Origin: Myxococcales bacterium
Lineage (GTDB): Bacteria > Myxococcota > Bradymonadia > UBA7976 > UBA1532
Assembly: GCA_020633515.1 (NCBI GenBank)
Contig: JACKDM010000004.1
Span: forward strand, 1 to 64,000
Length of the DNA: 64,000 bases
Direction: 5' to 3'
The position numbers and the translations under genes were made by a program. Each line of letters opens with the position of its first letter. Within the stretch, counting starts at the first letter, position 1. Under the pieces are notes generated by a model. The model searched no databases, was not told the DNA's origin, and saw nothing but the letters and a program-made list of their open reading frames with translations. Below, piece by piece: positions 1-64,000 of this stretch.

Positions 1-2
1 CC

Positions 3-3000
3 GGCGGCGCGGTGCCGCTGCGCTTCGACGCGGCGCTGACGGCGGCGCTCAAGGCGCTCGGGGCCGACGCGGGCGCGACGCTCTACACGGTGCTGCTCGG
101 CGCCTGGGCGGTGCTCTTGCAGCGCCACGGCGCGGGCGACGATCTGGTCATCGGCGCGCCGGTCGCGACGCGGGGCCGGCCCGAGCTGCGCGGCCTGCTC
201 GGGCTGCTGGTCAACACGGTGCCGCTGCGGGTGACGCTCGCCGGTGACGACGGCGCGCCCGACTTCCGGGCGGTGCTCGCCCGGCTCGGCGAGGTCGTGC
301 GCGAGGCGCTCGCCGCGCCCGAGGTGCCGCTCGGCCCGCTCTGCGACGCGCTCGGGATCGAGCGCTCGCCGGCCCGCCACCCGCTGTTCCAGGTGATCTT
401 CGACCTGCACGTCACCACCACGCTGCCGCCCGGCGTGCCCGTCGAGGCCGACTCGCTGCGGCAGCACGTCGCCGAGGGCACCGCCAAGTTCGAGCTGAGC
501 CTGATCCTCGCCGAGCACCCCGAAGCCGACGGCGCGACGATCGCGGGGCGCATCGAGTACAGCGCCGACCTCTTCGACCACGGCACGGTCGCGGCGATGG
601 CGAGCCAGCTCGAGGCGCTGCTGCGCGCGGTGGCCGCCGACGCCGCGCGGCCGATCGACCGGCTGCCGCTGATAGATCCGGCGACCCGCGCCGAGATCAT
701 CCGCTCGCGGGGGCGGAGCCCGTTCTTGATGGCGCCGCCGGGCGCCTACGCCGAGACGGTGGTCGCGCAGTTCGCCGCGCAGGCCGCCGCGCGCCCCGAC
801 GCGGTCGCGGTCTCGATGCTCGACGGCGACGGCGCGCGCACCACCCTGAGCTACGGCGCGCTCGACGCGCGCGCGAACCAGGTCGCGGCGGCGCTCATCG
901 CGCGCGGCGCGGGCCCCGGAGAGCCGGTGGCGCTGTGCCTCGAACGCTCACCGGCGCTGGTGATCGGGCTCGTCGGCGTCCTCAAGGCGGGCGCCGCCTA
1001 CCTGCCGATGGAGCCGGCGTGGCCCTGGCCGCGGATGCGCGCGGTGATGCGCGACGCGGGCGTGCGGCTCGCGGTGACCGAGGCCGAGCTGCTCGCGGCG
1101 TTCGACGAGACGGTCGAGGCGGCGGTCGTGCTCGACCGGCAGCGGGGCGCGGCGCGGTGCGCGGTGCTCGACGCCGCCGCGCTCGACGCGCTCCCGGCGA
1201 CCGCGCCCGATCGCCGGCCGGCGCCCGAAGACCTCGCGTACTGCATCTACACCTCGGGCTCGACCGGCGAGCCGAAGGGCGTACAGGTCACCCACCACAA
1301 CGTCATCCGCCTGTTCGCGGCCTCGGCGGCGATGTACCGCTTCACCGCCGACGACGTGTGGAGCGGCTGCCACGCGTTCACCTTCGACGTCTCGGTCTTC
1401 GAGCTGTGGGGCGCGCTCGCCCACGGCGCCGAGCTCGCGCTCGTGCCGCACCTCACGACCCGCTCGCCGCGCGACCTGCACCGGGTCCTCGCCGCGAGCC
1501 GGGTGACCATGCTCAGCCAGACCCCGTCGGCGCTGGCGGTGCTCGCGCCGGTCGACGCCGAGGCCGAGATCCCGCTGCCGCTGCGCGCGGTCGTGCTCGC
1601 CGGCGAGGCCTTCGAACCGCGGCGCTTCGCGGGCTTCCTCGCGCGCTATGGCGAGCGGGCGCTGGTCGTCAACATGTATGGGATCACCGAGACGACGGTG
1701 CACTCGACCTGGCGGCGGATCACGCTCGCCGACGCGGCGCAGAGCCACTCGCCGATCGGGGCGCCGCTCGCCGACACCCGGCTGCGTCTGCTCGACGACC
1801 ACCTCGAACCGGTGCCCACCGGGGCGCCGGGTGAGCTGTGGGTCGGCGGCGACGGCGTCAGCCTCGGCTACCTCGGGCGGCCGGCGCTGACCGCGGCGCG
1901 CTTCGTCGACGATCCCTTCGACGAAGGGCGGCTCTACCGCAGCGGCGATCGGGCGCGCTACCGGGCCGACGGCGAGCTCGAATACCTCGGGCGGCGCGAC
2001 GCGCAGGTCAAGATCCACGGGTTCCGGGTCGAGACGGGCGAGATCGAAGCGGCGCTGATGAGCAACGACGCGGTGCGCGACGCCGCCGTCGGCGTACACC
2101 GCGACGCCGACGCGGGCGGCGACCGGCTCGTCGCCTGGGTGGTCGCCGACCAGCCGCTGACCGCCGCGACGCTCCGGGCGCACCTGCAGCGCACGCTCCC
2201 CGACTACATGCTGCCCCACGCCTTCGTGATGCTCGACGCGCTGCCGCTGACCGCCAACGGCAAGCTCGACCGCCGCGCATTGCCCGCGCCCGACAGCCGC
2301 CGCCCCGCGGTCGCCGCCGGCTACCTCGCCCCCGAGGGCCCGCTCGAAGCCGCGCTCGCGGCGCTCTGGCAGGGCGTGCTCAAGCTCGACCGCGTCGGCC
2401 GCCACGACAACTTCTTCGAGCTCGGCGGTGACTCGATCAAGGGCGCGATCATGGTCGAGCAGCTCACCCGACAGAGCGGCGCGATCATCCCGGTGATGGT
2501 GCTCTTCGACGTGCAGACCATCGCCGGCTTCGCCGACTGGCTGACGCAGAACACGCCCGAGGGCGCGCAGCGCATGGCGGCCGGCGGCGGCAGCGTGCCC
2601 GGCGCGACGCTCACCGCGGGCGGCGCGATCACCGCCGACGACATCGCCCGGTTCCGGGCGCTCGTGCCGCCCTTCGCGCCACGCCGGCCCACGGTTCGCG
2701 GCCGCCGGGTGATCATCGTGCTGACCCCGCCCCGCTCCGGCTCGACGCTGCTGCGCGTCATGCTCGGCGGCCACCCGGCGCTGTTCTCGCCGCCCGAGCT
2801 CGAGCTGCTCGGCTTCGCCACCCTCGCCGAGCGCGCCGCGACGCTCTCCGGGCGGCTCAAGCACTGGCGCGAAGGCACGGTGCGGGCGCTGATGGCGCTC
2901 TCCGAGCTCGACGCCGACGCCGCCTTCGCCGAGATGGCCCGCCTCGAAGCCGAAGACCTCGACGTGCCCGGCTTCTACGCGCACCTGCAAGCGCTCATGG

Positions 3001-4358
3001 GCGCGCGCACCCTCGTCGACAAGACCGCGAGCTACCCGCTCGACGTCGCGGTCATGGCCGCCGCCGAGCGGTACTTCGAAGACCCGCTCTACATCCACCT
3101 GCACCGCCACCCGGTCGACGGCGTCTCCTCGTTCCTGACGGCGCGCATCGACGACATGGGCTTCTTCCGCGCCGAGCACCCCTTCGACCGCGCGCAGCTC
3201 GCCGAGCTGGTGTGGACGGTCAGCCACCAGAACATCGCGCGCTTCCTCGCGACGGTGCCCGCCGAGCGGCAGATCCGGGTCGGCTACGAGGCGCTGGTGC
3301 AGGACCCGGTCGGGCAGATCGAGCGGCTGTGCCGCTTCATCGGCGTCGAGGTCGCGCCCGCGATGCTCGACCCCTACACCGACAAGACCGCGCGCATGAC
3401 CGACGGCGTACATCCCGACGCCGGCTGGATGCTCGGCGACATCAAGTTCCACCACTACACCCGCATCGAGGCGTCGTCGGCGCGCCGCTGGCAGAAGGCG
3501 GGCGTCGACGTGAACCTCGGCGCGCCGACCTGGGACGTCGCCGAGGCGCTCGGCTACCGCCGCCCGGTCGAGCGATCGCCGCTGCTCGTCCCGCTCGCCG
3601 AGGGACCGGCCGCCGAACACGCGCCGCTGTGGTGCGTGCACCCGGTCGGCGGCCACGTCTTCGCCTACCGCGCCCTCGCCCGCGCGCTCGGCGCCGAGCG
3701 CCCGGTCTACGGGATCCGCGCCGAGGCGTTCGCCGGCGTCGACGACCCGGCGACCACCATCGAGGAGATGGCCCGCCGCTACCTCGGAGCGATCCGCGCC
3801 GCGCAGCCGTCCGGGCCCTACCTGCTCGCCGGCTGGTCGCTCGGCGGCGTCGTCGCCTACGAGATGGCGCAGCAGCTCACCGCCGCCGGCGAGGCGGTCG
3901 GGGCGCTGGTGCTCATCGACAGCGCCACCCCCGGCCGCGGCGCCGCCGGCCCGGCCGCGCTCGTCGGCGACGACCCGCTCGCCTGGATGGGCCTCGACCT
4001 CGCCGGCCTCGGCGGCGAGAGCTGCCGCGCTGATCGAGGCGATGCGCCGGATGAGCCCCGCCGAGCGACGCGCACCTGCGCGAGCGCATCGAAGGCTCCG
4101 AGATCGCCCGGCGCCTCGGTGAAGCGCAGCGCGCGCGGCTGGTGCAGGTCTTCCGCGACAACCTCGCCGCGCTCGCCGGCTACCGACCCGCGCCCTACCC
4201 CGGCGAAGCCACCCTCCTCCGCGCCGCCCGCCGCGTCGACCCGAGCCGCGACACCGACGGCTGGGGCGCGCTCGTCGCCCGCCTCCGCGTGCTCCGCGTC
4301 CCCAGCCACCACTACTCGATGCTGCAACCCCCACGTCGCCGAGTCGCGCGCCTCGTGA
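3..4358 (+). CDS. Nonribosomal peptide synthetase, 5'-partial: C(partial)-A-PCP-sulfotransferase-thioesterase
   Basis: The reading frame is open through the left window edge, so the N-terminus is missing. The first 225 or so residues are the C-terminal half of a condensation domain (HPLFQVIFDLH). The adenylation domain runs to about 2290, with YTSGSTGEPKG near 1250, YGITETT near 1680 and NGKLDRR near 2265. Pocket residues aligned by eye to GrsA are D, V, F, S, V, A, M, V, H; I cannot assign a substrate. The carrier Ser lies in LGGDSI near 2433. A PAPS-dependent sulfotransferase domain follows (PRSGSTLLR near 2730; 3'-phosphate region IHLHRHPVDG), then a type I thioesterase (GWSLGG near 3832). 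ST-TE pairs are known from CurM, where they cause sulfation, hydrolysis and decarboxylation to a terminal alkene. The TE is frameshifted after about 4020; an intact copy would continue to about 4396, over the next gene's start. Confidence 0.9.
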   Translation, partial: GGAVPLRFDAALTAALKALGADAGATLYTVLLGAWAVLLQRHGAGDDLVIGAPVATRGRPELRGLLGLLVNTVPLRVTLAGDDGAPDFRAVLARLGEVVREALAAPEVPLGPLCDALGIERSPARHPLFQVIFDLHVTTTLPPGVPVEADSLRQHVAEGTAKFELSLILAEHPEADGATIAGRIEYSADLFDHGTVAAMASQLEALLRAVAADAARPIDRLPLIDPATRAEIIRSRGRSPFLMAPPGAYAETVVAQFAAQAAARPDAVAVSMLDGDGARTTLSYGALDARANQVAAALIARGAGPGEPVALCLERSPALVIGLVGVLKAGAAYLPMEPAWPWPRMRAVMRDAGVRLAVTEAELLAAFDETVEAAVVLDRQRGAARCAVLDAAALDALPATAPDRRPAPEDLAYCIYTSGSTGEPKGVQVTHHNVIRLFAASAAMYRFTADDVWSGCHAFTFDVSVFELWGALAHGAELALVPHLTTRSPRDLHRVLAASRVTMLSQTPSALAVLAPVDAEAEIPLPLRAVVLAGEAFEPRRFAGFLARYGERALVVNMYGITETTVHSTWRRITLADAAQSHSPIGAPLADTRLRLLDDHLEPVPTGAPGELWVGGDGVSLGYLGRPALTAARFVDDPFDEGRLYRSGDRARYRADGELEYLGRRDAQVKIHGFRVETGEIEAALMSNDAVRDAAVGVHRDADAGGDRLVAWVVADQPLTAATLRAHLQRTLPDYMLPHAFVMLDALPLTANGKLDRRALPAPDSRRPAVAAGYLAPEGPLEAALAALWQGVLKLDRVGRHDNFFELGGDSIKGAIMVEQLTRQSGAIIPVMVLFDVQTIAGFADWLTQNTPEGAQRMAAGGGSVPGATLTAGGAITADDIARFRALVPPFAPRRPTVRGRRVIIVLTPPRSGSTLLRVMLGGHPALFSPPELELLGFATLAERAATLSGRLKHWREGTVRALMALSELDADAAFAEMARLEAEDLDVPGFYAHLQALMGARTLVDKTASYPLDVAVMAAAERYFEDPLYIHLHRHPVDGVSSFLTARIDDMGFFRAEHPFDRAQLAELVWTVSHQNIARFLATVPAERQIRVGYEALVQDPVGQIERLCRFIGVEVAPAMLDPYTDKTARMTDGVHPDAGWMLGDIKFHHYTRIEASSARRWQKAGVDVNLGAPTWDVAEALGYRRPVERSPLLVPLAEGPAAEHAPLWCVHPVGGHVFAYRALARALGAERPVYGIRAEAFAGVDDPATTIEEMARRYLGAIRAAQPSGPYLLAGWSLGGVVAYEMAQQLTAAGEAVGALVLIDSATPGRGAAGPAALVGDDPLAWMGLDLAGLGGESCRADRGDAPDEPRRATRTCASASKAPRSPGASVKRSARGWCRSSATTSPRSPATDPRPTPAKPPSSAPPAASTRAATPTAGARSSPASACSASPATTTRCCNPHVAESRAS

Positions 4359-4385
4359 ACGCCGCGCTGCCCGCAGGAGCCACCG

Positions 4386-9766
<5,381 letters not shown>

Positions 9767-9770
<4 letters not shown>

Positions 9771-11047
9771 CCGACCTGCTCCCCAAGCGCTGGTACAACG
9801 TCCGCGCCGACATCCCCTTCGAGCTCCCCGAGACCCGCTTCGCCGGCGGCAGCCCCCCCGCCCAGGACGGCCCGATGACGAGCGCCCGCCTCGTCGCGCA
9901 GAACCTCTCCCCCATGCCCTGGCTCCGCATCCCCGACGAGGTCCGCGCCGCCTACGCGCTCTGGCGCCCCACCCCGCTCCGCCGCGCCCGCCAGCTCGAA
10001 GCCGAGCTCGGCACCCCCGCCCGAATCTACTACAAGTATGAAGGCACCAGCCCCACCGGCACCTTCAAGGTCAACACCGCGCTCGCCCAGGCCTACCTGC
10101 TCAAACAGGACGGCGTGCGCCGCCTCACCACCCAGAGCAACGACGGCTACTGGGGCGCCTCGCTCGCCTTCGCCTGCCAGCGCTTCGGCCTCGACCTCTC
10201 GGTCTACCTCCTCAAAGGCACCCTCGACGCCCAGCCCGCGCGCCGCCTCCTCATGGAGAGCTTCGGCGCGACGGTCGAAGACGGCGCGCCCACCGTCGGC
10301 GAAGCCATCACCCGCTCCCTCGAGCTCGCCGTGCGCTCCGGCGGCCGGATCCGCTACGCCACCGGCTTCCTCGTCGACTACGTGCTCCTCCACAACACCG
10401 TCATCGGCGTCGAAGCCGAGGCGCAGATGCAGCTCGACGGCGCCCGCCCCGACGTCGTCTTCGCCTGCGCGAGCAGCGGCGCCAACTTCGGCGGCCTCTG
10501 CTTCCCCTTCCTCCGCCACGTCCTCACCGGCGAAGCCCGCACCCGCTTCGTCGCCGTCGAGTCCGCCGCCTGCCCCTCGATGACCCGCGGACGCTACATC
10601 TACGAGCACCCCGACCGGGAAGGGCTCAGCCCCCGCTTCAAGATGTATACTGTCGGCCGCCGCTACCGGCACCCCGAAGGCCACTACGGCAGCCTCATCT
10701 TCCACGGCCTCTCCCCCCTCGTCAGCGCGCTCGTCGCCGAGGGCCAGGTCGAACCCTGCGCCGTCCGCCAGACCGACGCCTTCGCCGCCGGCCTCCGCTT
10801 CCTCCGCGCCGAAGGCATCCTCCCCGCCCCCGAGTGCGCCCACGCCGTACACGCCGCCATCGACGAAGCCATCCGCTGCCGCGAGACCGGCGAACAGAAG
10901 ACCATCCTCATCGGCATCTCCGGCCACGGCCTGCTCGACACCCGCGGCTACCGCGCGCTCCTCGATGGCACCCTGCGAGACATCATCCCCACCGACGAAG
11001 ACATCGCCGGCTGGCTCGAAGGCACCGAAGCCGACGACGCCACCTGA
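9767..11047 (+). CDS. TrpB-like PLP-dependent enzyme (tryptophan synthase beta-like fold)
   Basis: The 426-residue protein resembles the TrpB2 type of tryptophan synthase beta chain: WRPTPLRRARQLEAELG, then YYKYEGTSPTGTFKVNTA with the expected PLP lysine in TFKVNTA. The segment that carries the catalytic Glu in TrpB (ETGAGQ) reads QSNDGYWG near 10132, so Glu is Gln here. That argues against ordinary tryptophan synthesis and for a repurposed beta-replacement or lyase reaction on a pathway intermediate. There is no trpA beside it. The ATG overlaps the PKS stop (ATGA), indicating translational coupling. The gene is intact, unlike its neighbours. Fold is confident; reaction unknown. Confidence 0.85.
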
Positions 11048-11076
11048 CCGCGCCACAAACTGATCGGAGACCCACG

Positions 11077-12838
11077 ATGAAGCCCACCCCCATCAGCGAC
11101 CGCACCTTCGACGTCGTCATCGCCGGCGGCGGCCTCGCCGGCCTCACCCTCGCGCTCCAGCTCCGCCAGCGGCTCCCCGCCGTCAGCGTCGCCGTCGTCG
11201 AACCCATCCCCCGCCCGCTCCCCCCCGGCGCCCACAAGGTCGGCGAGTCGAGCGTCGAGCTCGGCTCCGTCTACCTCCGCCAGCTCGGGCTCCGTGACTA
11301 CCTGCACAGCCAGCATGTCATCAAGCTCGCGCTGCGCTTCTTCCCCGGCGGCGGCGAGCTCCCCCTCCACGCCCGCGACGAGCTCGGCCCCGCCCGCGAG
11401 CCGCTGATGGTCAGCTACCAGATGGACCGCGGCAAGCTCGAGACCGACCTGCGCGCCATGATCGAGGCCGCCGGCGCGACCCTCTACGAAGGCGCCAGGT
11501 CACGCCGTCGAGCGCGCCCCCGGTGACACCCCCCACCCTCCTCGTCCGAACAAGGCGACCCGAGCCACCCTCACCGCCCGCTGGATCATCGACGCCACCG
11601 GCCGCCGCGCGCTCCTCCGCCGCCCTCGACGGCACCACCGCCGCACCACCCACCTCCGGCAACGCCGGCTGGATTCGCGTCACCGGCAAGCTCGACATCT
11701 CAGCCATGGTCGATCCCAGCCAGCGCGAATGGTTCCGAGCGCCCCATCGCCGAACACCGCTGGCGCTCCACCAACCACCTCATAGGCGATGGCTACTGGG
11801 TCTGGCTCATCCCCTCGCCGACAGCCCCGCACAGCGTCGGCATCGTCGCTTCCACGAACCCGCTACCGACTTCGACCGGGTCCGCTCCTGCAAGCCTGCC
11901 TCGGCTTCCTCGACGAGTTCGAGACCCGTGCTCGCCCGCTCCCTCCGCGACTGGCTCGACAACGGCGAAGCTCCTCGACTTCAAGTGCCTCAGCGCTACA
12001 GCTACGGCGTCGACCGCTGGATGTCCGCCGACCGCTGGGCCGTCGTCGGCGAAGCCAGCGCCTTCTCGACCGCTCTACAGCCCCGGCACCGACTCCATCG
12101 GCCTCAGCAACCTTCGCCGTCGAAGCCATCGCCGCCGGCTTCACCGGCGGCGACCTCGCCCACGCGTCGAAGAGATGCACGCCCAGCTCGACGCGCTCGT
12201 CACCATGGCTACTTCTTCGACGGCACCGGCGGCGTCTACGGCCACGCCCGCGCCATGACCGCCAAGTACTACTGGGACAACTTCATCTACTGGAACTATC
12301 ACTGCCAGCACTTCGCGCAAGGCATCCACCGCCTCACCGGCGAAGAGCTCGAAGCTCTTCATCCCATTGCGCGAACGCTTTCTTCGCGCTCAACACCTGG
12401 TGCCAGATCCTCCTCCGCCGCTGGGCCGGGATCGAGCACCACACCCCCGGCAGTCAGTTCATCTCCATCCCCGCTTCCCCTCGGTGCTCATCCAGAGCAA
12501 CCTCGCGATCCTCAACGAGATGGACCCCGAAGGCACCTTCGACTACATGACCCTCCGGTCAGGCAGGCCGAGCGCATGCTCATCCGAGCTCGTGCTGCGC
12601 TACGTCCTCACCGAGATCGGCCCCGAGAAGGGCGCCGCCCTCATCGAAACCACCGGACTGCGTGACTAGGACCTCCGCTTCCCCCGGCGCGTCGAAGCCG
12701 AAGCCCTCGACGAGGCCGCCCGCCGCAAGCGCCTTCGATGCCATCGGCCGCGACGTCGCCGATCACATCTATCCCTTCCCCCGCCACCCCGACGCGCGCC
12801 GCCGCCGCGCCTCGTCCTCGCCAGAACGCACCGCCTGA
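11077..12838 (+). CDS. Flavin-dependent halogenase-like FAD oxidoreductase, frameshifted
   Basis: ATG follows GGAGACCCACG. The N-terminus has a Rossmann FAD motif ([17 protein letters not shown]) and [12 protein letters not shown], typical of FADH2-dependent halogenases. Downstream, in shifted frames, are WIIDATGR near 11585, YWVWLIP near 11793 (the WxWxIP halogenase signature), [10 protein letters not shown] near 12030 and [13 protein letters not shown] near 12070. C-terminal parts read [18 protein letters not shown] near 12270 and [16 protein letters not shown] near 12755, ending at TGA 12836-12838. The frame shifts near 11500, 11650, 11740, 11850, 11965, 12070, 12360, 12475 and 12555 mostly fit lost bases. 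Assigning it as a true halogenase rather than a related monooxygenase rests on WxWxIP alone. Its place in the cluster suggests tailoring of an aromatic or polyketide intermediate. Confidence 0.75.
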
Positions 12839-12856
12839 AAGGCACCGGAGACCACG

Positions 12857-14417
12857 ATGAACACCCCGCGGCCTTCACCCGCGCCCTCGCGGCCCTCGCC
12901 GCGCTCACCCTCGCATCCGGCTGCGACGATGGCACCGCCGATCCCATCGAGATGGGCGCCGGCGACCTCGACGCCGCCCCCGACGCCGCCCCCGACGCCA
13001 CCCCCGACGCCGCCATCCCGCCCGACATGAACCCCGACACGGGCGCCCCGCTGCCCGCGCCCTTCACCCCCGCCGCGCTCGTCGGCACCTGGACCAGCGT
13101 CGACTGCGAGCCCACCATGGGCGAGTACCTCACCCGCCAGATCACCCTCACCGAGAGCGAGTACACCGTCTTCGGCGCCGTCTTCGACGACGACGCCTGC
13201 ACCGACGTGATGTCCGACTTCGTGCAGGTCGGCACCTACGAGATCACCGGCGGCAGCCCCTCGGCGATGACATCGTCGAAGCCACCTTCCGCCTCGAACA
13301 CAACTACTGGATCGTCCGCCGCGCCTCGCTCCTGCCCGGCTTCGACATCAACGACTGCGGCAGCGAACCCTGGCAGGCCAACGTGCCCCAAGACATCAGC
13401 GCGACCGGCTGCCTCGGCTTCGCCTACCCGCTCTCCGCCTGCCCCGACGGCGAGCAGGAGCTCATCCGCCTCGCCGGCGATCGCATCGCCACCGGCGAGC
13501 GCCCCCTCGACATCTGCGCCGAGCGCGCCCCCGCCATCGGCGAGGTCGAGCTGCGACGCATGCCCGACGCCGTCACCATCGACGCCCCGCTCTTCTACCC
13601 CGAAGGCGTCGCCGTCGACGCCGACCGCACCCTCTACATCGGCGGCTACACCACCGGCGAGCTCCGCCGCGCCGCCTTCGGCAGCCCCACCGCCGACACC
13701 CTCGTCGCCCCCGGCGCCCTCGGCGGCGCCGCGCTCGGCATGAAGATCCACGACGGCGCGCTCTGGGTCTGCGCCACCGACTTCGCCGACCCCACCCGGA
13801 GCGCGCTCGTGCGCTTCGACCCCGCCACCGGCGCCGAGACCGGCCGCTACCCGCTCCCCGGCGGCGGCGTCTGCAACGACCTCACCTTCGCCGCCGACGG
13901 CGCCGCCTACGTCACCGAGTCCTCACGGAACGCCATCCTCCGCCTCGCCCCCGGCGCCGACGCGCTCGACGCCTGGTTCACCGGCGAGGCGCTCCCCCCG
14001 GTCGGCGACCCCGGCTTCGGCTTCAACGGCCTCGTCATCGACGACGACGGCAGCCTCCTCGTCGGCCGCACCGACGACGGCACCCTCACCCGCATCCCCA
14101 TCGCCGACGACGGCGCCCCCGGCCCCGCCACCATCGAGGCCGTCGAACCCGTCGCCGTCGCCCTCGGCTTCGACGGCATGCAGCGCTGGCGCGGCGGCCA
14201 CTACGCCATCCGCGACGGCCGCCTCGTCCGCCTGTACCCCGGCGACCCCTGGACCACCGAGGTCATCGCCGACGGCGACGACTTCCCCACCACCTTCGCC
14301 GTCGACCGCAACGGCAACGCCTGGACCGTCGAGTCCCGCTTCGGCCTCCTCTTCGACGGCGACGATGCCACCGACGCCGAGCCCCCCTTCCGCGTCGTCC
14401 GCCACCCGCTGCGCTGA
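12857..14417 (+). CDS. Lipoprotein with SMP-30/NHL-like beta-propeller, two apparent frameshifts
   Basis: ATG follows CCGGAGACCACG. In the reading that skips one base near 12872, the N-terminus is a lipoprotein signal ending LTLASGCDDG, followed by an Asp/Ala/Pro-rich linker. A second missing C near 13262 restores the frame to VPQDISATGC. The C-terminal 280 residues (from about 13560) have propeller-like repeats: FYPEGVAVDADRTLYIGG, GVCNDLTFAADGAAYV and FNGLVIDDDGSLLVGR. This pattern resembles SMP-30/gluconolactonase and NHL propellers. It is likely exported and lipid-anchored, perhaps binding or hydrolysing the cluster's product. The role is inferred only from position. 18 nt separate it from the halogenase-like gene. 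Confidence 0.75.
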
Positions 14418-14573
14418 GCCATCCCGCGATCCCATCGACCCCATGACACGGGCGCCGCGCCGCTCCCCGAGCGGGTCATGCGGAGAAACCCGAGATGCGT
14501 CCCGCCCGCGCCGCGATCCATGATCACCCATCGCCGGCCGCCCCCTCGAACGCGGCCCCGATGGAGACCCACC

Positions 14574-15482
14574 ATGGCTTTCGAGACCCTGCCCGTCCCC
14601 CGCCTCGCCCGCCCGCTCGCCCCGGTCGACCCCTATCGCCACCGCGCGGCCTACCTCCGGGTGCTCGCGCTGCTCTACCACGCCGAAGCCGCCGCGCTCG
14701 AAGGCTTCGAGCTGCTGACCGACCCCGCCTATGTGCAGGGCCACGAACTCTTCGCCCGGATCAGCCGCCGCCTCGTCGCCGACGAGCGGCGCCACCTCGA
14801 AGACATCGAGCGCCTCGTCGCCCGCCTCACCCCCGACGGCGTCCCGCCGCCGAGCCCGGCCGAGGCCGAGTTCTGGACCGCCTGGCGCTCGGGCACCCTC
14901 TTCGCGCTCCCCTACAAGCCCTCGATCGCCGCGCTCTTCTGCCTGTTCAGCGAGGGGCTCGGCTTCGCGTTCCTGCATCACCTCGCCGAGATGACGAGCG
15001 ACCCCGACTTCAAGGCGGCGCTCGCGGCCAACGTCGAGGACGAGAAGATGCACCTGCGGCTCTCGCTCACCGTGCTCAAGCGCGCCATGCAGCACGACAA
15101 GCGCTCGCTGCTCGCCGACTTCGTCGTCTACCTCACCGGCTACGGCCTCGTCGCCCGCAAGCCGCTGCGCGAGCAGCGCGCGATGCTCGAAGCGCTCGGC
15201 ATCGACTACGACGTGCTCGTCGGCTCCAGCCTGCGCTTCGTCTGCGAGCTGATGCAGGTCGTCGTCGACGAAGAGACCGATCCGCGCCTCGACCGCCTGC
15301 TGCGCCGCCTCGCGGCGACCTTCGGCGACAACCCCCGCGCCGTGCGCGTGATGCACCTCGCGATGTACCTGCCCGAGCCGCCCGGCGCCCGCCGGCTCGT
15401 CTACGGCTGGGGCCGCCTCGGCCAGCTCGTCGACCGCCGCCGCGCCGCCTCGACCGCGCCCGCCGAAGCGGAGGCCGCGTGA
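14574..15482 (+). CDS. Ferritin-like putative diiron protein
   Basis: The start at 14574 follows GGAGACCCACC; the upstream in-frame ATG lacks a good Shine-Dalgarno. The 302-residue, mostly helical protein has carboxylate and ExxH motifs in the order of a four-helix diiron bundle: HAEAAALEGFELL, DERRHLEDIERL, FSEGLGFAFLHH and NVEDEKMHLRLSL. This supports a diiron oxygenase or desaturase-like enzyme. It is the first gene of a five-gene + strand run with overlapping ends (14574-20064), so it probably acts with the flavoenzyme, reductases and P450 in tailoring. I do not recognise a specific family member. Confidence 0.75.
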   Translation: MAFETLPVPRLARPLAPVDPYRHRAAYLRVLALLYHAEAAALEGFELLTDPAYVQGHELFARISRRLVADERRHLEDIERLVARLTPDGVPPPSPAEAEFWTAWRSGTLFALPYKPSIAALFCLFSEGLGFAFLHHLAEMTSDPDFKAALAANVEDEKMHLRLSLTVLKRAMQHDKRSLLADFVVYLTGYGLVARKPLREQRAMLEALGIDYDVLVGSSLRFVCELMQVVVDEETDPRLDRLLRRLAATFGDNPRAVRVMHLAMYLPEPPGARRLVYGWGRLGQLVDRRRAASTAPAEAEAA

Positions 15483-16981
15483 CCGCCCGAGAGCCCCGCG
15501 CGCTCGTGCTCGGCGCCGGCGTCGCCGGGCTCACCGCCGCGCTCGAGCTCGCCCGCCGCGGCCTCGCCGTCGAGGTGATCGAGGCCGCGCCGTTCCCCGG
15601 CGGGCGCACCGCGTCCTTCACCGACGCCGCCGGCCGCGCCGTCGACACCGGGCTGCACGTCGTCGCCGACCACTACGTCAACCTCATCGAGCTCCTGTCG
15701 TCGGTCGGCGCGTCGAAGCACCTCATCTGGGTCGACCGCCACACCTACCTGCGCGACGGCCACCCGCCGCTCGCGTGGTACTTCAGCCCCCGCCGCGCCC
15801 CGCTCCACCTCCTGCGCCCCGCCCGCGAGATGCCGCTCGCCCCGCTCGAACGCGCCGCGCTCGGCGCCGCCGTGTTCGAGCTCGCGAGCTACAGCCAGCG
15901 CGACCTCGAAGCGCTCGACCACCTCACCTATCGCCAATGGCACGACCGCCGCCGCCTCGGCGCCGGCTTCACCCTCGAGCTCGCCGAGGCCGCGAGCGAC
16001 GCGGCGACCTTCCTCACCGTCGACGAGGCCGCCGCCCGCGCGGTGATCTCGTGGATGAAGTACCTCGTGCGCCACCGCCACGCCGGGGACGTCGGCCTCT
16101 TCGCCGGCGCGCTCGGCGACGCGCTCGTAGCACCCCTCGTCGCCGCGATCGAGGCGCTCGGCGGCCGGGTGCGCTGCGGCGCGGCGGTCACCGGGCTCGT
16201 CGTCGACGGCGGCCGCGTCACCGGCGTCGAGCTCGCCCCCGCCGCCGCCAGCGGACCGGTCAACCGCGCCGACGGCCTCGTCGCCGGCCTCGACGCCACC
16301 CGCGCCCGCCTCGACGCCGACCTCGTCGTCTCCGCGCTGCCGATCCAGGCGCTGCGCGCGATCCTGCCCCCCGCGCTCGCCCGCGACGCCGGCCTCGCCG
16401 ACGCGATGAAGCTCACCACCACCCCCGCGCTCTCCGCGATCGTCTGGTTCGACCGCCCGATCCGCCCCGTGCCCGCCGGCGCGCCGCTCTGCACCGGCTG
16501 CGCGTTCCGCGACTTCATCGACCTCGCCACCCTCGGCCGCGCCGCGCCCGACGGCCCCGCGGTCTACCAGTTCGTCATCACCCGCGCCGCCGAGCGCCTC
16601 GGCGACCCCGACGCCCGCGTCATCGCCGACGTGCTCGCCGACCTCCGCCGCGTCTGGCCCGGCGCCCGCGACGCGCAGCCGGTCGACGCCGCCGTCGAGC
16701 GCATCGGCGCCGCGATGTTCGCCGCCGTGCCCGGCGCCCACGCGCTCCGCCCGCCCGCGACCACCGCGCTCGGCGGCCTCTACCTCGCCGGCGACTGGAT
16801 CCGCCACGAGGCCAACGCCTCGATGGAGGGCGCCGCGATCTCCGGCCGCCTCGCCGCGAGCGCCGCGCTCGAAGCCCTCGGCCAGCCGCCGGTGCGCCTG
16901 CTCGTGCCCCCCGACCCCACCGTCATCGCGCCGCTCCGCCGGCTGCGCCGCCGCCTCGGCCGCCGCCGCGGGGCCGCCTGA
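15479..16981 (+). CDS. FAD-dependent desaturase/amine oxidase, phytoene-desaturase-like
   Basis: GTG start overlaps the preceding stop (GTGA). The 500-residue protein begins with an FAD-binding motif (LVLGAGVAGLTAALEL) and EVIEAAPFPGGRT, typical of the flavin amine oxidase/carotenoid desaturase superfamily. The C-terminal FAD motif is GLYLAGDWIRHEANASMEGA. The architecture is close to zeta-carotene desaturase-like proteins, which act on membrane lipids or polyenes. A conjugated polyketide or a carotenoid-type substrate is possible; no phytoene synthase is nearby. The C-terminus is Arg-rich. Family assignment is firm, substrate unknown. Confidence 0.85.
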   Translation: MTAREPRALVLGAGVAGLTAALELARRGLAVEVIEAAPFPGGRTASFTDAAGRAVDTGLHVVADHYVNLIELLSSVGASKHLIWVDRHTYLRDGHPPLAWYFSPRRAPLHLLRPAREMPLAPLERAALGAAVFELASYSQRDLEALDHLTYRQWHDRRRLGAGFTLELAEAASDAATFLTVDEAAARAVISWMKYLVRHRHAGDVGLFAGALGDALVAPLVAAIEALGGRVRCGAAVTGLVVDGGRVTGVELAPAAASGPVNRADGLVAGLDATRARLDADLVVSALPIQALRAILPPALARDAGLADAMKLTTTPALSAIVWFDRPIRPVPAGAPLCTGCAFRDFIDLATLGRAAPDGPAVYQFVITRAAERLGDPDARVIADVLADLRRVWPGARDAQPVDAAVERIGAAMFAAVPGAHALRPPATTALGGLYLAGDWIRHEANASMEGAAISGRLAASAALEALGQPPVRLLVPPDPTVIAPLRRLRRRLGRRRGAA

Positions 16982-17757
16982 TGCCGGTCGCCTTCGAAGG
17001 GCGCCGGATCCTCGTCACCGGCGCGTCGAGCGGCCTCGGCGCCGCCTTCGCCCGCGCGCTCGCCCGCCGCGGCGCCCGCCTCGTGCTCGTCGCCCGCCGC
17101 GCCGACCGCCTGCGAGCGCTCGCCGCCGCGCTCGGCCCCGCCGCGACCGCGCTCCCGCTCGACCTCGCCGCCCCCGACGCGCTCGACCACCTCCCCGCCC
17201 CGGGTGAGATCGACGTCCTCGTCAGCAGCGCCGGCGCGCACCACTACGGCGACTTCACCGCCATGCCCGAGGCCGAGATCGAGCGCCTGCTCGCGCTCGA
17301 CGCGACCGTGCCCGTCCGCCTCGTGCGCCGCTACCTGCCCGCGATGGACGCCCGCGGCGCCGGCGGCGTGCTCCTCGTCGCGAGCACCGGCGGCCTCATG
17401 CCCGCGCCCCGGCAGGCGGTCTACGCCGCGAGCAAGGCGCTCATCGTCAACTTCGCGCAGAGCCTCTACTACGAGCGCGGCGCCAACCACCCCGTGCCCG
17501 TCACCCTCTGCTGCCCCGGCGGCATGCCCACCCCGATGCTCACCGCCTCGCCGGTCATGGCCCACATCGAGCGCCGCCGGTGGATGCGCTGGATGCTCAC
17601 CGAGCCCGACCGCGTCGCCGCCGAGGCGCTCGCCGCCTTCGAAGCCGGCCGCCCGCTCTGCATCCCCGGCCGCCTCAACCGCGCGATGGACCGCGTCACC
17701 CGGCTGTTGCCCCGCGCCCTCGCCGGCCGCGGCGCGGCGGCGGTGTATCGCCCGTGA
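16981..17757 (+). CDS. Short-chain dehydrogenase/reductase
   Basis: The ATG overlaps the preceding TGA by one base. It is a 258-residue classical SDR: NAD(P) motif TGASSGLG, NAG-like segment SSAGAHH, catalytic Ser in LLVAST, and YAASK for Tyr and Lys. The Arg in VARRADRL after beta-2 favours NADPH. It probably reduces or oxidises an alcohol/ketone on the cluster intermediate. C-terminal residues are basic and hydrophobic, as in membrane-associated SDRs. Confidence 0.9.
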   Translation: MPVAFEGRRILVTGASSGLGAAFARALARRGARLVLVARRADRLRALAAALGPAATALPLDLAAPDALDHLPAPGEIDVLVSSAGAHHYGDFTAMPEAEIERLLALDATVPVRLVRRYLPAMDARGAGGVLLVASTGGLMPAPRQAVYAASKALIVNFAQSLYYERGANHPVPVTLCCPGGMPTPMLTASPVMAHIERRRWMRWMLTEPDRVAAEALAAFEAGRPLCIPGRLNRAMDRVTRLLPRALAGRGAAAVYRP

Positions 17758-18641
17758 ATCAACCGATCCTCGTCGCCGGCGCGAGCGGCTTCGTCGGCCG
17801 CGCGCTCGTCGCCGCCGCCGCCGCCCGCGGCCACGCCGTGCGCGCGCTCGCCCGCCGCCCGCACCCCGCGCCGCCCGGCGTCACCGCCATCACCGCCGAC
17901 GTCAACGACTTCGAGGCCACCGCTCGGGCCCTCGACGGCGCCGCCGCCGCGATCTACCTCGTACACGGCCTCGCCGACCCCCGCTTCCGCCGCCGCGACC
18001 TCGACGCCGCGCGCCGCTTCGGCGCCGCCGCCCGCGCCGCCGGGGTCGAGCGCATCGTCTACCTCGGCGCGCTCGGCGACGCCGACGGCGACCGCACCCC
18101 CCACGTCACCAGCCGCCGCGAGGTCGCCGCCGCGCTCCGACTCCGCGGGATCCCGGTCACCGAGCTGCGCGCCGCCGTCGTCGTCGGCCGCGGCAGCGCC
18201 GTCATCGAGCTCTTCCGCCGCCTCGCCGCGCGCTCGCCCCTGCTCGTCGCGCCGCACGGCTCCGCCCGGCGCGTGCAGCCGATCGCGCTCGCCGACGCCG
18301 TCGCCGCGCTCCTCGCGCCGCTCGCCGATGACACCCCGGGCGATGCCACCCACGAGATCGGCGGTGACACCGTGCTCACCTGGCATGCCTTCATGCAGCG
18401 ATGCCTCCAATGCCTCGGATCCCATCGCCGCGTCCATGCCATGCCGATCGCCACTCCGCGGCTCTCGGGGCTGTGGATGCGCGCGTTCGGCGGCATGCCG
18501 CTGACGATGGGCACCGAGTTCATCCGCAACCTCGGCCACGACGCGATCGCGCGCGACGACCACACCCGCGCGCTGATCGGCCGCGCGCCCACGCCGCTCG
18601 ACCGCGCGCTCCGCGAGGCGCTGGTGGATCATGTGGGGTGA
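17754..18641 (+). CDS. Atypical SDR, NmrA-like NAD(P)-binding protein
   Basis: GTG start overlaps the SDR stop (GTGA). The 295-residue protein has the atypical SDR signature VAGASGFVGRALVAA and a typical VERIVYLGALGD strand, but no clear YxxxK catalytic pair. Such proteins act as NAD(P)H-dependent reductases, isomerases or redox sensors. Its place between SDR and P450 with overlapping ends suggests a catalytic role in the same pathway, but this is not shown by the sequence. Confidence 0.8.
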   Translation: MNQPILVAGASGFVGRALVAAAAARGHAVRALARRPHPAPPGVTAITADVNDFEATARALDGAAAAIYLVHGLADPRFRRRDLDAARRFGAAARAAGVERIVYLGALGDADGDRTPHVTSRREVAAALRLRGIPVTELRAAVVVGRGSAVIELFRRLAARSPLLVAPHGSARRVQPIALADAVAALLAPLADDTPGDATHEIGGDTVLTWHAFMQRCLQCLGSHRRVHAMPIATPRLSGLWMRAFGGMPLTMGTEFIRNLGHDAIARDDHTRALIGRAPTPLDRALREALVDHVG

Positions 18642-18648
18642 GGTCCTC

Positions 18649-20064
18649 ATGGCCGACCGTCGCTTCGGCGACGTCGACATCCGCGGCCCGGCGCGGCTGC
18701 CCGGGCTCGGCTGGCGCGGCAACGTCATGCGCTTCTTCGCCGATCCCTTCGCCGGCCTCACCGCGCTCGCCCGCCGCCCCGAGCGCCTCATCGCCCTCGC
18801 CGACCGCCACCCGGCGTTCCTCTGTGCCTTCGGCCCCGAGCACAACCACCGCCTGCTCACCGATCGGACCGCCTTCGATCCCTTCATCACCCCGCTCCGC
18901 GCCCCGCCCGGCAGCGCCTTCGCGGTGCTCGTCGACAACCCGTTCACCACCACCGGCGAACGCTGGCGATGCCATCGCCGCGCGATGGTGCCCCCGTTCC
19001 ACAAGAAGCGCGTCGCCCGCTACCGCGATGCCATCGTCGATCTCATCGAAGCCATGCTCGCCGAGTGGCGGATCGGCGACGTCGTCGACCTGCCCCATGC
19101 CCTGCAGGGCCTCACCCTCTCGGCGATGATGTCGGTCGTCTTCGGGCTCGACGTGCGCCACAGCCGGCAGGAGACCGACGCCTTCCGCGCGCGCCTCACC
19201 GATCTGCTCGACGCCATCGGCCACCTCGGCGCGATGTTCTTCCCCGTCGATCTGCCCGCGACCCCCTACCGCCGCATGCGCCGCCTCGCCGAGCGCTTCG
19301 TCGCCGAGGTCGGCGCGCTCGCCGAACGGCGCCGCAGCGAGGCGGCCGAGGACGTGCTGAGTGATCTCATCGAAGCCCACCGCGCCGCTGGCGCCGACGA
19401 CCCCCGCGCGCTCGTCGGCGAGATGTTCTCGCTCCTGACCGCCGGCCACGAGACCACCTACGCCGCGCTCTCCTGGGCGCTGTTGCTCCTCGCCGCCCAC
19501 CCCGCCGTGCTCGGCGACCTGCACGACGAGCTCCGCGCCACCCTCCGCGGCGCCGCGCCCACCGTCGCCGAGCTCGGCGCGCTGCCGCTGCTCGACCGGG
19601 TCGTGCGCGAGGCGCTGCGGCTGTTGCCGACCGCGCCGTACGGGGCGCGGATCACCCGCGAAGAGACCACGCTCGGCGGCCATTCGCTGCCGCGCGGCGC
19701 GGTCGTGATCTACAGCGCCCATGTCACCCACCACCTCCCCGAAGTCTTCGACCGCCCGCGCGTCTTCGACCCCGAGCGATGGCATCACGCCGAGCCATCA
19801 CCCTATGCCTACCTGCCCTTCGGCGCCGGGCCGCGCACCTGCCTCGGCGCCGAGTTCGCGCTGATGGAGATGAAGCTGACCCTCGCCTGCCTGCTGCAAC
19901 GCTTCTGGCCCGCGCTCGTGCCCGGCCGCCGCGTCGACTGCCGGCTGCGGATCACGCTGCGCCCGCACCCGGGGCTGTGGGTGACGCTCTGCCGCCCCGG
20001 CAGCCGCCTCCCGGCGCCGCGGCTGCGGGGCACGATCCACGACGCGGTCGCGCTCGCCGGGTGA
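18649..20064 (+). CDS. Cytochrome P450
   Basis: The start is placed at 18649 because GGTGAGG lies 5 nt upstream; an ATG at 18631 overlapping the previous gene is the alternative. P450 hallmarks are all present: I-helix AGHETTYAAL, K-helix EALR, and heme loop FGAGPRTCLGAEFA with the Cys ligand. The C-helix GERWRCHRRAM is also typical. The length, about 470 residues with no obvious membrane anchor, fits bacterial fatty-acid or terpenoid hydroxylases. It needs a ferredoxin and reductase encoded elsewhere. It is the last gene of the tailoring run and converges on the acyl-AMP ligase with a 26 nt gap. Confidence 0.92.
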   Translation: MADRRFGDVDIRGPARLPGLGWRGNVMRFFADPFAGLTALARRPERLIALADRHPAFLCAFGPEHNHRLLTDRTAFDPFITPLRAPPGSAFAVLVDNPFTTTGERWRCHRRAMVPPFHKKRVARYRDAIVDLIEAMLAEWRIGDVVDLPHALQGLTLSAMMSVVFGLDVRHSRQETDAFRARLTDLLDAIGHLGAMFFPVDLPATPYRRMRRLAERFVAEVGALAERRRSEAAEDVLSDLIEAHRAAGADDPRALVGEMFSLLTAGHETTYAALSWALLLLAAHPAVLGDLHDELRATLRGAAPTVAELGALPLLDRVVREALRLLPTAPYGARITREETTLGGHSLPRGAVVIYSAHVTHHLPEVFDRPRVFDPERWHHAEPSPYAYLPFGAGPRTCLGAEFALMEMKLTLACLLQRFWPALVPGRRVDCRLRITLRPHPGLWVTLCRPGSRLPAPRLRGTIHDAVALAG

Positions 20065-20090
20065 AGCGGCACGCGGCGCCCCCACCGCGA

Positions 20091-22010
20091 TCACACCCCG
20101 AGGCCATCGAGCTCCGCGAGCAGCGCCGCGCGCGCCTCGTCGTCGCTCATCCGCGCGATCGCCGCCGGCGACACCTCGCCGACCGGCGTCGTCACCGCCG
20201 CCGCCGCCCGCTCAGTCGGCGCCGCGCCGTCGACGAGGTACGCGGCGAGCGCGTCGGGCGTCGGATACAGCCACGTCACCGTCGCCGGCACCGAGCGCCC
20301 GAGCAGCGCCGAGAGCGCCTCGGCCTTGCGCACCGCGAGCAGCGAGTCGACCCCGGCGTCGACGAACGCGCGATCGGGCGCCACCCGCCCCCCGTCGGCG
20401 AGCTCGGACCGCAGCCAGCCGACGATCCAATCCCGCAGCGCTTGCCGCGTCCACCGCCGCGCCGGCGCCGCCGCGGCGGCCTCGGCGATCAACGCCCGCT
20501 CCCGCTCGCGCACCGCCCGCCGCAGGATCTTGCCGGTGCGCCCCTTCGGCAGCGCCTCGACGACCCGGATCAGCGTCGGCCGCTTGTAGCCGGCGAGGTG
20601 CTCGGCGACGAACGCCCGCAGCGCGCCCACGTCGACCGTCGCCCCCCGCCGCGGCGCGACCTGCGCGTGCACCACCTCGCCCATCGTCTCGTCGGGCACC
20701 CCCACCACCGCCGCCTCGCCGACCGCCGGGTGCCGGTACAGCACGCCCTCGACCTCCGCCGGGTACACCTTCATGCCACCGCAGTTGATCATGTCCTTGA
20801 GCCGATCGGTGATGAACAGATAGCCATCGGCGTCCCGCCGCCCCAGATCGCCCGTGCGCAGCCAGCCATCCCGCAGCGCCGCCGCCGTCGCCGCCGGCTG
20901 CCCCCAGTAGCCGAGCATCACCCCCGGCCCCCGCACCCACAGCTCACCGACCGCGCCCACCGGCACCTCGACCCCGCGCTCCGGGTCGACCACCCGCACC
21001 TCCACCCCCGCGTGCGGCCGCCCGATCGAGCCGGGGCGGTACTCGCCCACCGCGTTGTAGGCCACGCTCGGCGACGCCTCGCTCAGCCCGTACGCCTGAT
21101 TGACGATCACCCCCGTCGCCGCCCGCCACCGATCCTCGATCTCCCGCGGCAGCGGCGCCGCCGCGCAGTAGCAGTAGCGCAGCGAGCGCAGCGCCTCGCC
21201 CACCTCGTGCTGCAACAGCACGATGAAGGTCGTCGGCACCCCGAAGAACATCGTCACCCGCTCCCGCGCGATCGTCGCCGCCGTGCCCCGCGGGTCGAAG
21301 CGCCGCTCGAGCGCCACCGTCGCCCCGACCGAGAGCGCCGAGTTGAGGATCACGTTGAGCCCGTAGCAGTGGAACAGCGGCATGAAGAGCGCGACCCGAT
21401 CGGCCGCGGTCATGCCCACCTCGGCCGCGTTGACCCGCACGTTGCTCACCACGTTGTGATGCGAGAGCGTCACCCCCTTCGGCCGCCCCGTCGTGCCGCT
21501 CGAGAAGACGATCACCGCCGGCCGATCCCCATCGACCGCCGCCACCGCCGGCGCCGGCCCCGCGTCTGCCGGCCCCGCTTCGGCCGCCCCCGCTTCGGCC
21601 GCCCCCGCATCTGCCGGCCCCGCGCCATCCGCCCCGAGCACCACGAGCGCCGCCCGCGCCCGCAGCGCCGCGTCGAGCCCATCCGCGACCGCCGGCACCG
21701 TCACCACCACCGCCACCCCCGCCTCGGCGAGCATGAAGTCGAGCTCCTCCGCGGTCAGCGCCGGGTTGAGCGGCACCGCGACCGCGCCGAGGCGCAGCGC
21801 CCCGTAGAACGCCACCGGGAACGCCGGCACGTTCGGCAACAGCAGCCCCACCCGATCACCCGCCGCCACCCCCGCCGCCCGCAGGCGGGCCGCGACCTCG
21901 CCCGCGCGCGCCCACAGCGCGCCGTAGGTGAAGCGCGCGCCCTCGAAGACGAGCGCCGGGTGCTCGGGCATCCGCGCGGCGGTCTCACTCAGCAGCTCGC
22001 AGGCGTTCAT
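20091..22010 (-). CDS. Acyl-AMP ligase fused to an acyl carrier domain (starter-loading enzyme)
   Basis: The 639-residue protein has an ANL adenylation domain (FSSGTTGRPKGVTLSHHN, YGLSEAS, WLRTGDLGRRDADGYL, GMKVYPAEVE, GRTGKILRR), then a carrier domain with Ser in DAGVDSL near 20345. It ends with an Asp/Glu-rich helix (MSDDEARAALLAELDGL) like PKS C-terminal docking helices. GAGGAG precedes the ATG. This didomain typically activates a carboxylic acid and loads it on its own carrier for hand-over to a KS or C domain. An Ala/Gly/Asp/Pro-rich insertion (about 21540-21630) sits between the N-terminal subdomain and the nucleotide-binding core. It is transcribed against the rest of the cluster. Confidence 0.9.
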   Translation of the reverse strand: MNACELLSETAARMPEHPALVFEGARFTYGALWARAGEVAARLRAAGVAAGDRVGLLLPNVPAFPVAFYGALRLGAVAVPLNPALTAEELDFMLAEAGVAVVVTVPAVADGLDAALRARAALVVLGADGAGPADAGAAEAGAAEAGPADAGPAPAVAAVDGDRPAVIVFSSGTTGRPKGVTLSHHNVVSNVRVNAAEVGMTAADRVALFMPLFHCYGLNVILNSALSVGATVALERRFDPRGTAATIARERVTMFFGVPTTFIVLLQHEVGEALRSLRYCYCAAAPLPREIEDRWRAATGVIVNQAYGLSEASPSVAYNAVGEYRPGSIGRPHAGVEVRVVDPERGVEVPVGAVGELWVRGPGVMLGYWGQPAATAAALRDGWLRTGDLGRRDADGYLFITDRLKDMINCGGMKVYPAEVEGVLYRHPAVGEAAVVGVPDETMGEVVHAQVAPRRGATVDVGALRAFVAEHLAGYKRPTLIRVVEALPKGRTGKILRRAVRERERALIAEAAAAAPARRWTRQALRDWIVGWLRSELADGGRVAPDRAFVDAGVDSLLAVRKAEALSALLGRSVPATVTWLYPTPDALAAYLVDGAAPTERAAAAVTTPVGEVSPAAIARMSDDEARAALLAELDGLGV

Positions 22011-22030
22011 CGCATCTCCTCGTCGGCTCG

Positions 22031-22065
22031 GATCCGCCGCTGATCATACAAACCCGCGGCGGATC
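22031..22065 (-). promoter_or_regulatory. Inverted repeat around a -10 box upstream of the acyl-AMP ligase
   Basis: GATCCGCCGC (22031-22040) and GCGGCGGATC (22056-22065) are perfect 10-bp arms around a 15-nt, AT-richer spacer. On the minus strand that spacer contains TATGAT (22043-22048), a good -10 box; the -35 is weak. Transcription would start about 25 nt before the ATG at 22010. The layout looks like an operator for a dimeric repressor. Confidence 0.55.
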
Positions 22066-22195
22066 ACGATCGGGCACGTCGGAGACGCGCGCGCTCGGGC
22101 CGAAGTCCGCAGCCCGCGCCACAGAATCTGCCATGCCCGCGCCCGCGATGCCATCGCCCATGCCATCGCTCATGCCATCGGCGATGGCATCACCT

Positions 22196-22705
22196 TCAGA
22201 TGTAGACGATCTGCGCGCCCGGCGTGATGTCGTAGAAGTCGGTCGCGGTGATGACATCGTCGACGACCTCGACGAGATCGTCGCGGGTGCGCTCGAACAT
22301 CCGCATCGCCAGCTCGCACGCAAACAGGCGGCAGCCGGCTTCGCGCAGGGTGTGCAGCATCTCGCGCACCGACGGCAGCGCGAGCGCCTCCATCTTCTTC
22401 TTCATCATGCGCGCCGCGAGGTTCTCCATGCCCGGCAGCCCGGCGACCATCGTCGGCATCGGGCTCGACGGGTTGCCGGCCATGTTGACGTGCAGGTGGT
22501 CGACCTTGGCCTCGGTGATGACATCGAGCCCATAGAAGGTGAAGAAGATGGTCGCCTCGATGCCCGACATCCGCGCCGCGTTGGCGAGGATGAGCGCGGG
22601 ATAACACTCGTCGAGGCCACCCTTGGCGCAGATGATCGCCATCTTGCGCTCGACAGGCGCCGCGGCGGGGGTCGGGGCGGCGGCGGGCAGGGGGAAGTCG
22701 TGCAT
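22196..22705 (-). CDS. DsrE/DsrF-like sulfur-transfer protein
   Basis: ATG at 22705 has GGAG 9 nt upstream. The 169-residue protein has a DsrE/DrsH-type Rossmann-like fold: KMAIICAKGGLDECYPALIL, ATIFFTFYGLDVI, the middle segment AARMMKKKMEALALPSV, then CRLFACELAMRMF with the conserved Cys expected for persulfide carriage. Such proteins pass sulfane sulfur between rhodanese/TusA, DsrC/TusE and redox enzymes in the cytoplasm. It is the last gene of a three-gene minus-strand operon. Confidence 0.85.
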   Translation of the reverse strand: MHDFPLPAAAPTPAAAPVERKMAIICAKGGLDECYPALILANAARMSGIEATIFFTFYGLDVITEAKVDHLHVNMAGNPSSPMPTMVAGLPGMENLAARMMKKKMEALALPSVREMLHTLREAGCRLFACELAMRMFERTRDDLVEVVDDVITATDFYDITPGAQIVYI

Positions 22706-22728
22706 GGGTCGGGCTCCGATGGCTCGGG

Positions 22729-23745
22729 TCAGAGGCAGCCGGCCGGCTTGGGGATGCCCGCGATGCGGGCGATGGTCTTGCCGGGCTGGCGGGGGAAGAG
22801 GGCGTAGATCGCGCGCACCCCGACGCCGGCGCCGTGGGCGACGCGGCTGACGTTGGGCGACGATCCCGTCGCGCGATAGTCGGCGCGGGCGTACTCGATG
22901 ATCGCGCGGTGGCTCTCGGTCAGCGCCACGCCGAGGTGCGCGGCGATCTCGTCGCCGAGGGCCGGCGTCCAGATGCCCGGATCGAGCAGGAAGCCGTCGG
23001 CGTCGAAGCGCCCGCCCTCGACCGCCGGCCGCCGCGCGCTCGCGGACGGCGCGGCCGGCGTCGCGCACGCCGGAGCCGCCGCCGATGGCATCGTCACGGA
23101 TGGCGTCACCGCCGATGGCATCGCCGCCACCGACACCGCCGCCGATGGCACCGCCGCTGGCATCAGCGATGGCATCCCCGCTGGCACCGCCGCTGGCACC
23201 GCCGCTGGCACCTCGGCGCGCGCCGGCCCCGCGCCCCGACCACCGCCGCGGGCCCGCCCGAGGCCCCGCAGCAGCGCGAAGACCAGCGCGAGCCCCTGCT
23301 GGATCTCGGGGTCGCGCGTCGCGCGCAAGGCGCCCCACATCGACAGCGGCTCCCCGCCGCCGTGGGCCGCCTCGCCGGTCGCGTCGATGAGATCGAGCAC
23401 CTCGGGCTGCGTCAGCGTGCGCACCGTCTCGGCGATGTGCACCGCCGCGTCGGCGAAGCGCGCCATGTCCTCTTCGGCGTAGGCCCGCACCACGCCATCG
23501 ACCGCGCGCCCGAGCTCACGCGCGAACGTGAAGTAGCCGCGGCCCTCGTAGTCGGCGAGCCGCTCGACGGCGACCCGAGAGACCGAACGCAGGATCGGCC
23601 CCGCCTCGGCGATGAGCTCGCGGGTCGGCTCGCCCACCGCGAGGAGGCGGTCGAGCTTGCCCTCGATGGCATCGAGGCGGGCGTCGACGCCATCGAGGCG
23701 CTCGCCGAGTGATCCGCGCGGGGTGTCGGTGATGTCATGGCTCAT
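22729..23745 (-). CDS. DUF1641 domain fused to a DsrC/TusE-like sulfur carrier domain
   Basis: The start at 23745 overlaps the SQR stop (ATGA). Residues about 20-150 match DUF1641 (ILRSVSRVAVERLADYEGRG, FADAAVHIAETVRTL). A Pro/Ala/Met/Val low-complexity linker (about 23080-23220) follows. The C-terminal 90 residues match DsrC/TusE: FLLDPGIWTPALGDEIAA, SHRAIIEYARADYR and IAGIPKPAGCL. The penultimate Cys (CysA) is present. The position of the second DsrC cysteine (ACKIAG in DsrC) reads IARIAG, so it resembles TusE or DsrC-like transfer proteins rather than dissimilatory DsrC. It likely takes sulfur from the DsrE-like neighbour. Most DUF1641 and DsrC proteins are separate, so the fusion is noteworthy. 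Confidence 0.85.
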   Translation of the reverse strand: MSHDITDTPRGSLGERLDGVDARLDAIEGKLDRLLAVGEPTRELIAEAGPILRSVSRVAVERLADYEGRGYFTFARELGRAVDGVVRAYAEEDMARFADAAVHIAETVRTLTQPEVLDLIDATGEAAHGGGEPLSMWGALRATRDPEIQQGLALVFALLRGLGRARGGGRGAGPARAEVPAAVPAAVPAGMPSLMPAAVPSAAVSVAAMPSAVTPSVTMPSAAAPACATPAAPSASARRPAVEGGRFDADGFLLDPGIWTPALGDEIAAHLGVALTESHRAIIEYARADYRATGSSPNVSRVAHGAGVGVRAIYALFPRQPGKTIARIAGIPKPAGCL

Positions 23746-24974
23746 GCGGCCCTCCGCTTGCCGGCCATCTGCATGCGATGCTCGATGGGGATGGGATGCG
23801 CGGGCAGCAGCAGGTTCCAGTAGATCCAACGGAATGCCATCTTGCCCCAGTGATTGGCGTGGCTCTCTTCGAGCAGGGTGAACGGTCCGATGCCGGGCAG
23901 CGGGAAGCGACCGGGCAATGGCTCGGTGTCATAGGCGAAGTCGATGAGGATCGCCTTGTCGTGCCCGGTCTCGATGAAGCAGTTGGCGTGGCCGTCGAAC
24001 TCGGGCGCGAGCGGGCGGCCGCCGAGGTGGCGCAGCACGTTGTCGACGAGCACCTCGGCCTGGAAGTGCGCCACCGAGCCCGCCTTCGAGGTCGGCAGAT
24101 CGGTGCAGTCGCCGAGCGCGAAGATGTCTTCGTGAACGCGGCTCTGCAGCGTGTGCCGGTCGGTGGGCAGGAACCCCGCCGCGTCCCCGAGGCCGCTCGC
24201 TTCGATCGCGGCGTCGCCGCGGTGGGCGGGCACCATCACGAGCAGGTCGTAGTCGAGCGCGCGCCCATCGTACGCGCTCAGCCGGCGGGCCGCGCCGTCG
24301 ACCGCGTCGGCCTGGAAGTCGGTGACGAGCCCGATGCGCCGCTCGGCGAGCAGATGCCCGAGCGCGCGGGCGGCGACCGGCTTGGTGAAGGCGCCGTCGA
24401 GCGGGGTCGCGAGCACGATCTCGACGCCGTCGCGCAGGCCGCGGCCGGTGAAGAAGGCATCCGCGAGGAAGGCGAGCTCGAGCGGCGCGACCGGGCACTT
24501 GATGGGCATGTCGGCGACGTCGATGACGAGGCGGCCGCCGGTGAAGCGATCGAGCGCCGGGGCGAGCCGGGTGGCGCCGGCGAGGGTGTAGAAGTCATGC
24601 GCGGTCTCGCCCCAGCCGGCGCCGAGCAGCCCGGGGGTGGCCTCGTGGGCGAGGCGGGCGCCGGTGGCGACGATGAGCAGGTCGTAGCGCAGGCGCTCGC
24701 CGCCGGCGAGGTGGACCACCTTGCCGTCGGGGTCGACGCGCTCGACGGCGGCGAGCACGAGGCGGGCGCGGGATGGCAGGAAGCGGCGCCGCGGCCGCAC
24801 GAGGTCCTCGGGGCGCTCGTGGCCGAACGGCACGAACAACAACCCCGGCTGGTAGACGTGGGCGTCGTCGCGGTCGACGACGGTGAGGTGCCAGTCGGCG
24901 GGCAGGCGGCGGGCGAGGTGGTTGGCCATGATGGTGCCACCGGTGCCGGCGCCGAGGATGACGAGGTTCTTCAA
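23742..24974 (-). CDS. Sulfide:quinone oxidoreductase-like FAD flavoprotein
   Basis: TTG at 24974 is chosen because GGAGG lies 7 nt upstream and the FAD motif follows at once ([20 protein letters not shown]). The 410-residue protein has [45 protein letters not shown] with a conserved SQR-type Cys, the second FAD motif [18 protein letters not shown], and a C-terminal amphipathic stretch. Membrane-peripheral SQRs oxidise sulfide or persulfide and reduce quinone. It is the first gene of the operon with DUF1641-DsrC and DsrE. The number of catalytic cysteines was not checked against crystal structures, so another sulfane substrate is possible. Confidence 0.87.
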
Positions 24975-25284
24975 AGACGCCTCCGAGTCGCTCGCGGGGC
25001 GGGTTTGCAACGCGCGTACCCGCGGCCGGGAGCCCGGCTCGCGCGGGCCGCGGGCGCTGAACGTCACCGCGCGGGGACATCGACCCCGGGCCATGTCACC
25101 GGATCGGCGTGATGCCTTCGCGGCGCGCGCCGGCGCAAGATCGCAGAATCTGCGCCGACGACTGCGGACTCTGGCGCTCCAACGCGCGTCGCCGATCGAA
25201 CACCGGATACGCACCCGCCGCAGCGTTCGACCCGGACGGTGCCGGGGAACACTTCATCGCCGCATCTCATCGGAGACATCGACC
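24975..25284. other. Divergent intergenic region between sulfur operon and collagen-like gene
   Basis: No gene is supported here. It contains an inverted repeat with arms CCCGCGGCC (25019-25027) and GGCCGCGGG (25046-25054) enclosing a small hairpin GAGCCCGGCTC (25030-25040), just upstream of the SQR start. No confident -10/-35 pair was found for either gene. Confidence 0.5.
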
Positions 25285-26934
25285 ATGCGTCATCCCATCT
25301 GGATCAGCCTCGCGCTCGCGCTCGGCTCCGTCACGCCGGCCGCCGCCCAGGTCACCCCCTACAGCGACCGCAACGCCTGGCTGCTCGCGGTCGCCGGCCC
25401 GATCGAGACCGAGACCTTCGACGACGCCGCGCTCGGCGTCCTCGCCGCCAACGTCGAGCATCCGGTGGGGGCGGTGTTCGTGACCCATGACAAGCCCGCC
25501 GGCACGAGCGGCGACGTCCGCATCAACAATGGCACGACCGACGAGGTCTTCGATGGCACGCGCTACCTTCGGCTGAGCGTCGACGGCCCCGATGGCATGG
25601 TGACCGTGCGGTTCCCCGAGCCGGTCAGCGCGTGGGGGGCCGAGCTCGCCGGGGTCACCGCCGTCGGCGACCCGATGCGGGTGGCGATCGGCGATCACAC
25701 CGAAGACTTCCGGCTGCGCACCGGCAGCGAAGCGTTCCTCGGCTTCGTCTTCGACACGCCGGTCGAGAGCGTCACCTTCTACGATCCCTTCGTCAGCACG
25801 TCCTTCGTCGGCATCGACGACCTGAGTTATGTCCCGATGCGGGTCACGAGCCCGGCGCCGGGCCGGATCGTCGACGTGGGCGAGGCGGTCGACTTCGCGG
25901 TGCTCACCGACGCGGCCGATGACAGCGTGCTGTGGTACTCGAACATCGACGGGCTGATCGGGACCGGGGCGAGCGTCACGAGCGACGCGCTCTCGGAGGG
26001 GATCCATGCCATCACGGTGCTCGACGACACATACAGCCACACCCTGACCCTCGCCGTGCTCGCCCCGCTGCGCGGCGAGCAGGGGCCGCAGGGCGAGCAG
26101 GGGCCGCAGGGCGCGCAGGGGCCGCAGGGTGAGCAAGGCATCCAGGGCGAGCAGGGCGCGCAGGGGCCGCAGGGTGAGCAGGGTCAGCAGGGCATCCCCG
26201 GCGAGCAGGGGCCGCAGGGTGAGCAAGGCATCCAGGGTGAGCAGGGGCCGCAGGGTGAGCAAGGCATCCAGGGTGAGCAAGGCGAGCAGGGGCCGCAGGG
26301 CGAGCAAGGGCCGCAGGGTGAGCAAGGTATCCAGGGTGAGCAAGGTATCCAGGGTGAGCAAGGTATCCAGGGTGAGCAGGGGCCGCAAGGCATCCCCGGC
26401 GAGCAGGGGCCGCAGGGTGAGCAAGGCATCCCCGGCGAGCAGGGGCCGCAAGGCATCCAGGGCGAGCAGGGCGAGCAGGGGCCGCAGGGTGAGCAAGGCA
26501 TCCCCGGCGAGCAGGGGCCGCAAGGCATGCCCGGCGAGCAGGGGCCGCAGGGTGATCAAGGCATCCCCGGCGAGCAGGGGCCGCAAGGCATCCAGGGCGA
26601 GCAGGGGCCGCAGGGTGAGCGAGGCATGCCCGGCGAGCAGGGGCCGCAGGGCATCCAGGGTGAGCGCGGCCCCCAGGGCGAAGGCTGGGACGACGCGACC
26701 CGGGTCGAGCTCTATGCCCAGCTCGCCGAGCTCGCCCTCCAGACCGAGTGCCAGCGCATCATCATCGTGTTGCAGGCGACCGACACGCTGCGGCTCCGGC
26801 GCAGCCCCGGCGGCGGGGTCGCCAAGCTGCTCGTCGACCGCGGCGCGCTCGCCGGCCTCGGCCTCGACGTCGCCCGGGTCCAGTCCTGCGGTCCGCTCGT
26901 CTTCGGCGCGCCGGTGAGCTTCACCGCCTTCTGA
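25285..26934 (+). CDS. Secreted collagen-like (Gly-X-Y repeat) protein
   Basis: ATG follows GGAGACATCGACC. A signal peptide ([17 protein letters not shown]) leads into a 245-residue domain of beta-rich character ([38 protein letters not shown]) resembling carbohydrate-binding or PEP-CTERM-type jelly rolls. About 68 uninterrupted Gly-X-Y triplets follow (26074-26685), built from [12 protein letters not shown] and GMP. A 83-residue C-terminal domain with two Cys ([16 protein letters not shown]) may be the trimerisation head. There is no LPXTG or membrane anchor. It is likely a secreted or surface trimer. Confidence 0.88.
26074..26685 (+). repeat. Collagen Gly-X-Y tandem repeat tract
   Basis: 612 nt of 9-bp units, about 68 Gly-X-Y triplets, with higher-order 18- and 27-bp repeats such as GGTGAGCAAGGCATCCAG. 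Y is nearly always Gln or Pro and X is Glu, Pro or Ile, with almost no Lys. Near-identical units make copy number prone to slippage and to assembly collapse. Confidence 0.95.
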
Positions 26935-26967
26935 ACGCCTCACACCAGGGTCATGGCAGGGGGACCC

Positions 26968-27001
26968 GGGCGCCGCGCTCCTGGGCGATGGCGCGGCGCC
27001 C
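26968..27001 (+). terminator. Strong GC hairpin after the collagen-like gene
   Basis: GGGCGCCGCGC (26968-26978) and GCGCGGCGCCC (26991-27001) are perfect 11-bp arms with a 12-nt loop, starting 33 nt after the stop codon. There is no U tract, so it is a factor-dependent terminator or a 3'-end stabiliser rather than a classic intrinsic terminator. Confidence 0.5.
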
Positions 27002-27114
27002 ATCTCGTCAGCCATGCCTCGTCGGCGGGCGAGGCGACGAGCACCGCCCGGGGCTTGTCGGGTCTCGGGCCGGCGTGTTATTCGGGCATCCTCGACATGA
27101 TGGAGACACCGACC

Positions 27115-28008
27115 ATGGTGGTGGATGGGTGGCTGGCTCCGATCGCGATCACCGCCGGTGTCTTGCTCGGCGGATGCAGCCCGCGCGCCGATGACATGGC
27201 TACGCCGCTCGCGGGGCCGGATCGAGCGGTCGAGGGCGGGGCGGCGCTGGTGGTTCGGCTCGGCGAAGGCGCCGAGCGCCGGTGGACCGAGGCGACGCTC
27301 GCGGCGAGCCTGCCCGATGGCAAGACCACGGTCGAGGTCGACAGCCCCCTCTACAAGCGCCCGATGCGATATGAAGGCTATCCGCTCAGGGACGTGCTGC
27401 GGGCCACGGGAGGCGGTGGGATCGGCGAGGGTGAGCTCGAGTTCCATTGCGCCGATGGCTACGTCCCGACCGTGCCCGCCGCGCTCGTCGAGCCGCTCGG
27501 GCTCTTCCTCGCGGTCGGAGAGTCCATGAGATCCGACGGGCGCCGGTGGAGCCCGTTGCCGAGCGATCCGAGCGCCTCGCCGGGGCCGTTTTATGTCATC
27601 GGGACCGCGCCGGGTGCCTATGTGCGCTTCCCGTGGCCCTATCAGCTCACCGCCATTCGCGCCGTCGACTTCGCGGCCACCTACCCCGATGCCTTTCCGC
27701 GCGGCGCCGCACCGGACTCACCGGCCTATCGGGGCTTCGTGACCTTCCGCGACGCCTGCTTCGGCTGCCATTCGATCAACCTGCAAGGCGGCGACATCGG
27801 CCCCGAGCTCAACATCCCGCGGAGCGTGACCGAGTATCGTGAGCGCGAGACGCTGCGGGCGTTCATCCGCGACCCCCGGTCGTTTCGCGCCCGCACCCGA
27901 ATGCCGGCGTTTCCCATCGCCGACGAGCAGCTCGATGAGCTGTTGAGCTATCTCGATCACATGGCGGGCCTCAAGAAGCCGCTGGCACCCGTGCCCTCAC
28001 CGCAGTGA
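27115..28008 (+). CDS. Lipoprotein with molybdopterin-oxidoreductase-like domain fused to cytochrome c
   Basis: The start at 27115 has GGAG spaced exactly as in the gene before it. The N-terminus is a lipoprotein signal (GVLLGGCSPRAD). Residues about 40-190 (KRPMRYEGYPLRDVLRATGG, ELEFHCADGYVPTVP) resemble the fold of sulfite-oxidase-type (Oxidored_molyb) proteins, but the cofactor Cys is not evident. The C-terminal 100 residues are a class I cytochrome c: heme motif CFGCH near 27755 and a Met ligand candidate in TRMPAFP. It would carry electrons at the outer face of the inner membrane or in the periplasm. It converges on the next gene with a 19 nt gap. Confidence 0.75.
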   Translation: MVVDGWLAPIAITAGVLLGGCSPRADDMATPLAGPDRAVEGGAALVVRLGEGAERRWTEATLAASLPDGKTTVEVDSPLYKRPMRYEGYPLRDVLRATGGGGIGEGELEFHCADGYVPTVPAALVEPLGLFLAVGESMRSDGRRWSPLPSDPSASPGPFYVIGTAPGAYVRFPWPYQLTAIRAVDFAATYPDAFPRGAAPDSPAYRGFVTFRDACFGCHSINLQGGDIGPELNIPRSVTEYRERETLRAFIRDPRSFRARTRMPAFPIADEQLDELLSYLDHMAGLKKPLAPVPSPQ

Positions 28009-28027
28009 TGGCCGCCGCGCAGTCCGG

Positions 28028-28600
28028 TCAGTCATCGGTGATGGCATCGAGCGGGACCCAGCGCCAGTGGTGGTGGCTGACGGGGTCGTTCGCGTCGGCG
28101 TGGGCTTCGGCAGTGGTGAAGTCTTCGTCGGGCAGGCCGGCGACGGTGGCTTCGACGCGGTGCATGGCATAGGTCGAGGGCAGGCCGGGGTAGGAGGGTG
28201 AGTCGGTGGTGCGGAGGCGGGGCGGCAGGACGCGGCCGAGGGTGACGCGCGCGGGGGCGATCGCCATCTCTTCGGCGAGGCAGCGGAGCGCGGCTTCGGC
28301 GGGGGGTTCGCCGGGGCGCATCTTCTCGGCGGGGAGGCGGCGGCGGGGGCGGGTGCGGCCGTCTTGCAGGTGCTGGTCGGCTTCGATGAGGACGCGGTCG
28401 CCGCGGCGGATCCAGAGCTCGACGACGGCGACGCGGCGGTGGAGGGGGGCGGGGTCGAGGGTGGCGTCGCCGGTGTGGAGCTCGCGCCAGAGGTCGGCGA
28501 TGGTCTTGGCGGCGCCGTGGCCCCAGGGGGTGAGGTCGAGGCCGTGGGCGCGGAGGTGGTGGGCGAGGGCGTCGGGGGTGGGGTAGGTGCGGTCGGGCAC
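28028..28600 (-). CDS. Degenerate Nudix-like hydrolase
   Basis: GTG at 28600 is chosen for its GAGGAG 5 nt upstream. The 190-residue protein shows a partial Nudix box: EPPAEAALRCLAEEM keeps the spacing to R and the EE pair, but the first Gly is Glu and the Glu after Arg is Cys. The N-terminal part (PTPDALAHHLRAHGLDLTPW) is not recognised. It may be a Nudix relative with altered metal binding or only a binding protein. No operon partner; it is divergent from PhzF. Confidence 0.55.
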   Translation of the reverse strand: MPDRTYPTPDALAHHLRAHGLDLTPWGHGAAKTIADLWRELHTGDATLDPAPLHRRVAVVELWIRRGDRVLIEADQHLQDGRTRPRRRLPAEKMRPGEPPAEAALRCLAEEMAIAPARVTLGRVLPPRLRTTDSPSYPGLPSTYAMHRVEATVAGLPDEDFTTAEAHADANDPVSHHHWRWVPLDAITDD

Positions 28601-28682
28601 GGGGGCTCCTCGGTGGGGGCGCGCGGGGCTTGCGCGGCGGCGGCGACAGGCGAGAGTGTGACGCATTGGCGGGAGGTGGTCG

Positions 28683-29483
28683 ATGCCGATGGTTCCGATC
28701 TTTCAGGTGGATGCGTTCACGCGGCGCGCGTTCGGGGGCAACCCGGCGGCGGTGTGTCCGGTCGAAGAGTTCTTCGATGACGCGGTGTTGCAGGCGATCG
28801 CGGCGGAGAACAACCTCTCGGAGACGGCGTTCGTGCGCGCGCGGGGTGACGGGGAGTACGAGCTGCGGTGGTTCACCCCGGCGGACGAGGTGGATCTGTG
28901 CGGGCACGCGACGCTGGCGGCGGGTTTGGTGGTGCTCGGGCGGCTGGATCGGGCGGCGAAGCAGGCGCGGTTCCATACGCGGAGCGGGTTGCTGATCGTG
29001 GAGCGGGGCGCGGAGGGGGCGCTGGTGATGGACCTGCCGGTGGACGTGCCGCGGCCGGTGCAGTCGCCGGCGGGGCTGGCGGCGGCGCTTCGGGCGGCGC
29101 CGTCGGCGGTGCTGCGGGGGCGGTATCTGCTGGCGGTGTTCGATGACGCGGAGACGGTGCGGGGGCTCGCGCCGGACATGGCGGCGGTGGCGGCGCTCGA
29201 CGCGCGGGCAGTGTGCGTGACGGCGCCGGGGTCGGGGGCGGACGCGGACGTGGCCTTCGTGAGCCGGTTGTTCGCGCCGCGGGTGGGGATCCCGGAGGAT
29301 CCGGTGACGGGGTCGGCGCATTGTCTGTTGGCGCCGTATTGGGGCGAGCGGTTGGACCTCGTGGCGATGGACGCGCGGCAGGTGAGTCGGCGGGGGGGTG
29401 AGCTGCATGTCGCGCGGGTGGGGGATCGGGTGGTGATCACGGGGCACGCGGTCGAGGTGCTCGCGGGCGAGCTGCGGTGGTGA
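28683..29483 (+). CDS. PhzF family isomerase/epimerase-like protein
   Basis: GGGAGG precedes the ATG. PhzF-family landmarks are present: FQVDAFTRRAFGGNPAAVC, catalytic Glu in NNLSETAFV, DLCGHATLA and GIPEDPVTGSAH. The length, 266 residues, is slightly shorter than typical PhzF (about 280). Family members catalyse acid-base isomerisation of small metabolites; substrates are mostly unknown outside phenazine synthesis, and no phenazine genes are here. Confidence 0.92.
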   Translation: MPMVPIFQVDAFTRRAFGGNPAAVCPVEEFFDDAVLQAIAAENNLSETAFVRARGDGEYELRWFTPADEVDLCGHATLAAGLVVLGRLDRAAKQARFHTRSGLLIVERGAEGALVMDLPVDVPRPVQSPAGLAAALRAAPSAVLRGRYLLAVFDDAETVRGLAPDMAAVAALDARAVCVTAPGSGADADVAFVSRLFAPRVGIPEDPVTGSAHCLLAPYWGERLDLVAMDARQVSRRGGELHVARVGDRVVITGHAVEVLAGELRW

Positions 29484-29495
29484 TGGGATCCTGAC
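29481..29495 (+). promoter_or_regulatory. First copy of a shared upstream motif TGATGGGATCCTGAC
   Basis: This 15-mer begins at the PhzF stop codon, 64 nt before the sigma factor start. A copy with one mismatch is at 30617-30631 before the VOC gene. Both are followed, at different distances, by GAGTGATG. They may be promoters recognised by the ECF sigma factor itself, but only two copies are visible. Confidence 0.35.
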
Positions 29496-29558
29496 GGCGA
29501 GTGATGGGGGCGCGGGGGGCGTTGCGCGCGGGGGGCGGCGGGGGTAGCGTGCGCGGCC

Positions 29559-30515
29559 ATGCAGCATGAACTCGCCGAGCTCGAAGCCCACCGCGCCGCG
29601 TTGACCGGTCACTGCTATCGCATGTTGGGGTCGCTGGCCGACGCCGATGACGCCGTGCAGGAGACGATGATCCGGGCGTGGCGGGGGTTCGATGGGTTCG
29701 CGGGGCGGGCGGCGCTGTCGACGTGGCTGTATCGGATCGCGACGAATGTGTGCCTCGACGCGCTCGCGGGGCGGCGGCGGCGGGTGCGGTCGGTGGACGA
29801 GGGGCCGCGGGGCACGACGGAGGATGAGCTGCGCCAGGAGCCGCGGAGTCATTGGCTGGAGCCGTGCCCGGACGCGTGGGCGCTGCCGCGGGAGGCGGAT
29901 CCGGCGCGGATGGTGGTGCTGCGGCAGAGCATCCGGCTGGCGTTCGTGGCGGCGTTGCAGCACCTGCCGCCGAAGCAGCGGGCGGTGTTGTTGCTGGTGG
30001 ATGTGCTCGGGTGGTCGGCGGCGGAGGCGGCGGAGGGGCTCGAGGCGTCGGTGGCGGGGGTGAACAGCGCGTTGCAGCGGGCGCGGGCGACGATGGCGGC
30101 GCGGGCGGGGAGCGATCCGGGGCCGTTGTCGGCGGAGCAGGTCTTGTTGGTGGAGCGGTACGTCGAGGCGTTCGAGCGGTACGACGTGGCGGGGTTGACG
30201 GCGTTGCTGCACGCGGACGCGCGGTTCTCGATGCCGCCGTTTACGCTGTGGCTCTCGGGGCCGCGCGACGTGGGGCGGTGGCTGGCGGGGCGGGGCGCGG
30301 AGTGTCGGGGGTCGCGGCTGGTGGCGACGGCGGGGTGCGGCTCACCGGCGTTCGGGCAGTATCGGCTGCATGTGGATGGGGTGCATCGGGCGTGGGCGCT
30401 GGTGGTGCTGGAGCTGGACGGGGCGGGGATCGCGGGGTGGACGTCGTTTCTGGATGTGGAGACGCTGTTTCCGCGGTTCGGGCTGGCGATGGCGCTGGGG
30501 TCGGGAGCGGGGTGA
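29559..30515 (+). CDS. ECF-type RNA polymerase sigma factor with C-terminal SnoaL-like domain
   Basis: Sigma region 2 is clear ([41 protein letters not shown]), as is region 4 ([33 protein letters not shown]). After residue about 205 it continues into a roughly 110-residue SnoaL/NTF2-like domain ([20 protein letters not shown]). This is the architecture of ECF factors that carry their own C-terminal regulatory domain instead of a separate anti-sigma factor. No anti-sigma gene is adjacent. Likely targets are its own promoter and the VOC gene after it. Confidence 0.9.
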
Positions 30516-30616
30516 GCGGGTTTTTTCGGTTTTTTTGCGGGGGGACCGATGAGTCCGGCGCGGGGCGTCGGTCGAAGGGGGGTCACCTGATGAGGTGCGG
30601 CGCCGTGGTGGCGCGG

Positions 30617-30631
30617 TGATGGGATGCTGAC
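30617..30631 (+). promoter_or_regulatory. Second copy of the shared motif, upstream of the VOC gene
   Basis: TGATGGGATGCTGAC matches the copy at 29481-29495 at 14 of 15 positions and lies 30 nt before the VOC start. The gap 30516-30661 also has two T runs (about 30520-30537) without a convincing stem. Confidence 0.35.
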
Positions 30632-30661
30632 ACGGTCGATGAGACCGGGGAGTGATGTGCG

Positions 30662-31081
30662 ATGGCTGCTCACAAGATCTTCGTCAACCTGCCGGTGAAC
30701 GATCTGAAGAAGACGATGGCGTTCTTCTCGGCGCTCGGCTTCGAGTTCAACCCGCAGTTCTGCGATGAGAACGCGGCCTGCATGATCATCAGCGAGGAGG
30801 CCTTTGCCATGCTGCTGGTGCGGCCGTTCTTCCAGACGTTCACCGACAAGCAGATCTGCGACAGCTCGACGCACACCGAGGTGGGGCTGGCGCTGTCGTG
30901 CGAGAGCCGGGAGGCGGTGGACGCGATGATCGAGAAGGTGGTGGCGGCGGGGGGGAAGGACGCGAAGTCGCAGGATCATGGCTTCATGTACTGGCGGAGC
31001 TTCTACGATCTGGATGAGCACCACTGGGAGGTGCTGTGGATGGATCCGGCGTTCCTGGCGCAGCAGGGCGTCGAGGGCTGA
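30662..31081 (+). CDS. VOC family (glyoxalase/bleomycin-resistance fold) protein
   Basis: The 139-residue protein begins KIFVNLPVNDLKKTMAFFSALGF, typical of the VOC fold, and continues FCDENAACMIISEEAFAMLL and WRSFYDLDEHHWEVLWM. Metal ligands of glyoxalase I are not obviously conserved, so it may be a PhnB-like or binding protein. It follows the ECF sigma factor on the same strand and shares an upstream motif with it. Confidence 0.88.
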   Translation: MAAHKIFVNLPVNDLKKTMAFFSALGFEFNPQFCDENAACMIISEEAFAMLLVRPFFQTFTDKQICDSSTHTEVGLALSCESREAVDAMIEKVVAAGGKDAKSQDHGFMYWRSFYDLDEHHWEVLWMDPAFLAQQGVEG

Positions 31082-31141
31082 TCGGCTGGCGGGTCCGCCG
31101 CCGGCGGCTGGCCGGCGGCGGATCGGGTGACGGCGGATGGG

Positions 31142-31170
31142 GTGACGGGTGGGGGCGAGCCTGTTATGGT
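31142..31170 (+). promoter_or_regulatory. Sigma-70-like promoter for DUF2200 gene
   Basis: GTGACG (31142-31147) and TATGGT (31165-31170) are separated by 17 nt and lie 28 nt before the GTG start. Confidence 0.45.
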
Positions 31171-31198
31171 CCCGCGACCTTTGGCGGGAGTGGTGAGC

Positions 31199-31552
31199 GT
31201 GGAGAAGAAGCATCGGGTCTTCGGGATGTCGTTCGCGAGCGTGTATCCGCTGTATGTGCAGAAGGCGGAGAAGAAGGGGCGGACGCAGGCCGAGGTGGAT
31301 GAGGTGATCACCTGGCTGACGGGCTACGACGCGGGGCAGCTTCGAGCGGTGATCGAGGCGAAGGTGGACTTCGAGCGGTTCTTCGCGGAGGCGCCGCGGT
31401 TGAACCCGAACGTGGGGCTGATCAAGGGCGTGGTGTGCGGGGTGCGGGTGGAGGCGGTGGAGGATCCGTTGATGCAGAAGATCCGGTACCTCGACAAGCT
31501 GGTGGATGAGCTGGCGCGGGGCAAGAAGATGGCGAGCATCCTGCGAGGGTAG
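31199..31552 (+). CDS. DUF2200 family protein
   Basis: GTG at 31199 is chosen because GGGAG lies 8 nt upstream and the family-typical [20 protein letters not shown] follows. The 117-residue protein also has [17 protein letters not shown], diagnostic of DUF2200. Function unknown; the family is small, cytoplasmic and widespread. It stands alone under its own probable promoter. Confidence 0.9.
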
Positions 31553-31570
31553 CGGCGGGGATTGGCGGCG

Positions 31571-31634
31571 GGGGTCTGCGGGGTGGCTGCTGTTCGGGGG
31601 CGGGGGTCTTCGGGGTGGCTGCTGTTCGGGGGCG
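31571..31634 (+). repeat. Tandem 32-bp duplication upstream of the kinase-FGE gene
   Basis: Units 31571-31602 and 31603-31634 are identical except at position 8 (G in the first, T in the second). The core reads GGGGTGGCTGCTGTTCGGGG. The second copy ends 45 nt before the start at 31680. Confidence 0.85.
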
Positions 31635-31679
31635 CGGCGGGGTATGCTGCGCGCGTTGGGATTTGTCCGGAGCGGGTCG

Positions 31680-33461
31680 ATGGCGCTTTGGTGTCCGGCG
31701 TGCGGTCATGAGGTGGCGACGACGGCGCGGTTCTGTCCGGCGTGCGGGGCGCGGCAGCCGATGGATGGGGCGACGGCGGCGGATTCGGGGCCGGTGGTGA
31801 TGGGCGCGGTGATGGGCGGAGCGGTGGGCGGAGCGGTGGGCGGAGCGGTGGGCGCGGCGGCGGGGGGCGCGGCGAGCGGGGGGGCGCCGTCGCGGTTCTT
31901 GCCGGTGGGGTGGGTGCTCGGGGGGCACTATCAGATCGAGGCGGTGGTGGGTGAGGGTGGGATGGGGGTGGTGTATCGGGCGTGGGATCGGGCGCTGTCG
32001 CGGCGGGTGGCGGTGAAGTGTCTTCATCTGAATCTGTTGGGGGACGCGGAGGTGCGGCGGCGCTTCGTGCGGGAGGCGCGGGTGATGACGCGGTGGAGTC
32101 ATCCGAACATCGCGGCGGTGTATGACTTCGTGGAGACGGATGATGTGCTCGGGTTGGTGATGGAGTACATCGAGGGGACGACGTTGCTGGCTCATCTGGA
32201 GCGGTGGCGGGGTGGGTTGCCGGTCGATGAGATCGGGGCGTTGATGGGTCCGGTGCTGGATGCGATGCGGTGCGCGCACGCGGAGGGGGTGGTTCATCGG
32301 GATCTGAAGCCGGACAACATCCTGCTGGATCGGCAGGGGGGGCGGGTGTGTCCGAAGGTGGTGGACTTCGGGATCGCGAAGATCCTGGAGGGCACGGCCT
32401 ATACGGTGAGCGGGGCGCTGCTCGGGACGTGGCGGTATATCGCGCCGGAGCAGGCGCAGCGGCCGCATCTGGTGGATCATCGGGCGGATATCTATGCCTT
32501 GGGGGTGACGCTGTACCATCTGGTCGAGGGGCGGTTGCCGTTCGATCATGACAACCCGTATGCCTTGTTGATGGATCATGTGACGGCGACGCCGCCGCCG
32601 ATGCGGCGGGAGGAGGCGCCGGCGGCGCTGAAGTCGTTGGTGATGGATTGTCTGGAGAAGGATCCGGCGCGGCGGCCGCAGAGCTGTGAGGCGGTGGCGG
32701 CGCGGTTGCGGGCGGTGTTCGATGAGGAGGGGTCGCGGGTGACGGCGCCGACGGCGGTGGTGACGGCGCCGGCGGCGGGGGACGATGGCATGGTGTTGGC
32801 GTCGGTGCCGGCGGGGGTGTTCCTGATGGGGCCGGATCGGCGTGAGGTGTGGCTGGATGCGTTTGCGATCGATCGGTCGCCGGTGACGAATCGGCAGTTC
32901 GGACGGTTCGTGGCGGCGACGGGGTATCGGCCGGAGGACGCGCAGCGGGGGCGGTTCCTGGCGCATTGGCGGCGGGGGGTGTGTCCCGAGGCGTTGTTGG
33001 ATCATCCGGTGGTGTACGTGTCGTGGCACGACGCGCGGGCGTACGCGGCGTGGGTGGGGCGGCGGTTGCCGTCGGAGGCGCAGTGGGAGAAGGCGGCGCG
33101 GGGGACGGATGGGCGGAAGTATCCGTGGGGGCGGGCTTCGCCGACGCCGGTTCATGCGCGGTTCGGGGGGGGGGCGTCGGGGACGGCGGCGGTGGATGCG
33201 CATCCGGCGGGGGCGAGCCCTTACGGGGTGCTGGATCTGGCGGGGAACGTGTGGGAGTGGTGTCTCGATGTGGATGATCCGGCCTTCTATGCGCGGGGGC
33301 CGGAGCGGAATCCGTGTCGGTCGGGGCCGCCGGATCGGGTGGCTTCGGTGGTGCGGGGGGGTTCGTGGGCGTTCGGTCCGCGGACCTTGCGGACGTGGTC
33401 CCGGCGGGGGTTTCCGCCGGGGGCGCGGTTGGATGGCGTGGGTTTTCGCTGTGTGCGGTGA
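31680..33461 (+). CDS. Zinc ribbon-Ser/Thr protein kinase-FGE/sulfatase-modifying domain fusion
   Basis: Residues 5-25 form a zinc ribbon (CPACGHE, CPACGAR). A Gly/Ala/Val repeat linker follows, then a Hanks-type kinase with GEGGMGVVY, VAVK, HRDLKPDN, DFG and APEQ all intact, so it should be active. The C-terminal 215 residues match the formylglycine-generating-enzyme (SUMF1) fold: VPAGVFLMG, VTNRQFGRFV, PVVYVSWHDARAYAAWVG, RLPSEAQWEKAARG, NVWEWCLD and VVRGGSWAF. The FGE copper-site cysteines are not evident, so this domain may bind ligand or protein. There is no transmembrane segment. A TPR gene follows 6 nt later, probably co-translated. Confidence 0.9.
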   Translation: MALWCPACGHEVATTARFCPACGARQPMDGATAADSGPVVMGAVMGGAVGGAVGGAVGAAAGGAASGGAPSRFLPVGWVLGGHYQIEAVVGEGGMGVVYRAWDRALSRRVAVKCLHLNLLGDAEVRRRFVREARVMTRWSHPNIAAVYDFVETDDVLGLVMEYIEGTTLLAHLERWRGGLPVDEIGALMGPVLDAMRCAHAEGVVHRDLKPDNILLDRQGGRVCPKVVDFGIAKILEGTAYTVSGALLGTWRYIAPEQAQRPHLVDHRADIYALGVTLYHLVEGRLPFDHDNPYALLMDHVTATPPPMRREEAPAALKSLVMDCLEKDPARRPQSCEAVAARLRAVFDEEGSRVTAPTAVVTAPAAGDDGMVLASVPAGVFLMGPDRREVWLDAFAIDRSPVTNRQFGRFVAATGYRPEDAQRGRFLAHWRRGVCPEALLDHPVVYVSWHDARAYAAWVGRRLPSEAQWEKAARGTDGRKYPWGRASPTPVHARFGGGASGTAAVDAHPAGASPYGVLDLAGNVWEWCLDVDDPAFYARGPERNPCRSGPPDRVASVVRGGSWAFGPRTLRTWSRRGFPPGARLDGVGFRCVR

Positions 33462-33467
33462 GGTGTC

Positions 33468-35759
33468 ATGGATATCTGGGATTGGGTGACTCGGGCGCGG
33501 CGGCAGCTTCGGAGCGAGGGGCACGTTCGGCTGGCGGAGCTGGTGGAGGCGTTGCCGTCGGCGGTGTGCGAGAACGCGCACGCGCGGGTGGATGCGATCT
33601 ATCCGGAGGCGTTGGCGCTGGCGCGGGCGGCGGGCAATCCGTGGCTGGAGGTGTTCGTCCGGCATTGGAATCTGCAGAGTCGGATCCTGCACCGGCACGA
33701 GGTGGCGGAGTGGATGGGGGAGGCGGTGTCGTTGGTGGAGTTCGCGAGCCGGGATGAGGCGCGGGGGTGTCCGCAGAGCGTGTGCGTGACGCAGGATCTG
33801 GTGAACTGCTACGGGAACAGCGATGGGCCGGGATTCGCGGCGGAGCGGGTGGCGGCGGCGGAGGAGACGTTGGCGCGGATCGATGCGCGGTGGCCGTGCT
33901 TTCGGTGTATCGGGGGGGAGCTGGTCGAGGCGTTGTTGGACGCGGGGGATGCGCCGGGGGCGTTGCGGCGGCTGGATGCGATGGAGGCGGCGATCCACAA
34001 GGTCGAGGGGCGGATGGAGCGGTTCCCGATGGGGGAGAGTCGGGTGGCGATCCTGCGGCGGTTGGGGCGGTTCGAGGAGGCGTTGGCGCTGGTGGATGCG
34101 CTGGATGACGAGGCGTACGCGGATGATGACAGTCGGCTGGAGCGGGAGCTCGAGCGGGCGTGGTTGCTGAGCTTGTTGGAGCGGCCGGAGGAGGCGTTCG
34201 AGGTGTTGCCGCCGTTCGAGGCGCTGGGGGGGACGCATAGCATGTATCCGCCGTGGGGGGCGGTGACGGTGCGTCTGGCTCGGCAGGGGGTGGTGGCGAA
34301 CGATGGGTGGTTGGATCGGCGGCTGCGGGGGATGGGGGAGGAGCTGTGGCGGATCGGGGCGGTGCGGCACGCGCTGGAGTTGATGGTGGAGCGGGGGTTG
34401 CTGGCGGTGGCGCGGGGGCGGCGGGGGACGGCATTGGCGTGTCTGGCGGCGGTGGATGGGTTGTTGCCGCGGTTGCGGCGGCCGTTGGATGCGGCGGAGA
34501 AGCGGGCGGGACTGGCGGCGGCGGTGGCGGGGATGGGGGCGGTGGCGGTGGCGTTGGGGGATGATGTGGAGGCGGTGCTGGGGGGGCTGTCGGGGGATCC
34601 GGAGGCGGATTCGGAGGTGCTGGACGCGGCGGCGGCGCGGTGGCCGGATTCGGAGGCGGTGGCGCTGCGGCGGGCGGAGGCGTTGGCGGTGGGGGGTGAT
34701 CGGGCGGGGTCGGAGGCGGCGTTGCGGGGGTGGTTGGCGGGGCATCCGGCGTCGGCGGGGGGGCGGGTGCTGCTGGCGCAGCGGTTGATCGAGCGGGGGG
34801 CGCTGGATGAGGCGGGGGCGCTGGCGGAGGGGCTGCGGGGGGAGGCGGCGCCGTGGGGGATGGCGGGGCGGGCGCTGCGGGTGCAGGTGGCGCAGGCGCG
34901 GGGGGATGGGGCGGAGGCGCGGCGGTTGCTGCGGGCGGAGGTGGCGGCGGCGCCGGAGGATACGGAGCTGGCGATGGCGCTGGCGACGATGCTGGGGGAG
35001 GCGGGGGAGCGGGCGGAGGCGTTGGCGGTGCTGGATGGGGTGGCGGCGCGGTCGGGGCCGGGGCGGTGGGATGTGTGGCGGTTGATCCATGGGACGTTGC
35101 TGGATCGGTGGGAGACGGTGCGGGACGCGGCGGCGCGGCTGGGCTGGCGGTTGCCGGGTGAGGGGGCGGTGGCGGGGAGCTACGAGCTGGTGCGGTTGCG
35201 GATCGAGGAGGCGGATGGGGAGGCGTCGGAGGTGTGGGCGCGGCGGACGGGGCCGGTGTCGGCGCAGGTGCTGACGATGGCGGGGCCGGGGCGGCCGCAG
35301 CATTACCTGGATGAGGTGGTCTTCGACCTGCGGCCGATCGAGGAGGGCGCGGGGGCGGACGAGGACGATGAGGGCGATGAGGGCGAGCGGGCGGCGCTGT
35401 ACGGGGCGGTGGCGATCAAGCGGCGGGGGGGGATGGTGGTGTACGCGGTGGATGGGGTGCATCCGGGCGAGGACGAGCTCGACGAGCTGTTGGTGGCGCT
35501 GGAGGAGATGGGGGCGGAGGCGCGGGTGATGAGCGGGCCGGATTATGCGTTGAGCGATCCGGCGAGCGGTGAGGCGCGGCGGGGGGTGTATGTCTTCGTG
35601 GCGATCGCGCCGGCGCGGGCGCGGGCGTTGGACGCGGCGCTGTCGACGTTCGCCGAGCGGTGGGGGGTGCCGGTGGTGTGGCCGGAGCTCTTGGAGGCGC
35701 TGGGGGTGAAGAAGCGGCTGCGGGCGCAGCACGCGCTGATGGAGGCGTGGGGCATGTAG
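33468..35759 (+). CDS. TPR-rich cytoplasmic protein, kinase partner
   Basis: The Shine-Dalgarno (GTGAGG) overlaps the kinase stop. The 763-residue protein is helical, with degenerate TPRs from about residue 130 to 540 (AILRRLGRFEEALALVDAL, VLLAQRLIERGALDEAGAL, ALATMLGEAGERAEALAVL). The last 170 residues form a separate domain with an acidic loop (EEGAGADEDDEGDEGE) that is not recognised. The coding strand is extremely G-rich. Tight linkage to the kinase-FGE gene suggests a scaffold or substrate. No homologous enzyme family identified. Confidence 0.75.
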   Translation: MDIWDWVTRARRQLRSEGHVRLAELVEALPSAVCENAHARVDAIYPEALALARAAGNPWLEVFVRHWNLQSRILHRHEVAEWMGEAVSLVEFASRDEARGCPQSVCVTQDLVNCYGNSDGPGFAAERVAAAEETLARIDARWPCFRCIGGELVEALLDAGDAPGALRRLDAMEAAIHKVEGRMERFPMGESRVAILRRLGRFEEALALVDALDDEAYADDDSRLERELERAWLLSLLERPEEAFEVLPPFEALGGTHSMYPPWGAVTVRLARQGVVANDGWLDRRLRGMGEELWRIGAVRHALELMVERGLLAVARGRRGTALACLAAVDGLLPRLRRPLDAAEKRAGLAAAVAGMGAVAVALGDDVEAVLGGLSGDPEADSEVLDAAAARWPDSEAVALRRAEALAVGGDRAGSEAALRGWLAGHPASAGGRVLLAQRLIERGALDEAGALAEGLRGEAAPWGMAGRALRVQVAQARGDGAEARRLLRAEVAAAPEDTELAMALATMLGEAGERAEALAVLDGVAARSGPGRWDVWRLIHGTLLDRWETVRDAAARLGWRLPGEGAVAGSYELVRLRIEEADGEASEVWARRTGPVSAQVLTMAGPGRPQHYLDEVVFDLRPIEEGAGADEDDEGDEGERAALYGAVAIKRRGGMVVYAVDGVHPGEDELDELLVALEEMGAEARVMSGPDYALSDPASGEARRGVYVFVAIAPARARALDAALSTFAERWGVPVVWPELLEALGVKKRLRAQHALMEAWGM

Positions 35760-35767
35760 CCCGGCGG

Positions 35768-37583
35768 CTACTCGAGGAGCTCGACGGCGGGCTTGTCGCC
35801 GGTGGGCGCGGGGGGCGGGGTCTTGCCGCGGCCGCCGATGTCGAAGCTGCGGGCCTCGTCTTCATCGAGGAGCTGCATGCGCACGGTGCTCTTGCCGTTG
35901 TCGGGCTTCTTGGGCACGGCGGGCTGGGCGACGGCGGGCGGCTCGGGCGTGGGCTTCACCGGGGTCGCGGCCTTGGGCGCGGGCGGCGGCGCGGGGCGGC
36001 GGGGCTCGGCGGCGGCGGCGGCGCGGCGGGGCTCGGGGTCGAGCACGGCGTGGCCGACGACGGTCTCGTCGCCGTCGGCGCCGACCTCGACGCGGATCGA
36101 GGCGCTCTGGTGGCCGGGGCGGCTGAGCTGGAAGAGGTAGGCGCCGGGCGGGAGCTGGAGCACGAGCGGGGTGTCGCCGATGACTTCGCCGTCGCGGGTG
36201 ATGGTGGCGCCGTCAGGGCGGCTGGTGATGCGGACGGCGCGGCGGGCGGGCGCGGCGGGCGCAGCGGCGGCGTCGGGCGCGGCGCGGCGGCGGGCGCGGG
36301 CCGGGCGGCGTCGGGCGCGGCGACGGCGGGGTCGAGCGGGGCGGCGGCGCGGTGCCGGCGCCGGTGGTGGCGACGGGCTCGCGGGGGGCGAGCGCGGTGA
36401 TGGTGGGGCCGTCGCCGGTCTCGCGGCGGGTGAGCAGGAGCGCGGCGATGACGAAGAGCAGGAGCGCGACGAGCGAGACCCAGACCCAGGTGCGGCGGCG
36501 CTGGGGCTCGTCGGGCACGATGTGCTCGGTCGGGCGGCTGTGGGCCTCGCCGGCCCAGGAGACCGAGGACGGCGACGAGCGGCTGTGCGGGGCGGAGCGG
36601 ACCGAGGAGTCTTCGAGCTCGCTCGCGCCGATGTCGTGGCGCTTGCGGATGGAGCGCAGCGCCGTGCGCATCTCTTCGGCGCTCGCGAAGCGCTGGTCGG
36701 GGTCCTTCTCGAGCGCGCGCATGATCCAGGCTTCGATCTCGGGCGGCACGGCGAGGTCGGGGCGCACCTCGGTGAACGGCGGCGGGGTCGCCTGGAGGTG
36801 GGCGCGGAACTGCTCGTGCGGGGTGCCCTGGAACGGGAACCGGCCGGTGATCATGCGGTAGGTGGCGACGCCGACGGCGTAGAGGTCGGCGCGGGCGTCG
36901 ATGCGGCCGAAGCCGATCTGCTCGGGGGCCATGTACTGCGGGGTGCCGCAGAGCTGGCGGGTGGTGGTGATCTCGTTGTTGGCGTGCTCGCCCCAGCTCT
37001 CGGGGGGCTCTTCGATGAAGCGGGCGATGCCGAAGTCGAGGACCTTGACGAAGTCGGGGTCGTCGTCGCGGGGGGTGAGGAAGAGGTTGGAGAGCTTGAT
37101 GTCGCGGTGCACGACGCCGCGGCGGTGGGCGTGGCCGAGGGCGCGGAGGACCTGGTCGATGACGTGTACGGTGCGTTCGAGCGGGAACGGGGTCTTGCGG
37201 AGCGCGCGGTAGAGGGTGACGCCTTCGAGGAGCTCCATGACGAGGTAGAGGCCGCCGTTTTCGGTGCGGCCGTAGTCGTGCACGGTGGTGATGTTGGGGT
37301 GGTTGAGGTTGGACGCGATGCGGCCGCCGCGGGCGAAGCGCTCGGCGGCGTCGCCTTCGACCGGGGGGAGGACCTTGATGGCGACGGTGCGCTGGGTCGA
37401 GGTCTGCCAGGCCATCCAGACCGAGCTGTCCATGCCGCCGACGCCGAGCAGCTCGCGCAGCGTGTAGCGGTCGCCGATGGTCTGGCCGCTCAGGTCGGGG
37501 ACGAGGCGCTTGCGGTCGTGGGGGCAGCGCTCGAGCGTGTCGTCGTCGAAGCGCGATCGGCAGTGGGGGCAGAGCTGGCCCAA
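35768..37583 (-). CDS. Transmembrane Ser/Thr protein kinase with PEGA domain, one apparent frameshift
   Basis: TTG start at 37583 follows a GAGAGA box. The N-terminus is ribbon-like (LCPHCRSRF, RCPHDRKRL). The kinase has an unusual glycine loop (LLGVGGMDSSVW), VAIK, HRDIKLSN, LDFG and APEQ, all needed residues present. A single transmembrane helix (WVWVSLVALLLFVIAALLL) lies near 36450. After it the frame breaks in a Pro/Ala/Arg linker between about 36250 and 36345. The following frame encodes a PEGA domain (RPDGATITRDGEVIGDTPL, LPPGAYLFQLSRPGH) and a tail ending at 35768. A single-base indel would join both halves. It is the last gene of an operon with a TPR protein and a binding lipoprotein. 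Confidence 0.85.
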
Positions 37584-37596
37584 CGGTCTCTCTCGG

Positions 37597-39048
37597 TCAC
37601 TCGGTCATGTCGGGCGACATCGGCGCGCGGTAGGTGCCGTCTTCGGTGTATATCACGCCGTACGACTCGACGGTGTCGTTCATCACGTCGAAGTACCAGC
37701 CCTCGATGTTGGCCAGGGCCTCGCCGGTGTCGGGGTTGAAGTCGAGCGCGCCCGAGGTGCCCGAGAAGTCGAAGGTGGCGTCGGGCGATCCGCGGAGGAT
37801 GCGCACGCCCTTGGTCCAGTCGTCGCCGCGGGCGAGCACGGTCTCGCCGGCCGACATGCGCTTGAGCTGCGCGGCGAGCGCGCCGCCGGTGAGCTGGCCC
37901 TGCGCGCCGGCCATGGCGAAGGCGATGAGGTACATGGCGTCGTAGGCCTGCGCGTTGTAGACGCCGGGGTCTTCGCCGTACTTGGCGCGGTAGGCGTTGG
38001 CGAAGACCTGGTAGACGGCGCCGTCGGGCGAGGCGGCCGCGGTGCCGAGCACGTTGCCGAGCAGGGTCTCGTTGCCGATCCCGGCGATCAGCTCGTCGTT
38101 GCGCAGGCCGTCGGTGAGCACGAAGGGCAGGTCGGCGTAGCCGCTGCTGGCGAGGTCGCCGAGGATGGCGATGCCGGCCTGGACGAAGCCGACGAAGACG
38201 ATGACCTCGGGGGCGAAGTCGCGGAGCTGGCCTTTGATCTGGGTGACGGTGTCGAGCGAGACGACGCCGTCGTTGTCGGCGCGGTAGGGCAGCGCGAGGA
38301 AGTTGGCCTCGCCGCAGCGCTCCTGCTCGCAGAGCGGGAACTGCACGGCGTCGCGGAGGCCGCGGCCGTACGGGTCGTCGAGGTGGATCATCGCGATCTT
38401 GTCGTATTCGCGGTCGGCGAGGTAGGCGAGGATCGCGCGGCCCTGGGCGGCGTCGCTGGGCACGGTGCGCCAGAGCAGGTCGTCGTCGTCGAGGTCGGTG
38501 ATGGCGGGGCTGGTCGCCGAGGGGCTGATGATGAGGGTGCCGTTGGGGCGGGCGACGTCGGTGAAGACGCCGAGGGCGTTGGCGCTGGTCGCCGGGCCGA
38601 TGATGGCGGGGACGCGGGCGCCCTTGATGAGCCAGTCGGCGAGGCGCTTGGCCTGGTCGAGGTTGGTGGCGGTGTCGCAGGCGATGATGCCGATGCGGCG
38701 GCCGTCGATGCCGCTCGATTCGTTGATCTGCTCGACGGCGAGCGCGGCGGCGCGCTCGATGGCGAGGCCGACGGGGCCGAGGTCGCCGGTGGTGGGCATG
38801 AGCATGCCGACGCGGACGACGTCGTCGGCGAAGATCTGGTCCTCGGGCACGCCATAGTAGTGGGCGCACTCGGTGGGCGCGACGGTGACGCCGGTGGCGA
38901 CGCAGAGGTTCTGCACGCAGCGCAGCTCGCCGCCGCAGTCGGCGTCGGCGGTGCATTCGTCGTCGACGTCGACGAGGAGCGAGCAGCCGCCGAGGAGGCC
39001 GAGGGCGAGGGCGCAGGCGCCGAGCGGGCGCACGAAGAGTCGCTTCAC
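37597..39048 (-). CDS. ABC-type branched-chain amino acid-like periplasmic binding lipoprotein
   Basis: GTG at 39048 is chosen for the GGGGAGG upstream and its GTGA overlap with the preceding gene's stop. A lipoprotein signal (LGLLGGCSLLVD) is followed by a Cys-rich spacer (ECTADADCGGELRCVQNLC). Then comes a type I periplasmic binding fold: VRVGMLMPTTGDLGPVGLAI, ALAVEQINESSGIDGRRIG, VPAIIGPATSANALG and YDAMYLIAFA. No ABC permease or ATPase gene is nearby. With a membrane kinase 13 nt downstream, it may be a ligand sensor rather than a transporter part. Confidence 0.88.
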   Translation of the reverse strand: MKRLFVRPLGACALALGLLGGCSLLVDVDDECTADADCGGELRCVQNLCVATGVTVAPTECAHYYGVPEDQIFADDVVRVGMLMPTTGDLGPVGLAIERAAALAVEQINESSGIDGRRIGIIACDTATNLDQAKRLADWLIKGARVPAIIGPATSANALGVFTDVARPNGTLIISPSATSPAITDLDDDDLLWRTVPSDAAQGRAILAYLADREYDKIAMIHLDDPYGRGLRDAVQFPLCEQERCGEANFLALPYRADNDGVVSLDTVTQIKGQLRDFAPEVIVFVGFVQAGIAILGDLASSGYADLPFVLTDGLRNDELIAGIGNETLLGNVLGTAAASPDGAVYQVFANAYRAKYGEDPGVYNAQAYDAMYLIAFAMAGAQGQLTGGALAAQLKRMSAGETVLARGDDWTKGVRILRGSPDATFDFSGTSGALDFNPDTGEALANIEGWYFDVMNDTVESYGVIYTEDGTYRAPMSPDMTE

Positions 39049-39827
39049 AACGAACCTCCCCACCAGATGCCGACGCCGCCGGCGGTCGGCGCGAGGCCGA
39101 TGGACGCGCCTCGGGCGGCGGGGTCGCCGTCGTCGAGGACGATCATGAGCAGGCCGGCGACCGCGGCGGCGGCGCCGACGCCGATGAGGACGTCGGCGAC
39201 GAGCGCGCGGCTCTCGGCGGTGTCGCGGTGGTCGAGCTTGTCGTCGAGGTCGGTGCTGCCGGCGAACTCGTCGGCGGCGTCGCTCGCGAGGACGCCCATG
39301 ACCGCGCCGCCGGCGGCGAGCGCGACGCCCGAGCCGAGCGCGACGTAGCCCCAGACGGTCTGGCCGGAGAGCGGGCGGTCGACCTCGACGGGCTGGAGCA
39401 CGGTGTCTTCGGGGGTCGCGGTGGGCGGCGGGCGGGTCGGGAGGCGGGCGAGGTCGGCCTCGCGGCGAGCGGCCTGCTCGGTCTTGAGCTCCTGGATGCG
39501 CACGGTGGCGCGCTGCACGGCGGGGGGGTCGGCGTCGGGGGAGCCGATGTAGCGGCGGTAGAAGTCGATGGCGAGGTCGACCTCTTGCAGCTTCTTGTCG
39601 TAGATGACCGCGACGTTGTAGAGCACCGCGGCGGTGGGCTGGAGCTTGTAGGCTTCGAGGTAGACGGCGACCGCCTGCCCGAACTCGCCGGCGTCGTAGA
39701 GGGTGCGCGCCTCGCGGGCGAGCGCCTCGACCTTCTCGACGGTGTCGGCCGGCTGCGCCGCGGCCGGTGCCATGACCGGCGCCGTGAGCAGCAGCGCGAG
39801 CGCCGTCGATCTCGCCAACCCGCGCAT
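39045..39827 (-). CDS. Periplasmic TPR protein with two C-terminal membrane helices
   Basis: ATG at 39827 has GGAGG 6 nt upstream. A signal peptide (STALALLLTAPVMAPAAAQ) precedes two or three TPRs (ARTLYDAGEFGQAVAVYLEA, LYNVAVIYDKKLQEVDLAID). Two hydrophobic segments follow (GYVALGSGVALAAGGAVMGVL and VADVLIGVGAAAAVAGLLMIV). This is a common myxobacterial tetratricopeptide layout. It is the first gene of the operon with the binding lipoprotein and PEGA kinase, and likely acts at the cell envelope with them. Confidence 0.8.
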   Translation of the reverse strand: MRGLARSTALALLLTAPVMAPAAAQPADTVEKVEALAREARTLYDAGEFGQAVAVYLEAYKLQPTAAVLYNVAVIYDKKLQEVDLAIDFYRRYIGSPDADPPAVQRATVRIQELKTEQAARREADLARLPTRPPPTATPEDTVLQPVEVDRPLSGQTVWGYVALGSGVALAAGGAVMGVLASDAADEFAGSTDLDDKLDHRDTAESRALVADVLIGVGAAAAVAGLLMIVLDDGDPAARGASIGLAPTAGGVGIWWGGSL

Positions 39828-39863
39828 CATGCGCCTCCCTCCGTCGGACCCGTGGTCGCTCGC

Positions 39864-39892
39864 ATCGTAGGCGTCGCGTTCCGGGGCGTCAA
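39864..39892 (-). promoter_or_regulatory. Sigma-70-like promoter of the TPR-lipoprotein-kinase operon
   Basis: Read on the minus strand: TTGACG (39892-39887), 17-nt spacer, TACGAT (39869-39864). The predicted start of transcription is about 30 nt before the ATG at 39827. The rest of the gap 39828-40036 shows no gene. Confidence 0.65.
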
Positions 39893-40036
39893 CTCTGCGA
39901 CGATGGCGGCAAGGCACCGCGAAAACGGGTGAAAAGCTGCACCGATTCTGTACGGCGGCGGGCGCGCGGGGCCTTGATCGGGCGGCGGTGCGTGAGGCAC
40001 CGTCGCGGCTGCGATGGCTGGTCTCGGGGAGGAGGC

Positions 40037-42205
40037 ATGATGCGGCGAGTGATGGCGTGGCGAGCGTCGGAGTCGGTGGCGGTGCTGGCGGCGGTGCTGG
40101 CGGCGGGGCTGGCGGCGGGGCTTTGGGGGTGCGACGACGAGGCGGAGGCGGTCGATGGGGGGCCGGCGGTCGAGGCGGGTCCGCCCGATTCGGGGGTGGC
40201 GGCCGACGAGGGGCTGGCGGACGAGGGCGCGCCGCTGCCGGAGGGCACGGCGGGCTGCGATGGCTTGCAGGACGAGGTCTGCGCGTGGCCGTGGCCGTCG
40301 AATGTGTACCTGGAGCCGGATCCGGCGCGGGTGACGGGCTATACGCTGCGCTTCGGGGCGGCGTCGCTGCCGGCGAGCACGCTGGCGGGGCCGGTCGATC
40401 CGGCGCCGTTCACCCGGATGGATGGCTATGGGCTCGGCACGCCGATCATGGCGTGGTTCCCGGGGGTCGATCCGGCGCAGTTGCCCGATGAGACGGCGAT
40501 CGAGGCGTCGCTGGCGAGCGACGCGGCGGCGCTGTTGTTCGCGGTGGGTGAGGCGGGGCTGGTGCGGGTGCCGTACTTCGTCGACCTCGACGCGAAGGCG
40601 CGGGCGGGTGAGCCGAAGGCGGTGATCATGCGGCCGGCGGTGATCCTGGAGCCGGATACGCGCTACATCGTGGCGTTCCGGGGGCTGCGGACGGCGGAGG
40701 GGGCGGCGATCGAGCCGAGCGCGGCGTTCGCGGCGCTGCGCGACGGGCGGACGCGCGGGCACGCGCTGCTCGGGCCGCGGCAGGCGCGCTTCGACGAGGT
40801 CTTCGCGCTGCTCGCGGGCGCGGGGGTGGCGCGGGAGACGCTGACGCTCGCGTGGGACTTCCACACGGCGAGCAGCGACGCGTTGACCGGGCGGCTGCGG
40901 CACATGGTCGCCGACGCGCTGCGGGTGGTGGGCGAGGACGGGCCAGAGCTGGTGGTCGATGTGGTCGATGCGTACAGCGCAGAGCCCGATGATGCCATGG
41001 GGCGGACCTACAACCCCTACATCGCCTATCGCATCAAGGGTCACTTCCGCGCGCCGCATTACATGAAGGTGGCCGAGCCCTGGATGGGCAAGCAGGGCTG
41101 GGTGTTCAACCTGGGTGCGGATGGCATGCCGACGCAGGATGGGTGGCGGGAGGACGTGCAGTTCTATGCGACGATCCCACACTCGGCGCTCGATGGCACG
41201 CCGCATGGGTTGATCAACCACGGGCATGGCATGTTCGGCGACGCGAAGGACGCGGCCGATCTGGGGTGGACGCGGCTGTGTGGCAAGTATCCGCCGCGGG
41301 AGTGCGGGTGGTTCCATGGGCGGGTGGATCAGAACCATGGGTTCATCACCTATGCGGTGGATCTGGTGGGCATGAGTCAGTTCGATCGGGATGAGTATGC
41401 CGTCGAGGTGCTGACCGATCTGAGTCGCTTCACCTGGTTGACCGATCGGCTGCATCAGGGGCTGGTGGAGTATGTGTTGATCACGCGGGCGATGCAGCGG
41501 CGGTTCGCGGCGCTGCCGGAGGTGGCGGCGCTCGGGGTGCAGGTGAACGCGGCGGAGAGCTACTACTGGGGGATCAGCCAGGGCGCGATCTTCGGGCCGA
41601 CGTTCGTGGCGGTGAGCCCGGACGTGGCGCGGGGCGCGCTCGGGGTGGCGGGCGCCAACTATTCGACGCTGTTGGAGCGGTCGCGCAACTTCGAGCAGTT
41701 CTTCGGGTTGCTCGCGGCGGTGTACCTCGATCGGCGCGATCAGTTGAGCCTGATCGCGCTGATGCAGCTCTTGTGGGATGGCACCGATGGGGTGAGCTAT
41801 TACCGGCACCTGAGCCTCGATCCGTTCGACGGGCAGGAGAATCAGGTGCTCGTCGACGTGGCGCGGGGTGACTATCAGGTGAGCCCGCTGACGATGGAGA
41901 CGGTGGCGCGGAGCGGGCTGGGGCTGGCGGTGATGGCGAACTACGACGATGAGCGCGAAGTGCCGCTGGTGAGCGCGCAGGCGTATCCGCACGTGGGGTC
42001 GGGGCTGGTGAACTGGCACTTCGGGAACGCGTGGCCGGCGCCGGGCAACCTGCCGCCGGCGGAGGACGGGGTGAACGGGGATCCGCACGAGTCGGCGCGG
42101 CACCTCGACGCGATGGTGGCGCAGATGGCGCACTTCTTCCGGACGGGGGAGATCATCGACGTCTGCGAGGGCGGGGTGTGTCCGGTGGTGCCGGCCGGGG
42201 AGTGA
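40037..42205 (+). CDS. Large lipoprotein with serine-hydrolase-like motif
   Basis: GGGGAGGAGG lies just before two adjacent ATGs (40037, 40040). The signal ends LAAGLWGCDDE, a lipobox. An Asp/Glu/Ala/Gly-rich linker leads into a roughly 660-residue exported domain. GISQGA near 41570 fits a GxSxG nucleophile elbow, and GLINHGHGMFGD near 41210 resembles an oxyanion loop, so an alpha/beta hydrolase is plausible. CDGLQDEVCAWPWPSNVYL at the domain start recurs in large myxobacterial lipoproteins. The catalytic Asp and His were not placed. Substrate unknown. It is monocistronic and converges on the M24 gene. Confidence 0.7.
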   Translation: MMRRVMAWRASESVAVLAAVLAAGLAAGLWGCDDEAEAVDGGPAVEAGPPDSGVAADEGLADEGAPLPEGTAGCDGLQDEVCAWPWPSNVYLEPDPARVTGYTLRFGAASLPASTLAGPVDPAPFTRMDGYGLGTPIMAWFPGVDPAQLPDETAIEASLASDAAALLFAVGEAGLVRVPYFVDLDAKARAGEPKAVIMRPAVILEPDTRYIVAFRGLRTAEGAAIEPSAAFAALRDGRTRGHALLGPRQARFDEVFALLAGAGVARETLTLAWDFHTASSDALTGRLRHMVADALRVVGEDGPELVVDVVDAYSAEPDDAMGRTYNPYIAYRIKGHFRAPHYMKVAEPWMGKQGWVFNLGADGMPTQDGWREDVQFYATIPHSALDGTPHGLINHGHGMFGDAKDAADLGWTRLCGKYPPRECGWFHGRVDQNHGFITYAVDLVGMSQFDRDEYAVEVLTDLSRFTWLTDRLHQGLVEYVLITRAMQRRFAALPEVAALGVQVNAAESYYWGISQGAIFGPTFVAVSPDVARGALGVAGANYSTLLERSRNFEQFFGLLAAVYLDRRDQLSLIALMQLLWDGTDGVSYYRHLSLDPFDGQENQVLVDVARGDYQVSPLTMETVARSGLGLAVMANYDDEREVPLVSAQAYPHVGSGLVNWHFGNAWPAPGNLPPAEDGVNGDPHESARHLDAMVAQMAHFFRTGEIIDVCEGGVCPVVPAGE

Positions 42206-42230
42206 TGGCGGGGCGGGCGGCCGCGGTGGC

Positions 42231-43547
42231 TCAGACGGCGAGCTTCTCGGTGCCGACGATGGCTTCGATCTCGTCGATCTCCTTGGGGATCTCGGCGGTG
42301 AGGATCTCGGGCGCGCCGTCGGTGACGTGGATGTCGTCTTCGATGCGGATCCCGATGCCGCGCCACTTCGCGTCGACGGTGTCGTCGTCGGGCGCGATGT
42401 AGAGGCCGGGCTCGATGGTGAGCACCATGCCGGGTTCGAGCGATCGGCTGGTGCCGCGGAGGTGGTAGCCGCCGACGTCGTGCACGTCCATGCCGAGCCA
42501 GTGGCTGGTGCGGTGCATGTAGAAGCGCTTGAAGGTCTCGTCTTCGATGAGCTTGTCGACCTTGCCGTCGAGGAGGCCGAGCTCGACGAGGCCTTCGACG
42601 AGGACCTTGACGGTGAGGTCGTGCACCGACTCGAAGGTGCGGCCGGGGCGGCAGTGGTCGATGGCGGCCTTCTGCGCCTCGAGGACGAGCGCGTAGATCG
42701 CGCGCTGGGGCTCGGTGAAGCGGCCGTCGACGGGCCAGGTGCGGGTGACGTCGGCGGCGTGGTAGTCGACCTCGCAGCCGGCGTCGACGAGGACGAGCTC
42801 GCCGGGCAACAGCTCGCGGTCGCCGGCGCGGTAGTGCAGCACGCAGGCGTTGGGGCCGCTGCCGACGATGGTCTGGTAGGCGTTGCGCATCGAGCCGCGC
42901 ACGCCCCAGGCGTATTCGAGCGCGGCGCGGAGCTCGTACTCGCGGAGGCCGGCGCGGGTGACGGCCATGGCGCGGCGGTGGCCGCGGGCGGTGAGCGCGG
43001 CGGCCTTCTTCATGGCGGCGAGCGCGGCGTCGTCCTTGACGAGGCGGAGCTCGTGGATGAGGGGCTCGGGGTCGAGGAGGTCGCCGGGGGTGTCGATGCC
43101 CTTGCGGCGGGCGCGGCGGGCGGTGGCGAGCGCGCGGAGGATGGTGCGGTCGTCGGCGTCGCGGCCGGGGCGGCCGAGGGCGTGGTAGAGGCGGGTGGCG
43201 CCGTGCAGGTACTCGGGGAGCTTCTCTTCGAGCGCGGTGATGGGCCAGGCGCGGTCGACGCCGAGGGTGGCGGCGGCGTCGTCGACGCCGAGGCGCTTGC
43301 CGTCCCAGACCTCGCGCTCGGGGTCCTTCTCGCGGAGGAAGAGCACGACGCGGTCGCCGGCGTCGCGGTGGGGGGCGACGACGAGCACGCACTCGGGCTC
43401 TTCGAAGCCGGTGAGGTAGTAGAGGTCGGAGTCCTGCCGGTAGTCGTGGTGGACGTCGTTGTTGCGGATGGTCTCGGGCGCGGCGAAGAAGATCGCGACG
43501 GCGTCCCGCATGCGGCGGACGAGTTGGTGGCGGCGCTCGGTGTACAT
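42231..43547 (-). CDS. pepP: Xaa-Pro aminopeptidase, M24B family
   Basis: ATG at 43547 follows GGAGAGCCGACC. The 438-residue protein has the N-terminal creatinase-like domain (RNNDVHHDYRQDSDLYYLTG) and a pita-bread catalytic domain. Metal ligands are visible: Asp in LVDAGCEVDYHAADVTRTWPV, His in HRTSHWLGMDVHDVGG, Glu in LTIEPGLYI and Glu in GIRIEDDIHV. All five ligands of aminopeptidase P are present, so an active Mn-dependent cytoplasmic enzyme removing residues before proline is expected. Confidence 0.93.
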   Translation of the reverse strand: MYTERRHQLVRRMRDAVAIFFAAPETIRNNDVHHDYRQDSDLYYLTGFEEPECVLVVAPHRDAGDRVVLFLREKDPEREVWDGKRLGVDDAAATLGVDRAWPITALEEKLPEYLHGATRLYHALGRPGRDADDRTILRALATARRARRKGIDTPGDLLDPEPLIHELRLVKDDAALAAMKKAAALTARGHRRAMAVTRAGLREYELRAALEYAWGVRGSMRNAYQTIVGSGPNACVLHYRAGDRELLPGELVLVDAGCEVDYHAADVTRTWPVDGRFTEPQRAIYALVLEAQKAAIDHCRPGRTFESVHDLTVKVLVEGLVELGLLDGKVDKLIEDETFKRFYMHRTSHWLGMDVHDVGGYHLRGTSRSLEPGMVLTIEPGLYIAPDDDTVDAKWRGIGIRIEDDIHVTDGAPEILTAEIPKEIDEIEAIVGTEKLAV

Positions 43548-43562
43548 GGTCGGCTCTCCGGC

Positions 43563-43618
43563 GAGGACGGCCCCGCTTGGGGCGGTCCTCAATAGCAGGG
43601 ATGCCGGAGGGGGGCCAA
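43563..43618 (-). promoter_or_regulatory. Inverted repeat and weak promoter before the M24 gene
   Basis: Arms GAGGACGGCCCC (43563-43574) and GGGGCGGTCCTC (43579-43590) pair with one mismatch around a 4-nt loop, 15 nt upstream of the start codon. A weak promoter, TTGGCC (43618-43613) and TATTGA (43594-43589) with an 18-nt spacer, abuts it, so it could be an operator or a leader hairpin. Confidence 0.4.
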
Positions 43619-43662
43619 GTGCGAAAAGCGGGCGGGGCGGGCGCGTGAGGGTCGGTGCGGGG

Positions 43663-44217
43663 TCAGTGCGCGGTGGCGGGGCGGAGGCGGATCTCGGCGG
43701 GCGAGAGGGCCTCGAGCTCGGGGGCGACGGCGGCGTCGTCGAGCGTGGGCGCGGTGACGGGCATGGGCTCGGCGAGGATGCGGCGGAGGCCGTCGAGGGC
43801 GTCGGTGAGGACCGCGCCGCCTTCGTCGCCGACGACGACCATGAGGAAGTCGCGGCCGCCGGCGGTGAAGGTCTGGGCGACGCGGGCGCCGTCGGGGAGG
43901 AAGGGGTCCTTCTGCGGGCGGCGGCCGAAGGTGCGGAGGCGCTCGACGAGGCGGGCGGCGCGGCCGGCGGGGCGGCGGTCGCTCTGGAAGTCGGCGAGCG
44001 CGGCGCGGGCGACGGCGCGGCTGGTGCGGTCGGCGGCGCGGGCGGCGATGAAGCCGCCCTCCATGAAGGGCTTGCCTTCGACCCCGGCGACGATCTCGCC
44101 CTGCATGTCGGCGAGCACGACCGCGCGGGGGCGGTGGCGGCGGGCGACGTTGATCAGGTACTGCCGGGTCGCCAGATCGGGGCGGCGGCTGCGATGGGCA
44201 CGGCGTTCGACGAGCAT
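43663..44217 (-). CDS. Conserved-looking small protein of unknown function
   Basis: ATG at 44217 with GAGGGGG upstream gives 184 residues. Strand-like segments RPRAVVLADMQGEIVAGVEG and DFLMVVVGDEGGAVL, with a basic helix between, faintly recall Roadblock/LC7-type GAP-binding folds, but I do not assign it. There is no signal peptide or membrane helix. It is monocistronic under a good promoter with a palindrome, so it may be regulated. Confidence 0.6.
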   Translation of the reverse strand: MLVERRAHRSRRPDLATRQYLINVARRHRPRAVVLADMQGEIVAGVEGKPFMEGGFIAARAADRTSRAVARAALADFQSDRRPAGRAARLVERLRTFGRRPQKDPFLPDGARVAQTFTAGGRDFLMVVVGDEGGAVLTDALDGLRRILAEPMPVTAPTLDDAAVAPELEALSPAEIRLRPATAH

Positions 44218-44259
44218 GTGCACCCCCTCGTGGGTCGATGGCCTCAGCGGATGAGGGTG

Positions 44260-44297
44260 ACTGTATTCGGTTGTCCTACATGTAGTCAAGAAGACTA
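44260..44297 (-). promoter_or_regulatory. Promoter with overlapping palindromes before the 43663-44217 gene
   Basis: On the minus strand: TTGACT (44289-44284), 18-nt spacer, TACAGT (44265-44260). A perfect palindrome CTACATGTAG (44276-44285) overlaps the -35 edge, and TAGTC/GACTA arms (44283-44287, 44293-44297) form a second inverted repeat over the -35. This AT-rich island in GC-rich DNA looks like an operator. Confidence 0.65.
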
Positions 44298-44330
44298 CCG
44301 GACGATTTTTGCGATTTTTCCGGGCCCGGG

Positions 44331-47300
44331 TCAGGCGCTCCCGGGTGAGGGCAGCGTCGGGCCCTCGGCCCCGGCCTCGGCGGCCGCGTCGGCGTCGGGC
44401 AGGTGCGAGGGCGGCTTCAGGCCGAAGGCGTGGCGGACGCGGACGACGGTGGAGTCGAGGAGCGAGTAGAGCACCGGCACGATGACGAGGGTGAGGAAGG
44501 TGCCGAAGGTGAGGCCGGCGACGATGGTGGTCCCCATCGGGCCCCAGAACTGGGTGTTCTCCGAGCCGATGCGGAAGTCGGGTTCGAGCGCGGTGAAGAG
44601 GCCGACGAAGTCGATGTTGATGCCGAACGTGAGCGGGATGAGGCCGAGCACGGTGGTCATCGCGGTGAGCAGCACCGGGCGGAGGCGGGTCGCGCCGGCT
44701 TCGATGATGGCCTCCTGCTTGTCGAGGCCGCGCTGGCGGAGCTGCTGGGTGTAGTCGATGAGCACGATGCTGTTGTTGACGACGATGCCGGCGAGGCTGA
44801 TGACCCCGATGAAGGTGAAGAGGCTGAACGGGGTGCGGGTGATGATGAGCCCGAGCAGGACGCCGATCATCGAGAGGCCGACGGCGAGCATGATGATGAA
44901 GGGGAGCACCACCGAGTTGAACTGCGCGATGAGGATCATGAGGATCAGCGCGCAGCCGATGGTGAGCGCGGTGGAGAGGAAGCCGAACGCCTCCTGCTGC
45001 TCCTCGCTCTCGCCGGTGTACTTGACGGTGTAGCCGGGCGGGAGCTGCTTGATGTAGTCGGCGAGCTCCTGCTGCACGCTCATGAGGAGCGCCTGGGCGT
45101 TGACGCCACTGGCGGCGTTGCCCTGCACGGTGACGACGCGCTGGAGGTCGAGGCGGGTGATCGAGCCGAGGCCGCCGCCGAGTTCGAAGTCGGCGAACGA
45201 GACGACGGGGATCTGCTGGCCTTCGTGGAGCACGGTGAGGCCGCGCACGGCGTCGAGCGAGGAGCGGTCCTTCTCGGCGAGGCGGACGGTGATGTCGTAC
45301 TCGTCCTTGCCGGTGCGGTAGGTGCTGGCCTTGGCGCCGTTGATCGCGGTGCGGATGGTGCTGGCGATGAGGCGGGTGTTGAGGCCGAAGCGGCCGGCGC
45401 GCTCGCGGTCGATGTCGACGCGGAGCTCGGGGCGGCCGGTGTTGAGGTTGTCGCGGAGGTCGACGAGGCCCTGGATGCGGCCGGCGTCGGCGGCGGCGGC
45501 GAGGCGGCTCTTGACCTCCGACGAGATGTGCACGATCTCCTCGAAGCGGGGGCCGGAGATCTCGATGTTGACCGGCGCGCCGGTGGGCGGGCCGGCCTGG
45601 TCGCGCTTGAACTCGATCTCGGTGCCGGGGATGCCCTGGAGCTGGTCGCGGAGGTTGCGCAGCGTCTCGGTGCTCGACTCGACGCGGTCCTTGAAGTCGA
45701 CGAGGTTGAGGCTGACGACGCTGCGCTCGGGGCTGGCGGCGCCGCCGCCGAACATGGCGTCGCCGCCGACGCCGACGTTGACGAGCACGTTCTCGACGGC
45801 CGCCTTGCTCTCGGGGTCGGTCTCGAGGAGCGCGTCGAGCTTCTCGGTGGCCTGGATGGCGAAGCGGTTGCTGGCCTCGATGTTGGTGCCGAGCGCGCCT
45901 TCGACGACGACCTGGACCTGGTTGGGGTCGGTCTCGGGGAAGAAGGCGACGCCGGTGGGGGCGACGAAGAACATGCCGACGATCGCGAAGAGGCCGCCGA
46001 GGGTGCAGTTGAGGAGGCGGGCGCGGTTGTCGGTGAGGATGAAGCGGCGAGGCTTGAAGACGAGGCGGATGAGGAAGCCGATGACGCCGCAGGCGACGAT
46101 GATGGCGGGCATGAGCATCAGCTCGACGAAGGTGACCGGGTCGACCTCGCGGGCGAGCGAGATGAGGAAGAGCACGCCGAACATGACGAGGCCGAAGGCG
46201 AGGCCGGCGAGCACGCTCTTGCCGCCGCCGAGGATGAGCGACTCGAGGGTGTGCACGATGATGCCGACGAGGCCGATGAGGGCGAGGGCGCCGGCGGGCA
46301 TGAGGAGCACCATGGCGGATTGCTGGCCGAAGGCGGCGGCGACGAAGCCGCCGAGCACGGCGAGCACGGCGCCGGCGGCGAAGCTGCCGAGCGCGGTGGC
46401 GTTGCGCCAGTAGGCGGCGCGGGCGGTGTAGTCGCGCTCGAGCATCCAGCGGAGGAAGCGGCGGTAGCCGCGGATGACGGCGGGCAGCCCCTTGCTCATG
46501 AAGTAGGCGCCCATGCGGCGGAAGACGAGGAGGTGGAGCGCGACGAGCGCGACGGTGCAGCCGGTGAGGATGGCGAGGGTGATGGGGTTGGCGATGGCGA
46601 GGACGAGGCCGACGACGATCGCGGCGAGCACGGCGGCGATGCGGCGGCGGCGGGCGCCGCGGCGGTGGAACTCGTCGTCGGCGGCGTGCAGCGCGCGCTC
46701 CTCGGCGCCGGGCTCGGCGAAGTAGCCGGTCAGCACGGGGTTGATGACGAGCGCGACGAAGAGCGAGGCGGAGAGGGTGACGATGAGGGTGAGGGGCATG
46801 AAGCCCATGAACTCACCGATGATGCCGGGCCAGAACATCATGGGCACGAAGACGGCGACCGTGGTGGCGGTCGACGCGACGACCGCCATGCCGACCTCGT
46901 CGGTGCCTTTGCGGGCCGCTTCGAAGCGGTCGTAGCCCATCTCGATGAAGCGGTAGATGTTCTCGACGATGACGATCGCGTTGTCGACCATCATGCCGAG
47001 CGCGATGATGAGGCTGAAAAGAATAATGAAGTTGAGGGTTTGACCCATCGCGAGGAAGACGATGAAGGTCGTGACCATCGAGAGCGGGATGGCGACGCCG
47101 ACGAGGATCGAGGTGCGGACGCCGAGGAAGAACAAGAGCACGGCGACGACGAAGATGAGGCCGCTGATGATGTTGTTCTCGAGGTCGAGCACGAGCGCTT
47201 CGACGTTCTCGCTCTGGTCGCCGGTGATGAGGGTCTGGGTGCCGGGCGGGAACTCGAAGCGGGCGATGGTGGCCTCGACGGCCTCGGCGGTGTCGAGGAT

Positions 47301-48218
47301 GTTCTCGCCGGAGCGCTTCTTGACGTTGAGGGTGATGACCTGGGCGTAGGTGGTCTGGTCGAGCTGCTCATAGCCGCTGTCGGTCTCGCGTTTGAGGACG
47401 CGGAGGCGGGCGTAGCTCTGGCGCTCCTTGAAGCCGAAGACGACCTCGGCGACGTCGCGGATGTAGATGGGGGTGTCGTCGGGGGCCTTGATGACGAGGT
47501 CTTCGATGACGCGGGGGTCGTCGAACTCGCCGTCGACGCGGACGAGGTAGTTCTGGCGGTCGACGTCGATGGAGCCGCCGGGCAGGTTGGTGTTCTCCTG
47601 CGAGACGGTCTTGATGATGTCGTCGAAGGTGACGTTGTAGGCCTTGAGCCGGGAGAGGTCGACGTTGACCTGCACCTCGCGTTCGCGGCCGCCGATGAGG
47701 TCGACCTCGAGCACGCTGGCGATGGCTTCGAGCTCGTCCTGGAGCGCCTCGGCGACCTGCTTGAGCCGCGAGAGCGGGTAGCTGGCGGCGAGGTTGATCG
47801 ACATGATGGGGAACTCGGAGAGGTCGATCTCGGAGACGATGGGGTCTTCGGCGTCCTCGGGGAGCTCGGGCTTGGCGAGGTCGACCTTGTCGCGGACCTT
47901 CTGGGTGGCGTCGTCGATGGCGATGTCGGGCGTGAACTCGATGACGATGGTGGAGACGCCCTCGGTGCTCGTCGAGCGGATGTTGTCGATGCCGTTGATG
48001 CCCTGCACCTCCTGCTCGATGGGCTGGGTGATGAGGCTCTCGACGTCCTTGGGGCTCGCGCCGGGGTAGAGGGTCGTGATGACGATGTTGGGGATCTCGA
48101 TCGAGGGGCTCGACTCCTTGGGGAGCGCGACATAGGCGTAGAGCCCGCCCGCGGAGATCAGCGCGGTCATCACCAGCACGCTGACCCGGAGGTTGATGGC
48201 GGTCTCGATGATCTTCAT
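44331..48218 (-). CDS. RND family efflux pump inner-membrane subunit with extra membrane segments
   Basis: The 1295-residue protein starts IIETAINLRVSVLVMTALI and has RND landmarks: GASPKDVESLITQPIE, the TM4 proton-relay Asp segment GMMVDNAIVIVENI, and a second-half LAGIVVNNSIVLIDYT. Usual RND pumps have about 1030-1060 residues. The excess lies between TM6 and the TM7-like segment (residues about 501-735, near 46010-46720), where about six additional hydrophobic stretches flank the normal amphipathic helix RGYRRFLRWMLERD. Its ATG overlaps the adaptor stop. It acts with the adaptor and TolC-like channel to export hydrophobic compounds by proton antiport. Confidence 0.93.
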   Translation of the reverse strand: MKIIETAINLRVSVLVMTALISAGGLYAYVALPKESSPSIEIPNIVITTLYPGASPKDVESLITQPIEQEVQGINGIDNIRSTSTEGVSTIVIEFTPDIAIDDATQKVRDKVDLAKPELPEDAEDPIVSEIDLSEFPIMSINLAASYPLSRLKQVAEALQDELEAIASVLEVDLIGGREREVQVNVDLSRLKAYNVTFDDIIKTVSQENTNLPGGSIDVDRQNYLVRVDGEFDDPRVIEDLVIKAPDDTPIYIRDVAEVVFGFKERQSYARLRVLKRETDSGYEQLDQTTYAQVITLNVKKRSGENILDTAEAVEATIARFEFPPGTQTLITGDQSENVEALVLDLENNIISGLIFVVAVLLFFLGVRTSILVGVAIPLSMVTTFIVFLAMGQTLNFIILFSLIIALGMMVDNAIVIVENIYRFIEMGYDRFEAARKGTDEVGMAVVASTATTVAVFVPMMFWPGIIGEFMGFMPLTLIVTLSASLFVALVINPVLTGYFAEPGAEERALHAADDEFHRRGARRRRIAAVLAAIVVGLVLAIANPITLAILTGCTVALVALHLLVFRRMGAYFMSKGLPAVIRGYRRFLRWMLERDYTARAAYWRNATALGSFAAGAVLAVLGGFVAAAFGQQSAMVLLMPAGALALIGLVGIIVHTLESLILGGGKSVLAGLAFGLVMFGVLFLISLAREVDPVTFVELMLMPAIIVACGVIGFLIRLVFKPRRFILTDNRARLLNCTLGGLFAIVGMFFVAPTGVAFFPETDPNQVQVVVEGALGTNIEASNRFAIQATEKLDALLETDPESKAAVENVLVNVGVGGDAMFGGGAASPERSVVSLNLVDFKDRVESSTETLRNLRDQLQGIPGTEIEFKRDQAGPPTGAPVNIEISGPRFEEIVHISSEVKSRLAAAADAGRIQGLVDLRDNLNTGRPELRVDIDRERAGRFGLNTRLIASTIRTAINGAKASTYRTGKDEYDITVRLAEKDRSSLDAVRGLTVLHEGQQIPVVSFADFELGGGLGSITRLDLQRVVTVQGNAASGVNAQALLMSVQQELADYIKQLPPGYTVKYTGESEEQQEAFGFLSTALTIGCALILMILIAQFNSVVLPFIIMLAVGLSMIGVLLGLIITRTPFSLFTFIGVISLAGIVVNNSIVLIDYTQQLRQRGLDKQEAIIEAGATRLRPVLLTAMTTVLGLIPLTFGINIDFVGLFTALEPDFRIGSENTQFWGPMGTTIVAGLTFGTFLTLVIVPVLYSLLDSTVVRVRHAFGLKPPSHLPDADAAAEAGAEGPTLPSPGSA

Positions 48219-49381
48219 CGGGCGTCGCTCGCGACGATGGAGACGGGCTCGTCGGCGTTGAGGGTGGTCTGGCCGACGGTGACGACGCGGTCGCCGGCGG
48301 CGATGCCTTCGATGACCTGGACCTGTTCGCCGGAGCGGGCGCCGAGCTGGACCTTGCGGCGGTGGGCGACGGGGCCTTCGGGGGTGTCTTCGATGACGAA
48401 GAGGCCGTCGCCGGTCTCGTCGCGCACGATGGCGGCGAGGGGGACGACGAGCGCGCCGGGGTGGCGGGCGCGGACGACCTGGACGCGGGCGATCATCTGG
48501 GGCTTGAGGAGGCCGTCGGGGTTTTCGATGACGGCCTCGACGGGGAAGGTGCGGGTCTTCGGGTCGATGGCGCTGCCGACGAAGGTGACCTCGGCCTCGC
48601 GGGGCGGGATGCCGTAGGCGTTGAAGGCGACGTCGACGGCGGCGCCCTGGCGGACGTCGGTGGCGTAGCGTTCGGGGATGCCGGCGACGACCTTGACCCG
48701 GCCGACGTCGACGAGGCGGAGCACGGGCTGGCCGGGGGTGATCTGCTCGCCGGGTTCGACGCTGCGGGACTCGACGCGGCCGGCGAAGGGCGCGACGACG
48801 CTGGTGTTTTCGAGCTGGGCCTGGGCTTGCGCGAGCGCGGCGCGGGACTGGGCGAGCTGGGCCTCGGCCTGGCGGCTCTGGCCGCGGATGTTCTCGAATT
48901 CGAGGGGGCTGATGATGTTCTGCTCGACGAGGGGCTTCTGGCGGTCGAGCGTGTCGCGGGCGAGGTCGACGCCGGACTGGGCGGCGGAGACCTGGGCGCG
49001 GGCCTGGGCGATGCCGGCGCGGGCGAGCGTGGGGTCGAGGCGGGCGACGATCTGGCCCTTCTGCACGCGGTCGCCGCGCTCGGCGATGGTCTCGACGGTG
49101 CCGGCGGCGCGGGCGGAGAGGGTGGCGTCTTCGATGGCTTCGATGGCCGCGGTGACCTCGACGCGCTCGTCGAAGTCGGTGGGGCGGACCTCGACGACCT
49201 CGACGCGGCGCTCGGCGCGGGGGGCCTTGGCCGGGGCGGCGGGGGCACCGGCGGCGGCGGGCTGGCCGGCGGCGGGCTGGCCGGCGGCGGGTGGGGTGCC
49301 TTCACCGCCGGGGGGCTGGCAGGCGACGCAGACGAGCGCCAGCAGGGCGGCGTAGCGCCTCGATGTCAGGGTCTTGCTCAT
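48215..49381 (-). CDS. RND efflux periplasmic adaptor (membrane fusion) lipoprotein
   Basis: The 388-residue protein has a lipobox (ALVCVACQPP), a Pro/Ala/Gly spacer, lipoyl-like halves (TLSARAAGTVETIAERGDRVQKG and VVAPFAGRVESRSVEPGEQI), a coiled-coil hairpin between them, and a beta-barrel/proximal domain (FVGSAIDPKTRTFPVEAVIEN). This is standard MacA/AcrA architecture. Both ends overlap neighbours by ATGA, indicating strict co-translation of outer channel, adaptor and pump. Confidence 0.93.
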   Translation of the reverse strand: MSKTLTSRRYAALLALVCVACQPPGGEGTPPAAGQPAAGQPAAAGAPAAPAKAPRAERRVEVVEVRPTDFDERVEVTAAIEAIEDATLSARAAGTVETIAERGDRVQKGQIVARLDPTLARAGIAQARAQVSAAQSGVDLARDTLDRQKPLVEQNIISPLEFENIRGQSRQAEAQLAQSRAALAQAQAQLENTSVVAPFAGRVESRSVEPGEQITPGQPVLRLVDVGRVKVVAGIPERYATDVRQGAAVDVAFNAYGIPPREAEVTFVGSAIDPKTRTFPVEAVIENPDGLLKPQMIARVQVVRARHPGALVVPLAAIVRDETGDGLFVIEDTPEGPVAHRRKVQLGARSGEQVQVIEGIAAGDRVVTVGQTTLNADEPVSIVASDAR

Positions 49382-51153
49382 GGCGCCTCCTCCGTCGCGG
49401 GCCCGCGGCCCGCGCGCACCGCCTGCATCTCGGCCGGCGGCGTGCCGATGGCGATCTCGTAGTCGATCCAGGCGAGCAGCAGGTCATGCACGGCCTGGAG
49501 TCGGTTGAGCCGGCTCTCGTCGAGCTGCTGTGAGGCCTCGCGGCGCTCGAGCGCCGAGGAGACGCCCTCGCGGACGCGGATCTCGGCGTGGCGGTAGTTG
49601 AGCTCGGCGCGCTCGACGTTGCGGGTCTGGGCGTCGAGCTGGCGGCGGGCGCTGTCGACCTGGCGGAGCGCGCGGGTGACCTCGAGGCGCACGCCCTGGA
49701 TGGCCTGCTCGTACTGGGTCTCGGCCTTGCGGATCTCGGCGTCCTGCTGGGCGACGGCGGCCTGGGTGGCGAAGCCGCCGAAGAGGTTCCACTGGAGCTG
49801 GATGCCGGCGGTGACCGAGGGCGACCAGTAGGTGTCGTCGAAGGGGCCGCCGGCGGGGTCGTCGGGGATGTTGCCGACGAGGCCGAAGCTGCCGACGGCC
49901 TGGACGATGGGGTAGTAGTCGGCGGCGGCGAGCTTGCGCTGTTTGTGGAGGAGCTCGCGGGTCTTGCGGAGGCGGGCGAGGTCGGCGCGCTGGGTCTCGG
50001 CGCGCTGGATGGCGGCGTCGACGTCGGCGCCGACGGGGACGCGGTCGGGCAGGGTCAGCTCGGTGCGGAGCGCGATGGGCTCGGTGACGGGGAGGCCGAT
50101 GGTGAGCTTGAGCGCGTCGGTGGCGTCGGCGGCGCCGGCCTCGGCGCGGAGCAGCGCGCTCTGGAGGTTGGCGAGCTCGACCTCGGTGGAGAGCTGCTGG
50201 AACTGGGGGAGCACCCCGCGCTCGACGCGGCGGGTGATCTCGGTGAGGGTCTCCTGGACGCGCTCGACGCTGGCGCGGGTGACCGCCGCCTGGCGTTGGG
50301 CGAGGCGGGCGCGGTAGTAGGCGCGGCCGACTTCGGCGACCGCGGTGGTGGCCTCGTGGTGGATGGCGTCGAGCTGCTGTTCGCGGTAGCCCTCGGCGGC
50401 GTCGATGCCGGCGAAGGCTTTGCCGTTGTAGAGGATCTGGGTGACGGTGATCGTGGCGCCGGCCTGGTTGGGGATGAGGAAGGGGTTGTCGTCGCCGCTG
50501 ACGCCGGCGTCGGCGGGGCAGACCTCGGCGGGGACGTCACCGGCGCCGCAGGCGATGAAGTAGTCTTCGAAGGAGAGGGGCTGGCCGCCTTGCTGGCGGG
50601 TGCTCTCGTTGAAGACGAGCCAGGGGATGGCGCCGAGCGAGGAGAAGAAGTCGCCGGCGTCGCTGCCCTGGAAGGGGTTGGGTGAGTAGAAGGTGCGGGT
50701 GTACTGGGCGCTGAGGTCGACGCGGGGGTAGACGCTGCCGTAGGCCTCGTCGATGCGGGCCTCGGCGATCTCGAGGTCGGCGCGGGCGGTGCGGATGGCG
50801 TAGCTGCGGGCGAGCGCGATCTCGATGGCTTCGGCGAGGCTGAGCGGGGCGCCTTGTTGGGGCACGGGCGCGGTGAGCGGGTCGGCGTCGGGCGCGGGGG
50901 GCGCGTCGGCGGGGGTCTCGGGGGCGGCGGGGGTCTCGGTGGTGACGGGGGGGGCGGTCGGCGGGTCGGCGTCGATGAGGGGGACGTCGGCGGGCGCGCT
51001 CGGGGCGGGGGCGACCGGGGCGTTGTCGGCGGGCTGGTCGGCCTCGGCGGTGGCGGGGGCGATGAGCACGAACCAGAGGGCGCCGAGCGCCGCGGTGTCG
51101 CGCAGGCTCCTCTCTCGCCGTGCTCGCTTCGGCCCGCCCTCCTGGAAGGTCAT
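49378..51153 (-). CDS. TolC family outer-membrane efflux channel
   Basis: ATG at 51153 has GGGAGAG 8 nt upstream. A signal sequence (TAALGALWFVLIAPATAEA) and a Pro/Ala/Asp-rich region precede two outer-membrane efflux repeats: LSLAEAIEIALARSYAIRTA, VGRAYYRARLAQRQAAVTRA, TAGIQLQWNLFGGFATQAAV and LDAQTRNVERAELNYRHAEI. At 591 residues it is longer than most TolC proteins because of the linker and a Cys-containing insertion (IACGAGDVPAEVCPADAG). It is first in the operon. Confidence 0.9.
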   Translation of the reverse strand: MTFQEGGPKRARRERSLRDTAALGALWFVLIAPATAEADQPADNAPVAPAPSAPADVPLIDADPPTAPPVTTETPAAPETPADAPPAPDADPLTAPVPQQGAPLSLAEAIEIALARSYAIRTARADLEIAEARIDEAYGSVYPRVDLSAQYTRTFYSPNPFQGSDAGDFFSSLGAIPWLVFNESTRQQGGQPLSFEDYFIACGAGDVPAEVCPADAGVSGDDNPFLIPNQAGATITVTQILYNGKAFAGIDAAEGYREQQLDAIHHEATTAVAEVGRAYYRARLAQRQAAVTRASVERVQETLTEITRRVERGVLPQFQQLSTEVELANLQSALLRAEAGAADATDALKLTIGLPVTEPIALRTELTLPDRVPVGADVDAAIQRAETQRADLARLRKTRELLHKQRKLAAADYYPIVQAVGSFGLVGNIPDDPAGGPFDDTYWSPSVTAGIQLQWNLFGGFATQAAVAQQDAEIRKAETQYEQAIQGVRLEVTRALRQVDSARRQLDAQTRNVERAELNYRHAEIRVREGVSSALERREASQQLDESRLNRLQAVHDLLLAWIDYEIAIGTPPAEMQAVRAGRGPATEEAP

Positions 51154-51192
51154 GGCTCGATCTCTCCCGGTGGCGGCGGTCAAAGGCGGCGC

Positions 51193-51221
51193 ATCATACA
51201 GATCGCGGCCCGCGTTGGCGA
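51193..51221 (-). promoter_or_regulatory. Promoter of the efflux operon
   Basis: On the minus strand: TATGAT (51198-51193), 17-nt spacer, weak -35 TCGCCA (51221-51216). The leader is about 35 nt. The TATGAT box matches the one before the acyl-AMP ligase. Confidence 0.5.
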
Positions 51222-51357
51222 CTCCCTGGCGGCAGGGATTTCGCGCGCGCAGAGGATGCGGGGTCGGCGCGGAGGGATGCGCGCGGGGTGACTTTGTGGT
51301 CGTCGGCGGCCGCGGCGGCTGCGAGGATGGCGGCGCAGTGCGGTCGAAGGAGGCGTG

Positions 51358-53025
51358 ATGTTCGAGACGGCGGAGCGGGTGCAGGTGGTGGACGAGGCGA
51401 CCTACGAGGCGCAGGCGCCGCTGTTGCGGCGGGCGCTGCTCGAGGCGCAGGCGCGGCTGCGGGCGGCGCGGGTGTCGGGGCTGTTGTTGTTCACCGGGGT
51501 GGAGAAGGCGGGCACGGGCGATACGGTGAATCTGCTCAACGCGTGGATGGATCCGCGCTGGCTGGACACGCTGGCGTATGGGCCGCCGACCGATGTGGAG
51601 CGGGCGCGGCCGCGGTTCTGGCGGTACTGGCGCGATCTGCCGCCGCATGGGGAGCTGGGGCTGCGCATGGGGGCGTGGTACAGCGAGCCGCTGGCGGCGC
51701 GGGTGGCGGGGCGGCTCGGTGACGGGGCGTGGGAGCGGGCGCTGGGTGAGATCGCGGACTTCGAGGAGCTGTTGGCGGCCGATGGCATGCTGATCCTCAA
51801 GTTCTGGATGCACCTGGGGCGGGACGCGCAGAAGGCGCGGCTGGAGGCGCTGGCGGCCGATCCGTTGCAGGCGTGGCGGGTGGACGAGCGGGACTGGGCG
51901 CAGTGGCGGCAGCACGGGGCGATGACGCGGGCGGGGGAGGAGATGCTGCTCGCGACGAGCACGGGGCACGCGCCGTGGCACATCGTGGAGGGGAGCGATA
52001 CGCGGTATCGGCATCTGCGGGTGGCGAACGTGCTGCTGGCGGCGCTGAATCATCACCTCGACGCGCGAGGGGCGCCGGCGCCGAAGCCGGAGGCGCCGTC
52101 GGTGGCGGCCGATCCGCCGCCGGTCGAGGTGGCGGTGGCCGACGAGGGCGACGAGCCGGAGGACGAGGCGGACAAGGCGCGGCACGCGCCGGCGGCGCCG
52201 ACGCCGATCCGGCCGCGGAGCCTGCTGTGTGATCTGGAGATGGGCGACAACCCGAGCAAGGCGGCGTACGAGCGGGAGCTGGCGCGGTTGCAGGGGCGGC
52301 TCAACGGGCTCTCGCGGCGGGCGCAGGCGGCGGGCGTGCCGCTGGTGGCGGTCTTCGAGGGCTGGGACGCGGCGGGCAAGGGCGGCGCGATCCGGCGGGT
52401 GACGGCGGCGCTCGACGCGCGGCACTACCGGGTGCTGCCGTTCGCGGCGCCGACCGACGAGGAGCGGGCGCGGCACTATCTGTGGCGGTTCTGGCGGCAC
52501 CTGGGCGCGGCGGGCTCGGCGACGTTCTTCGACCGGAGCTGGTACGGGCGGGTGCTGGTGGAGCGGATCGAGGGCTTCGCGACGGCGGCCGAGTGGCAGC
52601 GGGCGTATGCCGAGATCAACCACTTCGAGGGGCAGCTCGCGGCGGCGGGCACGGCGCTGGTGAAGCTGTGGCTGCACATCACGCCCGAGGAGCAGGCGAA
52701 GCGGTTCGCGGCGCGGGCGGAGACGCCGTGGAAGCAGTGGAAGATCACCGAGGAGGACTGGCGCAACCGCTCGAAGTGGGCGGAGTACGAGGCCGCCGTG
52801 CACGACATGGTGGAGCGGACGAGCACCGCGGTGGCGCCGTGGACGCTGGTGCCGGCGAACCACAAGCGGCGGGCGCGGCTGGTGGTGCTCGAGGCGGTGT
52901 GCGATCGGTGGGCGGCCGCCCTGCCGGCGGGCGAGGCGCCGAGCGATGAGGGCGCGCCGGTCGAGGGGGGGGAGAAGAAGAAGCGCAAGTCCAAGGGGCG
53001 CAAGGGCGAGGACGAGACGCGCTGA
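51358..53025 (+). CDS. pap: Polyphosphate:AMP phosphotransferase (tandem PPK2 domains)
   Basis: GGAGG lies 5 nt before the start. Two PPK2-type P-loop domains are joined by an acidic linker. The C-terminal domain is canonical: Walker A FEGWDAAGKGGAIRR near 52360, FFDRSWYGRVLVERIEG, and EEQAKRFAAR. The N-terminal domain has a degenerate Walker A (FTGVEKAGTGDTVNLL) lacking the GKG core, as usual in Pap-type class II enzymes where only the second half is catalytic. The tail is Lys/Arg-rich. It makes ADP from AMP using polyphosphate. Confidence 0.93.
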   Translation: MFETAERVQVVDEATYEAQAPLLRRALLEAQARLRAARVSGLLLFTGVEKAGTGDTVNLLNAWMDPRWLDTLAYGPPTDVERARPRFWRYWRDLPPHGELGLRMGAWYSEPLAARVAGRLGDGAWERALGEIADFEELLAADGMLILKFWMHLGRDAQKARLEALAADPLQAWRVDERDWAQWRQHGAMTRAGEEMLLATSTGHAPWHIVEGSDTRYRHLRVANVLLAALNHHLDARGAPAPKPEAPSVAADPPPVEVAVADEGDEPEDEADKARHAPAAPTPIRPRSLLCDLEMGDNPSKAAYERELARLQGRLNGLSRRAQAAGVPLVAVFEGWDAAGKGGAIRRVTAALDARHYRVLPFAAPTDEERARHYLWRFWRHLGAAGSATFFDRSWYGRVLVERIEGFATAAEWQRAYAEINHFEGQLAAAGTALVKLWLHITPEEQAKRFAARAETPWKQWKITEEDWRNRSKWAEYEAAVHDMVERTSTAVAPWTLVPANHKRRARLVVLEAVCDRWAAALPAGEAPSDEGAPVEGGEKKKRKSKGRKGEDETR

Positions 53026-53026
53026 T

Positions 53027-53055
53027 TTGACACCGACATCAGCGCACATCAGAAT
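53027..53055 (+). promoter_or_regulatory. Sigma-70-like promoter for the PilZ gene
   Basis: TTGACA (53027-53032), 17-nt spacer, CAGAAT (53050-53055), starting one base after the pap stop. The -35 is a perfect consensus. The leader is about 20 nt. Confidence 0.65.
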
Positions 53056-53081
53056 ACCATCAACGACACACGGAGGCCGCC

Positions 53082-53474
53082 ATGCCCGCGCCCGACTCCC
53101 CTGCCCTCCCCGACCGCCGCCGCCATCGCCGCCGCCCCTGCCGGCTCACCGCGACCGCCGGCGGCGCGCCGGTGCGCGCGATCGATCTGAGCGCGGGTGG
53201 CGCCTTCATCGAGCGGCTCGACGACGGCGCGCTCGCGCTCGGTGAGGAGCTGCCGATCGAGCTCGCGCTGCCGGACGGGCCGCTGCGCGTCGCCGGGCGG
53301 GTGGTCGCGGTGCGCGACGGGGTCTGGTGCGCGGGCGGCTCGGTGCGGTTCGGCGCGCGGTCGGACGCGGCGCGCGCGCGGCTGCGGGCGATCGCCGACG
53401 CGCCGCCGCGGCGGGAAGGCGCGCAGGTGCTCGCCCGGATCGCGCTGGCGCGGCGGCCGGGCGCCGCGAGCTGA
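53082..53474 (+). CDS. Single-domain PilZ protein (c-di-GMP binding)
   Basis: CGGAGG precedes the ATG. The 130-residue protein has both c-di-GMP-binding elements of PilZ: an RxxxR stretch ([12 protein letters not shown]) and DLSAGGAFIE, followed by the beta-barrel (LPIELALPDGPLRVAGRVVAV). It has no other domain, so it probably transmits c-di-GMP level to a partner protein. Confidence 0.9.
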   Translation: MPAPDSPALPDRRRHRRRPCRLTATAGGAPVRAIDLSAGGAFIERLDDGALALGEELPIELALPDGPLRVAGRVVAVRDGVWCAGGSVRFGARSDAARARLRAIADAPPRREGAQVLARIALARRPGAAS

Positions 53475-53786
53475 TCGACGGGCGATCGAGCGAAGCCGGT
53501 GAGCACCGCAAAATCACGTGAAGGGGGCAACGCCCCCGGAACCGATCGCCGAGCACAGCGAAGGCGTCCGGCCAGAGCCGGACGGGTCGAAGCGAGGAGG
53601 AGGGCGCAGCGCGCAGCGCGAGCACCGACGACGCTGCGCAGACCCGCCCGCAGCGGCGAAGCCGCGGAGGGCGCCGGAGCGAGCACGGCAAAACTCAACT
53701 GACGATCCGGTGGCAGCAGGCCCCCGGTAAGCTGGTCGTGTCGAATGGGGGGCCGCCCGAGGCGGCGGCGCCAGGAGAGACGACCC
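53475..53786. other. Non-coding region with four consecutive hairpins
   Basis: No gene is supported. Hairpins: GGGGGC-AAC-GCCCCC (53523-53537), GTCCGGC-CAGA-GCCGGAC (53566-53583), GCGCAGCG/CGCTGCGC (53604-53611 with 53632-53639) and GCGGC-GAA-GCCGC (53653-53665). A short word GAGCAC recurs near 53501, 53551, 53620 and 53681, mostly followed by a purine-rich GCAAAA- or GCGAA-like string. The element may be a structured RNA or a repeated intergenic element. Confidence 0.6.
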
Positions 53787-54380
53787 ATGCAGTCCTATTA
53801 CTACCGCGCGGGCCGGCGGGTGCCGGTCCTGTGCTCGACGTCTGCCTTCGTCGTGCCTCGGGGGATCGACGCGCTCGGCGTCTTCGATCCGCGGTGGCGG
53901 CCGCTGCCATTGGCGCGGCGGCACGCGATGCTGGTGCGGCGATCGGTGGTCGGATCGGCGAGCGAGCGGCGCGCGATCGTGGCGGCGGTGGCCGATGACG
54001 CGGCGGAGGGCGATCGGGGGAGCGGGCCGGTCGATCTGCCGGCGGGGGACGCGGCGCCGGTGCTTCTGAGCGGGGACGGGCGGATGCTGTTGTGCCCGAC
54101 CGGGGCGGTGGTGGCGCACTTCCCGGAGCGGGCGGCGGGCGAGGTCGTGGCGGCGGTGGGCGCGCGGGGCTGGGGGGTCGAGCGGCCGGTGCGGTTCCTC
54201 GATCGGGGCTTCGTGCTGCGGCGGGCGGCGGCGGGCGCGCCCGATCCGGTCGTGTTCGCCAACGCGCTCGTCGAGGACGAGGGCGCGCGCTTCGCCCATC
54301 CGGTCTTCTTGGAGGAGCTCGTGCCCGAGCGGCCGGCGGAGCGGATCAGTCTTCGCCCGGCATATGCTGTTCGAGGGTGA
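53787..54380 (+). CDS. Hypothetical protein resembling the N-terminal region of subtilase precursors
   Basis: ATG follows AGGAGAGACGACCC; 197 residues, no signal peptide. The segment FANALVEDEGARFAHPVFLEELVP near the C-terminus resembles the conserved end of propeptide-like regions before S8 proteases, and RRVPVLCSTSAFVV the start. No protease domain follows. It could be a free protease inhibitor/chaperone or a truncated gene. Its last 35 nt overlap the convergent histidine kinase gene. Confidence 0.55.
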   Translation: MQSYYYRAGRRVPVLCSTSAFVVPRGIDALGVFDPRWRPLPLARRHAMLVRRSVVGSASERRAIVAAVADDAAEGDRGSGPVDLPAGDAAPVLLSGDGRMLLCPTGAVVAHFPERAAGEVVAAVGARGWGVERPVRFLDRGFVLRRAAAGAPDPVVFANALVEDEGARFAHPVFLEELVPERPAERISLRPAYAVRG

Positions 54381-55494
54381 ACCAGAAGGTCGCGCCCTCG
54401 CCCGCCCGCCCCTCGCCCCACATGCGGCCGCCGTGGCGCTGGATGATGCGCCACGCGGTCGCGAGGCCGATGCCGATGCCTTCGAAGCCTTCGTCGGGGT
54501 GGAGCCGCTGGAAGGGCTTGAAGAGGTTGTCGGCGAAGGCCATGTCGAAGCCGATGCCGTTGTCGCGCACGAAGAAGGCGTCGCCCTCCTGGCCGATGGT
54601 GACGCGGGCGGGGTGGGCGTCGCGGGTGAACTTGAAGGCGTTGGCGACGAGCTGGTTGAGCGCGATGCGGACGAGGCGGGGGTCGCCGACGGCGTGCATG
54701 CCGCGCTGGATCTCGCACTCGCAGGGGTGGTCGGGCCAGGCGCGGCGCTGGTCGGCGATGACGCGGTCGGTGAGCGCGGTGATGTCGAGGCGCTCCCAGC
54801 GCAGCGTGGTGCGGGTGAGGCGGCTGAGGGTCAACAGCGCGTCGAGCACGGTCTCGAGGCGCTCGCTCGCGCCGACGAGGCGGTCGAGGTAGTCGCGGGC
54901 CTCGGGGTCGAGCTTGTCGGCGGCCTCGTCGAGCAACAGCTCGGCGAAGCCGTGGATCGAGCGGAGCGGGGTGCGCAGGTCGTGGGTGAGCGCGTGCAGG
55001 ATGCCTTCGAGCTCCTGGTTGGCGGCGGCGAGCTCGGCGGTGCGGCGCTGGACGCGGGCTTCGAGGTCGAGGTTGAGGGTGTTGATCTCGTCGCCGGCGC
55101 GCTTGCGCTCGATGGCGTAGCGGAGGGCGCGGGCGAGGAGCGGGCCGTCGAAGCGGCCTTTGACGAGGTAGTCCTGCGCGCCGGCGTGCAGCGCGGCGAC
55201 GGCGGTGCGCTCGTCGTCGAGGCCGGAGAGCACGAGGATGGGCACGGCGTCGTTGCCGTCGCGGAAGCGCTCGAGGGTCTCGAGGCCGCGGCACTCGGGC
55301 AGGGAGAGGTCGAGCAGCACGGCGTCGAAGCCGCCGTCTTCGACGACGGCGAGCCCTTCGCGCAGGGTCGGCTGCCACGTCAGCGCGAAGACCGGGCCGG
55401 GCGCGTCGGCGAGCGCCTCGCGGACGAGGACGGCGTCGCCGGGGTTGTCCTCGACGAGGAGGACACGGAGGATCAAGGTGGTGTCGCGGGCCAT
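54346..55494 (-). CDS. Receiver domain-histidine kinase hybrid
   Basis: The receiver domain comes first: LVEDNPGDAVLVREAL, phospho-acceptor Asp in AVLLDLSLP, and Lys in DYLVKGRF. A short coiled coil leads to a HisKA domain with His in ALTHDLRTPLRSIHGF, then HATPase with LNQLVANAFKF, VRDNGIGFD and GIGLATAWRII. All catalytic residues are present. There is no transmembrane helix, so it is a soluble response regulator-kinase receiving phosphate from another kinase. The layout is like phytochrome-associated or Cph1-type RR-HK proteins. No cognate gene is adjacent. Confidence 0.92.
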   Translation of the reverse strand: MARDTTLILRVLLVEDNPGDAVLVREALADAPGPVFALTWQPTLREGLAVVEDGGFDAVLLDLSLPECRGLETLERFRDGNDAVPILVLSGLDDERTAVAALHAGAQDYLVKGRFDGPLLARALRYAIERKRAGDEINTLNLDLEARVQRRTAELAAANQELEGILHALTHDLRTPLRSIHGFAELLLDEAADKLDPEARDYLDRLVGASERLETVLDALLTLSRLTRTTLRWERLDITALTDRVIADQRRAWPDHPCECEIQRGMHAVGDPRLVRIALNQLVANAFKFTRDAHPARVTIGQEGDAFFVRDNGIGFDMAFADNLFKPFQRLHPDEGFEGIGIGLATAWRIIQRHGGRMWGEGRAGEGATFWFTLEQHMPGED

Positions 55495-55585
55495 CGGTTC
55501 GTCTGCTCCGCCGTGACGCTACGCCGTTGTGTTCCGGGTCTCAAGCAGGAGCGTCCGCCTTGTCTCGGGGCGGGCGCCGACGGCG

Positions 55586-57034
<1,449 letters not shown>

Positions 57035-57039
57035 GGTCC

Positions 57040-60000
57040 TCACTCGTCGGGCTGGCGCCGGGTGTCGCCGGCGTCGTCGTCGTCGCGGGTCTCGGGTCGG
57101 GGGCTGGTCTCGGGTCGGGGGCGGAGCAGCGCTTCGAAGTCGGGGAGCCCGGAGCGGATGTGGATGTCGCGCTGCGGGAACGGGATCTCGACGCCGGCCT
57201 CGGCGAGCGCCCGGTTGATGGCGGCGTTGAGCGCGCCGAGCAGCGGGAAGCGCTGCGCGGGGTTCTCGTAGTGCACGCGGAGTTCGAAGTCGAGCGAGCT
57301 GTCGCCGTGGGCGAGCAGCAGCGCGGTCGGCGGCGGGGCGGGGAGCACGCGGGAGTCGTTCTTGGCGACGTCGAGCAGGATCTTGCGGACGCGGTCGACG
57401 TCGCTGCCATAGGCGACGCCGATGGGGACCTTGAGGCGAACGACGCGGTCGCCGCGGGTCCAGTTGATGACGTTGGTGGTGATGAGGTCCTTGTTGGGGA
57501 CGATGATCTCCTGCCGGTCGAGGGTCAGGATGCTCGTCGCGCGGATGTTGATGGTCTGTACGGCGCCTTCGATGGAGCCGATGGTGATCCAGTCGCCGAT
57601 GCGGATCGGGCGCTCCAAGAGCAGGATGATGCCGCTGACGAAGTTGGCGACGATCTCCTGGAGGCCGAAGCCGAGGCCGACGCCGACGGCGGCGACGAGC
57701 CAGCCGAGCTTGGTGAGGTCGAGGTGCACGGCGTCGAAGGCGACGAGCACGCCGATGAAGAAGAAGGCGTAGCGGGCGATGGTGACGATCGCGTAGCGCA
57801 CGCCGGGCTCGACGTCGATGTAGCGGAAGAAGACGAAGTCGAAGAGGCCGGGCAGCCACTTGAGGACGAGGCCGATGATGACGCCGACGAGGATGACCCG
57901 CACGACGTCGGCGAGGGTGACGGCGACGGCTTCGGCGCCGCTGCCCATGGTGTAGAGGCTGATGCCGTCGAGGAAGGCGAGCGCGCGGCGGTCGACGTCC
58001 CAGATGACGGCGAGCACGACGAGGGTGATGAGGAGCCCGCCGGCCCAGACGAGCTTGCGGCCGCGGCGGCGCTGCTCGTCTTCGGCGTCGTCGCCGCCGG
58101 AGAGGATGGCGCCGAGGCGGGGGGCGACGCGGTTGCGGAGGGGGATGTAGCCGAGGAAGAGCACGCCGAGCGCGGCGAGGGAGAGGAGCGCGTTGCCGGC
58201 GAGCCACTCGGCGCCGTAGCGGTAGCCGGCGATGTCCATGCCGACGACGAGGAGCGCGAAGGCGACGAGCAGCACCCAGACGGGGCGGGCGAGCTTGACG
58301 ACCTGCGGGCGGTCGAGGTAGCCGAGCGCGTCGCGGGTGACGGGTGAGGTCGGGCGCAAGAGGCGGAGCAGGACGACGGCGGTGACGAGCTCGAAGGCGG
58401 TGTAGAGCAGCCGCCCGATCATGCCGAGGCGGAGCGGTTCGCCGACGGCGAGGGTCATCGGGACGAGGCAGATCGCGGCGGCGATGACCTCGACGCGCAC
58501 GGCGAGGCGGAGCGCGGCCGACGTGTCGGTGGGCAGACCGAGCTCGACCTCGGCGAGGCCGCCGGCGCGGAAGACGAGGCGCTGGAGCATCCACAGCGCG
58601 AGGAGCGCGGCGAGGAGGGTGCAGCCCTCGGTGGCGGGGAGGCGGAGCGCGGGCGAGAGCGCGGAGAGCTGCACGAGGCGGCCGATGACCCAGACCCACA
58701 GCGGCAACAGCGCGGCGGAGAGGAGCCCGACCATCGCGAACTTGAGGCGGGGGCCTTCGCCCTCGACGCGCTCGCGGCGCCACGCCTGGACCATGCGGCG
58801 GAGGCGGAGGTGGACGCCGACGAGCACGATGGTGGCGAGGAGCGCGAGCACGGCGAGCGAGGTCGCGGGCCAGGCGCCGTCGCGGGGGTCGAGGCGCCAG
58901 GTCGCGGGGTCGATGACGAAGTCGGTGAGGCGCTCGAGCTCGGCGGTGAGCGCGGCGAGGGTCGCGGCGCCGAGCGCGGGCTCGTCCTGCACCCAGAAGA
59001 TGCGGCTGCGCACGAGGGTGTCGAGCTCGGTCAGCAGGCGCTCGCGGTCGGCGAGGGTCGCGCGGAGCGCCTCGCCGGCGGCGATGGCGTCGGCGATCGC
59101 CTCCTGCTCGGCGCGGAGCGCGGCGCGGGCCTCTTCGCGGCGGAGGCGGGCGGTGTCCTTGGCCTCGCCGGGCGGGAGCGCGTCGAGCTCGTTCTGCCAG
59201 CCGTCGTCGATGTCGAAGAGCTCCGAGGCGACCTCGAGGCGGCGGCTGCGGAGGCGGCCGAGCGCGCTCAGCTCCTCCATGCGCTCGGCTTTGTCGATCT
59301 CGATGGTGCGGGGGTCGAGGCGCTGAAAGGTCTCCTGCAGCTTCTCGGCGGCGCGCTCGCCGCCGTCGTCGCGCTCGACGAGGGTGCGCAGCCCCGAGAG
59401 CTCGGCCTGCTCGGCGTCGAGGATCTTCTGCTGCTGCGCGTGGATGCGGTCGAGCGCGATGTGCAGCCCTTCGGCCTCGCCGAGCATGGCCTGCGACTCG
59501 ACGATCCAGAGGCGGGCGCGGGCGAGGTAGCGGTCGAGCGGGGTGGTGGCGGCCTGCAACGCGGCGCGGGCCTGGCGGATGGCCTGCCCGGCGCCGCGCT
59601 GCTCGGCGCGGAGCGCGGTCTCGTAGGCCTGGCGGTAGAGCTCGAGCTGCGTCTCGTACCAGCGCAGCTCGCGGCGGGCGAGGTCGAGGCGGCGGTCGAG
59701 GAGGGTGTCGCCGGCGCGGAGGCGGGTCTGTTCTTCTTCGAGGCGGGCGGTGCTCGCGGCGGCGGCGCGGGCGTCGAGGCGGGCGGTCTCGAGGCGGTCT
59801 TCGAGGTCGCGGCGCGAGGTGCCGGGCGGGAGCGCGGAGATCTGGTCGGAGAGCGATCGCACGAGGTCGGCGGCGGCGCGCTCGCGGCGGCGCAGCTCGA
59901 CGATCTTGCCGGGCAGGCTCTCGAGGCGGGCGTCGGCGGCGCGGCGGCGCTGGTCGAGCTCTTCGAAGGTCTGGCGGCGGGCGGCGGCGTCGGCCTCGAC

Positions 60001-60360
60001 GGCCTCGAGGTCGGCGGCGGTGACGGTGGCGGGGGCCGCGGGCGGGGCGCGGGCTTCGATGGCGGCGACGCGAGCGTCGAGCTCGGCGGGGTCGATCGGG
60101 TCGGCGTCGGGCGGCGGGGCGCCGGCGGCCTGGGCGGCGAGCAGCTCTTCGACGAGCGCGATCTGGCGGCCGACGAGCTCGCGGCGGGCGGCGGCGTCTT
60201 CTTCTTCGGGCTGCGCCGAGAGCGCCTCGAGCTCGGCCTCGAGGCGCGCGAGGCGCTCGTCGAGGCTGCCGGCGGCGGCGGGCGGCGGCGCGCCGGCGTC
60301 GGGGGCGGCGGCGGCGGGGGTGAGCCAGAGCAGCGCGAGGAGCGGGAGGACGCGGATCAC
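57040..60360 (-). CDS. Large mechanosensitive channel, MscK/MscS family
   Basis: GTG at 60360 overlaps the upstream stop (GTGA). The 1106-residue protein has a signal peptide, about 450 residues of periplasmic coiled coil (for example [20 protein letters not shown]), then about ten membrane helices. It ends with an MscS pore and beta domain: [36 protein letters not shown], and [17 protein letters not shown]. Size and layout match MscK/KefA-type channels, which open under membrane tension or ionic conditions. Its place between the aspartoacylase and ATP-grasp genes with overlapping ends is unusual and suggests a functional link to amino-acid or glutamate metabolism. Confidence 0.92.
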
Positions 60361-61436
60361 GGCTCGTCCTCGTCCTCGCCGCCGTCGAGGTCGAGGCGGC
60401 CGACGTGCACGACGGCGTCGCCCTTGTGCACGAGCGGGTTGTTGGCGCGGGCGATCACGACGCCGTCGAAGGGCGCCTTCACCCGGGCGATGCGCTTGCC
60501 GTAGGCGTCGACGATGCGGCCGATGTCGTCGCGGGCGGTGATCTCGTCGCCGAGCGCGATGTCGAGGTGCACGAGCCCGCCGCGGTTGGCGCGGACCCAG
60601 GAGCTGCGGCCGAGGCGGCGGGTGGTGGGGACGGGGCCGCGGGGCTTGCTGACGGCGCCGAGGTGGCCGAGGACGCGGTGGATGCCGGCGACGCCGATCT
60701 CGATGGCCTTGTGGTCGAAGCGCTGGCCCTCGCCGCCTTCATAGAGCAGGCAGCGGATCCCGGCGGCGACGGCGGCGCGGCGGAGCGATCCCTTGCGCTC
60801 GGCGGCGTGCATCATCACCGGCGCGCCGAAGACCTCGGCGAGCGCGTGGGTCTCGGGGTCTTCGAGGTTGGCGCGGACGTGGGGGAGGTTGCTGCGCATC
60901 AACGAGCCGGTGTGCAGGTCGATGCCGAAGTCGCAGCCCTCCATGATCTCGGTCTGGAAGAGGTGGGCGAGGCGGGCGGCGAGCGATCCGCGCGGGGTGC
61001 CGGGGAACGAGCGGTTGAGGTCGCGGCGGTCGGGGAGGTAGCGCGACTGCTGGGTGAAGCCGAAGACGTTGACGATGGGGACGGCGATGACGGTGCCGCA
61101 GAGGCGCTTGGGGCGCAGCGCGTCCATGACCCGCCAGATGATCTCGAGGCCGTTGAGCTCGTCGCCGTGGATGGCGGCGGAGAGGAAGATCCGCGGGCCG
61201 GGGCGGGCGCCGTGCACGACCATGACCGGCATCTCGAGGAAGGCCTGGATCGGCGAGCGGGCGACGGGGATGGAGAAGTTCTTGCGGGTGCCGGCCTCGA
61301 TGCGCTGGCCGGCGATCGTGATCGGCGGGCGGGGTGGCGGCGCGGTGGGCGCGGTGGGCGCGGTGGGCGCGGTGGGCGTGGCAGCAAGCGTGGCGGAGGG
61401 CGGCTCCGCGGGCGCGTCAATGTCGGAGCGTGTCAT
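60357..61436 (-). CDS. Succinylglutamate desuccinylase/aspartoacylase family zinc enzyme
   Basis: ATG at 61436 is chosen for GGGGGAG 5 nt upstream; it overlaps the rimK end by 20 nt. The 359-residue protein has the AstE/AspA zinc motifs: His and Glu in [13 protein letters not shown] and His in [10 protein letters not shown], plus [16 protein letters not shown] for substrate binding. The C-terminal part ([37 protein letters not shown]) is a biotinyl/lipoyl-like barrel typical of the family. A Thr/Ala/Pro repeat ([12 protein letters not shown]) sits near the N-terminus. It likely hydrolyses an N-acyl or gamma-glutamyl amide, perhaps reversing RimK. Confidence 0.9.
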
Positions 61437-62322
61437 CGGAGCTCCCCCGATCGGCGTTGGCGGCGACGAAGTCGATGATGGCACCGGCGACGTCGACGCC
61501 GGTATGGGTCTCGATGCCTTCGAGGCCGGGCGAGGAGTTCACCTCCATCACGACGGGGCCGTTCTTGCTGCGCAGCATGTCGACGCCGCAGACGCGCAGG
61601 CCCATGGCCTTGGCGGCGCGCAGCGCGGTCTCGCGCTCGGCGCGGTCGAGCTTGACCGCGGTCCCCGAGCCGCCGCGGTGCAGGTTGGAGCGGAACTCGC
61701 CAGGCGCGCCCTGGCGCAGCATCGCGGCGACGACCCGGTCGCCGACGACGAACGCGCGCAGGTCGGCGCCCTTGGCCTCGGCGACGAACTGCTGCACGAG
61801 GATGTTGGCTTCGAGCCCGCGGAACGCCTCGATCACCGAGCGCGCCGCGCCGTCGGTCTCGCAGAGCACCACGCCGATGCCTTGCGTGCCTTCGAGGAGC
61901 TTGACGACGAGCGGGCTGCCGCCGACCGAGGCGATGAGGCCGTCGATGTCCTTGACGCTGTGCGCGATCCCGGTGACCGGGAGGCCGATGCCCTTCTTGG
62001 CGAGGAGCTGGAGGCAGCGCAGCTTGTCGCGCGAGCGGGAGATCGCCTGCGAGGGGTTGATGGTGTAGGTGCCCATCATCTCGAACTGCCGCACGACCGC
62101 GCAGCCGTAGAAGGTCGCCGAGACGCCGATGCGGGGGATGATGCCGTCGATGTCGTCGAGCGATCGGCCCTGGTAGACGAGCTCGGGCTTCGTCGAGGCG
62201 ATGGTCATGCGGCAGCGGAGGAAGTCGACGATCTCGCAATCGTGCCCGCGCGCGGTGGCCGCCTCGACGAGGCGACGGGTGGAGTAGAGCTCGGGGTTGC
62301 GCGACAGGACGCAGAGCTTCAT
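61417..62322 (-). CDS. rimK: RimK-type alpha-L-glutamate ligase (ATP-grasp)
   Basis: The 301-residue length equals E. coli RimK (300). Motifs: [57 protein letters not shown] (ATP loop), [14 protein letters not shown] and [15 protein letters not shown] (Mg-binding Glu/Asn). RimK adds glutamate residues to the C-terminus of ribosomal protein S6 or makes poly-glutamate. It is first in a four-gene minus-strand operon. Confidence 0.95.
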
Positions 62323-62435
62323 CGAGGCCCCTCGGGGTGAAATGCGCCATGGGTGTCTTCGAAGCGAGCCCTCGGCGTCAAGCGCGGCGCGTCGTGGTAG
62401 AGTCCGAGCCGCCGTCCGTCACCTGGGAGCCGCCG

Positions 62436-63101
62436 ATGATCGAGCTGTACACCGCCGCCACGCCCAACGGGCACAAGGTCTCCGTCGCCCTCGAAGAGCT
62501 GGGGCTGCCCTACGAGCTGCGCGCGATCGACCTCACCGCGAACGAGCAGAAGGAGCCGTGGTTCCTCGCCATCAACCCCAACGGGCGGATCCCCGCGATC
62601 ATCGACCGCGCGGCCGGGCTGACCGTCTTCGAGTCGGGCGCGATCCTCGTCTACCTCGCCGAGAAGACCGGCGAGCTGATGCCCGCCGACGTCAAGGGGC
62701 GCTCCGAGACGATGCAGTGGCTGATGTTCCAGATGGGCGGCGTCGGCCCGATGATGGGGCAGGCCAACGTCTTCTTCCGCTACGCGCCGGAGAAGATCCC
62801 GTTCGCGATCGAGCGCTACCAGCGCGAGACGCGGCGGCTGTTCGAGGTGCTCGACAAGCACCTGAGCGGGCGGGAGTACCTCGCGGGCGGGGTCTACACG
62901 ATCGCCGACATCGCGAACTGGTGCTGGGTGCGCACGCACAAGTGGTCGGGGGTCGGGCTCGACGGGCTCGACGCGCTGCGAGCCTGGGTCGATCGGATCG
63001 ACGCCCGCCCGGCGGCGCGGCGCGGGATCGAGGTGCCGGCGCGGCCGAAGAAGGCCGACGAGGCCGAGTTCGTCGACAAGGCCCGCAAGATGCTCGTCTG
63101 A
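62436..63101 (+). CDS. Glutathione S-transferase, YfcG/Ure2-like
   Basis: ATG at 62436 follows GGGAGCCGCCG. The 221-residue protein has a thioredoxin-fold N-domain with the [20 protein letters not shown] start, [11 protein letters not shown] and [12 protein letters not shown], typical of Nu/Ure2-type GSTs that act as disulfide-bond reductases. The C-domain has [17 protein letters not shown] and YTIADIANW. Divergent from rimK, convergent with the PEBP gene. Confidence 0.93.
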
Positions 63102-63147
63102 GCGCCGTGACATCGGGAGAGCGCGCGGGCCCACCGCCCGGCTGTTC

Positions 63148-63801
63148 CTACTGGTCGGCCGGCGAGGGCCCGGCCGGCTTCGCGTCGGGATGGATCGCGT
63201 AGGTGCCGGTCCAGCGGGCGTGGCCGAGGACGTGGCCGGCGATGGCCTCGCGCAGCGCCTTGCCGTCGAACCGGTCGCCGACGGGCGCCTTGGGCACGTC
63301 GAGGGCGTAGAGCGTGAAGACGTAGCGGTGCTCGCGCTCGTCGTTCCAGGGCGGGCAGGGGCCGTCGTAGCCGTACCAGTCGCCGGCCATGTCCTCGTCG
63401 CCGGCGAACCAGCCGGTGTAGTCGTTGCGCCCGCTGCGGGTCCCCTCGGGGCCGTCGGGGCCGTCCTTGCCGTGGGGGGTGACGCCCTTGCCGAAGGCGC
63501 CCTCTTCGACGCGCCCGCGGCCCGGGTCGAGGTCGAGCAGCAGCCAGTGGTAGAAGTCGACCCGCGGCAGGTCGCGGGGCACGGTGCGGCCTTCCTGGTT
63601 GACGTCCTCGCCCGACGAGGGGCAGTCGGGGTCGTGGCAGACGAGCACCAGCGAGCGGGTGCCCTCGGGCAGATCGGCCCAGCCGAAGTGCGGGCTGACG
63701 TTCTCCGACAGCTCGACGTGGTCCTCGGGGTGCGGGCGGCCGAGGGCGAAGCGGGCGGGGATGCGCGCGCCGTCGCCGAAGCTGTCGCTCCAGAACTTCA
63801 T
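63148..63801 (-). CDS. YbhB/YbcL family (PEBP/Raf kinase inhibitor-like) protein
   Basis: ATG at 63801 has GGAGGAG upstream. The 217-residue protein has PEBP landmarks: NVSPHFGWADLPEGTRSLVLV, HDPDCPSSG, DFYHWLLLDLD, and WYGYDGPCPPWNDEREHRYVF with the ligand-pocket GPCPP. It is cytoplasmic; bacterial members have no settled function. It is slightly long, with an insertion around GVTPHGKDGPDGPEG. Confidence 0.92.
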   Translation of the reverse strand: MKFWSDSFGDGARIPARFALGRPHPEDHVELSENVSPHFGWADLPEGTRSLVLVCHDPDCPSSGEDVNQEGRTVPRDLPRVDFYHWLLLDLDPGRGRVEEGAFGKGVTPHGKDGPDGPEGTRSGRNDYTGWFAGDEDMAGDWYGYDGPCPPWNDEREHRYVFTLYALDVPKAPVGDRFDGKALREAIAGHVLGHARWTGTYAIHPDAKPAGPSPADQ

Positions 63802-63873
63802 CGGGTCTCCTCCCCTGCGGTCTCTCGAGGCGCTCGGCGGGTTCGATGACCCGGCCGGCGCGGTCGTCACGGT

Positions 63874-64000
63874 TCAGCCGACGAGTGGCCGCTCACCATT
63901 GAGCGCGGTGATGGTCGCCGTGTCGAGCGTCTCGCGCCACTTGCCGACGATGCCCGGCGAGCCGGCGTAGTCGTGGTGCTCGTCGTAGACGCGCTTCCAG
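63874..64000 (-). CDS. C-terminal end of an unidentified protein, partial at window edge
   Basis: On the minus strand a frame open to the right edge reads WKRVYDEHHDYAGSPGIVGK, then continues to a TGA at 63876-63874. The remaining 40 or so residues show no recognisable motif. Codon usage and the good spacing to the PEBP start support a real gene end. Confidence 0.5.
   Translation of the reverse strand, partial: WKRVYDEHHDYAGSPGIVGKWRETLDTATITALNGERPLVG

Follow-up and report, generated by a model that had tools for sequence, protein, structure and literature searches.

The gene at the start of the window, which is the whole analysed stretch of 64,000 nucleotides from a Myxococcales bacterium, encodes a sulfotransferase (ST) located between the PCP of an amino-acid module and a thioesterase (TE). 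The question is what such an ST modifies and how the chain is then released. The first-pass annotation described the module as A-PCP-ST-TE and proposed a CurM-like release, in which sulfation of a β-hydroxyl leads to decarboxylation. A Pfam profile search of the open frame at 12–4358 confirmed all four domains, but showed that the description was incomplete, because a condensation (C) domain precedes them, giving C-A-PCP-ST-TE:

21..698, forward strand: C domain (Pfam PF00668, profile positions 231–455 of 456; aa 4–229), the 5′ part of which lies beyond the window edge
771..2264, forward strand: adenylation (A) domain (Pfam) with the specificity code DVFSVAMVHK; a class comparison places the domain nearest to those for Thr
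771–1874, forward strand: AMP-binding part of the A domain (Pfam; aa 254–621)
2040–2264, forward strand: C-terminal subdomain, AMP-binding_C (Pfam; aa 677–751)
2352..2543, forward strand: PCP (Pfam PP-binding PF00550; aa 781–844)
2703..3566, forward strand: ST domain of the CurM/Ols family (Pfam Sulfotransfer_3, aa 901–1115)
3624..4034, forward strand: in-frame part of the TE with the GWSLGG nucleophile and the LIDS Asp (Pfam PF00975, aa 1205–1317, profile positions 2–115 of 226; type I TEs in the PDB)
4142..4396, forward strand: C-terminal TE piece in a different frame, containing the His motif (an open reading frame that alone has no Pfam match and by eye corresponds to the end of the relative P0001)

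The best PDB matches of the ST are those of CurM (4gbm, 181 bits) and Ols (4gox, 180 bits), and the next match scores 17 bits. The first-pass annotation made its proposal depend on the PAPS-binding and catalytic residues, and all of these are present in the ST. Their conservation was counted in 211 aligned STs:

2733..2753, forward strand: 5′-phosphosulfate loop R908-S-G-S-T-L-L914; R908, G910 and T912 in 211/211 STs, S909 in 206/211
2796..2798, forward strand: E929, putative catalytic base, aligned to the second GEE glutamate of TPST2; 210/211
3021..3023, forward strand: K1004, putative catalytic Lys of the VDK motif; 211/211
3105..3131, forward strand: putative 3′-phosphate motif, R1032 and S1040 at a spacing of 8; both in 211/211

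The role of E929 as a base is presumed from the second GEE glutamate of TPST2, and that of K1004 is likewise carried over from TPST2. We take the spacing of R1032 and S1040 to be that of SULTs.

The A domain determines whether a β-hydroxyl is available to the ST. Its code differs from textbook Thr codes, but it contains the pocket residues M, V and H, which had been recognized earlier as common to the Thr code. Judging from its sequence, the A domain resembles those for Thr, so the amino acid on the PCP probably carries a β-hydroxyl.

A homologue search yielded 765 protein matches at E ≤ 1e-3 among 7991 scored, and a genome scan confirmed such an ST in 402 genome stretches. The protein analyses cover the best 120 of the 765 and the locus analyses 80 of the 402. 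In the parts of the NRPS lines looked at, the modules preceding the STs are of the Ser, Thr, Tyr and other types. Across the 80 loci, A domains that precede an ST show an enrichment of Ser/Thr codes (Fisher p 1.8e-10), a value that overstates independence, because descent and transfer link the loci. The locus comparison is conservative in another respect, since the group of A domains not followed by an ST includes split domains that truly are, for example in L003. Among the best 120 of the 765 proteins, the 98 readable codes before an ST comprise 24 Ser, Thr or window-like codes, 11 Tyr codes and 63 of none of these classes, and the Ser/Thr enrichment is not significant (19/98 versus 0/11, p 0.21). 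Incomplete codes were left out, namely 16/70 and 42/129 A domains of the loci and 17/115 and 7/18 of the protein set. Because the codes of the protein set lie mostly outside Ser/Thr, a β-hydroxyl target is not general. A P450 motif, the only oxygenase type sought, was found in 0/80 loci, many of which are short; prior hydroxylation of non-hydroxy residues is therefore unsupported.

The TE belongs to the ordinary type I NRPS/FAS class (PF00975) with a Ser-Asp-His triad, the His of which lies beyond the frame break. The nucleophile is the Ser of GWSLGG and not the catalytic Cys of the sulfazecin-type β-lactam TE. The acidic residue is Asp, whereas we take the CurM TE to have a Ser-His-Glu triad with a sulfate-binding Arg. 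The CurM TE is absent among the 45 PDB sequence matches of the window TE at E ≤ 10, which, together with the PF00975 assignment and the Asp, indicates at the sequence level a TE outside the CurM subfamily. In a fold comparison with the TE of L043, an intact relative of this type with a textbook Thr code, the CurM TE was not among the 50 matches listed, an absence that excludes nothing. TE residues were counted in proteins with tails of 180–420 aa (109/120). The TE is in frame to about 4034, continues in another frame at 4142–4396, and the first frame becomes TE-like again near its end. In P0001 (1723 aa, 98% identical) the TE is unbroken. The earlier statement that the frameshift is restricted to the TE is correct for the NRPS gene alone; the neighbouring PKS is also broken over several frames, and we infer that indels from sequencing or assembly are the likeliest cause.

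The position of the ST next to a TE is not a constant of the family. The ST tree comprises 211 STs, of which 120 are followed by a TE, 76 by a C domain and 13 by neither, the remaining two being those of CurM and Ols. A C domain thus follows the ST in 76 of the 196 labelled STs. Parsimony requires 22 interchanges between the TE-following and C-following states on this tree, which was built in a single FastTree run and in which support is weak at many nodes; the labels derive from a profile search, and labels based on tail length (six differ, with a C domain after the ST) give the same count. The nearest STs outside the clade of the window ST (support 0.90) are one Ser ST and one Thr ST, each followed by a C domain. 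The same type of ST is often located mid-assembly-line behind Thr or Ser modules, where nothing is released. Therefore, an ST beside a TE does not by itself indicate decarboxylation.

Based on these observations, a mechanism can be proposed, in which we have moderate confidence: the ST is an in-cis O-sulfotransferase of the carrier-bound β-hydroxyl of a Thr-like residue, and ordinary release follows, leaving the residue O-sulfated. The protein would supply the final NRPS module of a PKS/NRPS line. As its code and sequence suggest, the A domain would load a Thr-type β-hydroxy amino acid onto the PCP, and the C domain would acylate this residue with the chain arriving from upstream, which is probably the polyketide made by the adjacent KS-AT-DH-KR-ACP module. 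The ST, with the family membership and residues described above, would transfer sulfate from PAPS to the β-hydroxyl of the PCP-bound residue. The Ser-Asp-His TE would release the chain, most simply by hydrolysis, with an O-sulfated Thr-like residue at its C-terminus. As a family rule, such STs may sulfate the β-hydroxyl of a carrier-bound acyl group, the fate of which would be set by the neighbouring domain and not by the ST. We know of no product of any Thr-module ST. The genes downstream are:

4386..9770, forward strand: PKS module KS-AT-DH-KR-ACP, broken over several frames (Pfam pieces)
9767..11047, forward strand: TrpB-like PLP enzyme, in the same direction (PF00291; NF009057, 458.5 bits, cut-off 366)
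11077..12662, forward strand: frame-broken gene resembling flavin-dependent halogenases, a weak assignment (PF04820, 26.6 bits, cut-off 21, N-terminal piece)

The later pieces of the halogenase-like gene have no Pfam match. No PAPS-synthesis genes were seen among the window open reading frames covered by a non-exhaustive scan.

Although possible, a decarboxylative release that forms an alkene is not the favoured reading. The TE would hydrolyse the thioester of the sulfated residue, and CO2 and sulfate would leave, forming an N-alkenyl amide (enamide); we consider this improbable. For the pairing of an ordinary Ser-Asp-His TE with an in-cis Thr-directed ST, a CurM-like release to an N-propenyl-type enamide is equally improbable. 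The CurM/Ols-family ST with its key residues and the Thr-like A domain, both parts of the earlier CurM-like reading that were upheld, are consistent with it, as is the ST-TE adjacency shared with CurM and haliamide HlaB. The CurM-style release was not upheld, since the TE is ordinary and the ST often occupies non-release sites. The Asp of the TE triad, in place of the Glu of CurM, argues against such a release, as do the C domains that follow the nearest STs outside the clade. Identity of the window ST is 39.3% to that of CurM and 39.6% to that of Ols, whereas the mean is 48.6% for 41 STs that have an A domain further on and 48.3% for 13 loader-type STs from cyanobacteria; the glycerate-type group (n = 18) includes six STs that are merely without a readable A domain. 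An enamide would require that an ordinary TE gained CurM-type activity or that CO2 and sulfate were lost spontaneously. The HlaB TE, unlike the window TE, is reported to resemble that of CurM, with 37% identity (PMC6274090).

The sulfate could instead serve as a leaving group, in β-elimination to dehydrobutyrine or in closure of an oxazoline or β-lactone ring, or of a β-lactam in Thr-Gly lines. Such a fate is chemically reasonable, and a Gly-type module follows the Thr-ST module in 12/80 loci, where the amide nitrogen could attack the activated β-carbon. Lines of this Thr-ST-Gly kind are present in Delftia sp. PS-11 (L005) and Thalassomonas sp. RHCl1 (L007). We nevertheless regard it as unlikely. 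The one C domain after an ST that was tested, that of L005, has Txo2, Txo1 and TycC as its best PDB matches, and a dehydrating C domain was rejected as a candidate. The window TE has Ser in place of the Cys of the SulM β-lactam TE (PMC11298585), and the β-sulfate is retained in suomilide (PMC13122637). Very unlikely, in our view, is a target hydroxyl on the upstream acyl chain. Val/Ile-like codes precede the STs of L040, L041, L059, L062 and L068, and PKS modules are located near the lines of L003, L005 and L007 (with a KR in L003 and L007), as this target would predict. Against it stand the enrichment of Ser/Thr codes ahead of the ST across the 80 loci, though not significant in the protein set, and the DH of the adjoining PKS, which, if active, would remove the β-hydroxyl.

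In the CurM and Ols STs (curacin A; cyanobacterial olefin synthase), the carrier holds a β-hydroxy polyketide, whereas the carrier in the window module is a PCP bearing an amino acid, and K1145 and H1056 of the window protein are both Asn in CurM and Ols. Myxobacterial HlaB is likewise a PKS/NRPS hybrid with a C-terminal ST-TE, but there the pair follows a PKS module and is proposed to form a terminal methylene (PMC6274090). In-cis STs within NRPSs also occur in Bsl (suomilide/banyaside), DysB (dysinosin) and Oci (cyanopeptolin), where glycerate is loaded by FkbH at the start of the line and no A domain precedes the ST; the ST sequence was compared for the Bsl-like L023 only, and DysB and Oci by description. 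Sulfated glyceric acid is present in suomilides (PMC13122637) and dysinosins (PMC6520454), the 3-O-sulfate kept in suomilides occupies the β-position (PMC13122637), and oci combines an ST domain with one for glyceric acid (PMC2533009). For Bsl, the ST step was put forward by its authors as a proposal. As in the Bsl kind, an ST of the same family directly follows the PCP in the window protein, but C-A-PCP precedes it instead of a glycerate loader with OMT. The L023 ST, part of a loader in Nostoc sp. KVJ20 that is associated with suomilides, is 48.6–49% identical to the window ST. Its identity to CurM (42.5%) exceeds that of the window ST, so the KVJ20 case is not on the side of the window alone. 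Sulfazecin SulM/SulN (monobactam) is an NRPS line with sulfonation shortly ahead of TE release, as proposed for the window module, but its ST acts in trans and is N-directed, its TE has a catalytic Cys, and its module is for Dap (PMC11298585).

STs behind Ser/Thr-type modules, which occur in many bacteria, form a large class of which no description was found in the open-licence literature searched. In the available parts of these papers, the ST cases are glycerate, PKS and SulM, with none on a Ser/Thr module, and those on lyngbyapeptin, epifadin, engineered synthetases and cyanobacterial halogenases mention no amino-acid module that carries an ST. Among the entries listed for sulfated threonine lipopeptides, none was relevant. 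If the enamide reading were true, chain release driven by sulfation would have a second and widespread origin. Should the sulfate be retained, many lipopeptides predicted from genomes would be anionic sulfate esters, heavier by about 79.96 Da; should it be lost, the class would provide a general route to chain ends of the dehydro, cyclic or enamide type. In both cases, the genome-mining rule that an ST next to a TE means an alkene is unsafe.

The NRPS gene is already under way at the start of the window, with its 5' end outside, and is followed by genes running in the same direction:
3-4358, + strand, NRPS open frame with the end of a condensation (C) domain, then adenylation (A), peptidyl carrier (PCP), sulfotransferase (ST) and thioesterase (TE) domains (Pfam)
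downstream of the NRPS gene, + strand, KS-AT-DH-KR-ACP polyketide synthase (PKS) module (Pfam)
9767-11047, + strand, TrpB-like PLP enzyme adjoining the PKS (domain searches)
downstream of the TrpB-like gene, + strand, flavin-halogenase-like gene (Pfam)

The first-pass annotation placed the only frameshift of this gene in the TE. The NRPS gene is indeed broken there, but the neighbouring PKS is frame-broken too, and because it is broken across several frames, the TE break is most likely an assembly indel. The full-length homologue P0001 (1723 residues, 98% identical to the window protein over the ST-TE region, encoded on a 95.5-kb contig) has an unbroken TE, unlike the window. The PKS and halogenase region (4386-12665) is full of frame breaks, which suggests assembly indels and not true pseudogenes. 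TrpB proper has ETGAGQ at the site where the TrpB-like enzyme reads TQSNDGYWG; a possible role of this enzyme is to supply an unusual amino acid to the module. A P450 (+ strand) and a carrier-fused acyl-AMP ligase (20091-22010, - strand) occupy positions 18577-22043, approximately 8-10 kb past the PKS, and may or may not belong to the cluster. Positions 24856-26931 encode a collagen triple-helix repeat protein (PF01391, 118 bits).

The specificity code of the A domain, DVFSVAMVHK, is shared by P0001 and a second homologue, P0003, and close variants occur in P0002, P0004 and P0007. The specificity region is on average 46.2% identical to 27 Thr-code A domains that precede an ST and 43.4% identical to two Thr-code A domains without one; Tyr-code domains before an ST come next (31.4%), and every other class is lower. 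Since the identities are highest to Thr-code domains, our best guess for the substrate is a Thr-like beta-hydroxy amino acid.

A protein search found 765 matches. Of the best 120, almost all combine an ST with PF00975 in precomputed domains, and the named organisms among them include Acidobacteriota, myxobacteria and proteobacteria. A genome scan confirmed 402 stretches, and the 80 retained loci span many phyla. In these 80, a Ser/Thr code was found in 31 of 54 readable A domains before an ST, versus 7 of 87 A domains without a following ST; the same comparison in the protein set (19/98 versus 0/11) was not significant. The order Thr-ST-Gly with a terminal TE motif recurs in twelve of the 80 loci (L003, L004, L005, L007, L008, L009, L016, L028, L030, L031, L036 and L058), from Delftia, Thalassomonas, Desulfamplus, Bacteroidetes, Verrucomicrobia and other hosts. 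By Pfam and code, L005, L007 and L016 read TubC-C-A(Thr)-PCP-ST-C-A(Gly-type)-PCP-TE, and PKS modules adjoin this line in L003, L005 and L007, the loci checked. The recurrence of [C-A(Thr)-PCP-ST]-[C-A(Gly-type)-PCP-TE] across unrelated phyla apparently reflects a single widely transferred pathway. In L076, a Ser-code module with an ST precedes a further C-A-PCP. Val/Ile-like codes precede the ST in L062, L065, L068 and L077 (Calditrichota-type and a Caldisericaceae MAG), with a Gln-like code next in L062, L068 and L077.

Judged from domain order and phylogeny, the ST is in itself no release domain, because its next domain in these loci is often other than a TE, because parsimony on a tree of 211 STs (next domain by profile search: 120 TE, 76 C) gives 22 interchanges between TE-following and C-following STs, and because the window clade joins (support 0.90) one Ser and one Thr ST, both followed by a C domain. 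In L039 (1-15530), an ST closes each of three successive modules, KS-AT-DH-KR-ACP-ST, C-A(Tyr-like)-PCP-ST and C-A-PCP-ST. The first of these STs clusters with those of CurM (curacin A) and the olefin synthase Ols (support 1.0) and has no TE, so an ST of the CurM clade can also end a protein without one.

The best chemical evidence within reach on the fate of the sulfate comes from Nostoc sp. KVJ20, in whose suomilides 2-O-methylglyceric acid 3-O-sulfate was shown by NMR; the authors credit the OMT and ST domains of the glycerate loader BslA with methylation and sulfonation, respectively (PMC13122637). The Nostoc sp. KVJ20 locus L023 encodes OMT, PCP and ST, then C-A(Val/Ile-type)-PCP, and the following frame holds another C-like domain; this layout probably corresponds to BslA. 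The L023 ST shares 48.6-49% identity with that of the window and 42.5% with that of CurM; the window ST is 39.3% and 39.6% identical to those of CurM and Ols. In glycerate the beta carbon is position 3, which corresponds to the site of the Thr hydroxyl. Because the KVJ20 sulfate is kept, its ST is nearer to the window than CurM or Ols, and the beta position is the same, we expect from relatedness and architecture that the ST would sulfate the beta-hydroxyl oxygen of the Thr-like residue, the sulfate would stay on the product, and the TE would release the chain in the ordinary manner. We know of no Thr-module ST with a known product.

The first-pass annotation proposed instead a CurM-style release, in which sulfation drives decarboxylation to an enamide end. 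The Thr-like substrate would suit this route, but the window module departs from the CurM type in its TE, a PF00975 domain related by sequence to NRPS, PKS and FAS thioesterases in the PDB. The CurM TE is absent from the 47 PDB matches to the in-frame part of the window TE (E<=0.1) and from the 45 matches to the P0001 TE (E<=10). Among the best 120 homologues, 109 had a usable tail; of these, 107 have Ser and two have Cys as the nucleophile, 103 have the Asp and 107 have the His. L043 shares the ST-TE arrangement, and its predicted TE structure (pLDDT 79.8, built from only seven sequences) best matches the folds of AB3403, 7crn, Vlm2, NocB and FAS TEs. The enamide route is unlikely but conceivable for the window; elimination to a dehydro residue, or ring closure, is also unlikely, if slightly less so. 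Against beta-O-sulfation itself, 63 of the 98 readable codes before the ST in the protein set are of neither Ser, Thr, Tyr nor window type, Val/Ile-type codes precede it in some loci, and a motif search found no P450 in the 80 loci. The target hydroxyl is therefore not uniform across the family, and part of it may have another function.

With beta-O-sulfation and retention of the sulfate as the expected course, the closest working parallel to the module is the glycerate ST built in cis into the synthetases of cyanobacterial protease inhibitors, here shifted to a terminal module of Thr type. The dysinosin and cyanopeptolin synthetases are reported to carry an ST in their glycerate-loading part (PMC6520454, PMC2533009). 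Sulfazecin differs in the TE nucleophile (Cys, where the window TE has Ser) and in its ST, which acts in trans and not in cis.
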